Origin: Defluviitaleaceae bacterium | Lineage (GTDB): Bacteria > Bacillota > Clostridia > Lachnospirales > WRAX01 | DNA: 64,000 nucleotides | Assembly: GCA_009780415.1 (NCBI GenBank) | Contig: WRAC01000006.1 | Coordinates: 1-64,000, forward strand | Direction of reading: 5' to 3' | Shown here: positions 1 to 64,000 of the stretch, piece by piece | How positions within the stretch are numbered: the stretch's first letter is position 1 | Layout: each line of letters opens with the position of its first letter | Made by a program: the position numbers and the translations under genes | The notes under the pieces: generated by a model | Databases searched by the model: none | What the model saw: only the letters and a program-made list of their open reading frames with translations | What the model was told of the DNA's origin: nothing

Positions 1-860
1 ATGAGCTGGCGGCGCAGGTTCAGGCCGTGTCGCGGGAATTGTGGGAGGATGCCGGATATCCGGGCGCCAAACCGGTTTTGCTCGTAGGCGGCGCGGGGAT
101 AGAGCGGCAAATAGCCGCGCTGAAGGAAAAACCCCGTGTTGTAATCGGCTCTCCCGGGCGCGTCGCGGAGTTGATCAAACTAAAAAAATTAACCGTGCAT
201 TTTGTAAAAACCGTTGTGCTTGACGAATGCGACAGGCTTATTGATAAAAATAATTTAGAGCATGTAAGAGCTGTTTTAAAACCGATACCGCGCGAAAGGC
301 AGATGCTTCTGTTTTCCGCTACGGCAAAGGAGAAAAGCGAGGTTCTGAACAGTTTTGCTCGTGATCCTTTATATATACGCATAGGCGAAACGGTTGATTT
401 AACCCACCGTGCCACTGTCTGCGAACGGCGGGACAAGTTTTCAAGGCTCAGAGGTCTGATTCACATGGAAAAAATTGAGAAAGCCCTGTTGTTTGTAACA
501 AACTCCGGCGATGCCTGCCGCGCGGCGGAGCGGCTAAATTTTCACGGGGTAAAAACAGCGGCCTTATCGGCTGTTTTGGCGGGCGCGGAACGCAAAACGG
601 CTATTAACCGGCTGCGTGACGGAAAAATTACCGTTCTGGCGGCGACGGACGCGGCGGCAAGGGGGCTGGATATCCAAGGGCTTACGCATGTCATAAATAT
701 GGAACCGCCGCATACCGCGGAGGAATATCTGCACAGGGCGGGGCGGACAGGAAGGATGGGCCGTCCCGGAACGGCTGTCACTCTGGTGACGGAAAACGAA
801 AAGGTACGGCTTGAGGCTATCGCAAAAACATTGGGTATAATTATTAACTATAAAAATTAA
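1..860 (+). CDS. DEAD-box-type RNA helicase, C-terminal part (5' end outside window)
   Basis: The reading frame is open from base 3, before any start codon, and begins with residues ELAAQVQ. This matches the end of motif Ia (PTRELA) of DEAD-box helicases, so the N-terminal ATP-binding part lies left of the window. Visible motifs are VLDECD (motif II, DECD rather than DEAD), FSAT (motif III), TDAAARGLD (motif V) and HRAGRTGR (motif VI), so both RecA-like lobes are represented. Such proteins unwind short RNA duplexes in ribosome assembly or mRNA decay. The family (CshA/DbpA/RhlE) cannot be fixed without the N-terminus. The stop is 15 bases before the kinase gene, suggesting co-transcription. 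Confidence 0.9.
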   Translation, partial: ELAAQVQAVSRELWEDAGYPGAKPVLLVGGAGIERQIAALKEKPRVVIGSPGRVAELIKLKKLTVHFVKTVVLDECDRLIDKNNLEHVRAVLKPIPRERQMLLFSATAKEKSEVLNSFARDPLYIRIGETVDLTHRATVCERRDKFSRLRGLIHMEKIEKALLFVTNSGDACRAAERLNFHGVKTAALSAVLAGAERKTAINRLRDGKITVLAATDAAARGLDIQGLTHVINMEPPHTAEEYLHRAGRTGRMGRPGTAVTLVTENEKVRLEAIAKTLGIIINYKN

Positions 861-875
861 AAACGGAGGGCGTAT

Positions 876-1997
876 ATGAAAGGGTTTAAGGAAGCCGCGC
901 GGAAGCTGCGCGCCAACGCGTCGGACGCCAGCTTATTCGTAGGGCTGGACGGGTTTGTGGACGAGATTATCCATATCGTGGAAAAGCGTACGGGTTACGG
1001 CGCCGACGACTATCAACGGCTTGGAAAAATCGATGATTTTGGCGATAAAATAAAGCAGGCGGCCGGGTATAGCTGTAATTTTGAGATGGTGCCCGTGCTT
1101 GTGAAGCTGGGGGGTCAGGGCCCTATATTTGCGAACGCGCTGCTGGGGCTTGGCACAAAAATTACATATTGCGGCAATATCGGGTATCCCGACATCCATC
1201 CGGTTTTCAAGCCGATGACCGACCATCCGAATTGCACGGTAATTTCCAAATGGCCGCCCGCAAACACCGACGCGCTGGAGTTTTTGGACGGAAAAATAAT
1301 AATGGGCAAACACCGCGTTTTGTATAATATAACGTGGGAAAGCTTTAAGGAAGCCGTCGGCGGCGTGAAAGCAATGGCGGAGCATTTTGGGAAAAGCCGG
1401 CTGATTGGGCTGCTTAACTGGACCATGCTGCCTTTTATGAGCGATATTTGGGAAGGGGTCATAAACGAGGTCGTCCCGCTTATTAAGTTTGACGGCAACC
1501 TGCCGCGCCCGATTTTCTTCTTCGATATCGCCGACCCGGCTAAGAGAACGGCGGAAGACTTGGGCAGGGCCTTGAACCTGATGGTCGAGCTGAACAAAAC
1601 CTTCCGCGTCGTTTTGGGCTTGAACGAAAAGGAAAGCCGCCAGGTTGCGGGCGTGCTGGGGATAAAAGACCCGGAAAGCCTTGGGTATCAGGAAATCGCG
1701 GAAGGCATATTTAACAAAATGAACATCCACTGCCTGGCCATCCATCCGACAACCTGCGCCTTTGCGGTCACCAGGGACGGCTATTCCTATACGGACGGCC
1801 CGTTCTGCGAAAACCCCGTATTGACCACCGGCGCGGGCGATAACTTTAACGCGGGCTTCTGTATGGGGCTGTTAAGCGGCCTGGACTCGCTGGAATCGTT
1901 GAAAACCGGAGTTTCCATGTCCGGATTCTACGTACGCAACGGACGGAGCGGCACTATTTCCGAACTGACGGATTACATGGAAACCATTGACATTTAA
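876..1997 (+). CDS. PfkB-family carbohydrate kinase
   Basis: The 373-residue protein ends with the PfkB signature TTGAGDNFNAGF, whose aspartate (in GAGD) is the catalytic base of ribokinase-like kinases. The N-terminus has a substrate-side glycine pair, KLGGQGPIFANAL, as in sugar kinases. It should phosphorylate a sugar or nucleoside with ATP in the cytoplasm. The substrate is not readable from sequence. The ATG follows a strong ribosome binding site (GGAGGG at about 865-870). It sits between the helicase and CTP synthase genes on the same strand. The central part is divergent from fructokinase and ribokinase, so only the superfamily is named. Confidence 0.85.
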   Translation: MKGFKEAARKLRANASDASLFVGLDGFVDEIIHIVEKRTGYGADDYQRLGKIDDFGDKIKQAAGYSCNFEMVPVLVKLGGQGPIFANALLGLGTKITYCGNIGYPDIHPVFKPMTDHPNCTVISKWPPANTDALEFLDGKIIMGKHRVLYNITWESFKEAVGGVKAMAEHFGKSRLIGLLNWTMLPFMSDIWEGVINEVVPLIKFDGNLPRPIFFFDIADPAKRTAEDLGRALNLMVELNKTFRVVLGLNEKESRQVAGVLGIKDPESLGYQEIAEGIFNKMNIHCLAIHPTTCAFAVTRDGYSYTDGPFCENPVLTTGAGDNFNAGFCMGLLSGLDSLESLKTGVSMSGFYVRNGRSGTISELTDYMETIDI

Positions 1998-2075
1998 ATA
2001 TTACAGTCACGTAACAAATATTAAATTTTAGCTTCATTATATATAGGTATTGACATTACGCAAGAGGTGCAAAAG

Positions 2076-3689
2076 ATGGGGAGTAAAGGGCGTAAATACA
2101 TATTTGTAACCGGCGGCGTGCTGTCGGGCCTTGGCAAAGGCACGATGGCGGCTTCGCTTGGGCGTTTACTTAAAGCGCGGGGATACAGGGTAACGAATTT
2201 GAAGTTTGACGCGTATATTAACGTGGACCCTGGGACAATGAGCCTTTCGCGGCACGGCGAGGTTTTCGTGACGGACGACGGCACCGAATGTGATTTGGAC
2301 ATTGGGAATTACGAACGGTTTATTGACGAGAATCTGCCGGGCGAAAGCAGCGTTACAATTGGCAAGGTTTATCTGAGCGTTATCGAGCGTGAGCGCAGCC
2401 GCGGTTACGAGGGCGAGGACATACAGGTCATCCCGCATATAACGGACGAAATTAAGAAGCGTATACGCGAGGCGGCGGAGAGCTCCGGCGCGGAGATAGC
2501 GATAGTTGAGATCGGCGGCACGGTGGGCGACATAGAGAGCCTTCCGCTGCTTGAGGCCATACGTCAGATGGCGTTCGACGAATCGCGCGGGAACGTGATG
2601 TTCATCCATCTTACGCTTGTTCCGCTTATGCAGAAGTCGGGGGAAATGAAGTCAAAGCCTACGCAGCATTCGGTCAAGGAGCTTCTTTCCTTCGGAATTC
2701 AGCCGGATATTATCGTCTGCCGCTCCGAACAGCCCGTTAACGAGGCGCTGAAAGATAAAATAGCTTTGTTTTGCAACGTACTCCGCGAACGCGTTATACA
2801 AAACACCGACGCGGAATGCATATACGACGTGCCGCTCCAGCTTGAACAGGAGGGGCTTGCAAAGCTTGTGTGCGACAGGCTTTCCATCCCTTACGCCGAA
2901 CCCGACCTTGACGAATGGCGCGGGTTCTGCCGCCGCCGCCGCGAAGCCTCAACACCCGTAAAAATAGCCCTTGTCAGCAAATACACGGAAACGCAGGACG
3001 CGTACCTTTCCGTGACCGAGGCGTTACTGCACGCGTCCGTAAAAGCCGGGTTGAAATTAGACCTGTGCCGGCTTTCCGCGGAAGACCTTGTAAATCCGGA
3101 CGGCCTGTCCCTGCTCCAATCCGCCGAGGGGATCATCATCCCGGGCGGATTCGGTGAACGCGGCGTCCCCGGCATGATACGCGCCGCCGGTTACGCCCGC
3201 CAAAACCGCGTACCGTTCCTTGGCATCGGTCTAGGGATGCACAGCGCCGTCTTTGAATACGCCCGCGCAGTGCTTGACAGGCCTGACGCTTACTCCGCTG
3301 AATACGGAGAAACCACCACGCCTATCATCGACATTATTCCGGAAAGCCGAAACAAAAGAGCTACCGGATCAATGAGGCGGGGCGCTTCGGAAATTACCTT
3401 CACGCCAAATTCCCTGATAAGCGCGTCATATGCCGCTTCCACGGCCATCGAACGCCACCGGCACCGCTATGAAATAAATCCCGCTTACCGCGATGCCCTT
3501 TCTGACGCGGGGATGCTCACCACAGCCTCGTCACAGAACGGCGCGCGGGCCGAAGCCGTAGAGCTTCCCGCTTCCGTCCACCCCTGGTTCGTAGGCGTGC
3601 AATACCATCCCGAGTTCAAATCGCGCCCGAACAGGCCGCATCCGCTTTTTGTCGAATTTATGAGTGCGGCGGCTTTAAAAGATTATTAA
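2076..3689 (+). CDS. pyrG: CTP synthase-like protein lacking the glutaminase cysteine
   Basis: CTP synthase aminates UTP to CTP, using ATP and ammonia from glutamine. The N-terminal synthetase domain is clear: KYIFVTGGVLSGLGKG (P-loop), YINVDPGTMS, HGEVFVTDDG and ERFID. The C-terminal class I amidotransferase has the oxyanion-hole motif PGGFGERG and the His/Glu pair in YHPEF. The nucleophile elbow reads LGIGLGMH, where family members have GICLGMQ. The catalytic cysteine is therefore Gly385, codon GGT at 3228-3230. ERHRHRYE is conserved. ATG 2076 was chosen over GTG 2067 because AAGAGGTG lies at 2062-2069. The protein has 537 residues, the normal length. It could be an ammonia-only enzyme, a regulatory paralogue, or carry a sequencing error at one base. 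Confidence 0.9.
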   Translation: MGSKGRKYIFVTGGVLSGLGKGTMAASLGRLLKARGYRVTNLKFDAYINVDPGTMSLSRHGEVFVTDDGTECDLDIGNYERFIDENLPGESSVTIGKVYLSVIERERSRGYEGEDIQVIPHITDEIKKRIREAAESSGAEIAIVEIGGTVGDIESLPLLEAIRQMAFDESRGNVMFIHLTLVPLMQKSGEMKSKPTQHSVKELLSFGIQPDIIVCRSEQPVNEALKDKIALFCNVLRERVIQNTDAECIYDVPLQLEQEGLAKLVCDRLSIPYAEPDLDEWRGFCRRRREASTPVKIALVSKYTETQDAYLSVTEALLHASVKAGLKLDLCRLSAEDLVNPDGLSLLQSAEGIIIPGGFGERGVPGMIRAAGYARQNRVPFLGIGLGMHSAVFEYARAVLDRPDAYSAEYGETTTPIIDIIPESRNKRATGSMRRGASEITFTPNSLISASYAASTAIERHRHRYEINPAYRDALSDAGMLTTASSQNGARAEAVELPASVHPWFVGVQYHPEFKSRPNRPHPLFVEFMSAAALKDY

Positions 3690-3899
3690 TTTAAGACGGG
3701 GATATATACCACTTTTCTCTGCGAATCTGATGAAACGGTTTCGGTACATGTGCAGGAAGTCTGCTGTACCGGCATTTACGCCGTGTTTAAGGATTGAATG
3801 CGTATAAAAATTTCCCTGCATAATTTCACGCGTACCTGTCCATTATACTTAACGCTGGGAGCGAAATGTTACAATTTTGTTACATTATGTATAAATCCC
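3690..3899. other. Intergenic region with no gene
   Basis: Between the CTP synthase stop and the promoter of the surface-protein gene I see no open frame with a ribosome binding site, no clear terminator hairpin after pyrG and no repeat. Confidence 0.5.
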
Positions 3900-3928
3900 T
3901 TGTAATGGGTTTCGCTCCATGCTATATT
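3900..3928 (+). promoter_or_regulatory. Sigma-A promoter with extended -10 for the surface protein
   Basis: TTGTAA at 3900-3905 and TATATT at 3923-3928 are separated by 17 bases. A TG dinucleotide at 3920-3921 makes an extended -10. Transcription would start near 3935 and give a leader of about 180 bases. Confidence 0.65.
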
Positions 3929-3934
3929 TATCCT

Positions 3935-4112
3935 CGTATCAGGCTTGAGGGAAAGCTTGGCAAAAATCGGCATCGGCAATCGGTTAACGGGCGCAAACAC
4001 CGCGTGTATGCAGTTCTATGCGCGCAGGCCCTTACAACGGTTAGTAGCGGCCGGGGACGAATTTTGTCCGGCTTAACAACAGCCACTTACATTTTAAACA
4101 AGGAGGAACGAC
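3935..4112 (+). promoter_or_regulatory. Long structured 5' leader, possible cis-regulatory RNA
   Basis: About 180 untranslated bases separate the promoter from the start codon. The stretch contains GGCAAAAAT (near 3959), GGGCGCAAACACC (near 3989) and TTAGTAGCGGCCGGGG (near 4041). These loosely recall conserved blocks of the c-di-GMP-I (GEMM) riboswitch in the same order. A hairpin (4050-4058 with 4066-4072) precedes the ribosome binding site AAGGAGG. The match is by eye and weak. A plain stabilising leader is equally possible. Confidence 0.3.
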
Positions 4113-7100
4113 ATGAAGAAGAAACTTGCAATGCTTCTCGCGCTTGTAATGGTTGCCGGCGTACTTTCGCCCATCAGCCTTACAGCGACAACAGTCAGAG
4201 AAGGCACGTTCGTCAGGCACTCACGCAGCGGTTCTATTACCGGCGCTACGAGTGACAACACCCTTTTGGTTGACGAGCGTATCGGCGCTGACTCACGTAC
4301 CCGTATGTCCACCAGGCTTGAGGTTCCGACCCCCGGATCGAGCAGAGTACGTACTGCCGATAACAATCCGGGCCTCGCTAACTTAGGTAACGGTGTAGAC
4401 GTGATCCTGCAGGTTGCGGCAAACACGTCAACAGTAGCCGCTTCCCGTATGCCGATTCAATACAACCTCAGGCTGACCAACGCCTCGTTCGCTTACTTCG
4501 GTGACCCCACTGAAACCGACCAAGATGCATTTTTAAGCACAGGCGCCGGTGTCCGTCCGAATGAGTTTGTCAACGGTATCAGCGGAACTAAAAAGAATTA
4601 TACTAATACAGGTCTTAACTGGTCATTTGATCCCAATGTCTTGGAACCCAGCTATGAAAGCGCTGACATAGGCTCATTCGGTCAGTTTAACGTTCTGGAA
4701 GCCAGTGCGGCCAGAACCGACTTGATCCCGAATTCGAGCAGTGAACTCACCAGAGTAGTAACTTATATGAACGCCATGATGACGGCGGTACTGCCGACCA
4801 TGGCGGTTGCTTCACCTGGTGACAGCGGCACCGTTTTAGAGGGCGTCTTTAAAGACCGCGTTGACGATTATACGCGTCATACCAACGACGTCACCGGCTG
4901 GGACAACACAACATCCGGCAACGCGCTTGTTGTTTCCGGAATGAGAAACGCGGAACGTGATTTCTTCAGAGAATGGGCTTACTGGATTTTCCGTGAAATC
5001 CTTCACCGTGTAGCGGGTGGGAATTCCGATGCCTACTTGAAGATTTACGACGATTTTTATCTGGCAACCGGTAATAATTTGCGGGCCAGAAGAGACCTTG
5101 TGAGTGAGAACACTTTCAAACGCACCAGCCCGTACTTCGCCGCGTTTGACGAGCACACCACGAGTACCGGAAAAGTGCTTTCGTACACGCTTGAAATCAG
5201 CAATACCGACGCGTCTAGGGCCGTGCTTACGCTTGACCATGGACAGTCTATCGCCGCCGGCGACATCATCGGCCTTCCGCTTTCGATTATCGTCCACAAC
5301 GGAAGCGAAGCGGTTAACCTGAATTTCGCGGCCACCGCGGCCAGCAACCTTAGAGGGCATGATCCTGCCGACGTACCGATCAGCTCGGGAACAGCCGGCG
5401 GAGAAGCGGGCCGTACTACCGTAACCTTCAGGAACACGGTTGAATCCGCCGGTTTCAGGGCTTACCTTGACCGTTTCACACTCCGTGAAATCCACGCAGG
5501 CGTACTCCGCAGCGGTACGTTCGTACTCGTACCCCCGCCGGGATACAACCTCTATGACGACGACTTCCAGATCATAGACGCCACATTCCCGTTCGCCGAT
5601 ATTGGTAGTGCGCATGGAGAAACCGGAGCGACGTATATCGCTCAGAAGACTGAGTTTACGTTCAGAGACACCAGCCTGCGCGGCAACCCGCCGTTGCAGA
5701 GAGCGCTTGCCGTCACCCTTGTGGTTCCTCATGAAAACGTGACACGTACCGGCGCGCGCGGCGGTTCAATCACCTTCAGCGGAGTCTCGATGGCACCCAT
5801 AACCAACGATCCGTTCTGGTCACCGGAAGCGGGCGCGGTTGAAATCGGTCTTATGAACTGGTCCAGCGACGTAGGCGTAGGCGGAAGCAACCGTCACGAA
5901 GCCTTCCTCGGCAGAGACAATGACTATGTGCCGGAGAGACGCGCAATAGCCTGGGTATGGGATAAAAAAGCCTTTAAGATTGGCGAGCAGGAATTTAGTG
6001 AAGTAACAAACAACGATCGCAGGGCAGAATTGGTCTTCTGGCCGGACGCCGATGTCAGACGCGACAGGGATGCGTGGGAGGTCCACGAGCTTGACGCCAA
6101 TGAGGATGAATTCGATAAGAACCTTGCTGGCAGCGGTGAAGACGCAAACCAATGGGCTGTTGACTTTGCCCAAGGTATCAACATGACCAACACATGGGAA
6201 GAAGTACTGAACCGTCAGGAATGGACCCTTGGCTTAGGCTTGGCCGAAGACGAAGAGCCCACCCTGAACTTCTCCGGACGCAGATTCGAAGAGACAGCTG
6301 TTATCCTCTTAGAGGAGCGGTCCCTTGACTCCTGGAACGTTGGGCATCACACCGTGTTTACCGTTGTTGACGCGGATGGCAATTTGCTTGAGGAAGTAAA
6401 GATCTCCGCAATAACCATCGACGAGGTTGAGAACCTTTCTCGCTTGCGCGCAACTAACGCCCCCGGGCAGCCTTCAGGCATAGACAACAGGTTTGCGCAC
6501 GCGAACGATGAGAATACAAGCGCGCTGAACCATGAAATCGTGTTCTTTGACAGAGAAGGCCATAAGGTTACTCTTACGGATCTTCGCCGCAACAACTCCC
6601 GCGACCTGGTCGCCTTGGAAATCATGTTCGAGCTGTCGGCACGCGCTGACTTCTCAGGCGATGTGTATATCGAAGTAAGCGGCGGCGCCCTTGGCAACGC
6701 GAAGCTGAACCGTGACAGAGTACACGTTGCGACATTCGAGCCTGCGTTCTTCCTCGTAACCGAGACAACCGAGATTCAGATTGGTTACCAGTCCTTCCCG
6801 GTCGCCGACATTACGATCATCGAGAACTACGAGTTTAAGGGAGAGCCGGCCATACTTGTCGATCAAATCTTCGAAATCGCTATCGGCGAGTTCGGCAGAC
6901 AGACAGCCACCACCACCGGCACCGTCGGTTCCCTGCATAACATGATCCCGTTCAACCCGATCACCAGGGATGACGTATCGACAGCCAGCGGTGACCCGCA
7001 GTTTATGGTCTCCAACGTTATATCCAACAACAGAACCGGACATCTGGAGTTCACGGTAAACAGAAGAAGCCGTGATATCGCGGGTGAAGTCAAACTCTCC

Positions 7101-7706
7101 AACCTTGCTGTTAACACCAACCGTAATATTGCGGAAGGTTACTACGATCTTATCGTAACGCTCCACAGCATGCGCGGCGCCAATGACTTCGAGTCCAACC
7201 AGTATCCGAACAATATGACCCCGCTGTTTGACAGGTTTGTAGTTTCCGGTATAATCTTCCCGAACTACGTCCAGAACATCACCGAAGGCGCGAACCGTAC
7301 AGCGATCAGCGAAGTAAGAGTATATGCACCCTCCACCTACGCAGTAGTTGACGGCGTTGAGTTCGCCTTAGACGCGCCGATCATCAACTGGGACGGCAGA
7401 CTGCACGTACCGCTCCGTTTCATCTCCAACATCCTTGGTATAACGGATGAAATGTTCATCTACAACGATGACCTCAAGCAGGTTACCATCTTCACCGAAG
7501 GCAGAACCATCGTGTTCGCCCACGAGTCTGAGAGCTACTGGGTCAATGGTATTGAGCAGAGCTTAATGTTTGAAGACGGTACACGCGGTATGGCATTCAT
7601 CGACGCGAGCATCGGTAGATTCTACCTTCCCTTCAGACACCTTGGAAATGCCCTTGGTATCCCGGTAAGCCACGAAGGCGCTATTGGAATCTACAACCCG
7701 AGGTAA
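4113..7706 (+). CDS. Large secreted surface protein with C-terminal stalk (copper amine oxidase N-like) domain
   Basis: The 1197-residue protein begins with a Sec signal peptide (MKKKLAMLLALVMVAG, cleavage after about residue 25). The last ~125 residues, from about VRVYAPSTYAVVDG, have the pattern of the copper amine oxidase N-terminal-like fold of clostridial exported proteins: two strand-rich repeats with VPLRFISNILGI and LPFRHLGNALGI. The middle ~1000 residues are rich in Thr, Asn, Asp and beta-strand patterns and match no family I can name. Codon use (CGT, ATC, AAC, CTT) is more biased than in its neighbours, implying high expression, and the promoter, AAGGAGG site and terminator are strong. 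I infer a major cell-surface or S-layer-like protein. No SLH repeats or LPXTG motif were seen. Confidence 0.8.
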   Translation: MKKKLAMLLALVMVAGVLSPISLTATTVREGTFVRHSRSGSITGATSDNTLLVDERIGADSRTRMSTRLEVPTPGSSRVRTADNNPGLANLGNGVDVILQVAANTSTVAASRMPIQYNLRLTNASFAYFGDPTETDQDAFLSTGAGVRPNEFVNGISGTKKNYTNTGLNWSFDPNVLEPSYESADIGSFGQFNVLEASAARTDLIPNSSSELTRVVTYMNAMMTAVLPTMAVASPGDSGTVLEGVFKDRVDDYTRHTNDVTGWDNTTSGNALVVSGMRNAERDFFREWAYWIFREILHRVAGGNSDAYLKIYDDFYLATGNNLRARRDLVSENTFKRTSPYFAAFDEHTTSTGKVLSYTLEISNTDASRAVLTLDHGQSIAAGDIIGLPLSIIVHNGSEAVNLNFAATAASNLRGHDPADVPISSGTAGGEAGRTTVTFRNTVESAGFRAYLDRFTLREIHAGVLRSGTFVLVPPPGYNLYDDDFQIIDATFPFADIGSAHGETGATYIAQKTEFTFRDTSLRGNPPLQRALAVTLVVPHENVTRTGARGGSITFSGVSMAPITNDPFWSPEAGAVEIGLMNWSSDVGVGGSNRHEAFLGRDNDYVPERRAIAWVWDKKAFKIGEQEFSEVTNNDRRAELVFWPDADVRRDRDAWEVHELDANEDEFDKNLAGSGEDANQWAVDFAQGINMTNTWEEVLNRQEWTLGLGLAEDEEPTLNFSGRRFEETAVILLEERSLDSWNVGHHTVFTVVDADGNLLEEVKISAITIDEVENLSRLRATNAPGQPSGIDNRFAHANDENTSALNHEIVFFDREGHKVTLTDLRRNNSRDLVALEIMFELSARADFSGDVYIEVSGGALGNAKLNRDRVHVATFEPAFFLVTETTEIQIGYQSFPVADITIIENYEFKGEPAILVDQIFEIAIGEFGRQTATTTGTVGSLHNMIPFNPITRDDVSTASGDPQFMVSNVISNNRTGHLEFTVNRRSRDIAGEVKLSNLAVNTNRNIAEGYYDLIVTLHSMRGANDFESNQYPNNMTPLFDRFVVSGIIFPNYVQNITEGANRTAISEVRVYAPSTYAVVDGVEFALDAPIINWDGRLHVPLRFISNILGITDEMFIYNDDLKQVTIFTEGRTIVFAHESESYWVNGIEQSLMFEDGTRGMAFIDASIGRFYLPFRHLGNALGIPVSHEGAIGIYNPR

Positions 7707-7738
7707 ATTATTTAAAGTAAGGTTTTTGGATAAACAAG

Positions 7739-7763
7739 AAAAGCCCCTTCGGGGGCTTTTTTT
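7739..7763 (+). terminator. Rho-independent terminator of the surface-protein gene
   Basis: The stem AAGCCCC / GGGGCTT with a TTCG tetraloop is followed by seven T residues, 33 bases after the stop codon. Confidence 0.9.
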
Positions 7764-7808
7764 GCGGTGATACGAAAGAAGGTAAAGGATAGGAATCCAC
7801 ATTTTTGC

Positions 7809-7866
7809 CATTACAGGATTGACCCTAATATGGTTGGGCAGCCATGTTAGGGTCAATCCTGTAATG
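7809..7866. repeat. 25-bp inverted repeat hairpin
   Basis: Arms 7809-7833 and 7842-7866 are complementary over 25 bases with one G-T pair and an 8-base loop. It has no T-run on either side, so it is not a typical terminator. It lies between the surface-protein terminator and the convergent DUF6514-type gene. Possible natures are a REP/MITE-like element or an RNA processing hairpin. Confidence 0.85.
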
Positions 7867-7939
7867 CCGAGGTACTTTGTAATATAATAATTTTACGTGA
7901 GTTCACCGAAAGTATGAGAAGCTTTTGTGCCCATCGAGC

Positions 7940-8242
7940 TCACATTGTCTCCCTTTCTACTATCTGGTCGATGACCTCGTACAAAGACATTGGCGTGACT
8001 TCCATATTATACAGTACTTGAAGCACGTGAAGCGCAGCTTCATTCGACTCGGATAATAATACGTCAGCCGATTCCGGCACTGTGTTCCTTTCGCAAACTT
8101 TTTCAAGCAAAACGCCATAATATGGCACATGCTCCGGTTCCGAAGCGGTGTCCTTTTCCGGTGTTTTTGTCGTAAGATAGTAACGTACGATAAAATCCGT
8201 AAATTGTTTATCGTAAACTAAGCTGGCCGCATAGGATAACAT
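7940..8242 (-). CDS. Small DUF6514-type protein
   Basis: The 100-residue soluble protein starts after the ribosome binding site GGGGGAGG. Its C-terminal half (YYGVLLEKVCE, then VLQVLYNMEVTPMSLYEVIDQIVE) resembles the clostridial DUF6514 family as I remember it, where a YGI-type strand is followed by a helix and VTP.SL..V. No function is known for the family. It is monocistronic, with its own promoter at 8275-8303. The family assignment is from pattern memory only. Confidence 0.65.
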   Translation of the reverse strand: MLSYAASLVYDKQFTDFIVRYYLTTKTPEKDTASEPEHVPYYGVLLEKVCERNTVPESADVLLSESNEAALHVLQVLYNMEVTPMSLYEVIDQIVERETM

Positions 8243-8274
8243 TTTTAATCCTCCCCCGAGCGTTCATTTAGAAT

Positions 8275-8303
8275 ATTATACAACGAAAGGGAGAATTTTG
8301 CAA
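8275..8303 (-). promoter_or_regulatory. Sigma-A promoter of the DUF6514-type gene
   Basis: On the minus strand TTGCAA (8298-8303) and a perfect TATAAT (8275-8280) are spaced by 17 bases, about 30 bases upstream of the start codon. Confidence 0.7.
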
Positions 8304-8384
8304 GACTAATTTGACATATAGCACGAATGAATAATTCAAAAGGAATTAAATATAGGAACTGCTTAAAAATCAACAAAGACTTAA

Positions 8385-8909
8385 TTATTTAATCACTTCT
8401 AAAGCAGGAAAAATCCGTAAAACTACTTTGCCAAGAATATTTTTTTCGGGTACAAATTTTTCTATCCAGTCCCTTGAGTCCTTAGACTTGTTTCTATTAT
8501 CTCCCAGAACAAAATATGTTCCGTCAGGCACGTCGTAGGGCCCGTAGCTGCCTCTCATTTCTTCGGGCAGATAAAAACGCTCGTCCAGCGGCATTATATT
8601 ATCGTCAATGTAAACCTTCCCGTCTACAATCTCAATTTTCTCGCCCGGAAGCCCTATTATACGTTTCACAAAAGGCAGCTCGTCAGGGTCGTCAGGCCAC
8701 ATAAACACTATAACATCCAGCCTTTCCGGTTCCCTGAACAAATAACTCAACCTGTTCCCCATTACCCTGTCGTTCGTCATGATCGTGTTCTCCATCGAAC
8801 CCGATATAACCATAGCGTTCACCAGTATAGTCCTGTTAATAACAAACGCCACAACCACGGCGCCTGTCAGCCACAACGCCCAGCTCAGTATCCCGCGTAT
8901 TATTCTCAT
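8385..8909 (-). CDS. lepB: Signal peptidase I
   Basis: Type I signal peptidase cuts signal peptides from exported proteins at the outer face of the membrane. The 174-residue protein has one N-terminal transmembrane helix (about residues 8-28). The catalytic serine is in ISGSMENTI (Ser38) and the general-base lysine in PFVKRIIG (Lys82). The GDNRNKSKDSRDW box follows. ATG 8909 was preferred to an upstream TTG at 8936 because AAGGTGAG lies just before it. The longer reading would overlap obgE by 17 bases. It follows obgE by 10 bases and is probably co-transcribed with it. Confidence 0.93.
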   Translation of the reverse strand: MRIIRGILSWALWLTGAVVVAFVINRTILVNAMVISGSMENTIMTNDRVMGNRLSYLFREPERLDVIVFMWPDDPDELPFVKRIIGLPGEKIEIVDGKVYIDDNIMPLDERFYLPEEMRGSYGPYDVPDGTYFVLGDNRNKSKDSRDWIEKFVPEKNILGKVVLRIFPALEVIK

Positions 8910-8919
8910 GGCACTCACC

Positions 8920-10194
8920 TTATTTATAATAGTCAAATTCCATATCGTAAATCTTAACGGTGTCGCCGTCTATGGCGCCTTGGCGCTCCAGTTCGGCTAT
9001 GATGCCGCGGTCGCGGAGGTATTTTTGGAAAAAGGCCATGCCGGCTTCGGTATCCAGGTTGGTGTATCCGATCATTTTCTCTACGCCAATACCGCTTACA
9101 ACGTAGCAGCCGTCGTGGGGCTTGTGTACGGTGAAGGGCGGGGAAGCTTTTAAATCGGGAGTATCGTCGAAATCCTCGGAAAAGGTAATTTCATCGGGCG
9201 CGGCCTGGATTATTCCGGCTAATTCGGACATTAAGGTTTGCAAGCCCTCGCCTGTAGCGGCGGATATGGGTATGATTCGGAAGCCTTTGGGTTCGTAGGC
9301 GGATATGATACGTTCTAAATTATCGGCGGCTTCGGGGATGTCCATTTTATTAGCGGCTATAATACGAGGTTTGGCGGCAAGCGACGGGCTGTACGCGGCT
9401 AACTCGGCGTTGATGGTTTCGATGTCGGCTAGCGGGTCGTTTCCTTCTATGGCAGCCGCGTCAACGATGTGGCAGAGGACTTTGGTGCGCTCGATGTGCC
9501 CGAGGAAATCAAAGCCCAGGCCGGCGCCCTGGCTTGCGCCTTCGATAAGGCCGGGGATATCGGCTAATACGAAGTCCGCGCCGTGGTTACTGCGTACTAC
9601 GCCCAGATTGGGGGTTAGGGTAGTAAAGTGGTAGTTCGCGATTTTGGGATTGGCGTTAGTGACCATGGAGAGAAGGGTTGATTTGCCCACGTTTGGCAGG
9701 CCTACAAGACCGGCGTCTGCGATTAACTTGAGGTCCAGGTTAACACGGTATTCACGCGCGGGTTTGCCTTTTTCGGAGTATCGCGGCGCTTGGCGCACCG
9801 CGGTCGCGAATCTGGCGTTCCCTCTTCCGCCCCTGCCGCCTTTAACCAAGAGCTTTTCCATTCCATCAAGGGACATATCAGCCATTACCTTGCCGCTGGA
9901 TTCCTCGCGTATAACGGTACCGACCGGTACACGGATACGTATGTCCGCGCCTTTTTTTCCGGAACAGTTTTTTTTGCCGCCTGCCTCGCCGCTTTCCGCT
10001 TCGTGGGTGCGTTTATACTTGAAATCCATTAGAGTTGCAATGTTTTTGTCGGCGACGATGTAGACGCTGCCGCCATCGCCGCCATCACCGCCGTCCGGGC
10101 CGCCGTTAGGAACGTATTTCCCGCGGTAAAACGACACCGCGCCGTCGCCGCCCGCGCCGCCTCTTATTGTAATTTTTGCTTTGTCTATGAACAT
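8920..10194 (-). CDS. obgE: Obg/CgtA GTPase
   Basis: Obg is an essential GTPase that binds the 50S subunit and takes part in ribosome assembly and stress signalling. The glycine-rich Obg fold occupies residues 1-158 (GGDGGDGGSV, GGRGGRGN). The G domain has GLPNVGKS (165-172), DIPG (212-215) and NKMD (about 284). The C-terminal ~80 residues form the OCT domain found in Gram-positive Obg proteins. Length (424) is typical. The order rplU-prp-rpmA-obgE is the common Firmicute arrangement. A palindromic repeat lies between rpmA and obgE. Confidence 0.96.
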   Translation of the reverse strand: MFIDKAKITIRGGAGGDGAVSFYRGKYVPNGGPDGGDGGDGGSVYIVADKNIATLMDFKYKRTHEAESGEAGGKKNCSGKKGADIRIRVPVGTVIREESSGKVMADMSLDGMEKLLVKGGRGGRGNARFATAVRQAPRYSEKGKPAREYRVNLDLKLIADAGLVGLPNVGKSTLLSMVTNANPKIANYHFTTLTPNLGVVRSNHGADFVLADIPGLIEGASQGAGLGFDFLGHIERTKVLCHIVDAAAIEGNDPLADIETINAELAAYSPSLAAKPRIIAANKMDIPEAADNLERIISAYEPKGFRIIPISAATGEGLQTLMSELAGIIQAAPDEITFSEDFDDTPDLKASPPFTVHKPHDGCYVVSGIGVEKMIGYTNLDTEAGMAFFQKYLRDRGIIAELERQGAIDGDTVKIYDMEFDYYK

Positions 10195-10208
10195 GGTTAG
10201 CTCCTGGA

Positions 10209-10280
10209 AAGACCTTGGGGGGAAGGGAAACTTTTTCTAAAGCTTCCCTCCCCCCCCTGAGCGCCCGCCCCTAAGGTCTT
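10209..10280. repeat. Intergenic palindrome, AAGACCTT family, copy 1
   Basis: The element starts with AAGACCTTGGGG and ends with CCCCTAAGGTCTT, which are inverted copies of each other. Inside is a second hairpin (AGGGAAACTTT with AAAGCTTCCCT). It lies between rpmA and obgE. Two further elements with the same AAGACCTTGGGG end flank the sugar ABC ATPase gene. Confidence 0.75.
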
Positions 10281-10299
10281 TATTTATATTTCGACCCAA

Positions 10300-10596
10300 T
10301 CAGACGACCTCCGGTACTTCCACCGGATAAACCGAAGCCTGCTTTTTGTCCCTTCCCTTGCGTTCGTACTTCACGCGGCCGTCGACCAGCGCGTACAACG
10401 TGTAATTACGGCCTAAGCCCACGCCGTTTCCGGGGTGTATCCTTGTGCCGTTCTGCGTGTAAAGGATGTTGCCGGCCTTCACTATCTGCCCGTCCGCCCT
10501 TTTCGGGCCAAGACGCTTGGCTTCCGAATCCCGTCCGTTCTTTGTTGAGCCAACGCCCTTCTTATGGGCGAAAAACTGTAAATTCAGCTTGATCAT
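10300..10596 (-). CDS. rpmA: 50S ribosomal protein L27, with cleavable N-terminus
   Basis: L27 sits near the peptidyl-transferase centre of the 50S subunit. The 98-residue precursor starts [17 protein letters not shown]. The segment up to LQFFA is the Firmicute extension that Prp removes, exposing the functional HKKG N-terminus. [15 protein letters not shown] is the conserved core. The start at 10596 follows GAGGTG, which overlaps the stop of prp, so translation is probably coupled. Confidence 0.97.
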
Positions 10597-10601
10597 TCAT
10601 T

Positions 10602-10967
10602 TCACCTCGTAAAAGTTAAAAATGTTTTCTTTTGTATTAATTTATAGCCGTGCGGTTTTTGTTCCGCTCTAAGATTAAGTCCGTATGTTTCCTTTACGGT
10701 TTCAAGACCCAGAGACAACGAGCGCAGAAGTAGTGCCGCGTTGGGTTCGTCCGCCCCGTTTAGTATCCCCGGCAGCAGACATTCGATATAGCCGCCGTCA
10801 CGGTTGTAACAATAAGAGAGCTTGCAATCCGTTAAAGCCTCCAGACTGTTTACCGTGTTTATGCACAGTATTGATACCGCCGCGCAAACGGTTCCTTCCC
10901 CGTGATTCGTAACCTTGAACCCGCAGATTTCGTTGCTTGCGGTAACGTACAGAGCCGCTTGGATCAC
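10602..10967 (-). CDS. prp: Ribosomal-processing cysteine protease Prp (shortened catalytic loop)
   Basis: Prp removes the N-terminal extension of L27 and its gene lies between rplU and rpmA, as here. The conserved VCAAVS motif carries the catalytic cysteine (Cys28 from GTG 10967) and the catalytic histidine is His22 in TNHGEG. In B. subtilis YsxB and S. aureus Prp these residues are 12 apart in sequence (GHA...DIVCA). Here they are 6 apart, so about six residues of the active-site loop are missing. The rest (LGLETVKETYGLNLR) is normal. GTG 10967 was preferred to TTG 10979 because typical members start with MI.VT-like sequence. The enzyme may be altered, but L27 keeps its extension, so function is probably retained. 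Confidence 0.88.
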   Translation of the reverse strand: MIQAALYVTASNEICGFKVTNHGEGTVCAAVSILCINTVNSLEALTDCKLSYCYNRDGGYIECLLPGILNGADEPNAALLLRSLSLGLETVKETYGLNLRAEQKPHGYKLIQKKTFLTFTR

Positions 10968-10968
10968 A

Positions 10969-11280
10969 TTATTTGACAATTGACTGTATTTTCAGGCTTG
11001 TAAACGGCTGCCTATGGCCTTTCTTCTTGTGGAAGCCTTTTTTTGATTTAAATTTATACACGATAACCTTCTTGTGTTTGCCCTGCGCCGTAACAACAGC
11101 GGACACCTTTGCGCCCGCCACATAGGGCTTGCCGACCTTTACGTCACTGCCGTCAACAACAGTCAGCACGCGGTCAAAATTGCAATTGCCGCCCTCCGCT
11201 ACATCCAGCTTCTCAACGCGGATAACGTCTCCCTCTTTAACCTTGTACTGCTTGCCGCCTGTTTCGAAAATTGCGTACAT
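10969..11280 (-). CDS. rplU: 50S ribosomal protein L21
   Basis: The 103-residue protein starts MYAIFETGGKQYKV and contains the L21 signature toward the end (YKFKSKKGFHKKKGHRQPFT). L21 binds 23S rRNA early in 50S assembly. It is first in the rplU-prp-rpmA operon, behind a consensus promoter and a leader of about 85 bases. The ribosome binding site AGGAGG is directly upstream. Confidence 0.97.
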   Translation of the reverse strand: MYAIFETGGKQYKVKEGDVIRVEKLDVAEGGNCNFDRVLTVVDGSDVKVGKPYVAGAKVSAVVTAQGKHKKVIVYKFKSKKGFHKKKGHRQPFTSLKIQSIVK

Positions 11281-11369
11281 ACATAACCTCCTCTAATGGA
11301 TTGAGTCCGGTACCCGTGGGATACGGCGCGCGTCAGCGTCTTAGCCTCTCCCGACGGTTATTGCTTAGC
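11281..11369 (-). ncRNA. 5' leader of rplU, candidate L21 leader RNA
   Basis: Between the promoter and rplU lies a leader of about 85 bases with internal complementarity (for example the GACGCTGACGCGCG region). Many Firmicutes carry an L21 leader here that mediates ribosomal-protein autoregulation. I infer this from position and size only. The consensus was not verified. Confidence 0.35.
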
Positions 11370-11375
11370 TAAAAT

Positions 11376-11404
11376 ATTATACCACCGCGCCTGTGCGTTG
11401 TCAA
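11376..11404 (-). promoter_or_regulatory. Consensus sigma-A promoter of the rplU operon
   Basis: TTGACA (11399-11404) and TATAAT (11376-11381) on the minus strand are both perfect and spaced by 17 bases. Confidence 0.9.
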
Positions 11405-11418
11405 CAAAAAAACACAGA

Positions 11419-11448
11419 TTGACAACCAAGGTTATTGTTTTGTATAAT
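11419..11448 (+). promoter_or_regulatory. Consensus promoter of the sugar ABC importer operon
   Basis: TTGACA at 11419-11424 and TATAAT at 11443-11448 are both perfect, with an 18-base spacer. It lies back to back with the rplU promoter, only 14 bases apart. Its position inside the longest open frame shows that the true start of the binding protein is further downstream. Confidence 0.9.
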
Positions 11449-11521
11449 AATAAAAACGTGTATGTCAAACACCCTATACGGGTTGTTGTACATAAATAAT
11501 AACAGAAACGGAGAGAAGTAC

Positions 11522-12604
11522 ATGAAGAGAATCATTTCCATCATGCTTGCTGCCGCTTTAATCATTTCCGCGATGGCGGGATGCAGAACAGAAGACGGCG
11601 AAGAGGGCGGTACCGCCAGAATCGGTATCTCGATGCCCACACAGTCGCTGCAGCGCTGGAATCAGGACGGCGCGAACATGAAGGCGCAGTTTGAGGCCGC
11701 CGGATATGTCGTAGATCTGCAGTTCGCGGGCGACAACGACATCCCCACTCAGATCAGCCAGCTTGAAAACATGATTGCCACAGGCGTTGACGTGCTTGTT
11801 ATCGCCGCAATTGACGCGTTCTCGCTTGGCTTCGTGCTTGAGGAAGCCGTCGCGAAGGGTATCCCGGTCATTGCCTATGACCGCCTGATTATGGACACCG
11901 CCGCTGTATCCTACTACGCCACCTTCGACAACTGGCTTGTCGGAGCCTTGCAAGGCACGTTCCTCAGAGACGCGCTTGACCTTGATAACGCCGAAGGCCC
12001 TTTCAACATCGAGCTGTTTACCGGAGACCCGGCTGACAACAACATACACTTCTTCTTTGGCGGAGCCATGGAAGTCCTTATGCCCTACATAGAGAGCGGT
12101 AAGCTCGTAGTACCCTCCGGCCAGATCGAGCAAGCCCAAGTCGCCACGCCCATGTGGAGCACCGAAAGAGCCCAGGAGCGCATGGAAAACCTTATTTCAG
12201 CCCAAGGCTACGGCCCGACCGGAACCCCGCTCCACGCCGTTCTTAGTTCCAACGATTCCGTAGCGCAGGGTATCACCAACGCCCTCCTCGCCGTAGGTTA
12301 CGACGCTGACAACTTCCCCCTCCTTACCGGGCAGGACTGTGATATCGCCAGCATGAAAAACATCCTCGCCGGACACCAGAGCATGTCCGTCTTTAAAGAC
12401 ACGCGTACCCTCGCAGCTCAGGTTGTGCTCATGGTTGACGCCTTGCTCAAAGGCGAACCCGTCCCCGTAAACGACACCGAAATCTACGATAACGGTGTAA
12501 AAGTCGTACCCTCCTTCCAGTGCGTACCCGTATTCGGCGACATCAACAACTACGTTGAGCTTTTGATTGATTCGGGATATTATACGATGGATCAGCTTCA
12601 GTAG
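11522..12604 (+). CDS. Multiple-sugar ABC transporter, substrate-binding lipoprotein (ChvE-like)
   Basis: This is the extracellular monosaccharide-binding component of an ABC importer. The signal peptide ends in a lipobox (ISAMAGC, Cys20), so it is membrane-anchored. A periplasmic-binding-protein type I fold follows ([19 protein letters not shown], then [19 protein letters not shown] and LTGQDCD). The latter features are typical of ChvE/XylF-like proteins. ATG 11522 follows GGAGAG. An upstream ATG would lie inside the promoter. Codon use is strongly biased like that of the surface protein, fitting high expression. Likely ligands are xylose, glucose, galactose or arabinose; the sequence does not decide. 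Confidence 0.92.
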
Positions 12605-12608
12605 AGAT

Positions 12609-12675
12609 AAGACCTTGGGGGAGCGCCGCTCCCCCGAGCCCCCTCGCAAGGGGCGCTTGCCCCTTGACCCCTTCG
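12609..12675. repeat. Intergenic palindrome, AAGACCTT family, copy 2
   Basis: The element begins AAGACCTTGGGGG and contains the hairpin GGGGGAGC / GCTCCCCC plus a second CCCC / GGGG stem, ending CCCCTTGACCCCTT. It sits between the binding-protein and ATPase genes. It could lower downstream expression, giving excess binding protein, which is common in ABC importer operons. Confidence 0.8.
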
Positions 12676-12693
12676 TTTTGGTTAAGGAGAGAT

Positions 12694-14226
12694 ATGGGTA
12701 GGACATTGTTACATATGCAGGGGATTACTAAGAGGTTCCCTGGGGTTACGGCTTTGAACGATGTCAGCCTGATGGTTGACGAGGGTGAGATCCACGCGGT
12801 TGTCGGTGAGAACGGGGCGGGAAAGTCTACGCTTATGAACGTGCTCAGCGGCGTTTTTGCGCATGGGTCTTTTGAGGGCGAGATTCTTTTTGACGGTAAA
12901 AAATGCGTGTTTCACGGTATTCCCGACAGTGAGAGGCTGGGGATTGTTATTATTCACCAGGAACTTGCGCTGGTTCCGAATATGTCCATTGCTGAGAACA
13001 TGTTTTTGGGGAATGAGCGCGGGGTTTATTTTAAGCTGAATTGGGATGAGACAAAGAAAAGGGCCGCGGAATATATGGAAATGGTGGGGCTTCGGGAATC
13101 TCCGGATACGCTGATTAAGGATATCGGGGTGGGCAAGCAGCAGCTTGTGGAGATTGCCAAGGCGCTGTCCAAGAATGTGAAGCTGTTGATTTTGGATGAG
13201 CCTACGGCTTCTTTGAATGAAGATGATTCGCAGAAGCTGTTAAAGCTGCTGCTGGAATTTAAGGCTCGGGGCATGACGTCGATATTGATTTCGCATAAGC
13301 TGGGCGAGGTTTCCCAGGTTGCCGATCATATTACGATTATCAGGGACGGCGCGGTTATTGAGACACTGGATAATAAGACCGATGAAGTGAGCGAGTGGCG
13401 AATTATACGGGGGATGGTCGGGCGTGAAATGACGGACCGGTTCCCGGGGCGCGAGGGCAATGTCGGGGAAGTGTATTTTGAGGTAAAGGATTGGACGGTG
13501 TTTCATCCGCTGTACGCGGGGCGCAAGGTTTGCGAGGATATAAATATAAATGTGCGCAGGGGCGAGGTAGTGGGCATTTCGGGCCTTATGGGAGCCGGGC
13601 GCACAGAGCTTGCGATGAGCCTGTTCGGCAAAAGCTACGGCAGTGATATCACGGGTAAGGTATTTATTAACGGGCGGGAGGTTAAGCTGAGGAATGTCAG
13701 CGACGCAATTGCCCATAAGCTGGCGTACGTGACGGAGGATAGAAAGGGCAACGGGCTTGTGCTGTCGAACCCGATACGCGTTAACAATACGCTGGCAAGC
13801 TTGGAAAATGTCAGCAATTTTGGCGTGCTGGACAAGGACAAGGAAATAAGTGTGTCAAAGGATATAAACAATAAGCTTGGGGTAAAGCTCTCAAGTATCG
13901 AGCAGCATGTGTCGAACCTTTCCGGGGGCAACCAGCAGAAAGTACTGCTTACCAAGTGGATGCTGTCGGAGCCGGAGGTCCTGATTCTGGACGAACCGAC
14001 CCGGGGCATCGACGTTGGCGCTAAATATGAAATTTACCGCATCATTAATGAGCTTGTGGCGGACGACAAAGCGATTCTGATGATTTCCTCGGAAATGCCG
14101 GAGCTGCTGGGCATGTGCGACAGGATTTACGTCATGAACGAAGGCCGCATTGTGGGGGAATTTACCCGCGAAGAAGCCACGTCCGAACTCATTATGGCGA
14201 GTATTATAAGATCAGTTAATAGTTAA
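12694..14226 (+). CDS. Multiple-sugar ABC transporter, ATP-binding subunit (MmsA/GguA type)
   Basis: The 510-residue protein has two tandem ABC domains, as in sugar importers of the CUT2 class. The first has Walker [10 protein letters not shown], Walker [12 protein letters not shown] and the signature-like [11 protein letters not shown]. The second has [10 protein letters not shown] as a degenerate Walker [10 protein letters not shown] and [15 protein letters not shown]. The [10 protein letters not shown] stretch is typical of the GguA/MmsA family. ATG 12694 was chosen because AAGGAGA lies at 12684-12690. It powers import with the neighbouring permease. Confidence 0.95.
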
Positions 14227-14236
14227 ATGCGAAATG

Positions 14237-14273
14237 AAGGGGTCAAGGGGCGGAGATGCGCCCCCAAGGTCTT
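14237..14273. repeat. Intergenic palindrome, AAGACCTT family, copy 3 (opposite orientation)
   Basis: Read on the minus strand it begins AAGACCTTGGGGGCGC and ends CCCCTTGACCCCTT, matching both ends of copy 2 but inverted and shorter. The stem GGGGCG / GCGCCCC is followed by a T-run at 14275-14280, so it may also act as a partial terminator before the permease gene. Confidence 0.75.
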
Positions 14274-14293
14274 ATTTTTTAGGGGGTTGGCAG

Positions 14294-15463
14294 ATGGCGA
14301 GGACTAAGGAATTATTGAGGAAAAACTCTATGCTTATCGCCTTGATATTTATTATTGTTTTATTTGAGATTGTGATAAATGTCAGAAGCGGTTCTTATCT
14401 GATAACTCCGATGAATATTACGAATTTGATTAACCAGAACAGTTATGTTGTGATACTGGCTTGCGGGATGCTTATTTGTATTTTGAGCGGCGGGAATATT
14501 GACCTTAGCGTTGGGTCGCAGGTGGTGCTGATTGGCGCGCTGGCCGGCGTGTTTTTAATAGATATGAGGATGAACGTGTGGCTGGCGATTGGGCTTTGCT
14601 TGCTGGCCGGGATTGGGCTTGGCGCGTGGCAGGGTTTTTGGATAGCCTATATGCGGATACCGGCGTTTATTGTGACGCTGGCGGGGATGATGACGTTCCG
14701 CGGAATGGCGCAGCTTATATTGGGCGGGTTTACGAAATCGCCGTTTAGGGAGGATTTTACGCGGTATTTTAATAGTTTCCTGCCGGGGGACAGGCCGGAG
14801 ATGAGGCTGCCGGTGGCGCTGACAGCTGCCGGGGTTATTTGCGCGGTGTTTATTGCGGCGCAGATAATAGGCAGGGTTAGGAAGATACGGAAGAAGTATG
14901 ATGTTGAGAAAGTGGCTGTGACGGCCGTGCGCACGGCGGTGGTTTGCGCGGTGGCGATGGGGATTGCATATATGCTGGGGCTTGACCGGGGGATTCCGGT
15001 GATATTGATATTGCTGGCGGCGGTTGTGGCGGCGTACAGTTATTATACGAAGCATACGGTGCCGGGGCGGCGGCTTTACGCCATGGGCGGCAATGAAAAA
15101 GCCGCGAAGCTGTCGGGCATAAATACAAACAGGATTTTATTCTTTGCCTATACCAATATGGGGTTTTTGTCCGCGCTGGCGGCGCTGGTTTGCGTGGCGC
15201 GGTTCAGAGCGGCGACGCCTTCGGCTGGGATGGGGTTTGAACTGGACGCAATCGGCGCGTGTTTTATTGGCGGCGCGTCGGCTTACGGCGGTATCGGGAC
15301 GATTTACGGGGCCGTCATTGGCGCGGTGTTTATGGGCGTGTTGAATATAGGCATGTCGATTGCGGGCATGGATCAATATTGGCAGAGTACGATAAAAGGC
15401 ATTGTTTTGCTGACGGCGGTTGTGTTTGATATTATGTCGAGAAAACGAAAGCAGGCGGCTTAA
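14294..15463 (+). CDS. Multiple-sugar ABC transporter, permease subunit (MmsB/GguB type)
   Basis: The 389-residue integral membrane protein has about ten hydrophobic segments and the branched-chain/sugar permease motif SGGNIDLSVGSQV near residue 60. GGASAYGGIGTIYGAVIGA near the end is characteristic of CUT2 permeases. It forms the membrane channel with the preceding ATPase. ATG 14294 was taken because upstream codons fall inside the palindromic repeat and a GGGGGT site precedes the ATG. Confidence 0.93.
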   Translation: MARTKELLRKNSMLIALIFIIVLFEIVINVRSGSYLITPMNITNLINQNSYVVILACGMLICILSGGNIDLSVGSQVVLIGALAGVFLIDMRMNVWLAIGLCLLAGIGLGAWQGFWIAYMRIPAFIVTLAGMMTFRGMAQLILGGFTKSPFREDFTRYFNSFLPGDRPEMRLPVALTAAGVICAVFIAAQIIGRVRKIRKKYDVEKVAVTAVRTAVVCAVAMGIAYMLGLDRGIPVILILLAAVVAAYSYYTKHTVPGRRLYAMGGNEKAAKLSGINTNRILFFAYTNMGFLSALAALVCVARFRAATPSAGMGFELDAIGACFIGGASAYGGIGTIYGAVIGAVFMGVLNIGMSIAGMDQYWQSTIKGIVLLTAVVFDIMSRKRKQAA

Positions 15464-15464
15464 T

Positions 15465-15818
15465 ATGCTGGAACCACTTATTGAAAAGTTTTTACCGGAA
15501 CTGATACATCTTTTGGAACTTCTGGGTATTGCCATAATTACCGTTGGATCGATAAAAACATTTTATATATACATAAGATCACGTTTCAAGCCAACAAACG
15601 CCAACATTAAGGTTATGCTGGGTAAATCCCTGGAATTGGGCCTGGAATATAAAATGGGCGCGGAGATACTTAAAACAGTGCTGATACGCGATATGAGCGA
15701 GATATGGATACTGGGCTCAATTATCGTGCTGCGCGCCATGCTTTCGATATTACTGCATTATGAAATACGTACGGAACTGAGTAAAGAGCAGTTGGATAAG
15801 AAAAAGGCGGGGTTATAG
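15465..15818 (+). CDS. DUF1622 membrane protein
   Basis: The 117-residue protein has two or three membrane segments (IHLLELLGIAIITVGSI, then IWILGSIIVLRAMLSILL). It keeps the pattern LGLEYKMGAEILKTVLIRDMSEI characteristic of DUF1622, a family of small inner-membrane proteins of unknown role. It starts one base after the permease stop, but is probably a passenger of that operon. Its 3' end overlaps the convergent DUF2461 gene by 6 bases. Confidence 0.85.
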   Translation: MLEPLIEKFLPELIHLLELLGIAIITVGSIKTFYIYIRSRFKPTNANIKVMLGKSLELGLEYKMGAEILKTVLIRDMSEIWILGSIIVLRAMLSILLHYEIRTELSKEQLDKKKAGL

Positions 15819-16490
15819 CTCCCGGCGTTCTTCGCATTTTATCAGGAAGCCGTAGATGGGCGCCAGGGTTTGGAAGCCTTCCGCGACTGTGCCGGCAAGG
15901 TTGTTTGAATAGAGCAGATTAAAATCGTCGCTGTACCGGGTAAAGGAGATAGATTTTCGGTCCAGCCAGTTTTTAAGGTTTTCCGGCGCTTCGGGGTGCC
16001 GGCTTTTTTTATACAGGTCGCCTTCGATTTGGAAAGCGGTTTGTGTTTCGTACGCCCGGAGGGCTTTTTTGAAATCATCGTCACCGGAGAGTATAAGCTT
16101 CCGGAAGCTTATCATGCTGGCGGTGTCCGCGGCATAGTAGCCGCAGCCGTACAGGAAGTTTTCCGGGGAAATAACAAAGAAAAATTCCGGCAGGTTAACG
16201 TTTTTTTTGCGTACGAACATAGTCCACATATGGTCGCGGAACAGGGATTTATCCTTGGAAAAACGGGAATCGCGCCAAATGCGCGATACGGAGCCGCCGA
16301 CGCGGGGCTGGCAGAGGAGTTTTGCGTCGATTTTCAACAGTGTGGGCGTAAGGGCCTCGGTAAGCGAAATAAGCGGCGCGAGGACATGCTCTGCGTACAG
16401 GTTTTTGTTTTCCTCAAACCAGGCCTTGTCGTTGCGGAGTTTGTTTTCAATCAGAAAATCTAAAGTTTTTTGTGAAAAGTGCGTAAACAT
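15813..16490 (-). CDS. DUF2461 family protein
   Basis: The 225-residue protein starts MFTHFSQKTLDFLIENKLRND and contains WFEENK, FRIWRDSRFSKDKSLF-like (here SRIWRDSRFSKDKSLFRDH) and a GCGYYAAD stretch. These are hallmarks of the DUF2461/TIGR02453 family. No function is established. ATG 16490 follows GAGGAT. The longer frame upstream has no ribosome binding site. Confidence 0.88.
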   Translation of the reverse strand: MFTHFSQKTLDFLIENKLRNDKAWFEENKNLYAEHVLAPLISLTEALTPTLLKIDAKLLCQPRVGGSVSRIWRDSRFSKDKSLFRDHMWTMFVRKKNVNLPEFFFVISPENFLYGCGYYAADTASMISFRKLILSGDDDFKKALRAYETQTAFQIEGDLYKKSRHPEAPENLKNWLDRKSISFTRYSDDFNLLYSNNLAGTVAEGFQTLAPIYGFLIKCEERREL

Positions 16491-16539
16491 ATTTATCCTC
16501 TTTTTATGTTTTTGTAATTTCAGCAGCTGAAAAATGGTT

Positions 16540-17340
16540 TTAAACCAAATACCCGTGTTTGCCGATTTCAGACGGCGGATATCCCTTATATTTTTTAAAC
16601 ACCTTACAAAAATAGAACGCGTCACTGAAACCGCATGTGTACGCTGTTTCGGAGATTGTGGCCTTTTCAATCAGCAACTTGTCCGCCGCGTGGTTTATGC
16701 GGATCTTATTAATATACTCGTTAATTGTGGTGCCTTCGGTTGATTTAAACAGCGCGCCCAGATAAACGTCGTTCAAGCTGACCATCTTTGCAAGCTGTTT
16801 AAGCGACAGGCGCGTGTCAAAATTCTCGTTGATGAAATCCTTAACAATCTCAACTCGGGCGTCAAAGGAGGCGGCGGGTTTCCGCTGATGCACGCGCCGT
16901 ATCAGCTCGCAAAAAATCTGCAAAGTAACCGCCCTTGCCTCAATGCGGTATAAGTCATTTTTCTCAATCCAGCACCTTGTTAACTGTTTGAAAAGATAAA
17001 TCAGCCGCTGGTCAAAGCCTATGGTGTTTTTCTGCGCAAGGGGCAAGCTATTGCTGTTACCCGCGCCGTCGTAATCAATAAGCCAAAAATTTACGGCAAA
17101 CAGCTCCATCGGCTCAATCTGGGACGATCTGGCTTCGCGGGTCGTGCCGGGCGTAAAATACAACACATCGCCGGCGCACACAGGCACTTCGTGACCGTTA
17201 ATATAATAAATACCCTTGCCGCCGATGACATAGCTGAGATCGTGGAAGTCAATAACGCTTTTCACAATCTCCCAGCCGGGATGGCATTTCCTGTATATGA
17301 AATATCCGATATCCGGTATGTAGTTATTAAATTCGTCCAT
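16540..17340 (-). CDS. AraC-family transcriptional regulator
   Basis: The 266-residue protein has an N-terminal cupin-like sensing domain (GGKGIYYINGHEVPVCAGDVLYFTPGT) and a C-terminal pair of helix-turn-helix motifs (LSLKQLAKMVSLNDVYLGALFK, then ISETAYTCGFSDAFYFCKVFKKYKG). It is divergent from the alpha-glucuronidase gene, with only about 105 bases between start codons. It probably controls xylan-side-chain use in response to a sugar. ATG 17340 was chosen since GGAG lies 6 bases upstream. A TTG at 17352 would put the start inside that site. Confidence 0.93.
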   Translation of the reverse strand: MDEFNNYIPDIGYFIYRKCHPGWEIVKSVIDFHDLSYVIGGKGIYYINGHEVPVCAGDVLYFTPGTTREARSSQIEPMELFAVNFWLIDYDGAGNSNSLPLAQKNTIGFDQRLIYLFKQLTRCWIEKNDLYRIEARAVTLQIFCELIRRVHQRKPAASFDARVEIVKDFINENFDTRLSLKQLAKMVSLNDVYLGALFKSTEGTTINEYINKIRINHAADKLLIEKATISETAYTCGFSDAFYFCKVFKKYKGYPPSEIGKHGYLV

Positions 17341-17423
17341 GGTATACTCCAATGCTGAATATTTAGAAATTACATATTTTCTTTATTATATACATGTATG
17401 GATATAGATGTCAATGGTATACT
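17339..17423. promoter_or_regulatory. Divergent control region with a repeated ATGGTATACT motif
   Basis: The 10-mer ATGGTATACT, with the palindromic core GTATAC, occurs at 17339-17348 and 17414-17423. A further palindrome ATACATGTAT lies between them at 17390-17399. One copy covers the AraC start codon and the other lies about 20 bases before the glucuronidase start. They are candidate operator sites for the AraC-type protein. Confidence 0.4.
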
Positions 17424-17445
17424 TTTATTGCTGAGGAGTGGAATT

Positions 17446-19425
17446 ATGGAAAATTTTAAGGAATACTACGCTTGGCTGCAACCGGGGCCGGTCGGATGCT
17501 CCGCATCCTGCTCGCCCATGCGGCCGGGGCGCGGAGTTTCGCTGCGGGAGGTCTGTGTTCATGGGTCGGAACAGGCTGATTTTGCGGCCCGGGAGCTTCG
17601 GGGCGGGTTGAATTGGCTTGCCGGGCAAAACATTTGCGATGAGAATTCCGGGTATAAAATAACTCTGGGGCTGGATCCGGGGATTCAAGCGCAGGGCTAC
17701 AGGATAAATGGTGACGGAAACGGTTCGTTCATTACGGGCGCAGACCGGGAAGGGCTGATTTACGGCGTTTTCGCGTTTTTGGGTAAAGTTGGTATGGGAG
17801 AGGATTTGCCGGGGATTTCGGCGGAATCCGCGCCGGTTGTGCGGAAGCGTATTTTGAACCATTGGGATAACATGGACGGGAGCGTTGAGCGGGGATACAG
17901 CGGAAAGTCGTTGTTTTTCCGTGACGGCAGGTTTTGTTATGACCCGTCCAGAATGAAGGATTACGCCAGACTTTTGGCAAGCGTTGGAATAAATGAATTG
18001 AGTATAAATAACGTTAATGTTACTGACGCGTCGGCTAGGCTGATAACACCGGAGTTATTGCCCGAGGCGGCGGAGCTTGCCGCTATTTTCCGTCCTTTTG
18101 GCGTGCGGCTGATTCTGGCGGTGGATTTTGAAAGCCCGGTGAAGCTGGGCGGGTTAAACACGGCTGACCCGCTTAACGGGGAGGTTGCGGCGTGGTGGAA
18201 GAATGCGGCGCGCGTTGTGTACGATTATATCCCGGATTTGGCGGGGTTTGTCGTTAAAGCGGACTCAGAGTTCCGGGACGGGCCGGCGGCGCTTGGGCGC
18301 ACTCAGGCGGACGGCGCGAATACCGTTGCGCGGGCGCTGAAGGATTTTGGGGGGACGGTTTACTGGCGCTGCTTTGTTTATAATTGCCGGCAGGATTGGC
18401 GCGATGCGAAAACCGACCGGCCCAAGGCCGCGTTCGAGCATTTTTATCCGCTGGACGGAACATTTGACGAAAACGTTGTATTGCAAATAAAGAACGGGCC
18501 GGTGGATTTTCAAGTGCGGGAGCCTGTTTCGCCGCTATTCGGGCGCATGAAGCATACGAAACAGGCCGTTGAGTTTCAAATAACTCAAGAGTACACGGGC
18601 CAGCAAATTGATCTATATAATTTAGCCGTGCAATGGGAGGAGTTTTTTGCCGCGCCTATATCGGAGCATCGTTTGGCACGCGATATTATGGGCAAGGAAG
18701 CCGCCGCCATTGCCGGGGTTGCGAATACGGGCTGTGACGGGAACTGGACGGGGCATTTGCTGGCGCAGGCAAACCTTTACGCCTTCGGGCGCATGGCTTG
18801 GGATCCGGGTCTTACGGCGAAACAGGTTACATCGGAATGGGTTTGCCGTACATTTGGAAAAAATACGGAGTTTGACGCCATTACGGGGATGATGCTTGCT
18901 TCGCGCGGTGTTTACGAAAAATACGCGTCACCGCTGGGATTAGGCTGGATGGTGAATATAAACCATCATTACGGGCCAAGCCCGGAGGGTTACGAGTATA
19001 TGAAGTGGGGGACATATCACCGGGCGGATAATACCGCCGTTGGCGTTGACAGGACGGCAAAGGGGACAGGGTTTGCGGGGCAGTACGAACCTTGGCTGGA
19101 GGCGCTGTACAGCGATGTCAAAACCTGCCCTGAGGAGCTGCTGCTGTTCTTTCACCGGGTTAGGTATGATTATAGATTAAAGAGTGGTAAAACCTTATTA
19201 CAGCATATCTATGATACGCATTTCGAGGGCGCGGCTGAGGTGCAGGCGTTTATGGATATTTGGGATAGTTTAAAAGGCCGGCTTCCTCAAGGCGCGTATG
19301 AGTCTGTGGCCGATAGGCTGAAACGTCAATTGCAAAACGCGCTGGAGTGGCGGGATGTTGTAAACGCGTATTTCTATCGGAAAACGGGCGTTGGGGATGA
19401 GATGGGCAGAGAGATATACGGGTAA
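17446..19425 (+). CDS. Alpha-glucuronidase, GH67
   Basis: GH67 enzymes remove (4-O-methyl)glucuronic acid from the non-reducing end of xylo-oligosaccharides. The 659-residue protein shows KRILNHWDNMDGSVERGY, a strongly conserved substrate-binding stretch, then GFVVKADSEFRDGPAALGRTQADGAN. LQIKNGPVDFQVREP and FQITQEYTGQ follow, carrying the catalytic acids in this family. No signal peptide is seen, so it acts in the cytoplasm on imported oligosaccharides, as is usual. ATG 17446 follows TGAGGAG. It works downstream of the GH10 xylanase encoded about 1.3 kb away. Confidence 0.94.
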   Translation: MENFKEYYAWLQPGPVGCSASCSPMRPGRGVSLREVCVHGSEQADFAARELRGGLNWLAGQNICDENSGYKITLGLDPGIQAQGYRINGDGNGSFITGADREGLIYGVFAFLGKVGMGEDLPGISAESAPVVRKRILNHWDNMDGSVERGYSGKSLFFRDGRFCYDPSRMKDYARLLASVGINELSINNVNVTDASARLITPELLPEAAELAAIFRPFGVRLILAVDFESPVKLGGLNTADPLNGEVAAWWKNAARVVYDYIPDLAGFVVKADSEFRDGPAALGRTQADGANTVARALKDFGGTVYWRCFVYNCRQDWRDAKTDRPKAAFEHFYPLDGTFDENVVLQIKNGPVDFQVREPVSPLFGRMKHTKQAVEFQITQEYTGQQIDLYNLAVQWEEFFAAPISEHRLARDIMGKEAAAIAGVANTGCDGNWTGHLLAQANLYAFGRMAWDPGLTAKQVTSEWVCRTFGKNTEFDAITGMMLASRGVYEKYASPLGLGWMVNINHHYGPSPEGYEYMKWGTYHRADNTAVGVDRTAKGTGFAGQYEPWLEALYSDVKTCPEELLLFFHRVRYDYRLKSGKTLLQHIYDTHFEGAAEVQAFMDIWDSLKGRLPQGAYESVADRLKRQLQNALEWRDVVNAYFYRKTGVGDEMGREIYG

Positions 19426-19433
19426 CGCGGAGA

Positions 19434-19456
19434 GGGCGGGCACAGGGTGCCCGCCC
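19434..19456 (+). terminator. Strong hairpin after the alpha-glucuronidase gene
   Basis: A perfect 10-bp stem (GGGCGGGCAC with GTGCCCGCCC) and a 3-base loop lie 8 bases after the stop codon. No T-run follows, so it may protect the 3' end rather than terminate intrinsically. Confidence 0.55.
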
Positions 19457-19484
19457 TCAGACTGTCGGCAAAGTCCGTTTTCGA

Positions 19485-19518
19485 CGTCATTACGAGGAGC
19501 GCAGTGATGAAGCAATCT
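19485..19518. repeat. GTCATTACGAGGAGCGCAG-type dispersed repeat
   Basis: The sequence beginning CGTCATTACGAGGAGCGCAG and ending GATGAAGCAATCT resembles a repeat common in many unrelated bacterial genomes (GTCATTGCGAGGAGCG...GAAGCAATC). It lies exactly at the 3' end of the transposase remnant. The similarity is from memory. Confidence 0.5.
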
Positions 19519-20167
19519 AGTAAACCTTTGATTTTAAAGCATTCTCTTGATTTCTGCTGCGTGTGCATTTATCTATCATGGAGCAGTTGGCGCATATAGC
19601 AGTATTGCTTTTATATTCTCTATACCCATCCCGATTTGTGGCTGAATATTTCAAAACCGCGTTGTTCGGACAAATGCAGCAATCGTGGTATTCACCGTAT
19701 ACATATTCATGCTTTCGGAAAAAGCCTTTTTTTGTCATAGGGCGTTTATATGGCATGATTGGGGTTTTACCGTCATTTATTATCTGCCTTGCGATGGCGG
19801 GTATCTTGTAGCCGGCGTCCAGTGCCACGTTTTCTATTTCGGTGTGTTTCTTTATAAGACGTTCGTATATCCTCGGAAAGATAATTGAATCATGAATATT
19901 GCCCGCCGCCAACTCAAAATCCAACACATAGTTATTTTGGTCACAAGCCACGTATAGGTCTGTTGTGCTTTTTTGTGCAAATAAGCTGTTCGTTCCAGTC
20001 TTTAAAAAGCCCATCTGGTGAACAGCTAATAAAGGCGATATTCGCCTTGTTAACCTCTTTTTAAACATCTGCCCTGCGGTGTCATTATCCACGCATAGAA
20101 CTGCTCTTAAATCGCCTCTAAAGGCTTTGAGGGCATGCTTTACAATATTTAACCTTAGCCCTGCCAT
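19517..20167 (-). pseudogene. Degraded transposase fused to a Toprim-like fragment
   Basis: The open frame has 216 codons. From about residue 55 (NSLFAQKSTTDLYVACDQNNYVLDFELAAGNIHDS, then VALDAGYKIPAIARQII) it looks like the DDE catalytic region and Cys-rich tail of an IS1182-like transposase. The first 45 residues (FRGDLRAVLCVDNDTAG) instead resemble the DnaG-like Toprim motif of mobile-element primases (DUF3991-type). It therefore appears to be a chimera of two element fragments. The N-terminal DDE aspartate region and the flanking inverted repeats are absent. It ends at a dispersed repeat and lies about 110 bases from a tRNA gene, a common integration neighbourhood. Confidence 0.7.
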
Positions 20168-20275
20168 CGAGATTAAAATACACCTTTCGAGGCTCTTAGA
20201 ATCTTTGTTAAAACTCGTGTGATTGATTTCAAATTTTCTTTGCCTTATTGGCCCATGCTCACCAACTTTTCTTTA

Positions 20276-20349
20276 TCGGATAGACAGGATTTGAACCTGC
20301 GACCTCTTGGTCCCGAACCAAGCGCTCTACCAAACTGAGCCACTACCCG
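20276..20349 (-). tRNA. tRNA-Pro (anticodon CGG)
   Basis: On the minus strand a complete 74-base cloverleaf can be folded: acceptor CGGGTAG / CTATCCG, D stem GCTC / GAGC, anticodon stem CTTGG / CCAAG with loop TTCGGGA, and T arm GCAGG-TTCAAAT-CCTGT. The anticodon is CGG, reading the proline codon CCG. CCA is not encoded. A TATAAT lies at 20416-20421 upstream as a candidate -10. Confidence 0.95.
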
Positions 20350-20521
20350 TTTTAGTAATTCTATACTTACTGTGCTTAACGTCCCTTGGAAATCCCTCAA
20401 AATCAGCACTTGAACATTATACACCATCTCACCTTAAAAAGCAAGCCCTATTTTTCTCGTGAGCGAAGCAGTTAGCGGGTTAGCGCACTTGGTTTATTTT
20501 ACTTGGTTTTATAAAATATAA

Positions 20522-20555
20522 CCCCAAGGCATAAGCCCCGGGGCTATATGTTTTT
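20522..20555. terminator. Hairpin between tRNA-Pro and the xylanase gene
   Basis: CCCC-AA-GGC and GCC-CC-GGGG form an interrupted stem over an ATAA loop, with T-rich stretches on both sides, so it could stop transcription in either direction. The rest of 20350-20700 shows no gene. Confidence 0.4.
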
Positions 20556-20685
20556 ACTTTATTTTTATGTATCTGCCCTCAACCGCTTCATTTTTTTCCC
20601 AAGCTTACCGGATGCTCTTTTCTTACGCGTATCCGACATCTTAAGGCTCACGCGCAGTAACATGCCCTTATAGGGCGAAATTCAA

Positions 20686-20706
20686 ACCACCCGATTAGCG
20701 GGTGGT
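20686..20706 (-). terminator. Terminator hairpin of the xylanase gene
   Basis: The stem ACCACCCG / CGGGTGGT with a 5-base loop lies 10 bases after the xylanase stop on the minus strand and is followed by TTTGAATTT. A second short hairpin (GCCCTTATAGGGC, 20664-20676) follows. Confidence 0.6.
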
Positions 20707-20715
20707 CATGATTCC

Positions 20716-23640
20716 CTATCTCCCGATAAACGTCAGTTCACCCCAGTTTACGCTGGAATTGTATCCGTTGGCGTCGGGGTCGCTCCAGGTGGACTGCCCG
20801 GTGCGCGCACCGTCGGTGGCGTCGTTTATTTGGATGTCGAAGGTGATGACATGGCCGTTTTCGGGGGTTATTTCGCGGAAAGGTATGGCTAGATAGACGG
20901 CGAACCCGTTATCGTCGGCAAAAGCGTCGGTGATGACGCCTTCCATCATGGAATCGGAACGCGCGGTGAAACGGTTTTCGTAGCTGACGCGGTACTGGCC
21001 GCCGCCGGGGCTGGCGAAGTAGGATGGCGAACGCTCGGCGGTTTCGGACACGAATATCTCGGCGGAATCCTGTTCCCACGCGTTTGGGTTAGTATTGTTC
21101 AGGCTGCGGTCCGTTACAAGCATACGGACATACAGGTAGTTTTCATCCCACATAACCTGAGCCATACCCACGGAAGGATTATCGCCCTGCGCGGGGATGC
21201 TGACGCTTAATATACGGGTTTTCTGCCAGTCCTCATGCAGCAGGCCGTCAGGCGAGCCGTAATGCGCCGTGCCCACAGCAGGTTCAAGCGGCACGGGCAG
21301 CGGGTTTTGGGCAAAATATTCATCCGGGTTTAAAGCGCCGAAGAACGCGCCTTTGGGGGCGAACACGGAGTCGAACATAAGCGGTAAGCGGCCCGAACGC
21401 CAGCTTTGCGGGTCGGCCTTGCCCCAAATGGTTATGCGCTCGATGCTGTCGGCGTATTCTTTTGCCAGCGCGAATATCTGGGCGTACATCTGCCCCTGGA
21501 TTATCTCGTCCTCGAGGGAAAGCATTGTGCCGCCGGGATAGGGATCGTCGCGGCCGACGGTGATGTCAAGCTCCGTTATGCTGATAACCGCGCCGGTTGC
21601 GATATAACGAAGGAGGGCTTCCTCCATGGAGTGGATATCGAAATTTGTTGTATTGTAATGGCCCTGCATACCGATGCCTTCGATAAGGAGCCGCCCGTCG
21701 TAATCCGGGTCGGACAGCCATTGGTTGTTAATATCCATAACCATGGCGGCGATAGCAGTGCTCTTGCCGAATTCGGTATCGTTGAAGTCGTTGTAGTAAA
21801 GGACGGCATGGGGGTCGTACATACGCGCGAATTTGAACGCGTCATAAATATAATCCGCGCCGCTCTCGCCGAAAGCCGCGCCGTTGGCATAAGCCTCAAA
21901 CCACGGGGATGTCGGGTTGCCGGCAACGTCTTCGCGCGCCCCGCGCAGTCCGTCGCGCCATTCCCCGCTGAAATCCACGCTGTTTGTGAATGCCTCGTTA
22001 ACAACATCCCATTCGGCTACGCGCCCGGCATAATGCCCGGCTACGTTTTTGATATAATCTTCCATATTGGCGCGGGCTTCGGCGCGTGTAAGGATGCTGC
22101 CGTCCTCATCATAGACGAGCCACGCCGCGTTCTGTGAATGCCATACCAACGCGTGCCCGATAACAGCCAGATTGTTTTCCTCAGCCCAATCCACAATGAG
22201 GTCGGCTTGGTCAAAGGTATACTCGCCCTTGCTGGGGGACATATTGCTCGGCTTCATGGCGTTTTCGGCGGTAACGGCGTTGTACTGCATAACGAACATG
22301 GCGGTGGTGTCCGCGTCCGCTATTTGATGCGGCTCCATGATATTACCTACCAGGAAGTAATCTTTATAGGCTTCCGCAAGGGAATCCAGCGTAAAATCCC
22401 ACTCCGGCACGATAACAGCTTCCGCACCAATCAGGTTGATTTCAATATTGTCAATATACCAAGTCTCGGCATGCGTGGCAAAGTCGTTCGTGTAGAAGCG
22501 CAGGTCGATAAACTCAATGGGTTCAAGGAACGGCGCGGTTTCAAACGATACCTGCGTCCACTCGTCAAAAACGATAATACCGGCCGCATCGGCGCTGGTG
22601 GGGCTCTTGTGCGCGTTGCTGGCGGAGTTGCCGTTTATCAAAATGCTTGGGCCGATTAAGCCGCCTTTGCCGGGAAGGGCGTTGCCTTCTTCCGGTACAT
22701 AGAACCATGCGGATATATAATACCTGCCGCCCAATGGCAGAGGCTCATCAAAAGCGATGCGCACGCCGTTGGGTGTGGCGGCATAGCTGGCGCTGTCCGT
22801 TTTGCGCCAAACGTGGAGCGCCGCTCCGTCGCCGTCAAAGTTAACAATATCGTAAACTATTGCGCTATCGACCTCATCATTGGGGGAAACGGTTATGCCC
22901 CGTGATTCCGCGGCGGCCATATCTTCGGCGGTGAAGGAAATGATTATGTCTTCAACGTCGAGCACAAGCGTCACAACGGGCTCCTCAGGAGCTTCTTCGC
23001 CGCCCGCCGCCGTAATAAGTATCTGGTCAACGAAGAAATTCCGCATTTCGCCTTCGTTGTTTGTCATTATGCGAAAACCCCTGTTGCCCGATAAAAACGC
23101 GGCGTCGGCGAGGACTACGCCCAGAAGCTCGAAAGACCCGTCCTCATTTGGCGCGGGGTTGTCCAGATATCTGTAGGAATCAATCGCGCACAGCACCATT
23201 TCCATGCCGTGCGGGATATTGCCGTCTACACGCCCCTGCACAAGCATGGTATACTCCACCCCGGCTTGAAGCTGCAACGCGTCAAACTTCACATCCAGAC
23301 CGCGCCAGTTTCCGCCTGTCCTGCCCGTTACATGGACGGACTTGTTTCCTTCATGGTCAACCGTTCTAAAGGTCGCGCCGGCATCCTGCAGGAAGCCTGT
23401 GTATGTATAGGTCACATCACTGGATTTATCGCTGACATCGGTATCGGCGGAGAGGTCGTATATGACGATAACATCCTCGCCCGGTCCGGCGATTCCCGCG
23501 CCTTCAACGGTTTCAACAGCTTCAACATTTTCCGCGGTTTCAATAAGCTCAACAGAATCCACTTCGGGTATGAATGACGCCATACACCCAGCCGTCATCA
23601 TGCCCATGATTAAGATCAGCGCAATGATACGTTTTCTCAT
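20716..23640 (-). CDS. Modular GH10 endo-beta-1,4-xylanase lipoprotein (CBM22-like, CBM, GH10, CBM9-like)
   Basis: The enzyme cuts xylan backbones outside the cell. A lipobox (MMTAGC, Cys19) anchors it to the membrane. Residues 60-215 look like a CBM22-type xylan-binding module, and 230-405 a second carbohydrate-binding module. GH10 spans about 412-775, with the acid/base Glu549 in WDVVNEAF and nucleophile Glu690 in ISITELDI. Both are present, as are HALVWHSQ and GIGMQGHYN. Residues 785-974 resemble CBM9. The start follows AGGAGG. A sigma-A promoter lies at 23674-23702. Its likely partner is the cytoplasmic GH67 enzyme. The second module's family is uncertain. Confidence 0.94.
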   Translation of the reverse strand: MRKRIIALILIMGMMTAGCMASFIPEVDSVELIETAENVEAVETVEGAGIAGPGEDVIVIYDLSADTDVSDKSSDVTYTYTGFLQDAGATFRTVDHEGNKSVHVTGRTGGNWRGLDVKFDALQLQAGVEYTMLVQGRVDGNIPHGMEMVLCAIDSYRYLDNPAPNEDGSFELLGVVLADAAFLSGNRGFRIMTNNEGEMRNFFVDQILITAAGGEEAPEEPVVTLVLDVEDIIISFTAEDMAAAESRGITVSPNDEVDSAIVYDIVNFDGDGAALHVWRKTDSASYAATPNGVRIAFDEPLPLGGRYYISAWFYVPEEGNALPGKGGLIGPSILINGNSASNAHKSPTSADAAGIIVFDEWTQVSFETAPFLEPIEFIDLRFYTNDFATHAETWYIDNIEINLIGAEAVIVPEWDFTLDSLAEAYKDYFLVGNIMEPHQIADADTTAMFVMQYNAVTAENAMKPSNMSPSKGEYTFDQADLIVDWAEENNLAVIGHALVWHSQNAAWLVYDEDGSILTRAEARANMEDYIKNVAGHYAGRVAEWDVVNEAFTNSVDFSGEWRDGLRGAREDVAGNPTSPWFEAYANGAAFGESGADYIYDAFKFARMYDPHAVLYYNDFNDTEFGKSTAIAAMVMDINNQWLSDPDYDGRLLIEGIGMQGHYNTTNFDIHSMEEALLRYIATGAVISITELDITVGRDDPYPGGTMLSLEDEIIQGQMYAQIFALAKEYADSIERITIWGKADPQSWRSGRLPLMFDSVFAPKGAFFGALNPDEYFAQNPLPVPLEPAVGTAHYGSPDGLLHEDWQKTRILSVSIPAQGDNPSVGMAQVMWDENYLYVRMLVTDRSLNNTNPNAWEQDSAEIFVSETAERSPSYFASPGGGQYRVSYENRFTARSDSMMEGVITDAFADDNGFAVYLAIPFREITPENGHVITFDIQINDATDGARTGQSTWSDPDANGYNSSVNWGELTFIGR

Positions 23641-23673
23641 GTTGTTCCTCCTTTTAACATTATATCTTTAATA

Positions 23674-23702
23674 ATTCTAATTCATCAACAGCATACTGTC
23701 AA
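23674..23702 (-). promoter_or_regulatory. Sigma-A promoter of the xylanase gene
   Basis: On the minus strand TTGACA (23697-23702) and TAGAAT (23674-23679) are spaced by 17 bases. A TATAAT nearer the gene has no partner at the right distance. Confidence 0.7.
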
Positions 23703-23844
23703 GCCGTACGTCATTATTCGCCCTATATTTTTTTGTGTTTTTTTTGTGGGTGAACAAAATAAATTTATAAAATTCATTGTAACCTTTACAAATTTGTGGG
23801 ATATTAAATCAAGGGGTTACAACGGAAATGATATCGGGGCGGAA

Positions 23845-24378
23845 ATGACTGGAAATAACCATAAAATGGAATTGTTTAATAGTGTTTACGCGAAGCATTG
23901 CGATACCGTATTCACATATATTCTGATTTCGCTTAACCATAATAAAGACCTTGCCAACGACTGCATGCAGGACACTGCGGAGCTTATCATGCAAAAGATT
24001 GACACGGTTATTAACCATCCGAATCCCGGCGGATTTTTTATTGTGACCGCAAAAAATTATATCCATAAATATAAGGCTATGCAAAGGAAAAATTATATGA
24101 AATCGGTTCCGTTTGACGAAACGATGTCCGGCGCGGCTTACGAAGTAAATTTTGACAGATTAATAGAGGGACGGATAAATATTAAGGGCTTCAAACAAGA
24201 GATCCTCAATAAGCTTGATGATAATGAATTTGCGTTATACAGCATGTTTTACGAAAAGAAAATGAGTGTTTCGAAAATAGCGCAAAATCTTCGGATAACG
24301 GAAGGAAACGTAAAGGTGAGGCTTTTTCGCCTGAGGGTAAAAGTAAAAAAAATGGTATCGGATGTATTATCCAAATAA
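23845..24378 (+). CDS. ECF-type RNA polymerase sigma factor
   Basis: The 177-residue protein has a region 2-like N-terminus (ELFNSVYAKHCDTVFTYILISLNHNKDLANDCMQDTAELIM). Its C-terminal region 4 helix-turn-helix reads FALYSMFYEKKMSVSKIAQNLRITEGNVKVRLFRLRVKVKKMV. It should direct RNA polymerase to a small regulon. ATG 23845 was chosen because upstream residues from GTG 23746 do not look like sigma region 1/2. The ribosome binding site is weak in either case. It heads a three-gene set with two unknown small proteins; no classical transmembrane anti-sigma factor is present. Confidence 0.85.
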   Translation: MTGNNHKMELFNSVYAKHCDTVFTYILISLNHNKDLANDCMQDTAELIMQKIDTVINHPNPGGFFIVTAKNYIHKYKAMQRKNYMKSVPFDETMSGAAYEVNFDRLIEGRINIKGFKQEILNKLDDNEFALYSMFYEKKMSVSKIAQNLRITEGNVKVRLFRLRVKVKKMVSDVLSK

Positions 24379-24394
24379 CGGGGGTGGGATAGCT

Positions 24395-24682
24395 GTGAAA
24401 ATACATGACTTAAACGGCGGGCACAGGCATGTCGGTGAAAATAAGCAGAAACGGGGCGTTGTTGAAAAAGAAGGTTTTCATCAGATAATGGAGCAATACC
24501 GGGATACGGAGCGAAAAACTACCACCCAAGGGTTAAAAACGTTAATAGCAGATTCCGCTTCCTTATCATCAGGTGATATAAAACATGAGATTGATTTGGC
24601 ATGCGACTGTAAAACGGGCGAAAATATTGATATGACACGGTTAGGCGAGTTGTTGAGGCTATATAAAGAAGTAAATAACTGA
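24395..24682 (+). CDS. Small unknown protein in sigma-factor operon, possible anti-sigma factor
   Basis: The 95-residue protein starts at GTG 24395 after GGGGTGGG, 16 bases past the sigma-factor stop. An ATG at 24362 in the same frame overlaps the sigma gene. It is hydrophilic and without membrane segments. The C-terminal half (DSASLSSGDIKHEIDLA, then GENIDMTRLGELLRLY) has a faint FlgM-like look: an LSS box followed by two helices. FlgM binds sigma-28, not ECF factors, so this is only a hint. The gene order suggests a regulator of the sigma factor. Confidence 0.5.
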   Translation: MKIHDLNGGHRHVGENKQKRGVVEKEGFHQIMEQYRDTERKTTTQGLKTLIADSASLSSGDIKHEIDLACDCKTGENIDMTRLGELLRLYKEVNN

Positions 24683-24698
24683 TGAGGGGGAAGGATAT

Positions 24699-25103
24699 AT
24701 GAATGTATCACAGTACACGGGCTATGTGCCGGGTTATAAAGAAGATTATAACCCCTTATGTATGAAAACGGCCATAAAGGGTTGGAAAGACAAGCTGATA
24801 ACCGGATTAAACGATGAAGACAAGAAAAAAATCGATGATGAGATAAAGGCATACCTTGATGCCAAGCCGATTGAAACGCAGTCGGACATTGACGCTTTTC
24901 ACGCTTTTGTTAAGTCGCTTATTAAAAAATTCGGTTTTAAGGGTAATGTTGATGATTTTTTGGCATCTATAGCGGGCAGAACGGCGGTAAGCATAAATAA
25001 TGATAACAACCGCGCGGAACGCACGGATTTATCGGAATTCAGGAATTTGTCGGCGCTTGGGTCTATGGGTATCATGAGCAAGGTAATGAATAAACTCGAA
25101 TAA
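24699..25103 (+). CDS. Unknown 134-residue soluble protein
   Basis: The protein starts at an ATG after GGGGGAAGGA, 16 bases from the preceding stop. It is predicted helical (GWKDKLITGLNDEDKKKIDDEIKAYL, then FHAFVKSLIKKFGF), with an Asn/Asp-rich C-terminal segment and a final SMGIMSKVMNKLE helix. There is no signal peptide or membrane helix. I do not recognise the family. Its position as third gene behind an ECF sigma factor suggests a shared pathway. It ends 7 bases before a long inverted repeat. Confidence 0.6.
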   Translation: MNVSQYTGYVPGYKEDYNPLCMKTAIKGWKDKLITGLNDEDKKKIDDEIKAYLDAKPIETQSDIDAFHAFVKSLIKKFGFKGNVDDFLASIAGRTAVSINNDNNRAERTDLSEFRNLSALGSMGIMSKVMNKLE

Positions 25104-25109
25104 ATACGA

Positions 25110-25215
25110 CAGTCCAATGACCGCGTTAAATTTTAGGGTGTTCAGCGCTTCAATTATTTATTAATGGAATGCAATTGAGCGCTGAACATTAAAATTTAAC
25201 TAAGTCATTGGACTG
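25110..25215. repeat. Long imperfect inverted repeat between convergent genes
   Basis: Arms 25110-25155 and 25173-25215 pair as CAGTCCAATGAC/GTCATTGGACTG, GTTAAATTTTA/TAAAATTTAAC, TGTTCAGCGCT/AGCGCTGAACA and CAATT/AATTG, separated by small bulges. The right arm encodes the last residues (QSNDLVKF) and stop of the hybrid kinase, so the left arm looks like an inverted copy of the gene end. A T-run follows on the plus side near 25219, so it may act as a terminator for the sigma-factor operon. Confidence 0.85.
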
Positions 25216-28200
25216 GTACTTTTTATATAATAACGGCTCAATCAACCCAACAGCCTCATCATACTCAAACATCAAAACATGCTGCGATATCTTCCGTACA
25301 ATGTCCTTAACATCCTCGGGGCATGTATGGCCCGCCAGATTGTCAATTGATTGGTTTATTCCCCCAGCGTCCCAAGCCGCAAGCGCGGCCTTTAGTTTCA
25401 CAAGCTCCGTTTTGAAACGCTCAGCATCGAACGAACCGCCTGTGCTGCTGCCGCCTCCGCCGCGGGACGCGAGGGCTTCCCTGATGTTATTCAGCAGACG
25501 TTCCAGCATCATCTGGAAATCGCCGTTGTTCGCTTCGATATACGCCAAATCCTCCCTAAGGCCTGCCATTTCCAAGGCCTGGGCCGTTTCGGAAAGCATG
25601 CCGGCGCCTATATTGGCAAGGGCGCTTTTTAAGGCGTGAATATGGATTGTGTACAGGGTCAGATCACCGCTGTCAAGGCATTTCTCAATCCTTTCCAGCC
25701 GTTCCGACGCGTCCGCGCGGAAAGCGGCCAGGGTTTCGCAGTAGAATCCGGATGTTCCCCCGGAGAGTTTGATTCCTGTCTCCGTATCCAACCCTTCTAT
25801 TTTAATAAAGTCAGTTTCGCCAATTGCGCCGCGGTTATCCCCGGCCTCTTTGCCGGCGTTTAACTGCTTTTCCCTGGGTATCCATTTTTCCAGAATCGCG
25901 TTTAACTGAACCGTATCTATCGGCTTTGACAGATAATCGTCAAAACCGCTTGACAGAAACATTTCCTTCATGCCGAAAACGGCGTTCGCGGTCAGTGCGA
26001 CTATCGGAAGGCGGCTGAAATGAGGGTCCTCAGTTGCAAGCGCCCTTATGCGCTCCGTGGCCTCCACACCGTCCATCCCTGGCATCCGATGATCCATGAA
26101 CACGATGTCGTAACGCTTTGCCTTAACCATCTCAATTGCCTGAGCGCCGCTGACGCATAAATCCACTTCCATATCGTAAGGAATTAACAGGCCGCTTGCC
26201 ACTTTCAAGTTCGTATTGATATCGTCAACCAACAGCACCTTCGCATCCGGCGCGGTAAACCCCGCCGCCAGCTCCTCGCGCGTGTTGTACGAGAAATTGT
26301 CCGGCTCGCCGTTGAAGATATTGGCAACGGATATAACATGCGCCGGCATGGAAAGAACTTTCCAGCTCCCCGACGGAATCAGTTCCACAAACTCCGTAAG
26401 TAATACCACCTGGGATTTGCCGCCAATTCTGGCTATCATATCCGCGTTTTTCTCATAAAGCGAGTGCGCGATAAATATATAGCCGTATGAACCTTTTTCA
26501 AGCAAACCGCTAAACTCCGCGTCCGATGCCGCAAGCTCACATTTTACGCCCAAGTTGGTTATGGCATAAACGACGGAATCGGCGTATATATCCCGGCGTT
26601 CGTAGACAACAGCCGTCTTTCCGTCAGGCTTCGTTACCAATGCCAGCTTGTCCAGCCTGTGGATCTTTTGCGGCAGGGTTAGGGTAAATGTGCTGCCCGC
26701 GCCGTATTCGGATTCAACGGTAATATCCCCGTCCATAGCCCGCGCCAGATTCCGCGATATGACCAGACCCAGGCCCACGCCGTCCACATCCTTGTTTGAA
26801 TCCGCGTCAAGCTGGAAATAATTGTGGAACAGCTTCCCGATATCCTCCTGTTTTATACCCCTGCCCGTGTCCTTTACCTCAATTGCCAACTCAACTGTGT
26901 TTCCGGTAATTTTTCCGTTCGCGGACAAGGAAACAAAGCCGCTGTCGGTATACTTCACGGCGTTCCCTAATATATTGATTAAAATTTGCCGTATCCTTGT
27001 CTCGTCCCCAACAAGCGCGTTGGGCAGATTGCTGTCCAGGTAAACCGCAAGGCGTATCTGGGAATCTATCGACTTCATTCTTATAATGCTTATTACATCG
27101 TTAATCAAAGACGAAAATGAATAAACCGTCAGATTTATTTGCAATTTCCCCGATTCAATCTTGGAAAAATCCAAAATGTCGTTGACTATGGACAGCAGGT
27201 TCACGCCCGCCTGTTTAACCGTAACGGCGCGCTCACGGGCGGTGTTCGGTATTTCCTCCCGCAGAACAAGCTCCGTCATGCCGATTATCGCGTTCATCGG
27301 TGTGCGGATTTCGTGGCTCATCTTTGCCAGGAATTCGCTCTTCACCCTGTTTGCCTCATTCGCTTCTTTTACAGCCGCGTCAAGCTGCCAGGACTTATCG
27401 ATGATATCCTGCGTCATATCCTTGCGTATCAGCGCGTTCGCGATCATCCGGCTGGCCGAGCGCAGTATCAGTTCCTCGCTCTCCGTAAACAGGCGTTCGT
27501 TGCGGCAATCGTCGAAACCGACGAACCCCCAGAACTTATCTTGTAAAAAAACCGGTACTGCCAACAATGACAATATTCCCTGCGGTGAAAAATTCGCCTG
27601 TTCCCTCGGGGACATTTTACGCACTATATTGTTGATGCATTTCCCTTGCGGGAGAGCCTGGCCCCAATTCGGGAAAATATCGTTGTACGGCCTGTACAAG
27701 GTGTTTTCGTTGAGCTGCCGTAATTTTGCGTTCTCCGGCCATTCGTATATTAACGCGCAATGCAGCCGCCCGTCCTTAACCATGTTTTTCCATATAAACG
27801 CGCGGTCAGCGTCCACAGCCTTTGTCAGCATACCCATAACCGCGAAGAGGCTGTTCTCAAACTGGCTTATATCCGGTTCCAGCAAAGTGGAGGAAACGCT
27901 GTTCAATGTCTCCAGAAGGCTGTTCTGATATCTGACTTCATCCATCAATTGGTTGCGCCTGCGCAAATCGCGCCCGTATCCGACAGCCACATAAGAATCC
28001 CCGTAAGCAACGCGGGTAAGCGTTACCTCCATCGGGATCAATGTGCCGTCGTCTTTTTTATTCATCCACTCAAAAACGCATCTGCCTTCGGCGAATGCCT
28101 TTTCAAGCATTTCACGGCCCTTATCGGCGGTACGCTGCCCGTCCGGCTGAAATTCAGGCGAAAGCGCCAAAAACCTCTCCATATATTCTTTTTTACTTAT

Positions 28201-30876
28201 CTCAAACAGCTTTAACGCCTCTTCGTTACAATCTATCACTTTGTGGTCAATGCTCCACATATTGCATATAAGCGGGGTCGCGTCCAGCATAAGCGACGTC
28301 CGCTCGTTTGCGTAATATAGCTCCCTGACCGCGTCTTTTTCAGCCTTCAGGGCGGCCTCAAGCTCCGCCTCAAGCTTCATTTTATCGGTTATATCCTTTA
28401 AACCGCCCGCCACCCTTACCGGCGCGCCAAATTTATCCCTCAACGTGGCGCCGAACGCGTGTATATGCTTATATTTCCCATTCTTTGCCATAAGGCGGTA
28501 TTCCGTATCAAAGGGTATGCTCCCCGTGCGGTCGGCGACGGATGATGTGAAGGAATAAAGAACCCTGTCCTTATCGTCGGGGTGCAGCCTGCCGCTCCAA
28601 GCGCTGATATCATCGGGGAAATCCTCTTTATTTTTAAAACCAAGTATCCGGCGCACTTCATCCGACCATACCACCTTGCCGAAGGGATTACCCGTTTCGC
28701 TGTCAACATCAACCACTTCCCACAGCCCAAAGTCCAGCGCGTCCCGCGTAAGCTTGTGCTTAATTAATTCATACTCCAGGTTGTCAAGGGCCTCCTTCAG
28801 CTCGGTAATATCCCTGCGAATCCCAAGCAGGCCGGTCATTTTACCGTCCTGAATCAAAGGGGTTTTGATGGTTTCAAAGTATCTGCGGGAGCCGTCCGAA
28901 CTTGTCAGCCATTCATGCGCTCGTACCGTGGTTTTTTCGTCAAAAACCTTTTGGTTTACTTCCATGTAGTTTTCGGGTAATCTATCCGAAAGCCCGTCTA
29001 TTTCATTAACGTTTTTACCCAGCAGCTCGCTTTTGCTGACCCCTAAAAATTCCTCGTATCCACGGTTGCTGCTTGTGAATTTGTGGTTGATATCCGTGCA
29101 AAACAACAAATCCGGCAAGGCGTCATATATGGCTGAAAGGGTTGTATACTGGTTTTTATACAGCGCCCGTATTCTATTGGTCCTGATAGTGAATATGATC
29201 AGGGTAATCAGCATCACTGAGAGGATGCAGGCAATTATTAGCACATAAAGAGTTTGCTGCCGCGCCGTTATCCGGGCATGGTCGTAAACGCGGCTTGTCC
29301 AGTTCAACGCGATCCTGCCTGTATCGACATAGCCTTGCGCTTTGCTTATGATGGAGCGAAGAACCTCCTGATCCTTATTAAAACCAAAATACGAACCCAC
29401 CGATACCGTGTCTACGCTGATATTGATTTTATAACCCGGCTTCTCCTTAAAAATGGTCTGGAACATAAGCGTATTCTCGGAGCCCAGTATCAGGTCGATT
29501 TCATTGTTTTCAAGGGCGTTAAACGCGTTGTCTTGAGAATCGTACAGAAAAAGCCTGGTATCGCTTGATAACCATGACCTGTACATTTCTTCATAAGCCG
29601 TCCCTCTGCTGACTCCGGTACGCACCATGGGTATCTGATAAAACTCAAGCTGGCTATGGTCAAGCCTCGAAATAAAGGCATATCTCGAGATAAAATAAGG
29701 CTCCGATGCCCACAGATATCTTCCGATTCGTTCCTCCGTGGGGGTTAAATCCGATATCATCGACGCCTCGCCCGAGGTCAGCATTGCGAATATCACATGC
29801 CACGGCGCATCCCTGCCGTTTATAATCTCAAACTCAATGCCCGTCAGCAGGCTTATCTCGGTTAAAATATCCCACGCTATCCCTTGAAACTCGCGGTCAT
29901 TATTATTAAAAAAGCTGATAGGGTAATGATCGTATTCCATAACAACGGGCACTCTTTGGTTTCTGGCCGTCAAATCCGCAATATAGCGCTTTTCCCGATC
30001 CGTCAATTTGTGAAAAAGTTCAAACGCGGCGTATTCGCGGCTTCCGGTTCTATACAAGCCGTTTGTTATTTCATCCCCGCCGGCCGCCAAGTATTTATTC
30101 ACGGCGGAGATTACGGGTTCCAATTCCGGGTTTGCCGCGGCAAGCGGAACGGGGGTAAACGCACGCGGAAAGATTTCCAGCCCTATAATATAATCATGAT
30201 CCAAAAAATCGATGGCGGTAACCGAATCAATCACATACGCGTCAATTTCACCGGAAAGAAGCTTTGCGGCTGCATCCGCGTTTTCCACGTATACTGTTTT
30301 GAATTCCAGCAATGGGTAAGCGTTTTTAACGGACTGGGCGGTTATCGCCCTTATGGAAAACCCAACATTCAATCCGTTCAGGTCATCCGCCGTTTGTATA
30401 TTCGCCCCGCCTTTCTTAACAAAAACGGACAGGGAGCGTTCCGCAACGGGAGCGGTTATAAACAGGTTCCGCGCGCGCCCTTGAGCCGTGTTCAAGCCGC
30501 CCGTAAAATCAATGGTAAAATCATTCAAGCCATTTAAAAGCTCATCCCATTCAACAAATTCCTGAACAAAAGGTATGCCGAACAAACCGGAGAGCAGTTC
30601 GCAGAACAGGGCCTGGAATCCCGCGTATGCTCCGTCCGGCAGGATAAAGGATTCCGTGGTAAGCAAAGCGCCGTATGAGAAGCTTTGACTCCGGGACTTC
30701 AACGCCTCTATCGCGTCAATTTCCTCATCCGTTATGCCCGGGATATCACGGTATGTCCTGATAGAACCCGCGTCAAAGGTATCATTACCCGCGTCGCCGG
30801 AACAACCCGCGATACCCGCTGCCATAATGACGATTCCGATTATAAATGCGGTTATCCGCTTAAACCCGGCATTCAT
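25189..30876 (-). CDS. Giant hybrid sensor histidine kinase (SBP-like x2, PAS x3, GAF, HisKA, HATPase, REC, HPt)
   Basis: This is a BvgS-like phosphorelay protein of 1895 residues. A lipobox-like signal (MAAGIAGC) starts it. Two solute-binding-type domains (about 45-275 and 310-540) lie outside the cell. One membrane helix (about 542-565, LIIACILSVMLITLIIF) follows. Inside are three PAS domains (570-690, 710-830, 855-975), a GAF domain (1000-1145), HisKA with MSHEIRTPMN (His about 1187), HATPase with GVGLGLVISR (about 1368), REC with VFMDHRMPGMDG (Asp about 1593) and HPt with HALKSALANIG (His about 1747). Phosphate would pass His-Asp-His to an unlinked regulator. A truncated paralogue of its sensor lies just upstream. 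Confidence 0.92.
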   Translation of the reverse strand: MNAGFKRITAFIIGIVIMAAGIAGCSGDAGNDTFDAGSIRTYRDIPGITDEEIDAIEALKSRSQSFSYGALLTTESFILPDGAYAGFQALFCELLSGLFGIPFVQEFVEWDELLNGLNDFTIDFTGGLNTAQGRARNLFITAPVAERSLSVFVKKGGANIQTADDLNGLNVGFSIRAITAQSVKNAYPLLEFKTVYVENADAAAKLLSGEIDAYVIDSVTAIDFLDHDYIIGLEIFPRAFTPVPLAAANPELEPVISAVNKYLAAGGDEITNGLYRTGSREYAAFELFHKLTDREKRYIADLTARNQRVPVVMEYDHYPISFFNNNDREFQGIAWDILTEISLLTGIEFEIINGRDAPWHVIFAMLTSGEASMISDLTPTEERIGRYLWASEPYFISRYAFISRLDHSQLEFYQIPMVRTGVSRGTAYEEMYRSWLSSDTRLFLYDSQDNAFNALENNEIDLILGSENTLMFQTIFKEKPGYKINISVDTVSVGSYFGFNKDQEVLRSIISKAQGYVDTGRIALNWTSRVYDHARITARQQTLYVLIIACILSVMLITLIIFTIRTNRIRALYKNQYTTLSAIYDALPDLLFCTDINHKFTSSNRGYEEFLGVSKSELLGKNVNEIDGLSDRLPENYMEVNQKVFDEKTTVRAHEWLTSSDGSRRYFETIKTPLIQDGKMTGLLGIRRDITELKEALDNLEYELIKHKLTRDALDFGLWEVVDVDSETGNPFGKVVWSDEVRRILGFKNKEDFPDDISAWSGRLHPDDKDRVLYSFTSSVADRTGSIPFDTEYRLMAKNGKYKHIHAFGATLRDKFGAPVRVAGGLKDITDKMKLEAELEAALKAEKDAVRELYYANERTSLMLDATPLICNMWSIDHKVIDCNEEALKLFEISKKEYMERFLALSPEFQPDGQRTADKGREMLEKAFAEGRCVFEWMNKKDDGTLIPMEVTLTRVAYGDSYVAVGYGRDLRRRNQLMDEVRYQNSLLETLNSVSSTLLEPDISQFENSLFAVMGMLTKAVDADRAFIWKNMVKDGRLHCALIYEWPENAKLRQLNENTLYRPYNDIFPNWGQALPQGKCINNIVRKMSPREQANFSPQGILSLLAVPVFLQDKFWGFVGFDDCRNERLFTESEELILRSASRMIANALIRKDMTQDIIDKSWQLDAAVKEANEANRVKSEFLAKMSHEIRTPMNAIIGMTELVLREEIPNTARERAVTVKQAGVNLLSIVNDILDFSKIESGKLQINLTVYSFSSLINDVISIIRMKSIDSQIRLAVYLDSNLPNALVGDETRIRQILINILGNAVKYTDSGFVSLSANGKITGNTVELAIEVKDTGRGIKQEDIGKLFHNYFQLDADSNKDVDGVGLGLVISRNLARAMDGDITVESEYGAGSTFTLTLPQKIHRLDKLALVTKPDGKTAVVYERRDIYADSVVYAITNLGVKCELAASDAEFSGLLEKGSYGYIFIAHSLYEKNADMIARIGGKSQVVLLTEFVELIPSGSWKVLSMPAHVISVANIFNGEPDNFSYNTREELAAGFTAPDAKVLLVDDINTNLKVASGLLIPYDMEVDLCVSGAQAIEMVKAKRYDIVFMDHRMPGMDGVEATERIRALATEDPHFSRLPIVALTANAVFGMKEMFLSSGFDDYLSKPIDTVQLNAILEKWIPREKQLNAGKEAGDNRGAIGETDFIKIEGLDTETGIKLSGGTSGFYCETLAAFRADASERLERIEKCLDSGDLTLYTIHIHALKSALANIGAGMLSETAQALEMAGLREDLAYIEANNGDFQMMLERLLNNIREALASRGGGGSSTGGSFDAERFKTELVKLKAALAAWDAGGINQSIDNLAGHTCPEDVKDIVRKISQHVLMFEYDEAVGLIEPLLYKKYQSNDLVKF

Positions 30877-30907
30877 ACCTCAGCCACCTTTATTAGCAAG
30901 TCTCCAA

Positions 30908-31516
30908 TCAACCCAACAGATCATAACTGCATGCAAATACAGCTTCAAAATCTGAATAAATATAACCGCTGACTATGCCGTATGTGTCGGCGCCCTTCAA
31001 AAACGCGTATCTTATGGGGCGAAGCGCCGCAATCCTGTGAAATGGCTCACTGTCCGTAAGACGTACTTGTTTTATCAATCTCTCGGATATAACGCTGGTA
31101 AAATAATATGTATCCCGGCGTTCCCCGGTGTTTGACAGTTCGCTTGTAAAACTGATTTTGCCGCTTTCAAGACCGTTAATCAATTCACCCCATTCATAAA
31201 GAATAGGGGTAAACGGTATATCAAACAATCTGGAAAGCCATTCGCAAACCAATGCCGCATAACCGCTGACAACACCGTTTTCATCAAGGAACGCTTCGGC
31301 GCTTGCCAGCGCGCCATAAACAAAAGCGCCGTATTCCACGCGCAGTTCATCTATTGCCGAAATCTCCGCTTCAGTAACTCCGGGTACGTCCCGGAAAGAA
31401 GCAAACTGTTGATATTCCCGGGCTTGACCCTCTTCGTTCCCGCCGCAGCCTGTAAGCATGGAAACAAGAAGCGTAAATACAAGAAATACACATATGGAAT
31501 GTTTTAATGTCCTCAT
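30908..31516 (-). pseudogene. Truncated paralogue of the kinase sensor domain
   Basis: The 202-residue lipoprotein (lipobox SMLTGC, Cys24) aligns with the N-terminus of the neighbouring kinase: FRDVPGVTEAEISAIDEL versus YRDIPGITDEEIDAIEAL, and LFDIPFTPILYEWGELINGL versus LFGIPFVQEFVEWDELLNGL. It stops at CSYDLLG, in the middle of the solute-binding fold, 31 bases before the kinase start. All kinase domains are missing. It keeps a good ribosome binding site (GGAGG) and open frame, so it may be expressed as a stand-alone exported fragment. Tandem duplication followed by deletion is the simplest origin. Confidence 0.75.
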
Positions 31517-31574
31517 TCGCTTACCTCCAACGCGGCAGCAGCGCAAGGTTTCATTATATCATTGGCATATTGAA

Positions 31575-31771
31575 CTAATCAGGCATCTTGCCTTTCACTT
31601 CAGCAATCTGTGTATGTACGCTAAAGAAAACATCCGCGATAAGCGGGTCAAAATGCCGTCCCGCGTCTTTCATAATAATTATGACAGACTCTTCGTGGGT
31701 AAGGCTTTTTTATAAGGGCGTTCGGAAACAAGAGCGTCATAAAGCTTGTACCCATTATACCCAAACGCCAT
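31575..31771 (-). pseudogene. HD-GYP domain remnant with a frameshift
   Basis: In one frame the DNA encodes YDALVSERPYKKALP, the signature near the end of HD-GYP c-di-GMP phosphodiesterases. One base is missing near 31698. The next frame continues EESVIIIMKDAGRHFDPLI and ADVFFSVHTQIAEVKGKMPD, then a stop at 31575. Only the last ~65 codons remain. The HD and GYP catalytic motifs are gone. It lies directly upstream of the truncated sensor, so the locus has lost several signalling genes. Confidence 0.8.
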
Positions 31772-31791
31772 TTATTAATCAACGGCTAATT

Positions 31792-32949
31792 TTACACCGC
31801 TCTTTTTTTGTGTTTTTTTGTGGTTTTTGTGGTTGAATATACAATAAAAGCAAAAACGGTCAGTACCGCAATCGTGACGATAAATAAAGCTGACGCGCTC
31901 TTTGCGCCTTGCACAGCCAATCCCATACCACCGGCGCCGCCTGCCCCGCTGAAGAGCCCAGCAGACACCGTGTTCCCGCCAATAGCTGCATAAACCGGGT
32001 ACAGCAAAACCCCAAACCCCGCGGCAAACGCGGCATGGAGCGCCTTACCCGTTAAATACGGCAAAGCCCCGATGTCCGTCTTACTGATATACCCAAGCGA
32101 CTGGGCGTGAATACAAAGCCCGCCCCATGAGATAACGCCCGCCGCCATAATTAACGCCTCTTTACCGCCATTGCCAAGATTCTTCACCCCGCTGGCTACC
32201 TCAATGAACCCCATCATAACGCCTTCAGGCAAATCCCAAGGCAAAACCGTTACGGCGGCCGTAAAAACCCCAACCTCCCGTAAAACCCCAATAATAACAC
32301 TAAATAACACTATAAACCCGCCGACAAAAAGCATCGTCTCCATGGCGTTCATTACCCCCGCGCCAAGAATTTGCCCAAAATTCCCCCCGCGTGACCGCCC
32401 GTGGCTCATCTCCAGATGCGCCCTGCTTAAAATCCTTTTCCTGTCCGCCGTCCTGTCCGATTTCCCGAATCCCCTGAAAACAAACCCCACCGCCAGCGCA
32501 CCCAATATATGCACCGCATATAGAAAATACCCCGCCGACGCGTCACCAAACAACCCAACCCCCACCGCGCCAATCACAAACAACGGCCCGCAGCAATTCG
32601 TAAATGCCGCAAGCCGCCGTGCCTCACGCTTTGTCAAAAGCCCTTCCATCCTCATGTCCGCCGTAACCTTCGCGCCCAGCGGCGAGCCGGACACCAATCC
32701 CGTAACCAGCGCAAACCCTCCGGCACCCGGCACCCGGAACAGCGGCTGCATCACCGGTTCAAGCAGCACCCCGATAAACCGCGTAAACCCCAGGCCGCCC
32801 AACACATTTATCCCTACAGCAAAGGGCAGCAGCGCCGGCAGAACGTTATCCAGCCAAAGCTTCAGTCCTTCCCGCGCCGCCCCCATCGCAACCTCCGGGT
32901 ACATCACCAGCGCGACATTCAGAAACACTACAAGAACCGCGATAAGCAT
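31792..32949 (-). CDS. ylbJ: Sporulation integral membrane protein YlbJ
   Basis: The 385-residue polytopic protein has the nucleoside-recognition (Gate) type pattern: LWLDNVLPALLPFAVGINVLGG, then GLVSGSPLGAKVTADM and TNCCGPLFVIGAVGVGLFG. This is typical of YlbJ, which is required for spore-coat or cortex formation in Bacillus under the mother-cell sigma-E programme. It starts after a GGGGGG-rich site. The C-terminus is a lysine-rich tail. It implies that the host can form spores. Confidence 0.9.
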   Translation of the reverse strand: MLIAVLVVFLNVALVMYPEVAMGAAREGLKLWLDNVLPALLPFAVGINVLGGLGFTRFIGVLLEPVMQPLFRVPGAGGFALVTGLVSGSPLGAKVTADMRMEGLLTKREARRLAAFTNCCGPLFVIGAVGVGLFGDASAGYFLYAVHILGALAVGFVFRGFGKSDRTADRKRILSRAHLEMSHGRSRGGNFGQILGAGVMNAMETMLFVGGFIVLFSVIIGVLREVGVFTAAVTVLPWDLPEGVMMGFIEVASGVKNLGNGGKEALIMAAGVISWGGLCIHAQSLGYISKTDIGALPYLTGKALHAAFAAGFGVLLYPVYAAIGGNTVSAGLFSGAGGAGGMGLAVQGAKSASALFIVTIAVLTVFAFIVYSTTKTTKKHKKRAV

Positions 32950-33097
32950 ATAAAATCCCCCCTTTTACACTTTATTAGGAGGGGGGACAAGAAATGCAGA
33001 AACCGCAAAAAGACGCAAAAACAAAGAAAGGGCTTGTTAAATAATATCAATTAGTGTAAATTATAGTAAACACTATATTTACTAAGCATGTGATGAG

Positions 33098-33217
33098 ATG
33101 GATTTTATGCGCCGGGTTGATGAGGCATATGCCCGTTTGACTCAAAAACATATGGTAATTGAAAACGGACAGGCGGTGGAGGGGTTTTTATTCCGGGAAA
33201 ACGATGACGAAAGTTAA
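33098..33217 (+). CDS. Possible 39-residue small protein overlapping the DMT transporter start
   Basis: The short frame MDFMRRVDEAYARLTQKHMV ends EGFLFRENDDES and stops 14 bases inside the next gene, so the two would be translationally coupled. The ribosome binding site is weak. It may be a leader peptide, a remnant or chance. Confidence 0.25.
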   Translation: MDFMRRVDEAYARLTQKHMVIENGQAVEGFLFRENDDES

Positions 33218-34112
33218 TATTAAGCAAACCAGCCCCAAGGGTACCATTATGATTTTGCTTGCCACGTTGATTTGGGGAACGGGCTGGAGTATAAACAGCG
33301 CGGCGATGGATATTTTAGGCCCGTTTTCATATAACGCCGGGCGTTTTTTTGTGGGCGGCTGCGCCGCCTTATGCATTTCATTAATAATGAGGAAACATGG
33401 CAAAGCCGGTGAAATTACACGGGGTCAAAGAATTGGTACATTAAAAGCCGGGCTGATTCTGGGCGGTATTCTGTTTGTAAGCGTTACGTTCCAGCAATTC
33501 GGGTTGGTTTTTACTACCGTGGCGAAGGCCGGGTTTATAACGTCCCTATATGTCGTTGCGGTGCCTTTAGCCAGCCTTTTCTTTGGCAGGAAGGCGCGTA
33601 TTTGGGTTTGGCTTGGCGTAGCGCTCGCAATAATTGGCATGTATTTTATGTCGCTTTCCGGCGTGACGGAGGTTAACCCAGGCGATATGCTGGTGCTGGT
33701 CTGCGCGATATCCTACGCGGCGCAAATCCTCGCCGTCGATCATTTCTCGCCGAAATTCAACCCCGTACCCCTCGCGTACACACAATTCTTCCTGACGTCG
33801 GCCCTGTCTCTCATGATGGCGCTGATCTTTGAACGCCCCGCCATTGCCGCATATATCAGTGCGGCGGGCCACATACTGTTCACGGGTATGCTGGGCAGCG
33901 GCGCGGCGTACATACTACAGATGTTGGGGCAGCGGACGACCGACCCCACCATCGCCTCGATAATGTTCAGCCAGGAGGCCGTTATAGCCGCCTTTGTGGG
34001 CTGGCTGTGGCTTGGCGAAATACTGACGCCGAGGGAGCTTTTGGGCTGCGGGCTGGTGTTCGCCGCCGTGCTTGTGTCCCAGATAAAATTTGAGAGGAAG
34101 GAAGGTATATAA
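33204..34112 (+). CDS. EamA/DMT-superfamily transporter
   Basis: The 302-residue membrane protein has ten predicted helices in two EamA repeats. The first repeat begins GTIMILLATLIWGTGWSIN, and the end of the second includes DPTIASIMFSQEAVIAAFVGWLWLGEILTPRE, a strongly conserved DMT pattern. It probably exports a metabolite or amino acid; the substrate cannot be told. ATG 33204 was chosen because the hydrophobic core starts soon after. The next gene begins immediately after its stop. Confidence 0.9.
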   Translation: MTKVNIKQTSPKGTIMILLATLIWGTGWSINSAAMDILGPFSYNAGRFFVGGCAALCISLIMRKHGKAGEITRGQRIGTLKAGLILGGILFVSVTFQQFGLVFTTVAKAGFITSLYVVAVPLASLFFGRKARIWVWLGVALAIIGMYFMSLSGVTEVNPGDMLVLVCAISYAAQILAVDHFSPKFNPVPLAYTQFFLTSALSLMMALIFERPAIAAYISAAGHILFTGMLGSGAAYILQMLGQRTTDPTIASIMFSQEAVIAAFVGWLWLGEILTPRELLGCGLVFAAVLVSQIKFERKEGI

Positions 34113-35210
34113 ATGAATAACGATTATTCCATCAAGCTGATTCAAGCGCTGTCCGACGCGAACGGCGCGCCGGGTTTTGAGGATGAGGTTCTGGACACCG
34201 CAAGGCGGTTTGTGCCGTCCGGCGTTCAAATCCGCGAGGACAATATCCGTAACCTTTACCTGCATATGCCCGGTAATACCGGGAAAAAGCCCATGGTGCT
34301 GCTGGACGGCCATTCCGACGAGCTTGGGTTTATTGTGCAGCGTATCCTACCCAACGGGCAATTAAAATTTTTACCGCTGGGCGGGTGGATTGCCTTTAAC
34401 GCGGCTGCTCAGAAGGTACGCGTAAAGAACGCGGAAGGAACTTACATCAGCGGGGTTATTACCAGCAAGCCGGTGCATTTTATGCATAACTGGTCAAGGG
34501 GTGAGGAAGCGCGCAAAGCGCCGGATTTCGCGGATTTGGCCATTGACGTCGGGTCCGGGTCTTATAAGGAAACCGTAGAGGAATTTAAGATTGAGGTAGG
34601 CGCGCCGGTTGTGCCGGACGCGTGGTTCGAGATGCTTAACGGCGATATCATGATGGGCAAAGCCTTTGACTGCCGCGCGGGCTGCGCGGCTGTTATCGAG
34701 ACGATGGCGGGGCTGATGGGGCTTGAGGACGGCCTTGGCGTAGAGGTATGCGGCGTTCTTTCGTCCCAGGAGGAAATCGGCATACGCGGCGCGACGGTTG
34801 CTAAAAACGCGTTTAATCCGCCGCCGCGTGTTTCCGTTGTTTTTGAGGGGACACCGGCGGATGATACTTTTTTACCGGAAAACGAACAGCAGTGCGCCGT
34901 GGGTAAAGGGCCGCAAGTACGGCATTACGACGATTACATGATAACCCATCCGCGTTTTTTGAAGTTTGCCAGGGAAATAGCGAAAAAACACGGAATACCC
35001 TTTCAGGACGCCGTGCGCGAAAGCGGCGGCACAAGCGGCTGGGCATACCATACAGGCGGCGCGGGGATTCCCTCCATTGTGATAGGCGTTCCCACAAGGT
35101 ACGCGCATTCGCATAACGGCATCGCCGCGCTTTCGGATTATAAGACAGCGGTGCGTTGGGCGACGCTTATAATTGAAAATTTGACGGAAGAAATAATAGA
35201 TAGCTTTTAA
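34113..35210 (+). CDS. M42-family metallopeptidase
   Basis: M42 enzymes are cytoplasmic dinuclear-metal aminopeptidases that form large shells. Metal and catalytic residues are visible: LLDGHSDELGF (His and Asp), KAFDCRAGCAAV (bridging Asp), SSQEEIGIRGA (general-base Glu and ligand Glu), FEGTPADD and the terminal THSHNG-like SHNG (His ligand). The 365-residue length is normal. The ATG directly follows the transporter stop, so both are one operon. Part of an iadA gene follows, hinting at a peptide-degradation cluster that was trimmed. Confidence 0.9.
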   Translation: MNNDYSIKLIQALSDANGAPGFEDEVLDTARRFVPSGVQIREDNIRNLYLHMPGNTGKKPMVLLDGHSDELGFIVQRILPNGQLKFLPLGGWIAFNAAAQKVRVKNAEGTYISGVITSKPVHFMHNWSRGEEARKAPDFADLAIDVGSGSYKETVEEFKIEVGAPVVPDAWFEMLNGDIMMGKAFDCRAGCAAVIETMAGLMGLEDGLGVEVCGVLSSQEEIGIRGATVAKNAFNPPPRVSVVFEGTPADDTFLPENEQQCAVGKGPQVRHYDDYMITHPRFLKFAREIAKKHGIPFQDAVRESGGTSGWAYHTGGAGIPSIVIGVPTRYAHSHNGIAALSDYKTAVRWATLIIENLTEEIIDSF

Positions 35211-35417
35211 GACGACTATGATTATTTCGGCGGCTTCGCTGCGAAACGCCTTCTTCCGGAGGATGTTAAGGGCCGCTTGACAAAGGGCGCGGACGCCGAT
35301 ATACTTTTACTGGATAAAAGCCTTGGGCTGTGCGATTTATATTCGCGGGGGAAGCTAATGGTCAAGGATGGAAAGCCTATTGTTCTGGGGATGTTTGAGA
35401 GATGCCAAAAACCGTAA
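35211..35417 (+). pseudogene. 3' remnant of an isoaspartyl dipeptidase-like amidohydrolase gene
   Basis: Directly after the M42 stop, the same frame reads KGRLTKGADADILLLDKS, then LYSRGKLMVKDGKPIVLGMFER. This matches the C-terminus of isoaspartyl dipeptidase IadA (GNDADLLV, YARGKLMVKDGK). Only about 65 codons remain, there is no start codon, and the metal-binding barrel is missing. The end overlaps the start of the topoisomerase gene. It is a leftover of a deletion. Confidence 0.75.
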
Positions 35418-37609
35418 CTAAGAAAGAATATAACGAACAGCATCATATACCGAAGAATATCACGGATGTGCTGGAAGAAAACTATATGCCGTATACGATG
35501 AGCGTCATCGTATCCCGCGCCATACCGGAGATTGACGGCTTAAAACCCGCTCACCGCAAGCTTTTGTACATGATGTATAAGATGGGGCTGCTGAACGGGC
35601 CGCGGCGTAAATCCGCGGATGTGGTGGGGCAGACCATGCAGTTGAACCCCCACAGCGATGGCGCGATTTATGAAACCCTTGTGCGCCTTACCCGCGCAAA
35701 TGACGCCATGCTGCATCCTTTCCTGGATTCAAAGGGGAGCTTCGGCAAGCAGTATTCGCGTGATATGGCGTACGCGGCTTCGCGTTACACAGAGGTTAAG
35801 CTGGACGCGATCTGCGCGGAGCTGTTCCGGGATATAGACAAACAAGCCGTTACCTTTGTGGATAACTATAACGGCCTGATGAAGGAGCCGGTTTTGCTGC
35901 CCGTGACGTTCCCAAACGTACTCGTTTCGCCTAACCAGGGTATTGCGGTAGGAATGGCGTCGCGTATATGCGGGTTTAACCTTACCGAGGTCTGCGAGGC
36001 CACCATTGCGTTATTAAAAAATAAAAATGTTGATTTACTGCCGATTCTAAAGGCCCCCGATTTCTCAACGGGCGGTGAATTGCTTTACAGCGAAGCCGAA
36101 ATACGGCAGATATACCAGACCGGCGAAGGCACGTTCAAACTTCGCGCGAAATATCGTTATGATAAGAAAAATTCATGCGTAGAGGTTTATGAAATCCCCT
36201 ACACCACTACGGTCGAGGCTATAATGGACAAGATCGCGGCAATGTCCAAGGCGGGCAAGATTAAAGACGTTACCGATGTCCGCGATGAAACCGATTTAAA
36301 AGGCCTTAAAATAACCATAGACATACGCCGCGCCGCTTCACCCGAGGCTGTTATGCAGCGGCTGTTCGCCCAGACGACGCTGATGGACAGCTTTAGTTGC
36401 AACTTCAACATTTTGGTCGACGGCAGGCCGCGCACCATGGGAGTTGCCGAAATTCTTGAGGAATGGCTGCGCTTCCGCGTAACCTGCGTGCGCAACCGCC
36501 TGAACAACGATTTGGCGGGACACAGCGCAAAGCTGCACTTACTGCTGGGTATGGAAAAAGTTCTGCTTGATATCGACAAGGCTATCCGCATTATACGCCT
36601 GACGGAATCGGAGGACAAGGTCATCCCCAACCTGATGGCGGGCTTTGACATAAGCAAGGAGCAGGCGGAATTTATCGCGGAGATCAGGCTGCGTAACCTG
36701 AACCGGGAATATTTGCTAAAGCGGGTAGGCGAGCGGGCGGCGTTGGAGAAGGAAATTGCCTGGATTAAAGAGGTTTTAGCAGACCCGAAAAAAATAGACG
36801 CGTTGATAGCATCCGAATTAAAAGATGTTATAAAAAAATACGGGCGGCCGCGCAGAACGGAGATTGTGCATGACGCGCCCGTAAAGGTAGCCGAGGACGA
36901 CCTGATTGACGATTACGCCTTGAAGATTTTCCTTACGCGCCACAGTTATTTAAAGAAAATCCCGCTGGTGTCGCTGCGTTCAGCGGGAGAGCAGTATGTG
37001 AAGGAAGGCGACGCGATAATCCAGGACTTTGAGTGTATGAACAAAACGGAGTTGTTGCTTTTCAGCGATAAGCAGAATGTTTATAAAATGAAGGCTCATG
37101 AAATTGCGGACGCAAAGCCGGGCACGATGGGGGAATATACCGTAAACCTCCTCGAGAGCGGCGAGGACGAGAGGATCGTTTATATTACCCCCGCCAACGA
37201 TTACCGCGGGTTTATGCTGTTTGCCTATCAAAACGGCAAGATGGCGAAGGTGCAGATGGACGCGTACGCCACAAAGCTGAACCGTAAGAAGCTTATAAAC
37301 GCTTACGCGGATAAGTCGGCCCTTGTCCGCTGCGTCCGGCTTGAAGCGGACTGTGATTTTGTGGCGATGCGCGGCCTGCCCGGGCAGGCGGGCGGCGATA
37401 AAGCCATGCTCTTTAATACGGTGCTGATAAGCCCTGTGGCGGCGAAGAACTCTATCGGCGTTCAGGTGTATACCTTAAAGAAAAACAGCGGGGTTTCGGC
37501 GGTTATGTCAATGAGCGAAGCGGAAGCCATATTTGCCGACGCTGAGTTTTACCGTGCCGACAGCATACCTTCAACAGGGCATTTCCTGCACGCGAAGGAT
37601 AAAAAGTAA
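35402..37609 (+). CDS. Type IIA topoisomerase subunit A (ParC-like, Lachnospiraceae type)
   Basis: The 735-residue protein cuts and rejoins double-stranded DNA. The winged-helix region reads VSRAIPEIDGLKPAHRKLLYMMYKMGL, and the catalytic tyrosine is in AASRYTEVKL. MKEPVLLPVTFPNVLV and NQGIAVGMAS follow. The helix usually written GKYHPHGD is here GQTMQLNPHSDG, and no GyrA box (QRRGGKG) is seen, so it is not the canonical gyrase subunit. A similar variant is known to me from Lachnospiraceae, normally preceded by its own GyrB/ParE-like partner. Here the upstream neighbour is an iadA remnant, so the partner must lie elsewhere. Confidence 0.9.
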   Translation: MPKTVTKKEYNEQHHIPKNITDVLEENYMPYTMSVIVSRAIPEIDGLKPAHRKLLYMMYKMGLLNGPRRKSADVVGQTMQLNPHSDGAIYETLVRLTRANDAMLHPFLDSKGSFGKQYSRDMAYAASRYTEVKLDAICAELFRDIDKQAVTFVDNYNGLMKEPVLLPVTFPNVLVSPNQGIAVGMASRICGFNLTEVCEATIALLKNKNVDLLPILKAPDFSTGGELLYSEAEIRQIYQTGEGTFKLRAKYRYDKKNSCVEVYEIPYTTTVEAIMDKIAAMSKAGKIKDVTDVRDETDLKGLKITIDIRRAASPEAVMQRLFAQTTLMDSFSCNFNILVDGRPRTMGVAEILEEWLRFRVTCVRNRLNNDLAGHSAKLHLLLGMEKVLLDIDKAIRIIRLTESEDKVIPNLMAGFDISKEQAEFIAEIRLRNLNREYLLKRVGERAALEKEIAWIKEVLADPKKIDALIASELKDVIKKYGRPRRTEIVHDAPVKVAEDDLIDDYALKIFLTRHSYLKKIPLVSLRSAGEQYVKEGDAIIQDFECMNKTELLLFSDKQNVYKMKAHEIADAKPGTMGEYTVNLLESGEDERIVYITPANDYRGFMLFAYQNGKMAKVQMDAYATKLNRKKLINAYADKSALVRCVRLEADCDFVAMRGLPGQAGGDKAMLFNTVLISPVAAKNSIGVQVYTLKKNSGVSAVMSMSEAEAIFADAEFYRADSIPSTGHFLHAKDKK

Positions 37610-37646
37610 TTTTTGACAAATAATACTGTAAACAATTTTTGGAATG

Positions 37647-37655
37647 TGTTATAAT
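37647..37655 (+). promoter_or_regulatory. Extended -10 promoter of the stalk-domain protein gene
   Basis: TGTTATAAT (TG at 37647-37648, TATAAT at 37650-37655) forms an extended -10. A TTGACA at 37613 is too far away (31 bases) to serve as its -35. Confidence 0.5.
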
Positions 37656-37685
37656 AATGAAAAAAACAAGGAGTTGAGCGCACAA

Positions 37686-38723
37686 ATGAAGCTGATGGCA
37701 AGAATTCCGCGATGTATGCTTGCGGCGGTAATAGCCGCAACCGCTTTGATATCGGCCCCCGCCGCCGTGTGGGGCGGAAATGTGACGGATGCGATAAGAG
37801 CGGGACTGGGAGACAAGATGCCCGCGTTTACGGCTTTTACGGGAACGATTATTGAGATTAGCGACTACCACGGCGACCCGGGAAGGAAGTTCGTTTCCGT
37901 TGAGGACGAGGACGAAGGCGTCGTTAATTTTATTCTGACGGAGAATACATTATTTTTCACCGCGCCCGCGCTGCTTTACGAGGGCAATGCGGTAACGGGT
38001 TATTATGACAACCTGCGGCCCATGATGATGATTTACCCGCCGCAGCCCGAAGCCTTCGCGTTTTCGGCGGTCATGCAGGAGCCGCCTTTTGTCAAGCTTG
38101 ACAGGTTTGACGGGGAGCTTGTAAGCTTCGACGGTATGCTCAAGCTTAATATCACAGCGGACACGATAATTCATAATCAAGACGGAGATGACTTTGAGCA
38201 TGCCGGACAGACCCTTGAGGAAGCCCTCGCCGGCGCCGCGCTGAAGGTTATTTACTCGGTTTCGACCAGGAGCATCCCCGCGCTGACTACCCCCGATTTT
38301 ATAATGGTGCTGTACGAAACTGCGGAAATTCCGGTTATACCGGTTTACCCGGCTGCCGGTACACCCGTTCCGCTGGTTGTGCAAAACGAGCTTGCCGGCG
38401 AGGTGCCCTTTGAAGCTCTGGACGACGGAACTGTCATGGTGCCGTTACGCGTTGTGAGCGACGCGCTTGGCATAGAGCTTGGCTGGGACGGCGAGACGCA
38501 GTCCGTAATCTGGGACGGTTTAATTAAGCTCTCAATCGGCGCGGATGAATATATATGCGAACGGCGCGGTGAAGCAGTCAGTATCAATATAGGCGCCGCA
38601 CCCACGCTTATTAATGACCGCACTTACGTGCCGCTGCAATTCTTTACAGAGGTGGCAGGATTCAATAACGCGTACTTCTTTGAAGGGCAAATTGAGATTA
38701 ATGATTTTGATTTAATGCAGTAA
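37686..38723 (+). CDS. Exported stalk-domain protein (copper amine oxidase N-like)
   Basis: The 345-residue protein starts with a signal peptide (MARIPRCMLAAVIAATALISAPAA). The last ~120 residues hold the stalk domain pattern: DGTVMVPLRVVSDALGIELGWDG and INDRTYVPLQFFTEVAGF. A similar fold ends the large surface protein at 4113-7706. The N-terminal part (TAFTGTIIEISDY, then FVSVEDEDEGVVNFIL) is beta-rich and may be a binding module. ATG 37686 follows AAGGAG at a spacing of 12. The function is unknown, but it should be cell-wall associated. Confidence 0.85.
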   Translation: MKLMARIPRCMLAAVIAATALISAPAAVWGGNVTDAIRAGLGDKMPAFTAFTGTIIEISDYHGDPGRKFVSVEDEDEGVVNFILTENTLFFTAPALLYEGNAVTGYYDNLRPMMMIYPPQPEAFAFSAVMQEPPFVKLDRFDGELVSFDGMLKLNITADTIIHNQDGDDFEHAGQTLEEALAGAALKVIYSVSTRSIPALTTPDFIMVLYETAEIPVIPVYPAAGTPVPLVVQNELAGEVPFEALDDGTVMVPLRVVSDALGIELGWDGETQSVIWDGLIKLSIGADEYICERRGEAVSINIGAAPTLINDRTYVPLQFFTEVAGFNNAYFFEGQIEINDFDLMQ

Positions 38724-38734
38724 ATGATGACAAC

Positions 38735-38777
38735 AAAAAACGGGATGCTTATTCAAGCCGAGCATCCCGTTTTTTTT
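38735..38777. terminator. Bidirectional terminator
   Basis: ACGGGATGCT and AGCATCCCGT form a perfect 10-bp stem, preceded by an A-run and followed by eight T residues. It serves both the stalk-protein gene and the convergent ytaF gene. Confidence 0.92.
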
Positions 38778-39342
38778 ACCAAACTAACTTAGTCACCGCC
38801 AACCCTATCAAAACCATGCCGGCCAGCCAATTCATATTCAACCGCTTTCGCGCAATTTTTCCGCCAAAATGGCATCCCAGCAGCACAGCCAGCAGATTCA
38901 TAACCAGCGACGCCGCAAGCAGGGTCGGTATGTTTATATTTCCCAGCGCCGCGCCAAAACCCGCCGCCAGACCGTCAAGCGACAAGGCCAAGGCAAGCAC
39001 TGCCGCCTCCCCGGCGGACAGCGATTTGACCGTTCGAGCCGCTTCGGATTTATTGATGAGCTTTATCAACCCTAGAATAAACAATATCGTAAAGCAAATC
39101 ACCGCCGTCAGCCAGGCGGGCATAAAACCCCTCACCGACGCACCCGCGAGCAACGACAGGCCCAGCACCGCACCGCAGATGATGTTTATGATCATCGCTT
39201 TCCAAAACCCTATTTTAATGCCGTTGCCGCCATAGGCGAACCCGGCTGCCAAAGCGTCAACCGAAAGGGTCGCTGTCAGCAAGAGCGCTTCCATGAAATA
39301 GACCGTGGATAAAACGGGGTACTCGGGAAAGACTGCCGGCAT
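38776..39342 (-). CDS. ytaF: Sporulation membrane protein YtaF (MntP-like)
   Basis: The 188-residue protein has six hydrophobic segments in two repeats with the paired motif LSVDALAAGFAYG and LSLDGLAAGFGAAL, whose aspartates face the membrane in MntP-like transporters. YtaF proteins are sigma-E-controlled in Bacillus; their substrate is unknown. The start at 39342 follows GGAGGTGG. A later ATG has no such site. The ribosome binding site and start lie in a strong hairpin. Confidence 0.88.
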   Translation of the reverse strand: MPAVFPEYPVLSTVYFMEALLLTATLSVDALAAGFAYGGNGIKIGFWKAMIINIICGAVLGLSLLAGASVRGFMPAWLTAVICFTILFILGLIKLINKSEAARTVKSLSAGEAAVLALALSLDGLAAGFGAALGNINIPTLLAASLVMNLLAVLLGCHFGGKIARKRLNMNWLAGMVLIGLAVTKLVW

Positions 39343-39374
39343 ATACCCACCTCCATAGTGCTATGGTATGCCGG
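39336..39374 (-). promoter_or_regulatory. Hairpin covering the ytaF ribosome binding site and start codon
   Basis: In the ytaF mRNA, CCGGCATACC pairs with GGTATATGCCGG, and inside it CCATAG pairs with CTATGG over a short loop. The GGAGG site and the ATG are both inside the fold, so translation should depend on opening it. Confidence 0.65.
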
Positions 39375-39413
39375 ACGGATGTTTTGGGAAGCTTGTTGGG
39401 TTTTTAATTGATT

Positions 39414-40244
39414 TTAGAACCCCAGCGCGTTTTTGATGTACTTGCGCGAGATTTCGGCGGAGTTATAATTACAGATTGGCGGGTTGTCCAACTCCACGCA
39501 GAGTACGCCATCATATCCGATTTCCTCAAGCGCGGCTTTAACGGCGGGAAAATCAACCGTACCCAGACCAAGCGCGCGGAAGGTTCCCATTTTCTGCGCG
39601 CCGTCCGCCCTGCTCAGCGCGTGGGCATCCACATCCTTGAGGTGGACATACGCGACGCGGGCGCCGAGCTTTTTGATGATATCAACGGGGTCAATGCCGG
39701 CAAGGGTAACATGCGCGGTGTCTATGCAGAAACTTACATATTCGGGGTTTGTGTTGGCGGCGAAGTGGTCTATGTCGCTTTGGGAGAACACGCAGGTACC
39801 GTAATGCGAGTGGAAAGTAAGGGTAATACCCTTTGTTTTGGCGTACTCACCCAGTTTGTCCGCTATGCGGCACATCGCGTTTATCATTTCAATGTTTGTG
39901 GGGCGTTCGATGGGGCCGTCATCACCAAAACCGCTGTTTTGGCAGTTGTACCATTTTCCGCCTATCGCCGCCAGGAAATCCACCTGTTTCTTTGCGGTTT
40001 CAAGGGCGGCGGCTTCATCGAAACCAAAATGCCCGTAGAGATTCACAAGGTTAACACCGTATTTTTTTGTCAGCTCAACAAGCTCATCCGGGTTCTCCGC
40101 GTAAAAATCGCGGATGAAAGCAAAGTTCTCGACATAATCGTAACCAAGGTACCTGCATTCCCTGAAAGACGCCTCAAGCTGCTTTTTCGCCGTTTCCGGC
40201 TCTTTGGCGTTAATCCACGTCCATCCCGTGTACGCTATCTTCAT
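39414..40244 (-). CDS. Sugar phosphate isomerase/epimerase (xylose isomerase-like TIM barrel)
   Basis: The 276-residue protein has the AP endonuclease 2 / IolE-type TIM-barrel pattern: TLTFHSHYGTCVF, VSFCIDTAHVTLAGIDPVDIIKKLG, VAYVHLKDVDA and a C-terminal GYDGVLCVELDN. His, Asp and Glu in these strands are the usual divalent-metal ligands. Members isomerise or dehydrate sugars or inositol derivatives. No pathway neighbours narrow the substrate. The GGAGG site lies just upstream. Confidence 0.85.
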   Translation of the reverse strand: MKIAYTGWTWINAKEPETAKKQLEASFRECRYLGYDYVENFAFIRDFYAENPDELVELTKKYGVNLVNLYGHFGFDEAAALETAKKQVDFLAAIGGKWYNCQNSGFGDDGPIERPTNIEMINAMCRIADKLGEYAKTKGITLTFHSHYGTCVFSQSDIDHFAANTNPEYVSFCIDTAHVTLAGIDPVDIIKKLGARVAYVHLKDVDAHALSRADGAQKMGTFRALGLGTVDFPAVKAALEEIGYDGVLCVELDNPPICNYNSAEISRKYIKNALGF

Positions 40245-40295
40245 TAACTGCCGCCTCCTTATTATTAACTTTATTAGTTGATGTACCCTTTTTTA

Positions 40296-40418
40296 TTAGT
40301 AAAAATCTTTGCCTTTTATCCTTTTGCCTGCTGCCATCAGCGCGCATAAAAGGCCTGCCGCTATCATCAAGCCGTATCCGTAAACTGTTATAAAACCTAA
40401 GTTTATTTCGCTATACAA
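40296..40418 (-). pseudogene. N-terminal remnant of prolipoprotein diacylglyceryl transferase (lgt)
   Basis: A 40-codon frame starting at TTG 40418 encodes NLGFITVYGYGLMIAAGLLC, the characteristic N-terminus of Lgt (ITVYxYGLMIALG), and stops at 40296 after KGKDFY. The remaining ~220 residues, including the conserved HGG and RxGN regions, are absent. It is not a functional enzyme. A full lgt is expected elsewhere because several lipoproteins occur here. Confidence 0.6.
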
Positions 40419-40475
40419 TCACATGCCGCTCCCAAAATAAATTCTCTTCATAACAACGGCTTCATCCAGTAAAGC

Positions 40476-40748
40476 TTATTTTTTATTCATTTTGGCATAT
40501 ATACTGATATTGCTTAAATCCTCAAGCGCGTCTTTTGCTACGCAGTGCAAGCCGATCCCCAACAACAATGACACAATGAAAATAATAAAGAAAATAATCA
40601 CCCAAAACATTTTCTCGGCGTTAAATCCGTAACGGAGTATATTGGACATCTCCGACCTGGAGAAAGCAATAGCCGTCATAATGAAAAAAATAACGCTTGT
40701 CGAAATTAATATTAACGACAATTTCTTCGTCCGTTCAAAAAATCGCAT
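40476..40748 (-). CDS. Small two-helix membrane protein of unknown function
   Basis: The 90-residue protein has two hydrophobic helices (LSLILISTSVIFFIMTAIAF and FWVIIFFIIFIVSLLLGIGL) with short charged ends. It lies just downstream of the broken amidase, 13 bases away, and may share its transcript. I do not recognise a family. Confidence 0.55.
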   Translation of the reverse strand: MRFFERTKKLSLILISTSVIFFIMTAIAFSRSEMSNILRYGFNAEKMFWVIIFFIIFIVSLLLGIGLHCVAKDALEDLSNISIYAKMNKK

Positions 40749-40761
40749 TAAATAATCCCCT

Positions 40762-42206
40762 CTATATATTGGGTCTTAATTCTAATCCCAGCAACTGCTC
40801 AACTGCATAACCCACAGCCAATAAAACACCTTCGTCAAATTTCTTTGCTATCCAGTTCGACCCGATGGGAAGGCCGTCCTTGCGCTGTCCAATCGGCACG
40901 GTCATGCTGGGAAATCCCGTAAACGGCGCTGCTTTGGCAAAGGAGTCGCACAGCAGCACATCGGCGCCGCTTTCCTCAAACACTTCGTTTAAGTGTTTAA
41001 TAGTCTCATCCCGCTTGATCAGCGCGCGTAAATATTCCGGCTCCGTCATGCGGCCCGTCGTTTGGTATTCGCAGTCCGTCAGCAAACTCTGCCCGTATTT
41101 AAGGGCCGTCTCCGCATTTATTTGATTAAACAGGATTATTTCGCGCAGCGTTTTAACGGGCGTACTGGTATGCAGCGTTGACAAATAATGGTTCATACAT
41201 GCCTTGAACTCATATTTCATAATGGGCTTACGCGCCTCTATATCATTATCTATCTTCAATCCCTCAATTAATTTCGCGCCCGCGCCTGACATAGCTTTAA
41301 GCAGGCTCCCGAAAGCGTCATTCTCCTCTCCGTCCTCTGCGCCGAGCTTCACAACACCGATTTTAACGCCTTTAAGCCCATGCTGAACAAGGAATTTGGT
41401 ATAATCCGTATTCACGCGTCCGGCGTACCCGTGCGCGGCGGGGTCGTGGGGATCGGCGTCCGCAAGAACACCAAGCAATATCGCCGCGTCCCGTACGCAC
41501 CGCGCCATCGGCCCGGGCGTATCCAATGTGCTTGAAATGGGGATTATACCGCTCCTGCCGGCAAGCCCCAGCGTCGGTTTTATGCCTACAATACCGTTTG
41601 CCGCGGAAGGCGATACTATCGAGCCCACCGTCTCCGTCCCGACGGAACATGAGCAAAGCCCGGCGGCGACGGCAACCCCTGACCCTGAACTGGAGCCGCT
41701 GGGTGTTTCGCCGCGGTTATAAGGGTTTAAAACTTGCCCGCCTCTTGAACTATATCCCGACGGCATCCCGTCCCGCGACATGTAATTGGCGAATTCCGTC
41801 ATATTTACTTTTCCCAGTATCAACGCCCCGGCTTTGCGCAGGCATGTGACGATATGCGCGTCATAAGGCGCATACACATCCGCCAGCGCCAATGAACCCG
41901 CGCTTGTATCAGCCTGTCCGCGGTATTAATATTATCCTTCAGCAAAACCGGAACACCAAAAAGGGGCGGCAGTTCGCCCCCTTTAACCATAATCACGTCC
42001 ATCGCGTCCGCAATATGCAGCGCGTCGGGGTTTACCTCCAGCACGGAATTAAGCCCGCCCTCGCACGAATCCACTTCCGCGATCCGCGAAAGGTACGCCG
42101 TAACAAGCTCCCTAACGCTAATCCTCTTTTCGGTATACAACTCACTTATTTCTTGAATAGACGAAAAATGAAGAGCCGGCATCCCTATCACCCTATCTTT
42201 AGTCAT
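40762..42206 (-). pseudogene. Amidase-signature hydrolase gene broken by one frameshift
   Basis: Two overlapping frames make one amidase. The first (from 42206) gives GVPVLLKDNINTADRLI with the catalytic lysine. One base is missing in CTTGTATC near 41906. The second frame continues LADVYAPYDAHIVTCLRKAG, GETPSGSSSGSGVAVAAGL (cis-serine) and GTETVGSIVSPSAANGIVG (nucleophile serine), through to the stop. Restoring one base gives about 480 residues, normal for GatA-like or peptide amidases. The start overlaps the uppP stop by 4 bases. It is either a recent pseudogene or a sequencing error, since the downstream frame shows no other damage. Confidence 0.88.
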
Positions 42207-43021
42207 CTGCCAAAAAACATCCCGTTCAACAAAAATGTATCCACGCCGACAAACGCCGCCAGCGCAAATAAATAGAACGAAAAATACCGGAGCTTTGCCT
42301 GCTGGATCAGCTTGAAAACAAGGTTAACCGCCAAATACCCGGAAAGCACCGCCGCGAAGAACCCAAACGCCATGTTTATCATATCGCCGGCGGAAAGTTC
42401 AATGGCCCCCGTTATCACTCCCCTGCCTTCCATAACCGCCGCTCCGAGGATGGAGGGTATGCTGAGCAAGAAAACAAACTTTGCCGCGTCTTCCCTTTTC
42501 ATTTTGCGGAACAATGATGCCGCCGTGGTAGAGCCGGAACGCGATATCGCCGGACAAATAGCAACCGCCTGCATTATGCCGACAACTAACGCGTCCGTTA
42601 AACGCACATCTTTAATCTCTTTAGTCAAATGCGTCTTATTGACGCGATCCGCGTAAAACAGCAATAGAGCCGTAATCACAAACCCCACCATTAAAAACGG
42701 CATGTTCGTACGCAGGGCATCAATATTATCCCTAAACAGCAAAGCCGCCGGGATAATGGGCACAGTAGCCATAATAAGCAGAGCTGTGGTCTTTTGGAAA
42801 GGCTTCCTGATAAGCGCCCAAATTTCTTTACGCAGCACAATAAAAACGGATACCAGCGTACCCATATGTAAGACCACGTCAAACAGCAGTTCCGCAGCCG
42901 ATTCATCTCCGGCATAATCAAACGCGGCATGGAAAAGCGCGAGATGTCCGGAGCTAGATACCGGCAAAAATTCGGTAATACCCTGAACAATTCCCAATAT
43001 AACAGCATGAAGCAGCGACAT
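42203..43021 (-). CDS. uppP: Undecaprenyl-diphosphatase UppP (BacA)
   Basis: UppP recycles the lipid carrier for peptidoglycan synthesis by dephosphorylating undecaprenyl diphosphate, and gives bacitracin resistance. The 272-residue membrane protein has the conserved VQGITEFLPVSSSGHLAL motif near the start (catalytic Glu and Ser) and CPAISRSGSTTAASLF in the second repeat (catalytic Arg). Length is standard. Confidence 0.96.
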   Translation of the reverse strand: MSLLHAVILGIVQGITEFLPVSSSGHLALFHAAFDYAGDESAAELLFDVVLHMGTLVSVFIVLRKEIWALIRKPFQKTTALLIMATVPIIPAALLFRDNIDALRTNMPFLMVGFVITALLLFYADRVNKTHLTKEIKDVRLTDALVVGIMQAVAICPAISRSGSTTAASLFRKMKREDAAKFVFLLSIPSILGAAVMEGRGVITGAIELSAGDMINMAFGFFAAVLSGYLAVNLVFKLIQQAKLRYFSFYLFALAAFVGVDTFLLNGMFFGR

Positions 43022-43059
43022 ATATTCTCCTTGAATGAACTATGTGAAGATCCGACAGT

Positions 43060-43076
43060 GCGGGCGGTACGCCCGC
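43060..43076. terminator. GC-rich hairpin between rny and uppP
   Basis: GCGGGCG and CGCCCGC form a perfect 7-bp stem over a 3-base loop. No T-run follows on either strand, so it is a processing or weak termination site at best. Confidence 0.35.
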
Positions 43077-43097
43077 GCTCCCAGTATAGTCTTATAT

Positions 43098-44651
43098 CTA
43101 TTTCGCGTATTCAATTGCTCTGGTTTCACGTATCAAATTAATCTTTATCTGCCCGGGATACTCAACCTCGGCTTCTATTTTTTTGGCAACCTCGCGGGCC
43201 AGCCAGACGAGTCCGGCATCGTCCACGACTTCGGGTATGACGATCAGACGGAGCTCACGCCCGGCTTGGATGGCGAAGGATTTCTCGACGCCCTGAAACG
43301 CGTCCGCTATTTCTTCCAGTTTATGCAGGCGTTTTACGTAAGATTCCAAGGTTTCGCGGCGCGCGCCGGGACGCGCGCCGGATATGGCGTCCGCGGCCTG
43401 TACGATGATGGAGATGGCGTTGGTGGGCTCGACATCGCCATGATGCGCTTCGACGGCGTTGATGATGATGTCGGATTCCTTGTATTTTTTAAGCAGGGAA
43501 ACGCCCAGGGATACATGGGTCCCTTCGTGTTCGTGGTCAAGGGATTTGCCTATATCGTGGAGCAGTCCCGCGCGTTTGGCAAGGGCTACGTCGGCGCCTA
43601 ATTCGCTTGCTATTATTCCGCTAAGGATCGAAACCTCTATGGAATGCTTCAGGACGTTCTGCCCATAGCTGGTTCTGTACTTCATCTTGCCCAGCGCCCG
43701 GATAACTTCTTGGTGCAAGGCGTGTACGCCTGTTTCAAAGGTTGCCGCTTCGCCTTCCTCGCGTATGCACTGTTCGACTTCTTTTTTCGCTTTTTCCACC
43801 ATTTCCTCGATGCGGGCGGGATGTACGCGCCCGTCGATGATCAGTTTTTCCAAAGCGACTTTGGCGATTTCGCGGCGGATGGGATCAAACCCCGACAGGA
43901 TAACGGCCTCCGGTGTATCGTCTATAATCAGGTCTATACCGGTCAATGACTCGATTGCGCGTATGTTGCGGCCTTCCCTGCCTATTATACGGCCCTTCAT
44001 TTCATCGTTTGGCAGTGACACCACGGAAACGCTTGTTTCGGCGAACTGGTCAACCGCGCAGCGCTGTATGGCGGTAGCCAGTATTTCTTTGGCTTTCTTA
44101 GCCGATTCGAGCTTAGCTTTTGCTTCAATGTCTTTGATCATCATGGCGGATTCGAGTTTTACCTCGGTTTCGATAACTGACAACAAGTGATCCTTGGCTT
44201 GTTCCTGCGTATAGCCCGATATCCGTTCAAGCTCTTCCGTATGTTTTTTCAAAACCACCGCTATCTCGGCTTTTTGCGTGTCCAAAGACTCCATTTTCTT
44301 TTGGTACTGTTCCTCTTTTTTCTCAAGCGAATCATTTTTACGGTCAACCGATTCCTCTTTTTGCTGTATGCGGCGTTCCTGACGGCTAATCTCGCTCCTG
44401 CGTTCCTTGAGCTCCTTTTCAAATTCGTTCTTTACCCGTATGCTGTCTTCTTTCGCTTCCAGAAGAATCTCTTTTTTTCTGGATTCCGCAAGTTTCTTTG
44501 CGTCCTCAACGATACTCTCTGCCTGTGTTTCCGCGGAACCGATCTTAGCCTCCGCCACTTTTTTACGGTAAGTGACGCCTAAAATAAAACCCACAACCAC
44601 TGCCGCGACCGCGACTGAAACAGTTAAAATAGTAATTGGTATTGTACCCAT
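43098..44651 (-). CDS. rny: Ribonuclease Y
   Basis: RNase Y is the membrane-bound endonuclease that starts mRNA decay in many Firmicutes. The 517-residue protein has an N-terminal membrane helix ([20 protein letters not shown]), a long charged coiled coil (about 25-200), a KH domain ([21 protein letters not shown]) and an HD domain with [15 protein letters not shown] 44651 follows GGAGGTACT. The longer frame from 44711 would add a non-family N-terminus. Confidence 0.96.
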
Positions 44652-44890
44652 TAGTACCTCCCTCGTTAACTTCTCAATGTGCATCAAAAAAAAGCATGTG
44701 TATACGCACAAACAAACATGCCCTTATATTAATCCCAATTCAGAAGAAGGATAAAAATGAGATTACCAGAAGAGGACATGTTCCGTTGCAAATTTTCAAA
44801 ACACTGTCCTCAATTTTATATTAAAAATGTAAATATGTCAAGTTTTTTGTGGAACAAAAAGGAGGGCGCATCCGTTAAACATATGCCGAA

Positions 44891-45946
44891 CTATCTGTAA
44901 TCTGTTGCGCATACATCATGTATTTCTTTCCTGTGCCGGATCATTGCTTCGTTTTCGCGCGTGGGGTGAACGCGATTTGTCAGCAGCGCCAAATATTGCG
45001 TAGTTTCAATGTCTATCCAGATGGACGTGCCGGTAAAACCGGTATGCCCGTATGAGCCGTCCGGGAATACATTACCCGATGACGACGGCAGTCCGGCTTT
45101 TACGACAAACCCCAATCCGCGCCCTTCACTCAGGCCGATTGTGTGGTTTTTTATACTTTCAAGAAATAGATCCCGGTTTATGAACTCCTTGCCATCATGG
45201 GAGCCTTTGCTGGCGAGCATTTGCGCGAATACGGCACAATCCCCAATAGTTGAGAAAATTCCGGCATTACCCGACACGCCGCCTATATAGCGCGCGTTTT
45301 CGTCATGTACCTCGCCGCAGATGTAGCGGCCTTCCTCAAAGCTGTATTCCGTTGAAACAATGTTCTTAGTGTTTATGGGATTATACCCCGTATTTTTCAT
45401 GCCTAAAGGCTTAAAAACCATATCATCCGCTAAGTGGCCAAGCCCGGCCCCGCCAAGCTTCTCACAGATTTTACCCAGCAGAATGAACCCCAGGCAACTA
45501 TATGTAACATCTTTTCCGGTATCGTAAAGCAATGGCTGTTTCAAGATATCATCCGAAACGCGCTCCGGGCCGGAAAACGGTATTCTCCATAAATCAACAT
45601 GCGCGGGCAAGCCGCTGGTATGCGTCATCAAATGCCAAATGGTAACGCCTTTTTTATCGGCGGGCGTGTCGAAAAAGTAATCAAGCGGATCGCTTAGGTT
45701 CAATCTTTTTTCCTCTATAAATTTCAAAGCCACCATCGCCGTAGACATGATCTTCGTAAGAGAAGCCACGTCAAACAGCGTATCCGCGCGCATTTCCTCG
45801 GGCCTGGGGTAAAACGAGCTGTACCCGCAATGCATCCTGAACAGCTCGCCGCCCGCGTCGCCGGTCGAAAGCGCCGCGCCGGGATATACGCCGTGTGTCC
45901 TGCCCCAATTTATTATTTCTATGGTTTTCGCAAACGTCCAATCCAT
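44891..45946 (-). CDS. Serine hydrolase, class C beta-lactamase family
   Basis: The 351-residue protein has the SxxK catalytic motif in VASLTKIMSTAM, a YSCLGF tyrosine motif and a C-terminal GHTGFTGTSIW corresponding to the HTG/KTG box. Members are D-Ala-D-Ala peptidases, esterases or beta-lactamase-like enzymes. There is no signal peptide, so it probably acts in the cytoplasm. ATG 45946 was preferred over a TTG at 45970 that overlaps the upstream gene because GGGGGTGG lies before it. It is last of a five-gene minus-strand set. Confidence 0.88.
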   Translation of the reverse strand: MDWTFAKTIEIINWGRTHGVYPGAALSTGDAGGELFRMHCGYSSFYPRPEEMRADTLFDVASLTKIMSTAMVALKFIEEKRLNLSDPLDYFFDTPADKKGVTIWHLMTHTSGLPAHVDLWRIPFSGPERVSDDILKQPLLYDTGKDVTYSCLGFILLGKICEKLGGAGLGHLADDMVFKPLGMKNTGYNPINTKNIVSTEYSFEEGRYICGEVHDENARYIGGVSGNAGIFSTIGDCAVFAQMLASKGSHDGKEFINRDLFLESIKNHTIGLSEGRGLGFVVKAGLPSSSGNVFPDGSYGHTGFTGTSIWIDIETTQYLALLTNRVHPTRENEAMIRHRKEIHDVCATDYR

Positions 45947-45966
45947 CGGTGCCACCCCCGGCTTTA

Positions 45967-47184
45967 TCAATTAAAGCTATCAATAAATTGCCTGATGTTT
46001 AATCCGTACGGATCAAAACTCAGTTTGAGCTTGATGCGTTCGCAGCCCTCTTGCAAATGCTTTGAATTAATCCCGTAATCAATGGATTTGCGCGCTTCCA
46101 TAAAACCCGCGATCTCGTCGCATATCTTTATCAAAACGCCGTCAACGGGGTTAAAGCTGTCGTCATTATATTTACAGTTTATTTCCATTTGGCAATCTTT
46201 GTGCAGCTCTTCCGGTTTTTCATCCCTAATAATCCTGTTACAGAACTCATTCTTTATTTCCGGCACATCGCCCAGCAAATATTTCAACTCGTCCAGCAAT
46301 ACCCCGGGAACTTTTGGATACAGTTCTTCCTCGCACATTTCTTTTTCGATGGCTTTGATTTTATCCGGCAAATCCTCCGCCGCCCGTTTTACATACGAAA
46401 TGATATCCCTGGTGACGCTCTCCGCCAGATCATGGAACAACGCGGCGTAAAAATTGTTTACGATTCTTTTGGGGCAAGCCTCTTTATCCCTGCTTAGAAA
46501 ATATGCCAAAACAGCCGCATATATGGAATGGCCCAGCACGCTTGTCTGAGGTATCCTCGGCGTTTGGCTCCAGCGCCGCTGGTAACGGAGCTGCTCGATC
46601 AGGCAGACAAAGGCGTACAGCTTTGAATGGTTAATCAGCATATACATGGACTCTATATCGGAAAATTCGTTCAATCCCTCGTTCAATTGCCGCTCGATAT
46701 CGCCAATGTCCGGGAAAGACATATTGGCCGCTTTTATAATGTCAAACTCGCGCTTTGTCGTATACTTATGGGCGGCGTCCAGTATGCGCAGCTCGTGTTC
46801 CCTGCCATTATCGGCGTTAAGCAGGAACTCGCGGAAATCGTCCATAATGCTTTTGTTCCGGATGATAGGCTGGTATTGGTCAAGCACCCATTTTTTCAGT
46901 TCGTAATATGTTTCAGGGTAATCGCCCTTAATTTTTCTTGTCACCGTTGACTTGATATCCGAAAGGGCGATTTTTTGCAGCAAAGAGAACACGCAGGCGT
47001 TTACGATAAAGCTCCAGTCAACGGGCCTCCCCTTTTTTTCCTCCGATCCCGCTATGAGATAGGTTAAAACGGCTTTCAACGCGTGTTTGTCCATTTCGAC
47101 CAGCTCAACGGGTCTTATCCTGTCGTTCCATCTCTGTATGGTAAACGCCTCGAATAATCTTTCCGCAAAATCCCTGTTCAGCAT
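45967..47184 (-). CDS. HD-domain phosphohydrolase
   Basis: The 405-residue protein carries HD motifs in the centre: SVLGHSIYAAVLAYFLS, then NNFYAALFHDLAESVTRDI and a later KICDEIAGFMEARKS that can supply the last metal ligand. This resembles the HD_3/YfbR type of nucleotidase, duplicated or extended at the N-terminus. The first 170 residues have no family I can name. It lies between pepD and the serine hydrolase, with gaps of about 20-30 bases. Confidence 0.75.
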   Translation of the reverse strand: MLNRDFAERLFEAFTIQRWNDRIRPVELVEMDKHALKAVLTYLIAGSEEKKGRPVDWSFIVNACVFSLLQKIALSDIKSTVTRKIKGDYPETYYELKKWVLDQYQPIIRNKSIMDDFREFLLNADNGREHELRILDAAHKYTTKREFDIIKAANMSFPDIGDIERQLNEGLNEFSDIESMYMLINHSKLYAFVCLIEQLRYQRRWSQTPRIPQTSVLGHSIYAAVLAYFLSRDKEACPKRIVNNFYAALFHDLAESVTRDIISYVKRAAEDLPDKIKAIEKEMCEEELYPKVPGVLLDELKYLLGDVPEIKNEFCNRIIRDEKPEELHKDCQMEINCKYNDDSFNPVDGVLIKICDEIAGFMEARKSIDYGINSKHLQEGCERIKLKLSFDPYGLNIRQFIDSFN

Positions 47185-47217
47185 ATATACCTCCGAAAAA
47201 CAGGCGAAGCAAGGCTC

Positions 47218-48663
47218 TTACAATAACTTCGCCAGAATCGCTTTCAACAGCTCCCAGCAGCGCTCAAAAGACGCCGCGTCCAGGCGTTCGTCCGGTGAAT
47301 GGGCGTCGTGGATAACGGGGCCCATGGCTACGATATCAAGCCCCGGCGCTTTCTCAAGGAACAGCCCGCACTCAAGGCCGCCGTGTATGGTGATGAATTG
47401 AGCTTCTTTGCCATTCAGTTCTTTGTAAGTTTCGGCGCAGATATCGCACAGCTGAGATTCTTTTTTATATGTCCATTGAGGATAGTCGCTGCCGGAGGCC
47501 ATCGCCGCGCCGACAGCCGACGCCGCTTCGCGGATACGCCCGAGAACCTCGTACTTACGGCTTGCGACAGAGCTTCTGACTGCGGAGAAAAGCTGCACAT
47601 CGTCGCCCTCAGTCTTAACAACCCCCAGGCTTACCGATGTTTCAACGAAACACCGTAGGTTTTGCTCCATATGCTGTACGCCGTTAGGCAGAACGTTCAG
47701 CGCGGAGATGATTTTCTTTGATGTCGCCGCGTTAAAGCAGGAGCCTACAACGGTTTCGCCGTAAATAATATTCACTCCGGGGTCGCTTGATGCGTATTCA
47801 TCTTTAATATTTTGTATTAAGCCGTTTAAAGCGTTTTGCGCCAATCCAAAATCCGTTGATTTTATACAGCCTATAACCTCGGCCTCGCGCGGGATGGAGT
47901 TTTCCTTTTCCCCGCCGGAGACGGAGTTGATGCGGATATCAAAATCCTTGCTCAAAAAGCTTAGTATACGCCCCAGCAATTTATTGGCGTTGGCGCGCTC
48001 GTCTTTGATGTTCGCGCCGGAATGACCGCCCAACAGCCCCGAAACATTGAGTTTAACAGCCGTAAACCCAGCCGGTATCATTTCCCGCGTTCCGTTGACG
48101 GTCAGAACCGTACGCAGCCCGCCCGCGCAGCCCGCCGTAAAGACACCCTCGCCGCCGGAATCAAGGTTTATCAGATATTTGCCTTCCAAATGCTCCGCGG
48201 GCAGCGCCGCCGCGCCCAGAAGCCCCACTTCCTCGTTTGTCGTCATGATAACCGTAAGCGGCGGGTGCGGGATGTCCTCAGCCTCAAGCAATGCCATGCC
48301 CATGGCCACAGCCGCGCCGTTGTCCGCGCCGAGAGTCGTTCCCTCAGCCCTCAAAAATTCCCCGTCCAAGACGACCTTAATGCCGTCCTTTTCAAAATCA
48401 TGCTCCACGCCCTTGTTCTTTTCGCATACCATATCCAAATGCCCTTGGATAATCACGCGGGGCGCGTTTTCATAACCCGCCGTGCCGGGCTTTTTTATAA
48501 CCACGTTGCGTTCCGCGTCCTGAAACACCTCAAGGCCTTTGCTTCTGCCGAATGCCGCGACATAATCGCTGGCGGCCTTCTCGTTCCCCGAACCGCGCGG
48601 TATGGCGCTAAGCTCCAGAAAGTATTTCACCGGTTGTTTGGGTTCCAAATCACGCAATGACAT
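47218..48663 (-). CDS. pepD: Aminoacyl-histidine dipeptidase (M20)
   Basis: PepD hydrolyses Xaa-His and other dipeptides with two zinc ions. The 481-residue protein shows IIQGHLDMVCEKN (His and Asp), LGADNGAAVAMGMAL (bridging Asp), TTNEEVGLLGAAAL (catalytic Glu and ligand Glu) and the terminal IHGGLECGLF (His ligand). The lid domain between them is complete. It starts 2 bases after the ABC exporter gene stop, so it is translated from the same transcript. Confidence 0.95.
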   Translation of the reverse strand: MSLRDLEPKQPVKYFLELSAIPRGSGNEKAASDYVAAFGRSKGLEVFQDAERNVVIKKPGTAGYENAPRVIIQGHLDMVCEKNKGVEHDFEKDGIKVVLDGEFLRAEGTTLGADNGAAVAMGMALLEAEDIPHPPLTVIMTTNEEVGLLGAAALPAEHLEGKYLINLDSGGEGVFTAGCAGGLRTVLTVNGTREMIPAGFTAVKLNVSGLLGGHSGANIKDERANANKLLGRILSFLSKDFDIRINSVSGGEKENSIPREAEVIGCIKSTDFGLAQNALNGLIQNIKDEYASSDPGVNIIYGETVVGSCFNAATSKKIISALNVLPNGVQHMEQNLRCFVETSVSLGVVKTEGDDVQLFSAVRSSVASRKYEVLGRIREAASAVGAAMASGSDYPQWTYKKESQLCDICAETYKELNGKEAQFITIHGGLECGLFLEKAPGLDIVAMGPVIHDAHSPDERLDAASFERCWELLKAILAKLL

Positions 48664-48665
48664 AA

Positions 48666-50510
48666 TTAACCTCCTATTAGCGCGGTTTTCTCCGCTTCTT
48701 CCTTAAATTGGTTGGTATATAGCTCGTAATAGCTCCCTTTCAGGCGCAGCAATTCCCTGTGCGAACCCTGCTCCTTAATCTTTCCGTCCGCGATGACCAA
48801 AATCCGGTCACAGCCGCGGATGGTGGAAAGGCGGTGCGCCACTATAAAGCTGGTGCGGCCTTTGAGGACTTCGTTTACCGCGTTTTGTACGATTTGTTCG
48901 GTTTCCGTGTCGATAGAGGATGTCGCCTCGTCCAGCACAAAGATGCTGGGGTTGCCGATTATTGCCCGGGCAAAGGAAACAAGCTGCTTCTCGCCGGAGC
49001 TTAAACGCCCGCCGCCCTCGCCCACGTCGGTTTCAAAGCCCTTATCCAGCTTCATGATAAAACCGTAAGCGTTCGCCGCTTTCGCGGCGGCGACAACCTC
49101 GTCCATGGTCGCGTCCAGCTTGCCGTAACGGATGTTCTCCGTAATCGTACCGCTGAACAGATGCGGCGTTTGCAATACATAACCCAGGTTTGACTGCAGC
49201 CATATCTGCGTGCGTTCGCGTACGTCAACGCCGTCGATAAGGACTTGCCCCTCGGTAGGCTCGTAAAAGCGGCACACCAGGTTTACGATGGTCGATTTGC
49301 CCGCGCCCGTTTCGCCTACCAGCGCGATACGCTCCCCCGGTTTTACGGAAAGGCTGAAATCCGATAAGACCACGTCGCCCGTTTTATAGGCGAAGGTAAC
49401 GTTCTTAAACTCAACCCTTCCCGTTATCGCCGGCCAGTTTTCGGGCTTAGGGTTCATCGCGTCGCCGTAAATGTCGATAAGCTCCTTCGCGTCAACAATA
49501 TCCGGCTCGCTGGACAACAGGGACATCATGCGCTCGCCGCTGGCCTGGGCGCTTTGCAATTCCGAAAACACGTTCACAAGCTGGTAGATAGGCTCGAAAA
49601 GCATCGTTGTGTACGCAATAAACGCGGCTAAAGTTCCAAGGCTCATGCCGCCGGTCTGGAGCTGAACGCCGCCGACGGTTATCACAAAGGCCGTGGCAAT
49701 GCTGCCCAGACACAACACAACGGGGAAGTTGAAGGTGTTTACAACCTGAACCTTCCTGCTCTGCTTGCGCATGGCCCCGGTAAGCTCCATAAATTCCTCA
49801 AAGTTCTTGTTCTCGCGGATAAGTGTTTTTGTCGTACGCGCGCCGTTGATGCCCTCATTATAGGAGCCGGTAATTTTTGAGTTCATCTTGCGCGCCAGCC
49901 TGTTGCCTTTCAGCACAATCCGCTGGAACAAATAAACGACGACAACCAGCACGGGCATAACGGACATAACCCACAATGTGAGGTGAGCGTCCAGGTTCGC
50001 CATAAAAACGGTCGCCATCGCAATGTATGCAATCGCGCCAAGTCCGTCTATCAGGCTCCACGAAATAAAGTCGCCGATGCGCTCGGTGTCCGAGGTCATA
50101 CGCGCCATAATCCAGCCCACATGAGTGGTATCGTAGTATGAGAAACTCAACTCCTGCAGCCGCGTAAACCCTGCTGTGCGGATATCATAAACCATTTTGG
50201 TCTGCATCCGCCCGGCTTGATAAATAAATAAAAATACAAAAAACGAAAAAGCAGCGATAATCAGCACATAGATTACCGAATACGCGGGTAAGTTCGTTAA
50301 ATCCGCCGCGGCCAAATCACCGTCGCCGAGGAAAACGTCGATGGCGTATCTGGCAAGCAGGGGCATAACCGCTTCTATCATCGAGATAACAACAATACTG
50401 CCGGCCAGCAGCGCCAGATGCTTCCAGTGCCGGAACGCGAACCTGATAATCTTAACCCACAGGCCCGCGTCAAAAGCCTTGTTATAATCCAGCTCTTCAA
50501 AATGATCCAT
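48666..50510 (-). CDS. ABC exporter half-transporter (catalytically complete subunit)
   Basis: The 614-residue protein has six N-terminal membrane helices and one ABC domain with GETGAGKST, RLSSGEKQLVSFARAI and IFVLDEATSSIDTE. The signature is LSSGE rather than LSGGQ, while the Walker B glutamate is normal. In heterodimeric exporters such as BmrCD and TM287/288 one subunit has a normal Glu and a degenerate signature, and the partner the opposite. Together with the next gene it should form such a pair, exporting drugs, lipids or peptides. Confidence 0.92.
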   Translation of the reverse strand: MDHFEELDYNKAFDAGLWVKIIRFAFRHWKHLALLAGSIVVISMIEAVMPLLARYAIDVFLGDGDLAAADLTNLPAYSVIYVLIIAAFSFFVFLFIYQAGRMQTKMVYDIRTAGFTRLQELSFSYYDTTHVGWIMARMTSDTERIGDFISWSLIDGLGAIAYIAMATVFMANLDAHLTLWVMSVMPVLVVVVYLFQRIVLKGNRLARKMNSKITGSYNEGINGARTTKTLIRENKNFEEFMELTGAMRKQSRKVQVVNTFNFPVVLCLGSIATAFVITVGGVQLQTGGMSLGTLAAFIAYTTMLFEPIYQLVNVFSELQSAQASGERMMSLLSSEPDIVDAKELIDIYGDAMNPKPENWPAITGRVEFKNVTFAYKTGDVVLSDFSLSVKPGERIALVGETGAGKSTIVNLVCRFYEPTEGQVLIDGVDVRERTQIWLQSNLGYVLQTPHLFSGTITENIRYGKLDATMDEVVAAAKAANAYGFIMKLDKGFETDVGEGGGRLSSGEKQLVSFARAIIGNPSIFVLDEATSSIDTETEQIVQNAVNEVLKGRTSFIVAHRLSTIRGCDRILVIADGKIKEQGSHRELLRLKGSYYELYTNQFKEEAEKTALIGG

Positions 50511-50525
50511 CGTTTATTCCCCCAA

Positions 50526-52409
50526 TCAAGCCATTTCCGGTACGGCGCCGCCGGATATTTCCATGCCGAATTCCTCGTCCAGCAAGCTCTGTATCTCCCA
50601 TATCCGCAGATACAGCCCCGGCCTGCTCACCAGCTCCTCATGGGTGCCGCTGTCGGTCAGCGCGCCGTTTTCGATTACGAGTATGCGGTCGGCGTGCATA
50701 AGTGTCGTTATACGCTGGGAAATGATGAAGGTGGTGACATCTTTCGCGCGGGTTTTAAGCGCGGCACGGATTTGGGCGTCCGTTTCGGTGTCCACGGCGC
50801 TGAGGGAATCGTCAAATATAAGGATGTCGGAATTTTTAATCAAGGTACGCGCGATTGCGACGCGCTGCTTCTGCCCGCCGGACAGGGTCACGCCGCGTTC
50901 GCCTATCATGGTTTCATAGCCTTTTTCAAAGCCCTCTATAAAACCGTGGGCATGGGCGGTTTTGGCGGCTTCGGTGATCTCATTGTCCTCTACTGTGTCT
51001 TTAGCCATTCTCAGGTTATTGCTTATGGTTTTAGAGTAAAGGAACGGCTCTTGCAAAACAAGCCCTATGCGTTCGCGCAGCCATTTCTTCTCAATTCTGG
51101 TGATTTCGCGCCCGTTAATTTTTACCGCGCCGCCCTGGTAATCGTAAAGGCGCAGCAGCATGTGCATAACCGTCGATTTTCCCGAGCCCGTTGAACCCAG
51201 TATGGCTATGCTCTGCCCCGGCTTAACGGTGAAGCTCAGGTTGTTCAGGACAGGCTTGCCGCCCTCATAATGGAAACTCACCTTGTCAAAGACAATCTCG
51301 CCGCGAAGGGGATGGCGGGTAACGCCCTCGTTGTCCTTTTCCTGCGGGGCGTCCAGTATCTCAAAAATACGCCCGATGGAAACCTGCATCTTGCCCAGGT
51401 CGCTAAGTATCCGCCCCATCTGGCGTATAGGCCACAGCAGCATACTTATGTATGAGTTAAAGAGGATAAACGTGCCTATGGTGATAACGCCGTTGTATGT
51501 CAGATAAACGCCTGTTATAAGCACCGCAAGCTGGGCGCCGTGGGACAGCAGGTCGCTGGAGGACCAGTACCAGCTCATCAGGCGTATGTGGTTGAAGTTA
51601 AGGTCGCGAAACTCGGTGGTCTTTTTGTCGAATTTGCTCATTTCGTATTTTTGCCGCCCGAATGCGCGCACAACGCGTACACCGGTAAGGTTTTCCTGTA
51701 AAACGGCGGACATCTCTCCCTCTTTTTCGTCCGTAAGCTTAAACGCCGCGCGGCATTTTTTGAAAAAGACGTAGGAAAAGACGAAGATTACAGGGATAAA
51801 TACAGCCGAAACAAGCGTCAGGGTGACGTTCACAGTCAGCATTATGGAAATGGTGAAAACAGCCAGAAAAACGGCGCGGGCCATTTCCGGCACCTGCATC
51901 GATAAGAAGCGGCGGATGGTTTCGACGTCCGAGGTGCATCGCTGGATAAGGTCGCCTGTCTTAGCCTTTACGTGGTAGTCATAAGGCAGTTTTTGCAAAT
52001 GGTCGTAAAGGCTGTCTTTCATCTTTTTCGCCATATTCTCCGAAGCCTTGGACGAATAATTGCCTCTGATAACCATAAACACACTGTTTATAACAGTCGC
52101 CAGAACAACCGCCAAGCCGCATATAACCAATATTCGCGGGTGGTTCTTCAGCCCCTGCTCGCCGCCAACGGCAAGGTTAACTACCCACCTGACGACGGAA
52201 TTATCCATAAGCGGGCGGCTGTCCAAAACCGAATCTATAGTAACCGTGATAATAACCGGGCGTACAAGCCGTCCCAGCGAGGCAAAAGCCGTCGCGCAAA
52301 CGGCGGTAATAAAATACGCCCTGTTGCCTTTCATCAGCTTCATTAACCGCTTTAGCGTTAACAAATCGTCCACCCCTTCAATTACATCCTTCAAGTATAC
52401 CCCAAGCAT
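50526..52409 (-). CDS. ABC exporter half-transporter (degenerate-site subunit)
   Basis: The 627-residue protein has six membrane helices and an ABC domain with GSTGSGKST and the canonical LSGGQKQRVAIARTL. Walker B reads LIFDDSLSAVD, with Asp in place of the catalytic Glu. This is the hallmark of the non-hydrolytic site in heterodimeric ABC exporters. The start is uncertain: ATG 52409 has no ribosome binding site, while a TTG near 52364 follows GGGGTGG. It is first in the operon of exporter, pepD, HD protein and serine hydrolase. Confidence 0.92.
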   Translation of the reverse strand: MLGVYLKDVIEGVDDLLTLKRLMKLMKGNRAYFITAVCATAFASLGRLVRPVIITVTIDSVLDSRPLMDNSVVRWVVNLAVGGEQGLKNHPRILVICGLAVVLATVINSVFMVIRGNYSSKASENMAKKMKDSLYDHLQKLPYDYHVKAKTGDLIQRCTSDVETIRRFLSMQVPEMARAVFLAVFTISIMLTVNVTLTLVSAVFIPVIFVFSYVFFKKCRAAFKLTDEKEGEMSAVLQENLTGVRVVRAFGRQKYEMSKFDKKTTEFRDLNFNHIRLMSWYWSSSDLLSHGAQLAVLITGVYLTYNGVITIGTFILFNSYISMLLWPIRQMGRILSDLGKMQVSIGRIFEILDAPQEKDNEGVTRHPLRGEIVFDKVSFHYEGGKPVLNNLSFTVKPGQSIAILGSTGSGKSTVMHMLLRLYDYQGGAVKINGREITRIEKKWLRERIGLVLQEPFLYSKTISNNLRMAKDTVEDNEITEAAKTAHAHGFIEGFEKGYETMIGERGVTLSGGQKQRVAIARTLIKNSDILIFDDSLSAVDTETDAQIRAALKTRAKDVTTFIISQRITTLMHADRILVIENGALTDSGTHEELVSRPGLYLRIWEIQSLLDEEFGMEISGGAVPEMA

Positions 52410-52541
52410 TACAAATATTCAATGTAAAAATTGATTATAAATTGACTTGCCGATTGACTTTCTTTGTGATTAATGTCATTATAGAAATCAGACATAATAG
52501 ATAAAGAGCCGTAATTATATTTACAAACGGGAGGATTTATA

Positions 52542-53813
52542 ATGGTAAACGAAAAAATGAAGATATTGAAAATGCTGGAGGAAGGCCGTATATCAGCCGA
52601 AGACGCGGCAAAGCTTCTGGACGGGACTTCCGGCGGCCCTTCGCCAGCCCCTTCTCCTCCGCCGTCCGAGCCTGCCGGGGGTTACTACTCCACCGCCTCT
52701 AACGACGGTTTTAAGGGTTACGCCTCTTCCGGCCCGTCCGGCCCTTCAAGCTCCTCCGGCCCGCGCGACAGGAGGGCGGCAAGCAGCACTGCGGCCGATT
52801 TGACCAGAAAGCTTGAGAACTTGTTCAACAGTGTGGAACCGAAGCTGGCACGCATTGCCGAGACTGTGGTAGAAAAAACCGGCAGCGCGGCTGACGCTAT
52901 CGCAAAGAGTTTAAGCCAGCCCCCGCGTCCGCCGGAACCAGCCCGTCCTCCCCATGCGCCTGGCGCGCCGCCAAGGACGCAGTCCGCCGCCAGGCCGGTG
53001 GCCGCGCCTAAAACGCGCGGGCGCGTTGAACGCGCGTTTGAGCTAAAGATAACGGAAACCGGAAGCGAATTGATCCTGGACGGATTAAACGGTCAGATGC
53101 TGCTTAAAGGCTACAACGGCGACAAAATAACCGCTAAGGTATTCTATACCGCGAAACGCGGAAACCCTGTTATCGACCTTGTTGCGCTGGGGAATAAATA
53201 CTATTTGAATTACGATGAAAACGAGTTCGAGAGCGTCTCCGTTGACGCGTACATCCCGGAATCCATGTTTTCCTCCGTGCGTATAACCAACACCATGGGG
53301 CCGCTGGTTATCTCAACCGTAAACGCCGCCGACGCGCGGTTCGAGAACCAAAACGGCGATATCGAGATTTCCGGTTTTGCCGCCAAAAATCTGCTGGTTG
53401 AAACAAACAACGGCAATATGCGGCTTAGCGGCATAACAGCTGAACGCGCCGCTATCGACGGTTTTAACGGCGCCATACAGGCCGCGGATATAGATGCCTC
53501 CCAAATGAAAATGACCACCTTTAACGGCGGAATAACCATGCAAGTGCCGGGCTTCAACCGTCACAGCGAGTATACATGGGGCATCGAAGCCAACAACGGC
53601 AAGATGAATATGATCCTGCCGTCCTCCGTTGATATCGGCTACCATGTCCGCGCCACCGCCGCGCTAAGCGAGGTGCGGCTGGGGCTTACGGGGCTGAGCT
53701 ACATCTCCAACAACCGAAGCTCCGCCGAGGCCCAGAGCGTAAACTTCGATCAGGCGGCAAAGAAGGTCAAGCTGATGCTGGAAACATCGAACGCGCCGAT
53801 CATTGTGAACTGA
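52542..53813 (+). CDS. SHOCT-like / DUF4097 beta-helix protein (YvlB/LiaX-like)
   Basis: The first 30 residues (MKILKMLEEGRISAEDAAKLLDG) are the SHOCT-like helical domain seen at the start of YvlB and LiaX proteins. A Pro/Ser/Ala-rich linker (about 35-150) follows. The C-terminal half is a DUF4097 beta-repeat: FENQNGDIEISGF, ETNNGNMRLSGI, FNGAIQAADI, FNGGITMQV. Relatives respond to cell-envelope stress and antibiotic attack. It has no signal peptide. ATG follows GGGAGG. The PadR or phage-shock partners often seen are absent. Confidence 0.85.
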   Translation: MVNEKMKILKMLEEGRISAEDAAKLLDGTSGGPSPAPSPPPSEPAGGYYSTASNDGFKGYASSGPSGPSSSSGPRDRRAASSTAADLTRKLENLFNSVEPKLARIAETVVEKTGSAADAIAKSLSQPPRPPEPARPPHAPGAPPRTQSAARPVAAPKTRGRVERAFELKITETGSELILDGLNGQMLLKGYNGDKITAKVFYTAKRGNPVIDLVALGNKYYLNYDENEFESVSVDAYIPESMFSSVRITNTMGPLVISTVNAADARFENQNGDIEISGFAAKNLLVETNNGNMRLSGITAERAAIDGFNGAIQAADIDASQMKMTTFNGGITMQVPGFNRHSEYTWGIEANNGKMNMILPSSVDIGYHVRATAALSEVRLGLTGLSYISNNRSSAEAQSVNFDQAAKKVKLMLETSNAPIIVN

Positions 53814-53830
53814 TAACACAGCCCCCTGTA

Positions 53831-53859
53831 ACGGGACGCTAAACCGCGTCCCGTTTTTT
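53831..53859 (+). terminator. Rho-independent terminator after the DUF4097 gene
   Basis: ACGGGACG and CGTCCCGT form a stem over a short loop and are followed by six T residues. Confidence 0.9.
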
Positions 53860-53864
53860 ATCAT

Positions 53865-54107
53865 TTACACGTTTAATAATTCGTTTACCGTGATACCCAA
53901 GGCTTTCGCCAGAATAACAACCTCGAAATCCTGCACAAGGCGGTGCTGGCCTTCAAGACGAGATAAGCTTGTCGCGCTTACATCCATTCCCATAGTTTGC
54001 AGCCGCGCTAATAAATCCTTTTGCTTTATTTTCTTCACCGTTCGCATCTTAACTACTTTTTTACCAACTATATTTTTAGTACCCACGGCTTCAACTCTAG
54101 GCTTCAT
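53865..54107 (-). CDS. XRE-family helix-turn-helix regulator
   Basis: The 80-residue DNA-binding protein has the helix-turn-helix IKQKDLLARLQTMGMDVSATSLSRLEGQHRLV and continues DFEVVILAKALGITVNELL, as in Cro/CI-type repressors. ATG 54107 was preferred over 54113 because AGGAG (54116-54120) is 8 bases from it. A palindrome covers the region just upstream of that site, suggesting it represses itself and perhaps the divergent cassette. Confidence 0.88.
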   Translation of the reverse strand: MKPRVEAVGTKNIVGKKVVKMRTVKKIKQKDLLARLQTMGMDVSATSLSRLEGQHRLVQDFEVVILAKALGITVNELLNV

Positions 54108-54119
54108 ATGCATCGCTCC

Positions 54120-54141
54120 TATGCCATAATTTTATGGCATA
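54120..54141. promoter_or_regulatory. Palindromic operator candidate of the XRE regulator
   Basis: TATGCCATAA and TTATGGCATA form a perfect 10-bp inverted repeat around a TT centre. It lies directly before the ribosome binding site of the XRE gene and 7 bases from the -35 of the divergent promoter. Confidence 0.7.
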
Positions 54142-54147
54142 GGGGGA

Positions 54148-54176
54148 TTGACATAATGCGAATATCGGATTATAAT
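54148..54176 (+). promoter_or_regulatory. Consensus sigma-A promoter divergent from the XRE gene
   Basis: TTGACA (54148-54153) and TATAAT (54171-54176) are both perfect with a 17-base spacer. A short palindrome TGCGAAATTCGCA follows at about 54184-54196, near the expected start of transcription. Confidence 0.85.
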
Positions 54177-54223
54177 AAATTTACTGCGAAATTCGCAATA
54201 CTATACCGTAGGAGGAAAGCGAA

Positions 54224-54371
54224 GTGAAAAAAATTAAATATCTGTTTGCGGGAGTATTTGTCGCTAGACGTAACTCATAATATCAGCGTAACCCTGGGTG
54301 AAAATGATATGCTCAATATCGAAGGGACGGTAGCGGCGAAAATTGCTCAAGGAGCAAGAATGTTTCAATGA
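54224..54371 (+). pseudogene. Small gene broken by a frameshift
   Basis: GTG 54224 follows an ideal GGAGGA site but its frame stops after 17 codons (KKIKYLFAGVFVARRNS). A second frame, starting near 54264, continues LDVTHNISVTLGENDM and IEGTVAAKIAQGARMFQ up to a TGA at 54369. Joining the two gives about 48 codons of one plausible small protein. The strong promoter and ribosome binding site suggest it was a real gene. No family is recognised. Confidence 0.45.
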
Positions 54372-54535
54372 TTAAAGGACTATATATCAACGCCGGGAAT
54401 ATAATGTTTGGATTAATCGGTAACATTGCAATTACCTGTTCGGGTGTAATACTTCCTGTCATAAATGTTGTTTTACATAAAAAATACCGGCGTTTAAATT
54501 TATTTGACAGTACTGCCGATAATATAACCTCTTAA
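54368..54535 (+). CDS. Small one-helix membrane protein
   Basis: The 55-residue frame starts in an ATGA overlap with the preceding TGA, a sign of translational coupling. It has one hydrophobic segment (IMFGLIGNIAITCSGVILPV) and a charged C-terminus (HKKYRRLNLFDS). It lies behind the perfect promoter at 54148 and ends just before a terminator. Together with the broken frame it forms a small cassette next to an XRE regulator. The function is unknown. Confidence 0.45.
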   Translation: MIKGLYINAGNIMFGLIGNIAITCSGVILPVINVVLHKKYRRLNLFDSTADNITS

Positions 54536-54565
54536 AAATCCCCATGACTTTGGGGGTTTTCTTTT
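54536..54565 (+). terminator. Terminator of the small cassette
   Basis: ATCCCC and GGGGGT pair over a loop and are followed by TTTTCTTTT. Confidence 0.75.
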
Positions 54566-54575
54566 GCGGATTTTG

Positions 54576-54584
54576 TGGTATAAT
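54576..54584 (+). promoter_or_regulatory. Extended -10 promoter of the GHL10-amidase gene
   Basis: TGGTATAAT has the TG of an extended -10 and a perfect TATAAT (54579-54584). No good -35 is seen. The start codon is about 29 bases downstream, after TGGAGA. Confidence 0.55.
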
Positions 54585-54612
54585 GAGAGAAAACCCAGAA
54601 TGGAGATTTTAA

Positions 54613-57228
54613 ATGAGAAAGCTTTTCTGCGCGGCTGCGCTTGTTATGATATTCTTACTGCCGGGGAGCGTGAAGGTTATGGCGGCCCAGGAATTCCGCG
54701 CCGTTTGGGTCTGCTCGGTGCTAAACCTTGACTGGCCCAGCAGACCGGGTTTGAGCGTTGCCGAAATGAAATCCGAAGCGGACTACATAATGGACCGTGC
54801 GGCGGAAATCGGCTTAAACGCGATTATTTTACAAGTACGCCCTGAGGGGGACGCAATATATAAATCCGATATCTTCCCCTGGTCGCGTTTTCTGACAGGC
54901 ACGCAGGGGGACGCACCCGCCGATGGCTTTGACCCCCTGGAATATTGGATTGAGGGATCGCACAGACGCGGAATGGAGCTTCATGCTTGGATAAACCCGT
55001 ACCGCATAACCCATCGCGCATGGAACGTAACGGACGTTAATACGCTTGCGCCCAACAATCCCGCTCGGCAAAACCCGCATTTAACCAAGGTACACGGGCC
55101 CGCGCTGTTTTACGACCCCGGATTGCCCGCCGCGCGCGACCTCATTATCAGTGGCATTATAGAAATCATAACAAATTATAATGTTGACGGCATTCATTTG
55201 GACGATTATTTTTATCCCGCCAGGGATTTTAACGATGACGACACCTTCGCCGCGCATGGGGCGGGCTGGGATAACAAGGACTATTGGCGCAGGGAAAGCG
55301 TAAACACGCTGATAGCGGATATACAGCAAGCCATTCGCCATATCCGCCCGGAGGCGCGGTTCGGTATATCGCCCGTCGGCATTTGGCGCAACCGCAGCTC
55401 CGACCCGCTGGGCAGCGACACCCGGGGTTACGAGGGGTATTCCGAAATATTCGGGGATAGCCGCAGATGGGTGCTGGAGGGCTGGGTGGACTACATCTGC
55501 CCTCAGATATACTGGGCAATCGGCCACAGCAGCGCGGACTTCTCAACGCTGCTGCGCTGGTGGCATGACTTGGCCCGCGATACCGGCGTTGACCTGTACA
55601 TTGGCTTGGCGGCGTACAAAGAGGTGGACGGAGATTCGGCCTGGCCGGCGGGATCGGGCGAGATTATGCGCCAGCTTCAATACATGCAGCATTTCGATTC
55701 GATTGACGGGCATGTACATTTTCGGGCAAGGCATTTGTACGGCGGTTTAGGCGATCAAATCAAGGGGTTTTACGATAACCAGGTTATCAACCAAGGGTTT
55801 TATTCACCTTTGGTTATCGCCAGTGACCTGACAGTCGTTCAGCCGCGAGAAAACGTAACCGTCAGGGCCGCGGCAGGTTATTATATGTTTGGCGCCGCCG
55901 ACCCCAACCTTCCCGTCTATATGAATGGCATTCTCGTTGAAAACCGCACGGCTGAAGGGTTTTGGAGCGTTTACGCGCCCCTTTCGCAAGGAGATAATGT
56001 GTTTACCTTTACACAGGAGGGACGCCAATCCATTACGCGTACAATTACGAACAGGGAAGCCGCAACCCCCGCCCCGCCGAGGGATCCCATGAGGATCAAC
56101 GACTACGCCGCCGACCATCCCCTTTACGCAACCGTTAAGGACACGGCGATTTGGGCGTTTCCCGGGCATATGACCACCGGGGGTTCATCCTGGCTTTTGC
56201 TGCCGGGGCAGAAGGACAAGGTGACGGGTATGACAGAGGACGGGGCTTGGCTGCGGCTTAGCAGCGGCGCGTGGGTTGAAGCCAAGGACGTAGACACGCG
56301 TACCGAGGCCGCTTTAATCCTGAACCCCCTCCGCGACGGGATATATATGCACGATTTCCCGGATCTGCATTCGGTGACATGGCTTGCCACTGAATTCCCC
56401 GCCACAAATGTTATTTTTGAGGATAATGTACTGACCCTGTATTTCGGTATGCACACAACCGCTCCATATCTGGATATAGCCGACGGCGCGGGTCTTGACG
56501 ACACTATATTCAGCTCGGTGCAATCCGGTATGGATGGCGGCACGCCTTTCTACGCGTTTACAATCAAACCGGATGTGAATTTGGAAGGCTATTGGCAGAA
56601 TTACCAGCACGGAGCGTACAAATTCTTCTTCAAGCTGCGCAAAGCCTTCAGCGGCGGCGCAAACCCGCTTTCGGGATTTGTTTTCGTACTGGATGCCGGG
56701 CACGGGGGCAGCGAACCCGGCGCAAGGGGCGCGCTGGGCAATTTTATGGTTGAGAAGGATTTAAACCTCCCCATTACCCAAAAGCTTGCAGCAAGGCTTG
56801 AAGCCCTCGGCGCTCAGGTACACCTTACGCGGAACAGCGATACTTACGTTTCCGTGTTCCAGCGTACGGAGATAAGCCGCTCCGTCAAGCCCGACATGTT
56901 TATCTCCGTTCATTGCGACAGCGTCGCCGAAACGACGGATTCCACAAATATCCGGGGTACGACCATATATTACCGGAACGAGCTGAGCGGCCCCGCGGCC
57001 AATGCGTTCTTGCAAAACGTACATACCGTTAACCCCGCCACAACGCGCAATTTCGGTACAAGAACCGCCAATTTCTATGTCTGCCGCCCTTCCTGGGCGC
57101 CGTCTGTCCTTGTTGAGGTAAGCTTCATGAATAATATCCATGACTATTCATGGCTTTTAAACCCTGAGAATCAGGACGCCGTGGCGGCGGCTATAGTTGA
57201 CGCGGTATTGGCTTATTACAGGGATTAA
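54613..57228 (+). CDS. Secreted fusion of GHL10 (DigH/YngK-like) glycosidase and N-acetylmuramoyl-L-alanine amidase
   Basis: The 871-residue protein begins with a signal peptide (MRKLFCAAALVMIFLLPGSV). Residues 26 to about 385 are a GHL10/DUF187 domain: FRAVWVCSVLNLDWPSRPG, LNAIILQVRPEGDAIYKS, LHAWINPYRIT, GIHLDDYFYP. Beta-rich linkers follow. Residues from about 690 are an Amidase_3 domain with LDAGHGG (zinc His, about 697), VEKDLNL (zinc Glu), SVHCDS (second His) and EVSFMNN (catalytic Glu). E. coli DigH (YddW), of the same glycosidase family, cleaves glycan strands stripped of peptides, which are amidase products. The fusion would thus do both steps of septal wall cleavage. Metal residues all look intact. 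Confidence 0.9.
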   Translation: MRKLFCAAALVMIFLLPGSVKVMAAQEFRAVWVCSVLNLDWPSRPGLSVAEMKSEADYIMDRAAEIGLNAIILQVRPEGDAIYKSDIFPWSRFLTGTQGDAPADGFDPLEYWIEGSHRRGMELHAWINPYRITHRAWNVTDVNTLAPNNPARQNPHLTKVHGPALFYDPGLPAARDLIISGIIEIITNYNVDGIHLDDYFYPARDFNDDDTFAAHGAGWDNKDYWRRESVNTLIADIQQAIRHIRPEARFGISPVGIWRNRSSDPLGSDTRGYEGYSEIFGDSRRWVLEGWVDYICPQIYWAIGHSSADFSTLLRWWHDLARDTGVDLYIGLAAYKEVDGDSAWPAGSGEIMRQLQYMQHFDSIDGHVHFRARHLYGGLGDQIKGFYDNQVINQGFYSPLVIASDLTVVQPRENVTVRAAAGYYMFGAADPNLPVYMNGILVENRTAEGFWSVYAPLSQGDNVFTFTQEGRQSITRTITNREAATPAPPRDPMRINDYAADHPLYATVKDTAIWAFPGHMTTGGSSWLLLPGQKDKVTGMTEDGAWLRLSSGAWVEAKDVDTRTEAALILNPLRDGIYMHDFPDLHSVTWLATEFPATNVIFEDNVLTLYFGMHTTAPYLDIADGAGLDDTIFSSVQSGMDGGTPFYAFTIKPDVNLEGYWQNYQHGAYKFFFKLRKAFSGGANPLSGFVFVLDAGHGGSEPGARGALGNFMVEKDLNLPITQKLAARLEALGAQVHLTRNSDTYVSVFQRTEISRSVKPDMFISVHCDSVAETTDSTNIRGTTIYYRNELSGPAANAFLQNVHTVNPATTRNFGTRTANFYVCRPSWAPSVLVEVSFMNNIHDYSWLLNPENQDAVAAAIVDAVLAYYRD

Positions 57229-57233
57229 GATAA

Positions 57234-60200
57234 ATGTCCGCTCTCGGCCTCTTTGACCCGATAACGAAAAACTGGTTCCAAGGCACCTTGGGAGAACCTA
57301 CGCCCGTGCAGGAGAAAGCCTGGCCCGCAATTGCCGCGGGCGGGCATACGCTGGTCTGCGCGCCGACGGGCACAGGTAAAACCCTTAGTGCCTTTTTGGT
57401 TTTTATAGACAGGTTAAAATCCATGGCGCGGGCGGGTACATTGGAAAAGAAGCTGTATGTAATCTATATTTCACCGCTGAAGGCCTTGGCGGGGGATATC
57501 CGCGAAAATCTGCACAAACCCCTGCGCGGTATTTTTCAGGATGAGGTAAAATCCGGTATCTCAACGGTTGAAAACCCCCATGGGCTGAACATCTCCATCC
57601 GCACGGGTGACACAACTACCGCCGAACGCCGGAGAATGATAAAATCACCTCCGCATATCCTGATTACCACGCCGGAGTCACTATATCTGCTGCTTTCAAG
57701 CACATCCGGCCGCGGTATTCTGGAAAAGGCGCAGGCTATAATCATAGACGAGCTGCACGCGATGATAGACACCAAGCGCGGGGCGCATCTCATGTTTTCA
57801 TTGGCAAGGCTGGACAAGCTTTGCGGCAGGCCCTTGCAGCGGATCGGCCTTTCCGCGACGGTGGAACCGCCCGAGCTTGCGGCTGATTATCTGTCCGGCG
57901 GCGAACCCGTTGAGATTGTCGCGCCAAAAATGAAGAAAGCTTATGAAATAGCGGTTATTGACCCTTCGGATGAAATGATGGTTTTGCCGGAGGGTACGAT
58001 ATGGCCGGAGATAGCCCGGCATGTTTACGAGCAGTGCATTGATGCCCGGAGCGTTATCGCCTTTGTCGAAGGGCGTATGTACGCGGAAAAATTAGCTTAC
58101 TATGTAAACTTGACAGCGGGCGAAAATTTCGCAAGGACGCATCATGGCTGCGTCTCAAAGGAACAGCGGCATCAGGCCGAAAACGACCTGCGCAGCGGCA
58201 AATTGCGGCTTTTGTGCGCCACCTCCTCAATGGAGCTAGGCATTGACGTGGGCGATATTGACCGCGTTGTCCAAATAAGTTATCCCCGCTCCATCTCCAG
58301 CGTTATGCAGCGTCTGGGACGCGCCGGGCATAATCCGGGGCGCGTCAGCGTTATGCGCATGTTTCCGCGTATGACCTCCGAGGCGCTGTACTGCGGGCTT
58401 ACCGCACGGGTCGCGATGGATGGCGGCATCGAGCGTTCCCGTCCGCCGCGCCTGTGTTTCGACGTGCTGGCCCAGCATTTGGTTTCCATGGCGGCGGTTG
58501 AGGATTATTGCATAGACGGCGTGATGGATATCCTGCCGCGCGCGTATCCGTTCAGGGAAGTAACGCGCGGGGATGTGTGCGACATCCTCTGTATGCTGGC
58601 GGGGGATTATGAGCACAACCGCGATTTACCCGTTCGCCCCAGGCTTCTGTACGACCGCGTAAACGGCACGGTGGAAGGGGATAACTACAGCCGGCTGCTG
58701 GCGGTATCAACGGGCGGCACGATCCCCGACATGGGCATGTTTTCGGTGCGCGCTGAAAATGGCACAAAATTAGGCGAGCTGGACGAGGAGTTTGTATTCG
58801 AGGCACGCGTGGGCGATAAGTTCATGCTGGGTTCGTTCGCGTGGAAAATACGCCGTATAGACCGCGAATCCGTTACGGTGTCCCAAACCAACGCCGAGGG
58901 CGCTCAGCCCCCTTTTTGGCGGCACGCGTGGCTTTCGCGGAAGCTGCAGACCAGCATGGCCTTCGGGCAAATCATCAGCCGCATAAACGAAGCGCGGGAA
59001 TACGATGGCATTCTGAACATTTTGCGCGAATGCGGCCTGGATGACTCCGCCGCGCAAAACACCACCCGGCTGATACAGCGGCAAATGGACGCCACGGGCG
59101 TACTGCCCGACCACCGCACTATTATTGCCGAGCATTTCAACGACGAAGCCGGCGATAACCAGATTATGATACACAGCATCTTCGGGCGCCAGATAAACGC
59201 GCCGCTCTCGATTCTTCTGCAGGAGGCGGCAAAGCGTACGACATACACGGATATAACATGTTTCGAGGACGACGACGGCGTGCTGATGATGTCTACGGGC
59301 GGCGCATTCCCCGAGGGCCTTCTGCGCCGCATTGACCCTGAAACGGCGCAAGACGAGCTTGCCGCCATCCTGCCCGCAACCCCGCTGTTTGGCATGACCT
59401 TCCGCTACAACTCCGCCCGCGCGCTTATGATGGGCGTTAGACAGGCCAAGCGGGTGCCGCTGTGGGTTCAGCGGCTGCGCGCGGCGGAGATGCTTGATAT
59501 GGTGGTGGGATATGAGAATCATCCCCTGATACGCGAAACCAAGCGCGAATGCATGGAGGATTATTGGGATATCCCCGGCCTGTGCGGAGTTTTACGAGAC
59601 ATACGCGCAGGTAAGATACAGGTAAGGGAGATTTTTGTGACGGAGCCGTCGCCCCTGTCGCTTCAATTACGGAGGCAGGCGGAGAGTTCGCTGCTTTACG
59701 TATACAATCCCAGCACGTCCGGCATAAACCGGGCGGCTAACGACGCTTTGCAATCAGTAATTGAATTGAAGCCCGCCGCCGAAGCCCTTGCCCGCGCCGC
59801 GGAGCGCAGGCGTTTGCCCGAGGACGCGAACAGCTTGCATTCGCTGCTTATGATGGAAGGCGATCTGGAGGCCGGGGAGCTGGATATTCCGCTGGAGTGG
59901 CTTGAGGAACTGGCGGCAAAAAACCGCGCGGCTTATATTGAACCGGGCTTGTGGATTGCCGCCGAACATAATGAAGAGTATACCAATGCGTTTGAACATA
60001 GTGATGAGGCGGCATTGACCCGTATAGCGCGGCGTGCGCTGCGTTTCCGAGGGCCGCTGGACGGGGCGGCGCTTGCCGCGCGGTATTCGCTGGCATTGGA
60101 TGAAGCCGTGCGGATATTGGATCGGCTGGTTGGCGAAAAGGCCGCGAAACCTGACGACGGATTATATTACCACACCGACGTTTACGAACGGGCGCGCGGC

Positions 60201-61385
60201 GAAACCATTCAGGCCCGCCGCCGTCAAGCCAAAACCCAGCCCGCCGCCCATTACGCCGCTCTTCTAACGGAAAAGGCATTCCTTGCCGCGCCGCCTCCCG
60301 AACAGCTGCGCGCGGCCCTTGAACTGCTGAAAAACCGCGAATTCCCGCCCGAAGCTTGGGAAGCCGCGCTTTTACCCGCCCGTGTGACGGCTTACCGCCC
60401 GCAGATGCTTGACGCGCTGCTAGGGGAGGGTGGGTTTTATTGGCGTTTCGGCAATGGGGAAAATCTAAGCTTCCATTCATACGCCGACGCGGACTGGGAA
60501 ACCGACATGTCGGCTAAAGCCGGGGATTTGGCCGGTGACAGGCTAATCATCTATCAAACCCTGCTGAGCCGCGGAGCGGTATTTGCTTCCGCCTTAACGG
60601 GGCCGCTTGCGGGCCGCCCCGCCCATGACGCGCTGCGGGATTTGATGGCGGGAGGGCTTGTACACGCCGACAGCTTCATGCCCGTCAGACAGTTGCTTGA
60701 CCGCGCAAAGACCGAAAAATCAACAGCCAGACAGCGCGTCAACGCCCGGGTGCAGACCTTGACCTCCGGACGCTGGGATATCTCGCGCCCTGTTATTTCA
60801 AGCGCATTGGAAGAAGCGATCAACCAGGCGTTTGACAAATATGTTATTCTGTGCCGCGAAACTGCCAAGGAATTGGGCTTGCCGTGGGCGGAAGCGCTGG
60901 AGCTCCTCCGCGCTATGGAGTACACCGGGGCCGCGCGGCGCGGGTACTTTGTGGACGGGCTTTCCGGGGCGCAATACGTGAGGGATGGCGATTACACCTA
61001 CACCGTCGCCGCCCTAGAGGCCCCCGCGCAGGAGCTCCGCTGGCTTCCCGCCCAGGACCCCTGCCAGCCTTGGGGGCATGTTTTAAAGCATCATCAGGAT
61101 AGGGAGTTCATGCTTGGGCAGGGTACCTATGCCGCGCTGCATGCGGGGCTGCCGATTGCCGTATTTGAGCGTTCCGGCGCGGCCTTGCGCGTATTTAACG
61201 CTGAGCCTGAGCTGGTTGATTCCGCCTTGAGGCGTTTTGTTTCGGATTTCACTGCGCGCCGGGTTTATCCGGCGGCAAAGCGCATAACCGTTAAGAATTA
61301 TCCGCCAAATGCGGAAGCGGCTTTAGCAGCCGCCGGGTTTGCGCGTGTTATGGATGATTTCGTTCTGCGCCGTGATCATTATTAA
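57234..61385 (+). CDS. lhr: Lhr-type large helicase
   Basis: The 1383-residue protein is a superfamily 2 helicase of the Lhr group, thought to act in DNA repair. Q-motif-like PTPVQEKAWP, Walker A CAPTGTGKT (43-50), DELHAM (motif II, about 172), SATV and the motif VI arginines in MQRLGRAGHNPG are present. After the two RecA lobes come a winged helix and the long C-terminal Lhr core (ALYCGLTARV, DVLAQHLVSMA). The last ~400 residues form the additional C-terminal half of full-length bacterial Lhr. The start follows the amidase stop by 5 bases. It overlaps the convergent ATPase gene by 38 bases. Confidence 0.92.
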   Translation: MSALGLFDPITKNWFQGTLGEPTPVQEKAWPAIAAGGHTLVCAPTGTGKTLSAFLVFIDRLKSMARAGTLEKKLYVIYISPLKALAGDIRENLHKPLRGIFQDEVKSGISTVENPHGLNISIRTGDTTTAERRRMIKSPPHILITTPESLYLLLSSTSGRGILEKAQAIIIDELHAMIDTKRGAHLMFSLARLDKLCGRPLQRIGLSATVEPPELAADYLSGGEPVEIVAPKMKKAYEIAVIDPSDEMMVLPEGTIWPEIARHVYEQCIDARSVIAFVEGRMYAEKLAYYVNLTAGENFARTHHGCVSKEQRHQAENDLRSGKLRLLCATSSMELGIDVGDIDRVVQISYPRSISSVMQRLGRAGHNPGRVSVMRMFPRMTSEALYCGLTARVAMDGGIERSRPPRLCFDVLAQHLVSMAAVEDYCIDGVMDILPRAYPFREVTRGDVCDILCMLAGDYEHNRDLPVRPRLLYDRVNGTVEGDNYSRLLAVSTGGTIPDMGMFSVRAENGTKLGELDEEFVFEARVGDKFMLGSFAWKIRRIDRESVTVSQTNAEGAQPPFWRHAWLSRKLQTSMAFGQIISRINEAREYDGILNILRECGLDDSAAQNTTRLIQRQMDATGVLPDHRTIIAEHFNDEAGDNQIMIHSIFGRQINAPLSILLQEAAKRTTYTDITCFEDDDGVLMMSTGGAFPEGLLRRIDPETAQDELAAILPATPLFGMTFRYNSARALMMGVRQAKRVPLWVQRLRAAEMLDMVVGYENHPLIRETKRECMEDYWDIPGLCGVLRDIRAGKIQVREIFVTEPSPLSLQLRRQAESSLLYVYNPSTSGINRAANDALQSVIELKPAAEALARAAERRRLPEDANSLHSLLMMEGDLEAGELDIPLEWLEELAAKNRAAYIEPGLWIAAEHNEEYTNAFEHSDEAALTRIARRALRFRGPLDGAALAARYSLALDEAVRILDRLVGEKAAKPDDGLYYHTDVYERARGETIQARRRQAKTQPAAHYAALLTEKAFLAAPPPEQLRAALELLKNREFPPEAWEAALLPARVTAYRPQMLDALLGEGGFYWRFGNGENLSFHSYADADWETDMSAKAGDLAGDRLIIYQTLLSRGAVFASALTGPLAGRPAHDALRDLMAGGLVHADSFMPVRQLLDRAKTEKSTARQRVNARVQTLTSGRWDISRPVISSALEEAINQAFDKYVILCRETAKELGLPWAEALELLRAMEYTGAARRGYFVDGLSGAQYVRDGDYTYTVAALEAPAQELRWLPAQDPCQPWGHVLKHHQDREFMLGQGTYAALHAGLPIAVFERSGAALRVFNAEPELVDSALRRFVSDFTARRVYPAAKRITVKNYPPNAEAALAAAGFARVMDDFVLRRDHY

Positions 61386-62235
61386 ACTCATTTCTTCGCG
61401 TATCAAAGAATTCATGAAATAGCCGCACATTTTCCAACTCCGTCCACGGCTGTACCGCCGCCGGGTTTTCATCAAGGTTATATATCTTCGCTCCGCGCAG
61501 GGCAAGGATAAATGGCGAGTGAGTGGAGATAATCAACTGGCACCCGAAAAACCGCACGGAGTTTTCGATGAATCCAGCTAATTCAATCTGGCGTTTTGGC
61601 GAAAGGCTGTTTTCAGGCTCGTCTAAAAGATACAGCCCGTTTTCGCCTATTTTCTCCGTAAAGTATTGGAATGCAGATTCTCCGTTTGAGAATTCCCTTA
61701 TATTATCAATTAATTCACCGCGCACAAACCGCGATTGTGTCTTACTCCGCGCTTTACCGACTTTTTTAAGCTGATCATAATCCGCCATCGACTTTAATTG
61801 AAACTGTGAATGCTTCGCGTCCAGATATTCCGTAAAAAGCTCATCCCGCTTCAAGTCAATTCCCTCGTTCAGGCCGCGTATGTCCAGCATAAAGTCAAAA
61901 ACGTCGTCGCTCGTTACAATACGGCTGTTTTCCGGGACGCGGGCTTGGATTTCCATTTTACACATTCCAACGTAATCGGGAAAGAAATTTGTTTTGTTAT
62001 AAGTTGAATCGCGCCGAACCTTCAATTTCTCCGCGATAACATTTAACGCCGTCGATTTTCCCGAGCCGTTTCCGCCGTAAAAAATGGTTATAGGCTCAAA
62101 ATCAACTCTTCCAAGGCAATGTTTTGACAATACCTTAAACGGATAAAAAGAGTCGTAGCACGTTCTTCTCGTGCCCAGAATAAAAAGTGTTTCCGCATTG
62201 TCATCAGGAAATGTAAAGCTCTTCAAATAAACCAT
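61348..62235 (-). CDS. AAA ATPase of the COG3910 type
   Basis: The 295-residue protein has Walker A FYGGNGSGKST near residue 55, and near the end LYLLDEPENSLSPKRQIELA (Walker B) plus QLIISTHSPFILALRGAKIYNL (switch histidine). This is the ABC/Rad50-like group of stand-alone predicted ATPases, which lack membrane parts. Its start is one base from the methyltransferase stop, so the two are translated together. The role is unknown. Such ATPases occur in defence and repair modules as well as alone. Its last 38 bases overlap lhr. Confidence 0.88.
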   Translation of the reverse strand: MVYLKSFTFPDDNAETLFILGTRRTCYDSFYPFKVLSKHCLGRVDFEPITIFYGGNGSGKSTALNVIAEKLKVRRDSTYNKTNFFPDYVGMCKMEIQARVPENSRIVTSDDVFDFMLDIRGLNEGIDLKRDELFTEYLDAKHSQFQLKSMADYDQLKKVGKARSKTQSRFVRGELIDNIREFSNGESAFQYFTEKIGENGLYLLDEPENSLSPKRQIELAGFIENSVRFFGCQLIISTHSPFILALRGAKIYNLDENPAAVQPWTELENVRLFHEFFDTRRNEFNNDHGAERNHP

Positions 62236-63009
62236 TTATTTCTCCGTAATATACAGAACCTCATTCGCGTATTCCTCCCTGTAAATAACAGGAAGCCCGT
62301 TCATAAACGCGTCATAGGTATCTTTCATGCCAACATTTTTCCCGGACATTGTTTTTGTCGGAAAACTGATTGCGGCGTAACGGGCATTCAATTCGCCCAG
62401 CACGCGCCGCGCGCCGTTTTTTTCCAAACGCTCAAGCAGCGGCAGCAATTTAAACATGAATACGCAATCAACACTGGTTTCCGGCGTTTTTACCAGGATA
62501 TCACCGGCAAACGCCTCCCCCTTTATTCCGAGTTTTTCAATCAATTTCCGCACTAAGGCAATCGCGCGGGTATGTACGTCCATTGCGTAGTATTCCACAC
62601 CTTTCATACAATCCGTATGCGGAATCATAAACGGGCCCAGACCGCAGCCCACATCCAAAACGCTGTTAAAACCCGTAACGCGCCGGATATCGCAAAGCAT
62701 CCGCGCAAAATGGCGCTTACGTTCCAGTGTAGACTGGTGCAAATCCAGAACTTCCGCGGTTTTCGCCAAAACATCCCCGGAGCAATCCCAATCCGTTTCA
62801 TTCATAATGCTTTCCGCGCGTTTAACCGCCGCTTCGGGCAAAAACGCCGCCGAAATCTCCCGCAGGGTTGATTTTACGGATTTTAACACCAGCTTCTCGG
62901 ACTTATATTTAGGAACAGCCGCAAAGATAACCCTTTGAACAGTTTCGCCGCATATCCCGCCGTATTCCTTCGATGCCTTTACAGCTTCAAACAGTTTATC
63001 GGTATCCAT
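62236..63009 (-). CDS. ArmA/Rmt-like 16S rRNA (guanine-N7) methyltransferase
   Basis: The 257-residue protein matches the ArmA/Rmt/Kgm (FmrO) family in length and pattern. It has LHQSTLERKRHF (family: HxSTxER), the SAM site VLDVGCGLGPFMIP (family: LDxxCGxNP; Asn is here Gly), AMDVHTRAIALV, FMFKLLPLLERLEK and AISFPTKTMSGKNVGM, then ANEVLYITEK. Known members methylate N7 of G1405 in 16S rRNA and give high resistance to gentamicin-type aminoglycosides. Here activity and target are unproven. It overlaps the TGT-like gene by 14 bases and precedes an ATPase, unlike the mobile resistance genes I know. Confidence 0.88.
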   Translation of the reverse strand: MDTDKLFEAVKASKEYGGICGETVQRVIFAAVPKYKSEKLVLKSVKSTLREISAAFLPEAAVKRAESIMNETDWDCSGDVLAKTAEVLDLHQSTLERKRHFARMLCDIRRVTGFNSVLDVGCGLGPFMIPHTDCMKGVEYYAMDVHTRAIALVRKLIEKLGIKGEAFAGDILVKTPETSVDCVFMFKLLPLLERLEKNGARRVLGELNARYAAISFPTKTMSGKNVGMKDTYDAFMNGLPVIYREEYANEVLYITEK

Positions 63010-64000
63010 ATAAATTCTTCCTAAGTTGAGACGTCAGCATGGAATAAAACCTCAGATTATGCATGGTAGCAAGCCTGTACGCCAGCGGGTCGTTCGTTTT
63101 GAACAGATGTCTCAGATACGACTTTGAATGGCGGCGGCACAGGAGGCAATCACAGAATTTAGAGACGGGCGTGATGTCCACAGCATATTTATCGTCCAGA
63201 ATATAGATATGGCGGTAGAAACTTTTATCCGTCAAATCGGCTTCATTGGGAGCTTTCATGAACGCGTAAAGCCTGTTATGCCGCGCTTCACGCGTGGGTA
63301 TCACGCAGTCGAACAAATCATATCCCATGCCTGCCAATACAGCGATTTCCTCCGGCCTCCCAAGGCCCATTGCGTATTTAACGGCGTTTTCGGGCATCAG
63401 CTCCGCCGTGTAGCGCAGCATGTCCAGCACCAGTCCGCCCCTGGCATCCAGGGGCCAGCCGCCGTAGCCGTAGCCGTCAAAGCCCATTTTTATCAGTTCG
63501 CGGGCGCAGCGGCTCCGCAGCTCGCGGCTTGAGCCGCCTTGGATTACGGCGAACAGGAGAGGGCGGTTGCCGCCGGAAGCCAGCTTTTCATATTCCCTTT
63601 TGCAAGCCGCCGCCCAGCGGATGGTGGTTTCCACGGATTTTTCCTGCTCTTCCGGCGGGTCGTCCGGCGCGGTGCAATAATCCAGGCACACAATGATGTC
63701 CGATTTTACGGCAAACTGTATTTGAATACATTTTTCCGGCGTGAATATAAGCTTCTCGTTACCCATGTCCGGTCTGAAAATGATTTTGTCCTTCAAAATC
63801 TGCCCGTAATCCGGGTTTTCGCGGATCAGCGAATACACCTGAAATCCGCCTGAATCCGTTAAAACCGGGCCGTCCCATCCGGAAAACGCGTGTATCCCGC
63901 CATGACGGCGGATGGCGTTCTGCCCGGGCTTGCGGTGCAGATGATAGGCGTTCATAACTATGCCGTCTACGCCGGCTTCCCTCAAATCATCCGCGCCGGC
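62996..64000 (-). CDS. Queuine/7-deazaguanine tRNA-ribosyltransferase-like protein (5' end outside window)
   Basis: TGT swaps guanine 34 of tRNA for a queuosine precursor. The frame is open to the right edge, so the N-terminus is missing. Catalytic and structural parts are visible: VLTDSGGFQVYSL, FAVIQGGSSREL, YAMGLGRPEE, LFDCVIPTR (nucleophile Asp) and the zinc site FCDCLLCRRH with a later His in ATMHNLRFYS. The base-recognition loop that reads GGLAVGE in E. coli is GGWPLDA, and FDECTP is LDYCTAP. PTRNARNG is PTREARHN. I infer a paralogue with a different base or RNA. It leads the operon with the rRNA methyltransferase and ATPase. Confidence 0.88.
   Translation of the reverse strand, partial: AGADDLREAGVDGIVMNAYHLHRKPGQNAIRRHGGIHAFSGWDGPVLTDSGGFQVYSLIRENPDYGQILKDKIIFRPDMGNEKLIFTPEKCIQIQFAVKSDIIVCLDYCTAPDDPPEEQEKSVETTIRWAAACKREYEKLASGGNRPLLFAVIQGGSSRELRSRCARELIKMGFDGYGYGGWPLDARGGLVLDMLRYTAELMPENAVKYAMGLGRPEEIAVLAGMGYDLFDCVIPTREARHNRLYAFMKAPNEADLTDKSFYRHIYILDDKYAVDITPVSKFCDCLLCRRHSKSYLRHLFKTNDPLAYRLATMHNLRFYSMLTSQLRKNLYGYR

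Follow-up and report, generated by a model that had tools for sequence, protein, structure and literature searches.

The pyrG-like gene at positions 2076–3689 (+) of the window, the 64,000-nucleotide stretch of Defluviitaleaceae bacterium DNA analysed here, very probably encodes a working CTP synthase which aminates UTP with free ammonia, the nucleophile of its glutaminase site having been lost in an old and shared change that is coupled to GMP synthetase (GuaA). The state of the sequence, its recurrence in relatives, the single copy of the gene and the association with GuaA were observed, while in-cell catalysis with ammonia and a life in ammonia-rich surroundings are inferred without an enzyme assay, and failure to use glutamine is a prediction that rests on the absent nucleophile alone. 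In textbooks, CTP synthase and GMP synthetase count as glutamine amidotransferases.

The reading frame of 537 codons for amino acids is intact, as had been claimed from the sequence alone, running open from ATG at 2076 to the stop that ends at 3689, with GTG at 2067 as an alternative start. It joins a synthase (amidoligase) domain (PF06418, CTP_synth_N; residues 7–271, 2094–2888 (+); 393.1–395.5 bits) to a C-terminal class I glutaminase (GATase) domain (PF00117; residues 307–529, 2994–3662 (+); 108.4–110.8 bits), both over the Pfam cut-offs, and the P-loop GGVLSGLGKG is kept. An AlphaFold2 model computed from a 30-row alignment (mean pLDDT 89.3, pTM 0.89, low confidence at residues 428–430) matches solved bacterial CTP synthases in the PDB with TM-scores of about 0.92–0.95. 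The protein resembles PyrG (TIGR00337; e.g. 1vco, 1s1m) in domain order, both Pfam domains, fold and the catalytic His and Glu, but has Gly in place of the nucleophile Cys and an erosion of otherwise constant GATase positions. It nevertheless scores 694 bits against TIGR00337, over the cut-off despite the missing Cys, and carries the NCBIfam label 'glutamine hydrolyzing CTP synthase' despite Gly385.

The bases at 3222–3239 (+), GGCATCGGTCTAGGGATG, encode the nucleophile elbow GIGLGM, in which Gly385 (codon GGT, 3228–3230) replaces Cys, exactly as originally predicted. The Cys-His-Glu triad is incomplete, being represented by Gly385 together with His511 and Glu513, which are kept in an HPE segment (3606–3614 (+)), and in the model the elbow is intact around Gly385, with a strand at 381–384 and a helix from 386. 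The segment GGFGERG (residues 357–363, 3144–3164 (+)) is also kept and presumably forms the oxyanion strand and the start of lid L11, names taken in part from a review; the Glu that follows it in the pattern GFGxRGxEG is Pro in the window. Loop L13, tied to GTP activation of the CTP synthase glutaminase (PMC9138612), was assigned by alignment to residues about 416–434 (3321–3377 (+)), and this region counts 16 residues in the window and 8 in the Gly-bearing clade of family f1 (families and genomes carry our working labels, G000 being the window's own genome); in 174 of 178 Cys-bearing sequences it counts 17.

Erosion of the two domains was counted at positions at least 97% constant in the 178 Cys-bearing sequences, from which close copies had not all been removed, with the triad excluded; this left 88 synthase-domain and 53 glutaminase-domain positions. 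The window protein is changed at 6 of the former (82 kept) and 8 of the latter (45 kept), against means of 0.34 and 0.35 in the Cys-bearing sequences and a maximum of 6 for their glutaminase domains. In view of these eight changed GATase positions, the original claim that nothing else in the glutaminase landmarks is altered goes too far. In the Cys-less genes of families f1 and f5, 3–7 synthase and 9–22 glutaminase positions are changed; the corresponding counts are 5 and 3 in G077, and the glutaminase domain of G039, a record cut at its start, has one change.

Loss of the nucleophile is recurrent in the order. It was seen in 11 of 49 CTP synthase sequences from a first batch of relatives, and a survey of 392 genomes, 341 of which had a match, led to 70 loci being read, 49 of them intact and 21 with Gly (9 already in the first batch). 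With a targeted set of 31 genomes added (family f5 and two f17 genomes) and repeats removed, the order total came to 129 genes from 122 genomes, 97 with Cys and 32, including the window, without it; the residue is Gly in 31 and Ser in one (G039). This set is non-random, as it favours family f5 and genes scoring well against a Cys-less profile, and the cut genes of G006 and G012, which cannot be classified for Cys, are outside the counts. Only a Cys-less copy is found in 25 of the 122 genomes (14 of these being 90% or more complete), both types in 7 and only a Cys-bearing copy in 90. The triad His or Glu is also lost in half of the Cys-less genes (16/32), and both are kept in all 97 Cys-bearing ones. 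The 30 other Gly-bearing genes listed use GGC (12), GGA (8), GGT (6) and GGG (4), and an elbow identical to that of the window, GIGLGM, occurs in 14 f5 genes (10 with HPE kept) and in G077 (f17). The trait was not found outside the order among the best 80 matches to the window protein in titled public loci, all 80 of which keep Cys, His and Glu.

A tree restricted to the synthase domain (91 rows by 279 columns, glutaminase domain left out) groups the window with G006 and the f1 clade (99/90). That clade comprises every other Gly-bearing gene that could be read in the window's family, eight in number, and the cut G012 gene; whether Gly is conserved in homologues can accordingly be answered with yes for these eight clade mates. 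A second Cys-less group consists of 21 f5 genes (97/91), and G077 and G039 lie apart from both. The full-length tree joins f1 and f5, weakly (89/71), and we do not claim one common origin because the synthase-only tree does not join them. Judging from these sequences, two to four origins within the order is a fair statement, and the loss would be old and shared, having arisen in the common ancestor of part of the window's family and, separately, in other families.

The window's genome encodes a GMP synthetase (locus L164, G000:C2, 776–2008 (-)) whose glutaminase domain is internally deleted. Its ATPPase and C-terminal part is complete (TIGR00884, 387.7 bits; PF00958, 102.6 bits), while the N-terminal glutaminase model reaches 29.3 bits over positions 1–79 of 188, with a cut-off of 172; the elbow and HPE segments are absent from the alignment, and a profile search of the genome gave no PF00117 match at this locus. 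Even so, its score passes the cut-off of NCBIfam's 'glutamine-hydrolyzing GMP synthase' model. The original prediction had not noticed that GMP synthetase shares the loss.

We compared the two enzymes in 55 genomes that have a GuaA that can be read and CTP synthase of a single type. Where that type is Cys-less, GuaA lacks its nucleophile in 19 of 21 genomes; where it is Cys-bearing, in none of 34. Left out were the seven genomes that carry CTP synthases of both types, those without a GuaA match (e.g. G011, G150, G185), those with a cut or split GuaA (G016, G018, G072) and those whose CTP synthase is missing or cut, namely G004, G006 and G013, where the GuaA glutaminase site is missing, and G012, where it is intact. 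The routes to loss differ: the whole domain is gone in, for example, G002, G082, G091 and G108, there is an internal deletion in G000, G001, G010, G115 and G244, the domain is degenerate in G039, and a full-length GuaA in G129 (L360, G129:C19:3324–4838), next to a Cys-less CTP synthase in the same genome, reads GIDYGM with Asp for Cys. Two genomes with a Cys-less CTP synthase are exceptions, G009 with an intact GuaA and G005, in which the GuaA Cys is kept and HPE has become HPQ.

Fisher's test on this association gives 7.5e-13 when kinship is ignored, a value that overstates it because the compared genomes are related. On the tree, the Cys state of CTP synthase changes four times over the 55 rows and GuaA six times, with one independent pair of changes on well-supported branches and a sign test that is not significant; we therefore rejected the Fisher value as strong statistical proof. 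The combination of a Cys-less CTP synthase with a glutaminase-less GMP synthetase is a two-enzyme pattern that has apparently not been described.

Both enzymes can in principle work in this way, since CTP synthase (PMC9138612) and GMP synthetase (PMC10526850) accept exogenous ammonia; the E. coli CTP synthase G352P variant is reported to have no detectable glutamine-dependent activity and to be almost fully active with NH4Cl. In the window enzyme a glutamyl-thioester cannot form because the nucleophile is Gly. UTP would be phosphorylated by ATP in the synthase domain and the phosphate then replaced by free NH3, at the price of dependence on ambient ammonia. The glutaminase domain probably still folds and serves as a scaffold and for ammonia entry, and the dead domain would be retained as a requirement of the tetramer and of ammonia entry; GuaA, unlike CTP synthase, can by inference drop its glutaminase domain, and has lost this function in most such genomes, be it through a point change, an internal deletion or the disappearance of the entire domain. 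As the GuaA glutaminase is lost too, both final nucleotide-amination steps, on UTP and XMP, are probably fed by ammonia. The earlier proposal that the window enzyme is unable to use glutamine and may depend on ammonia fits all these findings, as far as can be inferred without an assay.

Several other explanations of Gly385 have to be weighed. The original prediction had named an error as the main alternative: the enzyme would be an ordinary glutamine-dependent one, misread or misassembled at base 3228. This could draw on the facts that GGT is one base away from a Cys codon, that the triad has retained its His and Glu and that no relative with a readable glutaminase domain was found above 57% identity, the G006 gene, at 78%, being cut by the contig end before that domain. 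However, an error would not account for Gly in each of the eight clade mates that could be read, nor for its presence in 31 of the order's 129 genes, the window included (32 being Cys-less), spelled with four different codons, nor for the eight eroded glutaminase positions and the lost glutaminase of the genome's own GuaA, and it can be regarded as virtually ruled out. Decay of the gene, with CTP supplied by cytidine salvage, is hardly credible: the window branch is long (1.46 in the full-length tree, 0.49 on synthase columns) and six constant synthase positions are changed, but the frame is open, the synthase domain is strongly kept, several families are alike and GuaA has changed in parallel.

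The coexistence of Cys-less and Cys-bearing copies in 7 of 122 genomes would suit a non-catalytic or regulatory paralogue, for instance a filament partner, with CTP made by another enzyme. A profile search of the window's genome (2.53 Mb in 85 contigs, with a completeness rating of 100%) weakens the regulatory role suggested earlier, as it returned a single CTP_synth_N match, the window pyrG itself, and hence no second, Cys-bearing pyrG; with 25 genomes holding only the Cys-less type and 82 of 88 constant synthase positions kept in the window, we consider this explanation highly improbable. It is also very unlikely that glutamine is still used, either through a separate glutaminase subunit, such as archaeal two-subunit GMP synthetases have (PMC10526850), or through another nucleophile in the same domain. 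A PF00117 profile search of the window's genome found no such subunit, the only other match being a 225-aa protein that, by reading, is C26/PuuD-like; as to another nucleophile, His or Glu is missing as well in half of the Cys-less genes, and at a nearby site that is often Cys the window has Ser. A working, ammonia-using CTP synthase remains the preferred reading.

For five of the seven genomes that have both CTP synthases, we read the genes around the Cys-bearing copy. On a contig of G178 (L387, G178:C75:1–13987) the order is glnA, a gene for an ANTAR-domain regulator, purF, carA, carB (by reading), a full guaA and the Cys-bearing pyrG; in G053 (L385, G053:C15:34000–53000) it is gdhA, glmS, glnA, ANTAR, guaA and pyrG; and in G224 (L388, G224:C15:8000–27000) purB, purA, glmS, glnA, ANTAR, dapF and pyrG are followed by an aminotransferase (by reading) and a 694-aa GSIII-like protein. 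G041 (L389, G041:C2:93000–112000) resembles G224, with ANTAR tested and the rest identified by reading. In G191 a full guaA, carB (by reading) and an adjoining carA-like GATase lie some 4 kb from pyrG, and no ANTAR gene was seen in the stretch read around it. The sets of glutamine synthetase, ANTAR and purF, carA, glmS, guaA or pyrG in G178, G053, G224 and G041 are candidates for an ANTAR-controlled glutamine regulon; nothing useful on an ANTAR gene beside glnA was found in the open-licence literature. The Cys-less pyrG lies on contigs other than that of the Cys-bearing copy, as does a second, GATase-less guaA in G178 and G191. The two CTP synthase types appear to be old because the Cys-bearing copies of these genomes sit on a different branch (98/86, synthase-only tree).

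Other glutamine enzymes differ as well. In a 58-genome set, the nine only-Cys-less genomes all lack a strong glnA match: four have a weak one (a frame of ~700 aa) and five none. A full GlmS over the cut-off is present in one of seven only-Cys-less genomes (G009) against seven of nine only-Cys-bearing ones; it was not found in G000, G001, G002, G005, G010 and G011, all with a Cys-less CTP synthase. In G022, which has no complete GlmS over the cut-off, a 353-aa frame (L219, G022:C226) corresponds only to the sugar-isomerase half of GlmS (251–603), without the glutaminase half. A class II GATase match was absent from the window's genome in the profile search, and loss of all glutamine amidotransferases was considered until the start of purF (positions 1–34) was found at a contig end (L247, G000:C10:4–108), on which that possibility was rejected. 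Most profile searches missed this gene, although the genome is rated 100% complete. PurF is complete in the six Cys-less relatives looked at (G001, G002, G005, G009, G010, G011), and since it is present in these and begins at a contig end in the window's genome, glutamine use has not been abandoned. The order may hold two tiers, an ammonia-only one for ammonia-rich conditions and a glutamine-using one, clustered with glutamine synthetase and an ANTAR antitermination regulator, for when ammonia is scarce, the window's lineage having dropped the latter and become obligately dependent on ammonia for CTP and GMP; we see even chances for this scheme.

The nearest parallels are the archaeal two-subunit GMP synthetase and vertebrate carbamoyl phosphate synthetase I. 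The latter keeps a glutaminase-like domain in which the nucleophile Cys is replaced and uses ammonia; unlike the window enzyme, it is a different, eukaryotic enzyme with N-acetylglutamate as allosteric effector. The archaeal GMP synthetase (PMC10526850) has an ATPPase part without a fused glutaminase, like the GATase-less GuaA here, but also a separate glutaminase subunit, a counterpart of which did not turn up in the window's genome. Single-domain NadE, according to a 2012 survey (PMC3376133), is likewise an ammonia-fed synthetase with glutamine-using relatives, and some genomes hold both; its glutaminase is nitrilase-type and commonly absent, whereas that of the window CTP synthase is kept but dead. 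Table 1 of the survey lists NadE without glutaminase in 44% of 886 genomes; for pyrG and guaA it gives the fused form in every genome counted (100% of 800 and of 730, respectively). Neither a natural Cys-less CTP synthase nor a bacterial GMP synthetase without glutaminase was found described in titles and abstract beginnings of the open-licence literature, which is weak evidence of novelty.

If the reading is correct, the repeated and coupled natural loss shows that living cells can rely on free ammonia alone as nitrogen donor for both nucleotides, provides natural enzymes without glutaminase for studies of ammonia entry and GTP activation, and means that standard annotation ('glutamine hydrolyzing') conceals a switch of nitrogen donor. 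Genomes with both versions make the choice between glutamine and ammonia in vivo directly testable. Directly downstream of pyrG, the window encodes a 1197-aa protein (4113–7706 (+)) with a C-terminal Cu_amine_oxidN1 domain and, by reading, an N-terminal hydrophobic, signal-like stretch.

Follow-up and report, generated by a model that had tools for sequence, protein, structure and literature searches.

A conserved pairing of a tRNA-guanine transglycosylase paralogue with an Rmt-family methyltransferase, and its possible role at the ribosomal decoding centre

The window, the 64,000-nucleotide stretch of Defluviitaleaceae DNA that was analysed, ends in three closely packed genes on the minus strand, arranged as an earlier sequence-only reading had described them. 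The most upstream is the 3' part of a paralogue of tRNA-guanine transglycosylase (TGT), here called TGTp (62996..64000; PF01702, 308.6 bits), which continues beyond the window end. It is followed by a 257-residue homologue of the Rmt/FmrO-family 16S rRNA (guanine-1405 N7) methyltransferases (62236..63009, with PF07091 and NF000466 matches), hereafter Rmt, and by a 295-residue AAA_21 ABC-type ATPase (61348..62235; PF13304, 59 bits). The TGTp stop and the Rmt start share a 14-nt overlap (62996..63009, minus strand, ATGGATACCGATAA), suggestive of translational coupling, and the Rmt/ATPase junction has no spacer, the TAA being directly followed by the ATG. On the contig (G000:C6), the TGTp gene reaches about window-equivalent position 64081, given an ATG start at its overlap with the preceding gene; full-length TGTp proteins have 360-367 residues. 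This preceding gene, which lies beyond the window end and encodes a YgiQ-family radical SAM protein, has a stop codon that overlaps the candidate TGTp ATG by 4 nt (ATGA). YgiQ was rejected as a general partner of the pair, since it was seen with it only in G000 and G003, which belong to the window's own family. The genome also holds a second TGT, a canonical Tgt, at G000:C40.

TGTp shares with the bacterial Tgt enzymes of Z. mobilis and T. maritima the fold, the catalytic aspartates, the Zn site, and about 32-37% sequence identity. The AlphaFold model of a 71%-identical TGTp orthologue (pLDDT 94.5) has Z. mobilis Tgt as its best PDB match, with a Z of 45.6 and an rmsd of 1.6 over 340 aligned residues. 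TGTp passes the superfamily model TIGR00449 (283.6 against a cut-off of 47.6), whereas the bacterial Tgt model TIGR00430 gives 289.2 bits, below its cut-off of 306.75, a shortfall due in part to truncation because the window part that was scored lacks about 27 N-terminal residues. Across 91 TGTp sequences, the equivalents of D102, D156, Q203, and D280, which comprise the catalytic Asp pair and the base-binding Asp and Gln, are nearly invariant, as are the C/C/C/H Zn ligands. In contrast, the base-reading loop GGLAVGE of Tgt is replaced by GGWP[LI]D, with tryptophan at position 231 in 85 and proline at position 232 in 88 of the 91 sequences, while the Glu235 equivalent is present in just 11. 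TGTp further differs from Tgt in having FPDAT in place of an FMPVGT-like sequence and an additional segment ahead of the Zn motif; its signature in the window reads GFDGYGYGGWPLD. In Tgt, base reading involves a Leu231/Ala232 peptide switch (PMC3660597), and, judging from the alignment, the proline at 232 stands where this switch needs an NH. A clear QueC was found in only four of 40 TGTp genomes, which led us to reject a need for de novo preQ supply and means that an incoming base of this kind would need to be salvaged; the best QueC match in the window genome scores 22.5 bits. Many QueC matches of 20-30 bits look like other ATP-pyrophosphatase-fold proteins.

The window Rmt passes the FmrO model PF07091 (78.3 bits, cut-off 27) and stays below the 250-bit cut-off of the Rmt/ArmA model NF000466 with 196.6 bits; an orthologue in genome G045 passes the latter with 254.5 bits. 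It is homologous over its full length to the acquired RmtA-H and ArmA and has the SAM and target-site motifs largely in common with them, but is only 28-33% identical. The SAM and catalytic motifs HxSTxER, DxxCGxxP, K187, and SFPTxxxxGxxxGM are retained, as are 25 of the 28 positions conserved in at least 80% of 111 aligned rows, and one of the changes is conservative (L to M). The near-invariant H50 and N115 (RmtB numbering) are, however, replaced by R and G in the window protein (its R50 and G125).

Analysis of gene neighbourhoods revealed that TGTp and Rmt stay together in one orientation as a conserved unit, both in relatives and in unrelated genomes, across several phyla. In a sample of 398 genomes of the phylum, the seven that carry Rmt are exactly the seven that carry TGTp, with TGTp directly upstream each time. 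Under independence, such a coincidence would have a probability of 1/C(398,7) = 3e-15, a value that is optimistic given phylogeny, since the seven genomes come from five genera and four families. The pair recurs in Clostridia, Chloroflexota, Armatimonadota, Ignavibacteriota, and Poribacteria, and in Chloroflexota TGTp lies within 1.5 kb at 24 of 30 Rmt loci. TGTp/Rmt overlaps are mostly 4-14 nt, being 4, 8, or 14 nt in most orthologous pairs, and hint at a complex of the two proteins. A phage origin was rejected, as a viral scan returned only four relatives, at ~40% identity and without Rmt. The ATPase does not follow this pattern: homologues occur sporadically, in four of 57 relatives and never next to TGT or Rmt, and at other TGTp-Rmt loci the ATPase position is taken by RsmI, an RsmF-like enzyme, or unrelated genes. 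The three-gene module was rejected because of this sporadic and separate distribution, and the ATPase is a lineage-specific neighbour outside the conserved unit. Of the operon proposed in the sequence-only reading, the TGT-Rmt part and its likely role in RNA modification were therefore borne out, while the third member was not. The operon had also been called undescribed, which needs one correction: a plasmid operon combining rmtG, rsmH, and tgt, the only earlier mention of a TGT-Rmt link in the literature searched, has already been noted (PMC9311965, PMC3904158). Our literature search, with subscription journals mostly outside its reach, found no description of the chromosomal pair or of a TGT acting on rRNA. 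The TGTp-Rmt pair is widespread and previously little noticed.

The commonest neighbours of the pair encode RsmI, RsmH, and an RsmF-like enzyme. Among 86 non-redundant TGTp loci, Rmt is present at 66, RsmI at 43, RsmH at 12, and the RsmF-like enzyme at seven, with at least one of these at 72; the RsmI assignment is above cut-off in seven loci, RsmH is above cut-off, and RsmF is a best match only. In 16S rRNA, RsmI and RsmH target C1402, Rmt G1405, and RsmF C1407 (PMC12406665), so that the targets of the neighbours flank that of Rmt in helix 44. A search for 16S genes in 12 host assemblies, intended as a check of helix 44, found none. Gene order varies by lineage (RsmI-TGTp-Rmt, RsmH-TGTp-Rmt-RsmI, Rmt-RsmI-TGTp-Rmt, and TGTp-Rmt-Rmt-RsmF-like), indicating that the linkage has been kept through rearrangement. 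The last of these orders is found, as an array of overlapping genes, in the cultured Ornatilinea apprima P3M-1. RsmI even adjoins TGTp where no Rmt was seen, at four WWE3 loci and one contig-end Chloroflexi locus. In 22 genomes, chosen partly for RsmI-TGTp linkage, RsmI is single-copy in 18, and in 20 a copy is no more than about 6 kb away from TGTp. In the window's own family RsmI lies elsewhere in the genome; taken with the two changed conserved positions of its Rmt, this means that the window copy may be atypical.

A second line of evidence comes from plasmids. The plasmid genes rmtB2, rmtD1, rmtE2, and rmtG still have a TGTp-type TGT upstream, and in a phylogenetic tree RmtB, D, E, F, and G nest within chromosomal clostridial clades of TGTp-linked Rmt. 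The TGTp-Rmt pair is therefore the ancestral context of plasmid rmtB, rmtD, rmtE, and rmtG, and relatives of the window pair are evidently the source of several aminoglycoside-resistance genes found in hospitals. On K. pneumoniae plasmids such as pKP13f, the operon reads trpS'-rsmH-tgt-rmtG-rsmI', with a TGTp-subfamily TGT directly upstream of rmtG and an 8-nt overlap, an order (trpS, rsmH, TGTp, Rmt, rsmI) that matches chromosomes of gut Clostridia such as L064 and L067. The window differs in having YgiQ upstream and the ATPase downstream where the rmtG operon has RsmH and RsmI; moreover, the latter is plasmid-borne and flanked by IS91-like elements, and RmtG is 32% identical to the window Rmt. 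Plasmid Rmts of this clade confer pan-aminoglycoside resistance (PMC9311965).

The best explanation of these observations, to which we give an even chance, is that TGTp-Rmt is a two-gene chromosomal module modifying the 30S decoding centre. As expected from its family, Rmt would methylate N7 of G1405 in 16S rRNA with SAM as donor. Going by its active-site anatomy, TGTp would exchange a guanine base by the double-displacement reaction of Tgt, with an aspartate nucleophile and a covalent RNA intermediate. The incoming base would most likely be a 7-substituted 7-deazaguanine. The site would coincide with or adjoin the part of 16S rRNA on which Rmt acts, and both enzymes together would thus tune P-site decoding. 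Aminoglycoside resistance would then be a by-product, selected only after gene transfer to Gram-negative plasmids. This proposal draws on the linkage to rRNA methyltransferase genes, which was kept in spite of rearrangement, and on the combination of kept catalytic residues and Zn ligands with the new W231 and P232. Against it, the action of TGTp on rRNA is a prediction, RsmI and RsmH belong to the ordinary housekeeping set and the pair may sit near them for regulation only, and the papers searched yielded no case of 7-deazaguanine in rRNA. In its most far-reaching form, TGTp would be the first transglycosylase to exchange an rRNA base, acting with Rmt, RsmI, RsmH, and RsmF to cluster modifications around 16S positions 1392-1407 and equipping the decoding centre with 7-deazaguanine or a base like it, and the mobile B/D/E/F/G-type G1405 methyltransferases of Gram-negative pathogens would descend from this housekeeping module; we hold this full version to be somewhat short of an even bet.

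For TGTp, the favoured substrate is thus a guanine in the decoding centre of 16S rRNA, and tRNA is the main rival. TGTp could be a second tRNA-guanine transglycosylase that places a different base at position 34 of some tRNAs, which we consider unlikely but deserving of weight. It has the same fold and active site as Tgt, and it is the only TGT in the Patescibacteria and the archaeon sampled. R286 and R289 of Tgt contact the tRNA anticodon loop, and the residues matching these Z. mobilis arginines (PTRxAR) are invariant in TGTp and would suit an anticodon UGU. Even the linkage to Rmt, RsmI, and RsmH could be accommodated, because wobble base 34 of the P-site tRNA stacks on 16S C1400 and all would tune P-site decoding. 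However, outside Patescibacteria and archaea, 36 of the 37 sampled genomes with TGTp also carry a canonical Tgt, so that position 34 is already served there, the recurring neighbours act on rRNA, and the changed loop and the extra segment before the Zn site suggest another substrate. The same loop inspires an improbable idea, in which TGTp would be an eraser swapping out the N7-methylguanine made by Rmt for guanine or another base, making G1405 methylation reversible. Position 7 of guanine concerns both enzymes, W231/P232 replace the residues whose backbone NH reads N7 and would tolerate a methylated, cationic N7, and the aromatic residue could stack on the methylated guanine. However, this structural argument is drawn from sequence, Patescibacteria and archaea have TGTp but no Rmt, and we know of no RNA base-exchange eraser of such a kind.

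We also see little probability that the pair is an intrinsic aminoglycoside-resistance cassette directed against antibiotic-producing neighbours. The resistance conferred by plasmid Rmts of the same clade speaks for it, but the neighbourhoods contain rRNA housekeeping genes and no resistance or production genes, and the presence of a TGT is left unexplained. Moreover, most hosts are gut Clostridia or Anaerolineae, in which aminoglycoside uptake is poor. Self-protection against aminoglycosides, also raised in the sequence-only reading, may arise as a side effect, but nothing points to a production cluster, and the hosts include many anaerobes. The suggestion that all three genes form a defence module that marks or cuts RNA has next to no probability. 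The ATPase does match AriA and PtuA models and AriA structures, but its lack of conservation with the pair already largely refutes such a module. In addition, PADLOC gave only generic AAA, methyltransferase, and helicase matches and none for the TGT, the operon lacks a nuclease or toxin, and TGTp-Rmt neighbours elsewhere are rRNA modification genes. A resemblance to Dpd, the 7-deazaguanine DNA modification system with a TGT-like DpdA and a helicase-like DpdJ, arises from a TGT-family protein lying near a helicase with a PADLOC DpdJ match. This helicase (57234-61385), encoded on the opposite strand, is an ordinary Lhr, scoring 48.7 bits with the NCBIfam DpdJ model against a cut-off of 800; there is no PADLOC match for the TGT, no DpdB, DpdC, or clear QueC adjoins it, and no clear QueC was found in the genome, so Dpd-like DNA modification was rejected.

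Taken together, the TGTp-Rmt pair provides a natural setting and likely source lineages (gut and rumen Clostridia, Oscillospiraceae) for several clinically important pan-aminoglycoside-resistance genes, and suggests that an ordinary pathway of decoding-centre modification has resistance as its by-product. TGTp represents a TGT subfamily that may use another base and another RNA than Tgt, and the existence of a cultured host, Ornatilinea apprima, makes the question directly testable. If true, an exchange of bases in rRNA would add a new type to the known rRNA modifications.

Three minus-strand genes lie head to tail at the end of the window. By coordinate, an ATPase of the AAA_21 family (61348-62235, -) comes first, then a methyltransferase of Rmt/FmrO type (Rmt; 62236-63009, -); the third, a TGT gene, is represented by its 3' portion from 62996 (-), as the operon is broken off by the window edge. 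The contig extends to 72896. The packing described in the sequence-only reading is borne out, with a 14-nt overlap of the TGT and Rmt genes and a TAAATG junction between Rmt and the ATPase. Upstream of TGT, the stop codon of a YgiQ-family radical SAM gene (603 aa; TIGR03904, 789 bits for a cut-off of 462) shares 4 nt with what is probably the start of TGT. The host genome (2.53 Mb, 100% complete) encodes a second, canonical Tgt on a different contig. On the plus strand, a gene fusing a GHL10 glycosyl-hydrolase-like domain to a CwlD-like N-acetylmuramoyl-L-alanine amidase (54613-57228, +) ends 5 nt upstream of that of a 1383-aa Lhr helicase (57234-61385, +), the 3' end of which overlaps the ATPase gene convergently by 38 nt. 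The helicase scores 476 bits against the PADLOC DpdJ model but only 48.7 bits against NCBIfam DpdJ (cut-off 800), and its DpdJ defence annotation is likely false.

The trio proposed in the same reading recurs only in part. In a phylum-wide sample of 398 genomes, seven contain a good match to Rmt and seven the TGT signature GFDGxGxGGWP, searched as a DNA pattern; these are the identical seven, and in all of them TGT lies immediately upstream of Rmt. A scan of named GTDB contigs for the signature region gave at least 80 loci; over 92 loci, Rmt is near TGT in 68, usually overlapping it by 4, 8 or 14 nt, gene distances being taken from the longest open frame, so that some large overlaps are start-codon artefacts. 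Rmt is present in 29 of 151 Chloroflexota genomes, TGT being at most 1.5 kb away at 24 of 30 Rmt loci. ATPase homologues occur in 4 of 57 relatives, in none adjoining TGT or Rmt, and YgiQ adjoins TGT in the window's own family only; the conserved unit is therefore the TGT-Rmt pair. Judged by identity to the window proteins, the TGT of the pair (TGTp; 46-71%) is far better conserved than Rmt (27-44%). Four viral contigs (L114-L117) encode relatives of TGT that share about 40% identity with the signature region, and no Rmt is present within the stretch examined.

Neighbours up to 7 kb from 87 TGTp loci were clustered into families, most loci being metagenome-assembled and the counts phylogenetically non-independent. 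After TGTp and Rmt, the commonest family is RsmI (44 loci), followed by RsmH (12), and an RsmF-like m5C methyltransferase is found at seven loci, in Chloroflexota. With NCBIfam models, RsmI exceeds the cut-off at seven loci from different phyla, and RsmH likewise scores above its own; RsmF is the top match yet falls under its cut-off. C1402 and C1407, modified by these enzymes, flank the Rmt target G1405 on either side (PMC12406665). At 72 of 86 non-redundant TGTp loci, one or more of the four rRNA enzymes is present; five loci have RsmI with no Rmt seen, four of them from candidate division WWE3. Gene order around TGTp-Rmt varies with lineage, which speaks against a single arrangement having simply been inherited. 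Across 22 genomes, a sample partly picked from known-RsmI loci, RsmI is single-copy in 18 and has a copy about 6 kb or less from TGTp in 20. The remaining two belong to the window's own family; the window operon is thus a derived form, with YgiQ standing where RsmI/RsmH would.

Eight Chloroflexota loci (L075, L076, L080, L082, L093, L099, L101, L103) have a tandem Rmt pair after TGTp, followed in seven by the RsmF-like gene; the second copies group in a separate clade of the Rmt tree, and the two tandem enzymes may methylate different guanines. In L068 and L098 (Bacteroidia, Ignavibacteria), two divergent Rmt genes lie close to RsmI and TGTp, flanking them on both sides in L098 and both preceding them in L068, one on the opposite strand.

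Searching plasmids with the Rmt and TGT of the window revealed the same TGT subfamily upstream of rmtG, rmtD1 and rmtB2, where it is intact, and of rmtE2, where it is truncated; a metallophosphoesterase gene separates TGT from rmtB2. No annotated TGT was found near rmtF, rmtC, armA, common rmtB or rmtE1 at the loci examined. A maximum-likelihood tree of 111 Rmts (bootstrap not fully settled) places RmtB2, RmtD1, RmtF and RmtG inside a 100/99 clade of gut/rumen clostridial chromosomal Rmts and RmtE2 as sister to the Rmt of an Oscillospiraceae locus (L056; 100/88); ArmA and RmtC are long branches of unsure placement. The genes flanking rmtG and rmtE2 agree with this: trpS and rsmI remnants and a complete rsmH in the rmtG segment show 71-84% identity to clostridial genes that are ordered likewise, and the open frames following rmtE2 and the L056 Rmt share 58% identity. 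With best Rmt identities of 46-57%, the direct donors are missing from the sequences compared. The rmtG-rsmH-tgt operon has been noted earlier (PMC9311965; PMC3904158); the papers searched contained neither a description of the chromosomal TGTp-Rmt family nor a report of a TGT common to four plasmid rmt families. K. pneumoniae plasmid 6411TF (L027) and pEc09 (L023) carry TGT-rmtD1 and TGT-rmtG units, each in two direct copies, which suggests amplification of rmt together with TGT.

The window Rmt keeps the SAM positions and most conserved positions. With its orthologue in a relative of the same family (G003; L021:197-1000), it is one of only two among 111 Rmts with Arg at the 98%-conserved His50 (RmtB numbering), and both have G or T at a mostly-Asn position; this family may have changed in target or in activity. 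The AlphaFold model of a 71%-identical TGTp orthologue (pLDDT 94.5) aligns with Z. mobilis Tgt across 340 residues at an rmsd of 1.6-1.7. TGTp retains the catalytic aspartates, the base-binding residues and the Zn ligands. Among 91 TGTp, the Tgt loop GGLAVGE becomes GGWP[LI]D (W231 in 85, P232 in 88), and Glu is not conserved at position 235. The 231/232 peptide of Z. mobilis Tgt flips between two states, presenting its NH to guanine and its carbonyl to preQ1, and Glu235 supports it in either (PMC3660597). We infer that, with a proline lacking NH at 232, the known guanine state could not form in TGTp; the changed loop would fit a 7-substituted base, a deazaguanine or, more speculatively, m7G. 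Clear QueC occurs in only 4 of 40 TGTp genomes, so the incoming base would mostly be salvaged. In addition to TGTp and a canonical Tgt, a Poribacteria genome encodes a third, distant TGT-family protein (G430:C5:17479-18495; 101.6 bits).

The papers searched contained no experiment on TGTp. Rmt, by family membership, would act at G1405, and TGTp would exchange a base in 16S rRNA, a role to which we give nearly even chances. The conserved 16S U1391-G1392-U1393 (E. coli numbering), which resembles the UGU recognised by Tgt, is only a lead; no host 16S genes were recovered from the assemblies searched. The main rival, that TGTp acts at tRNA position 34, seems rather unlikely to us; canonical Tgt accompanies TGTp in 36 of the 40 genomes sampled, and TGTp is the only TGT in the two Patescibacteria and the one archaeon among them and in one further assembly. 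If TGTp working on tRNA within that process is counted alongside 16S base exchange, the pair probably modifies the 30S decoding centre.
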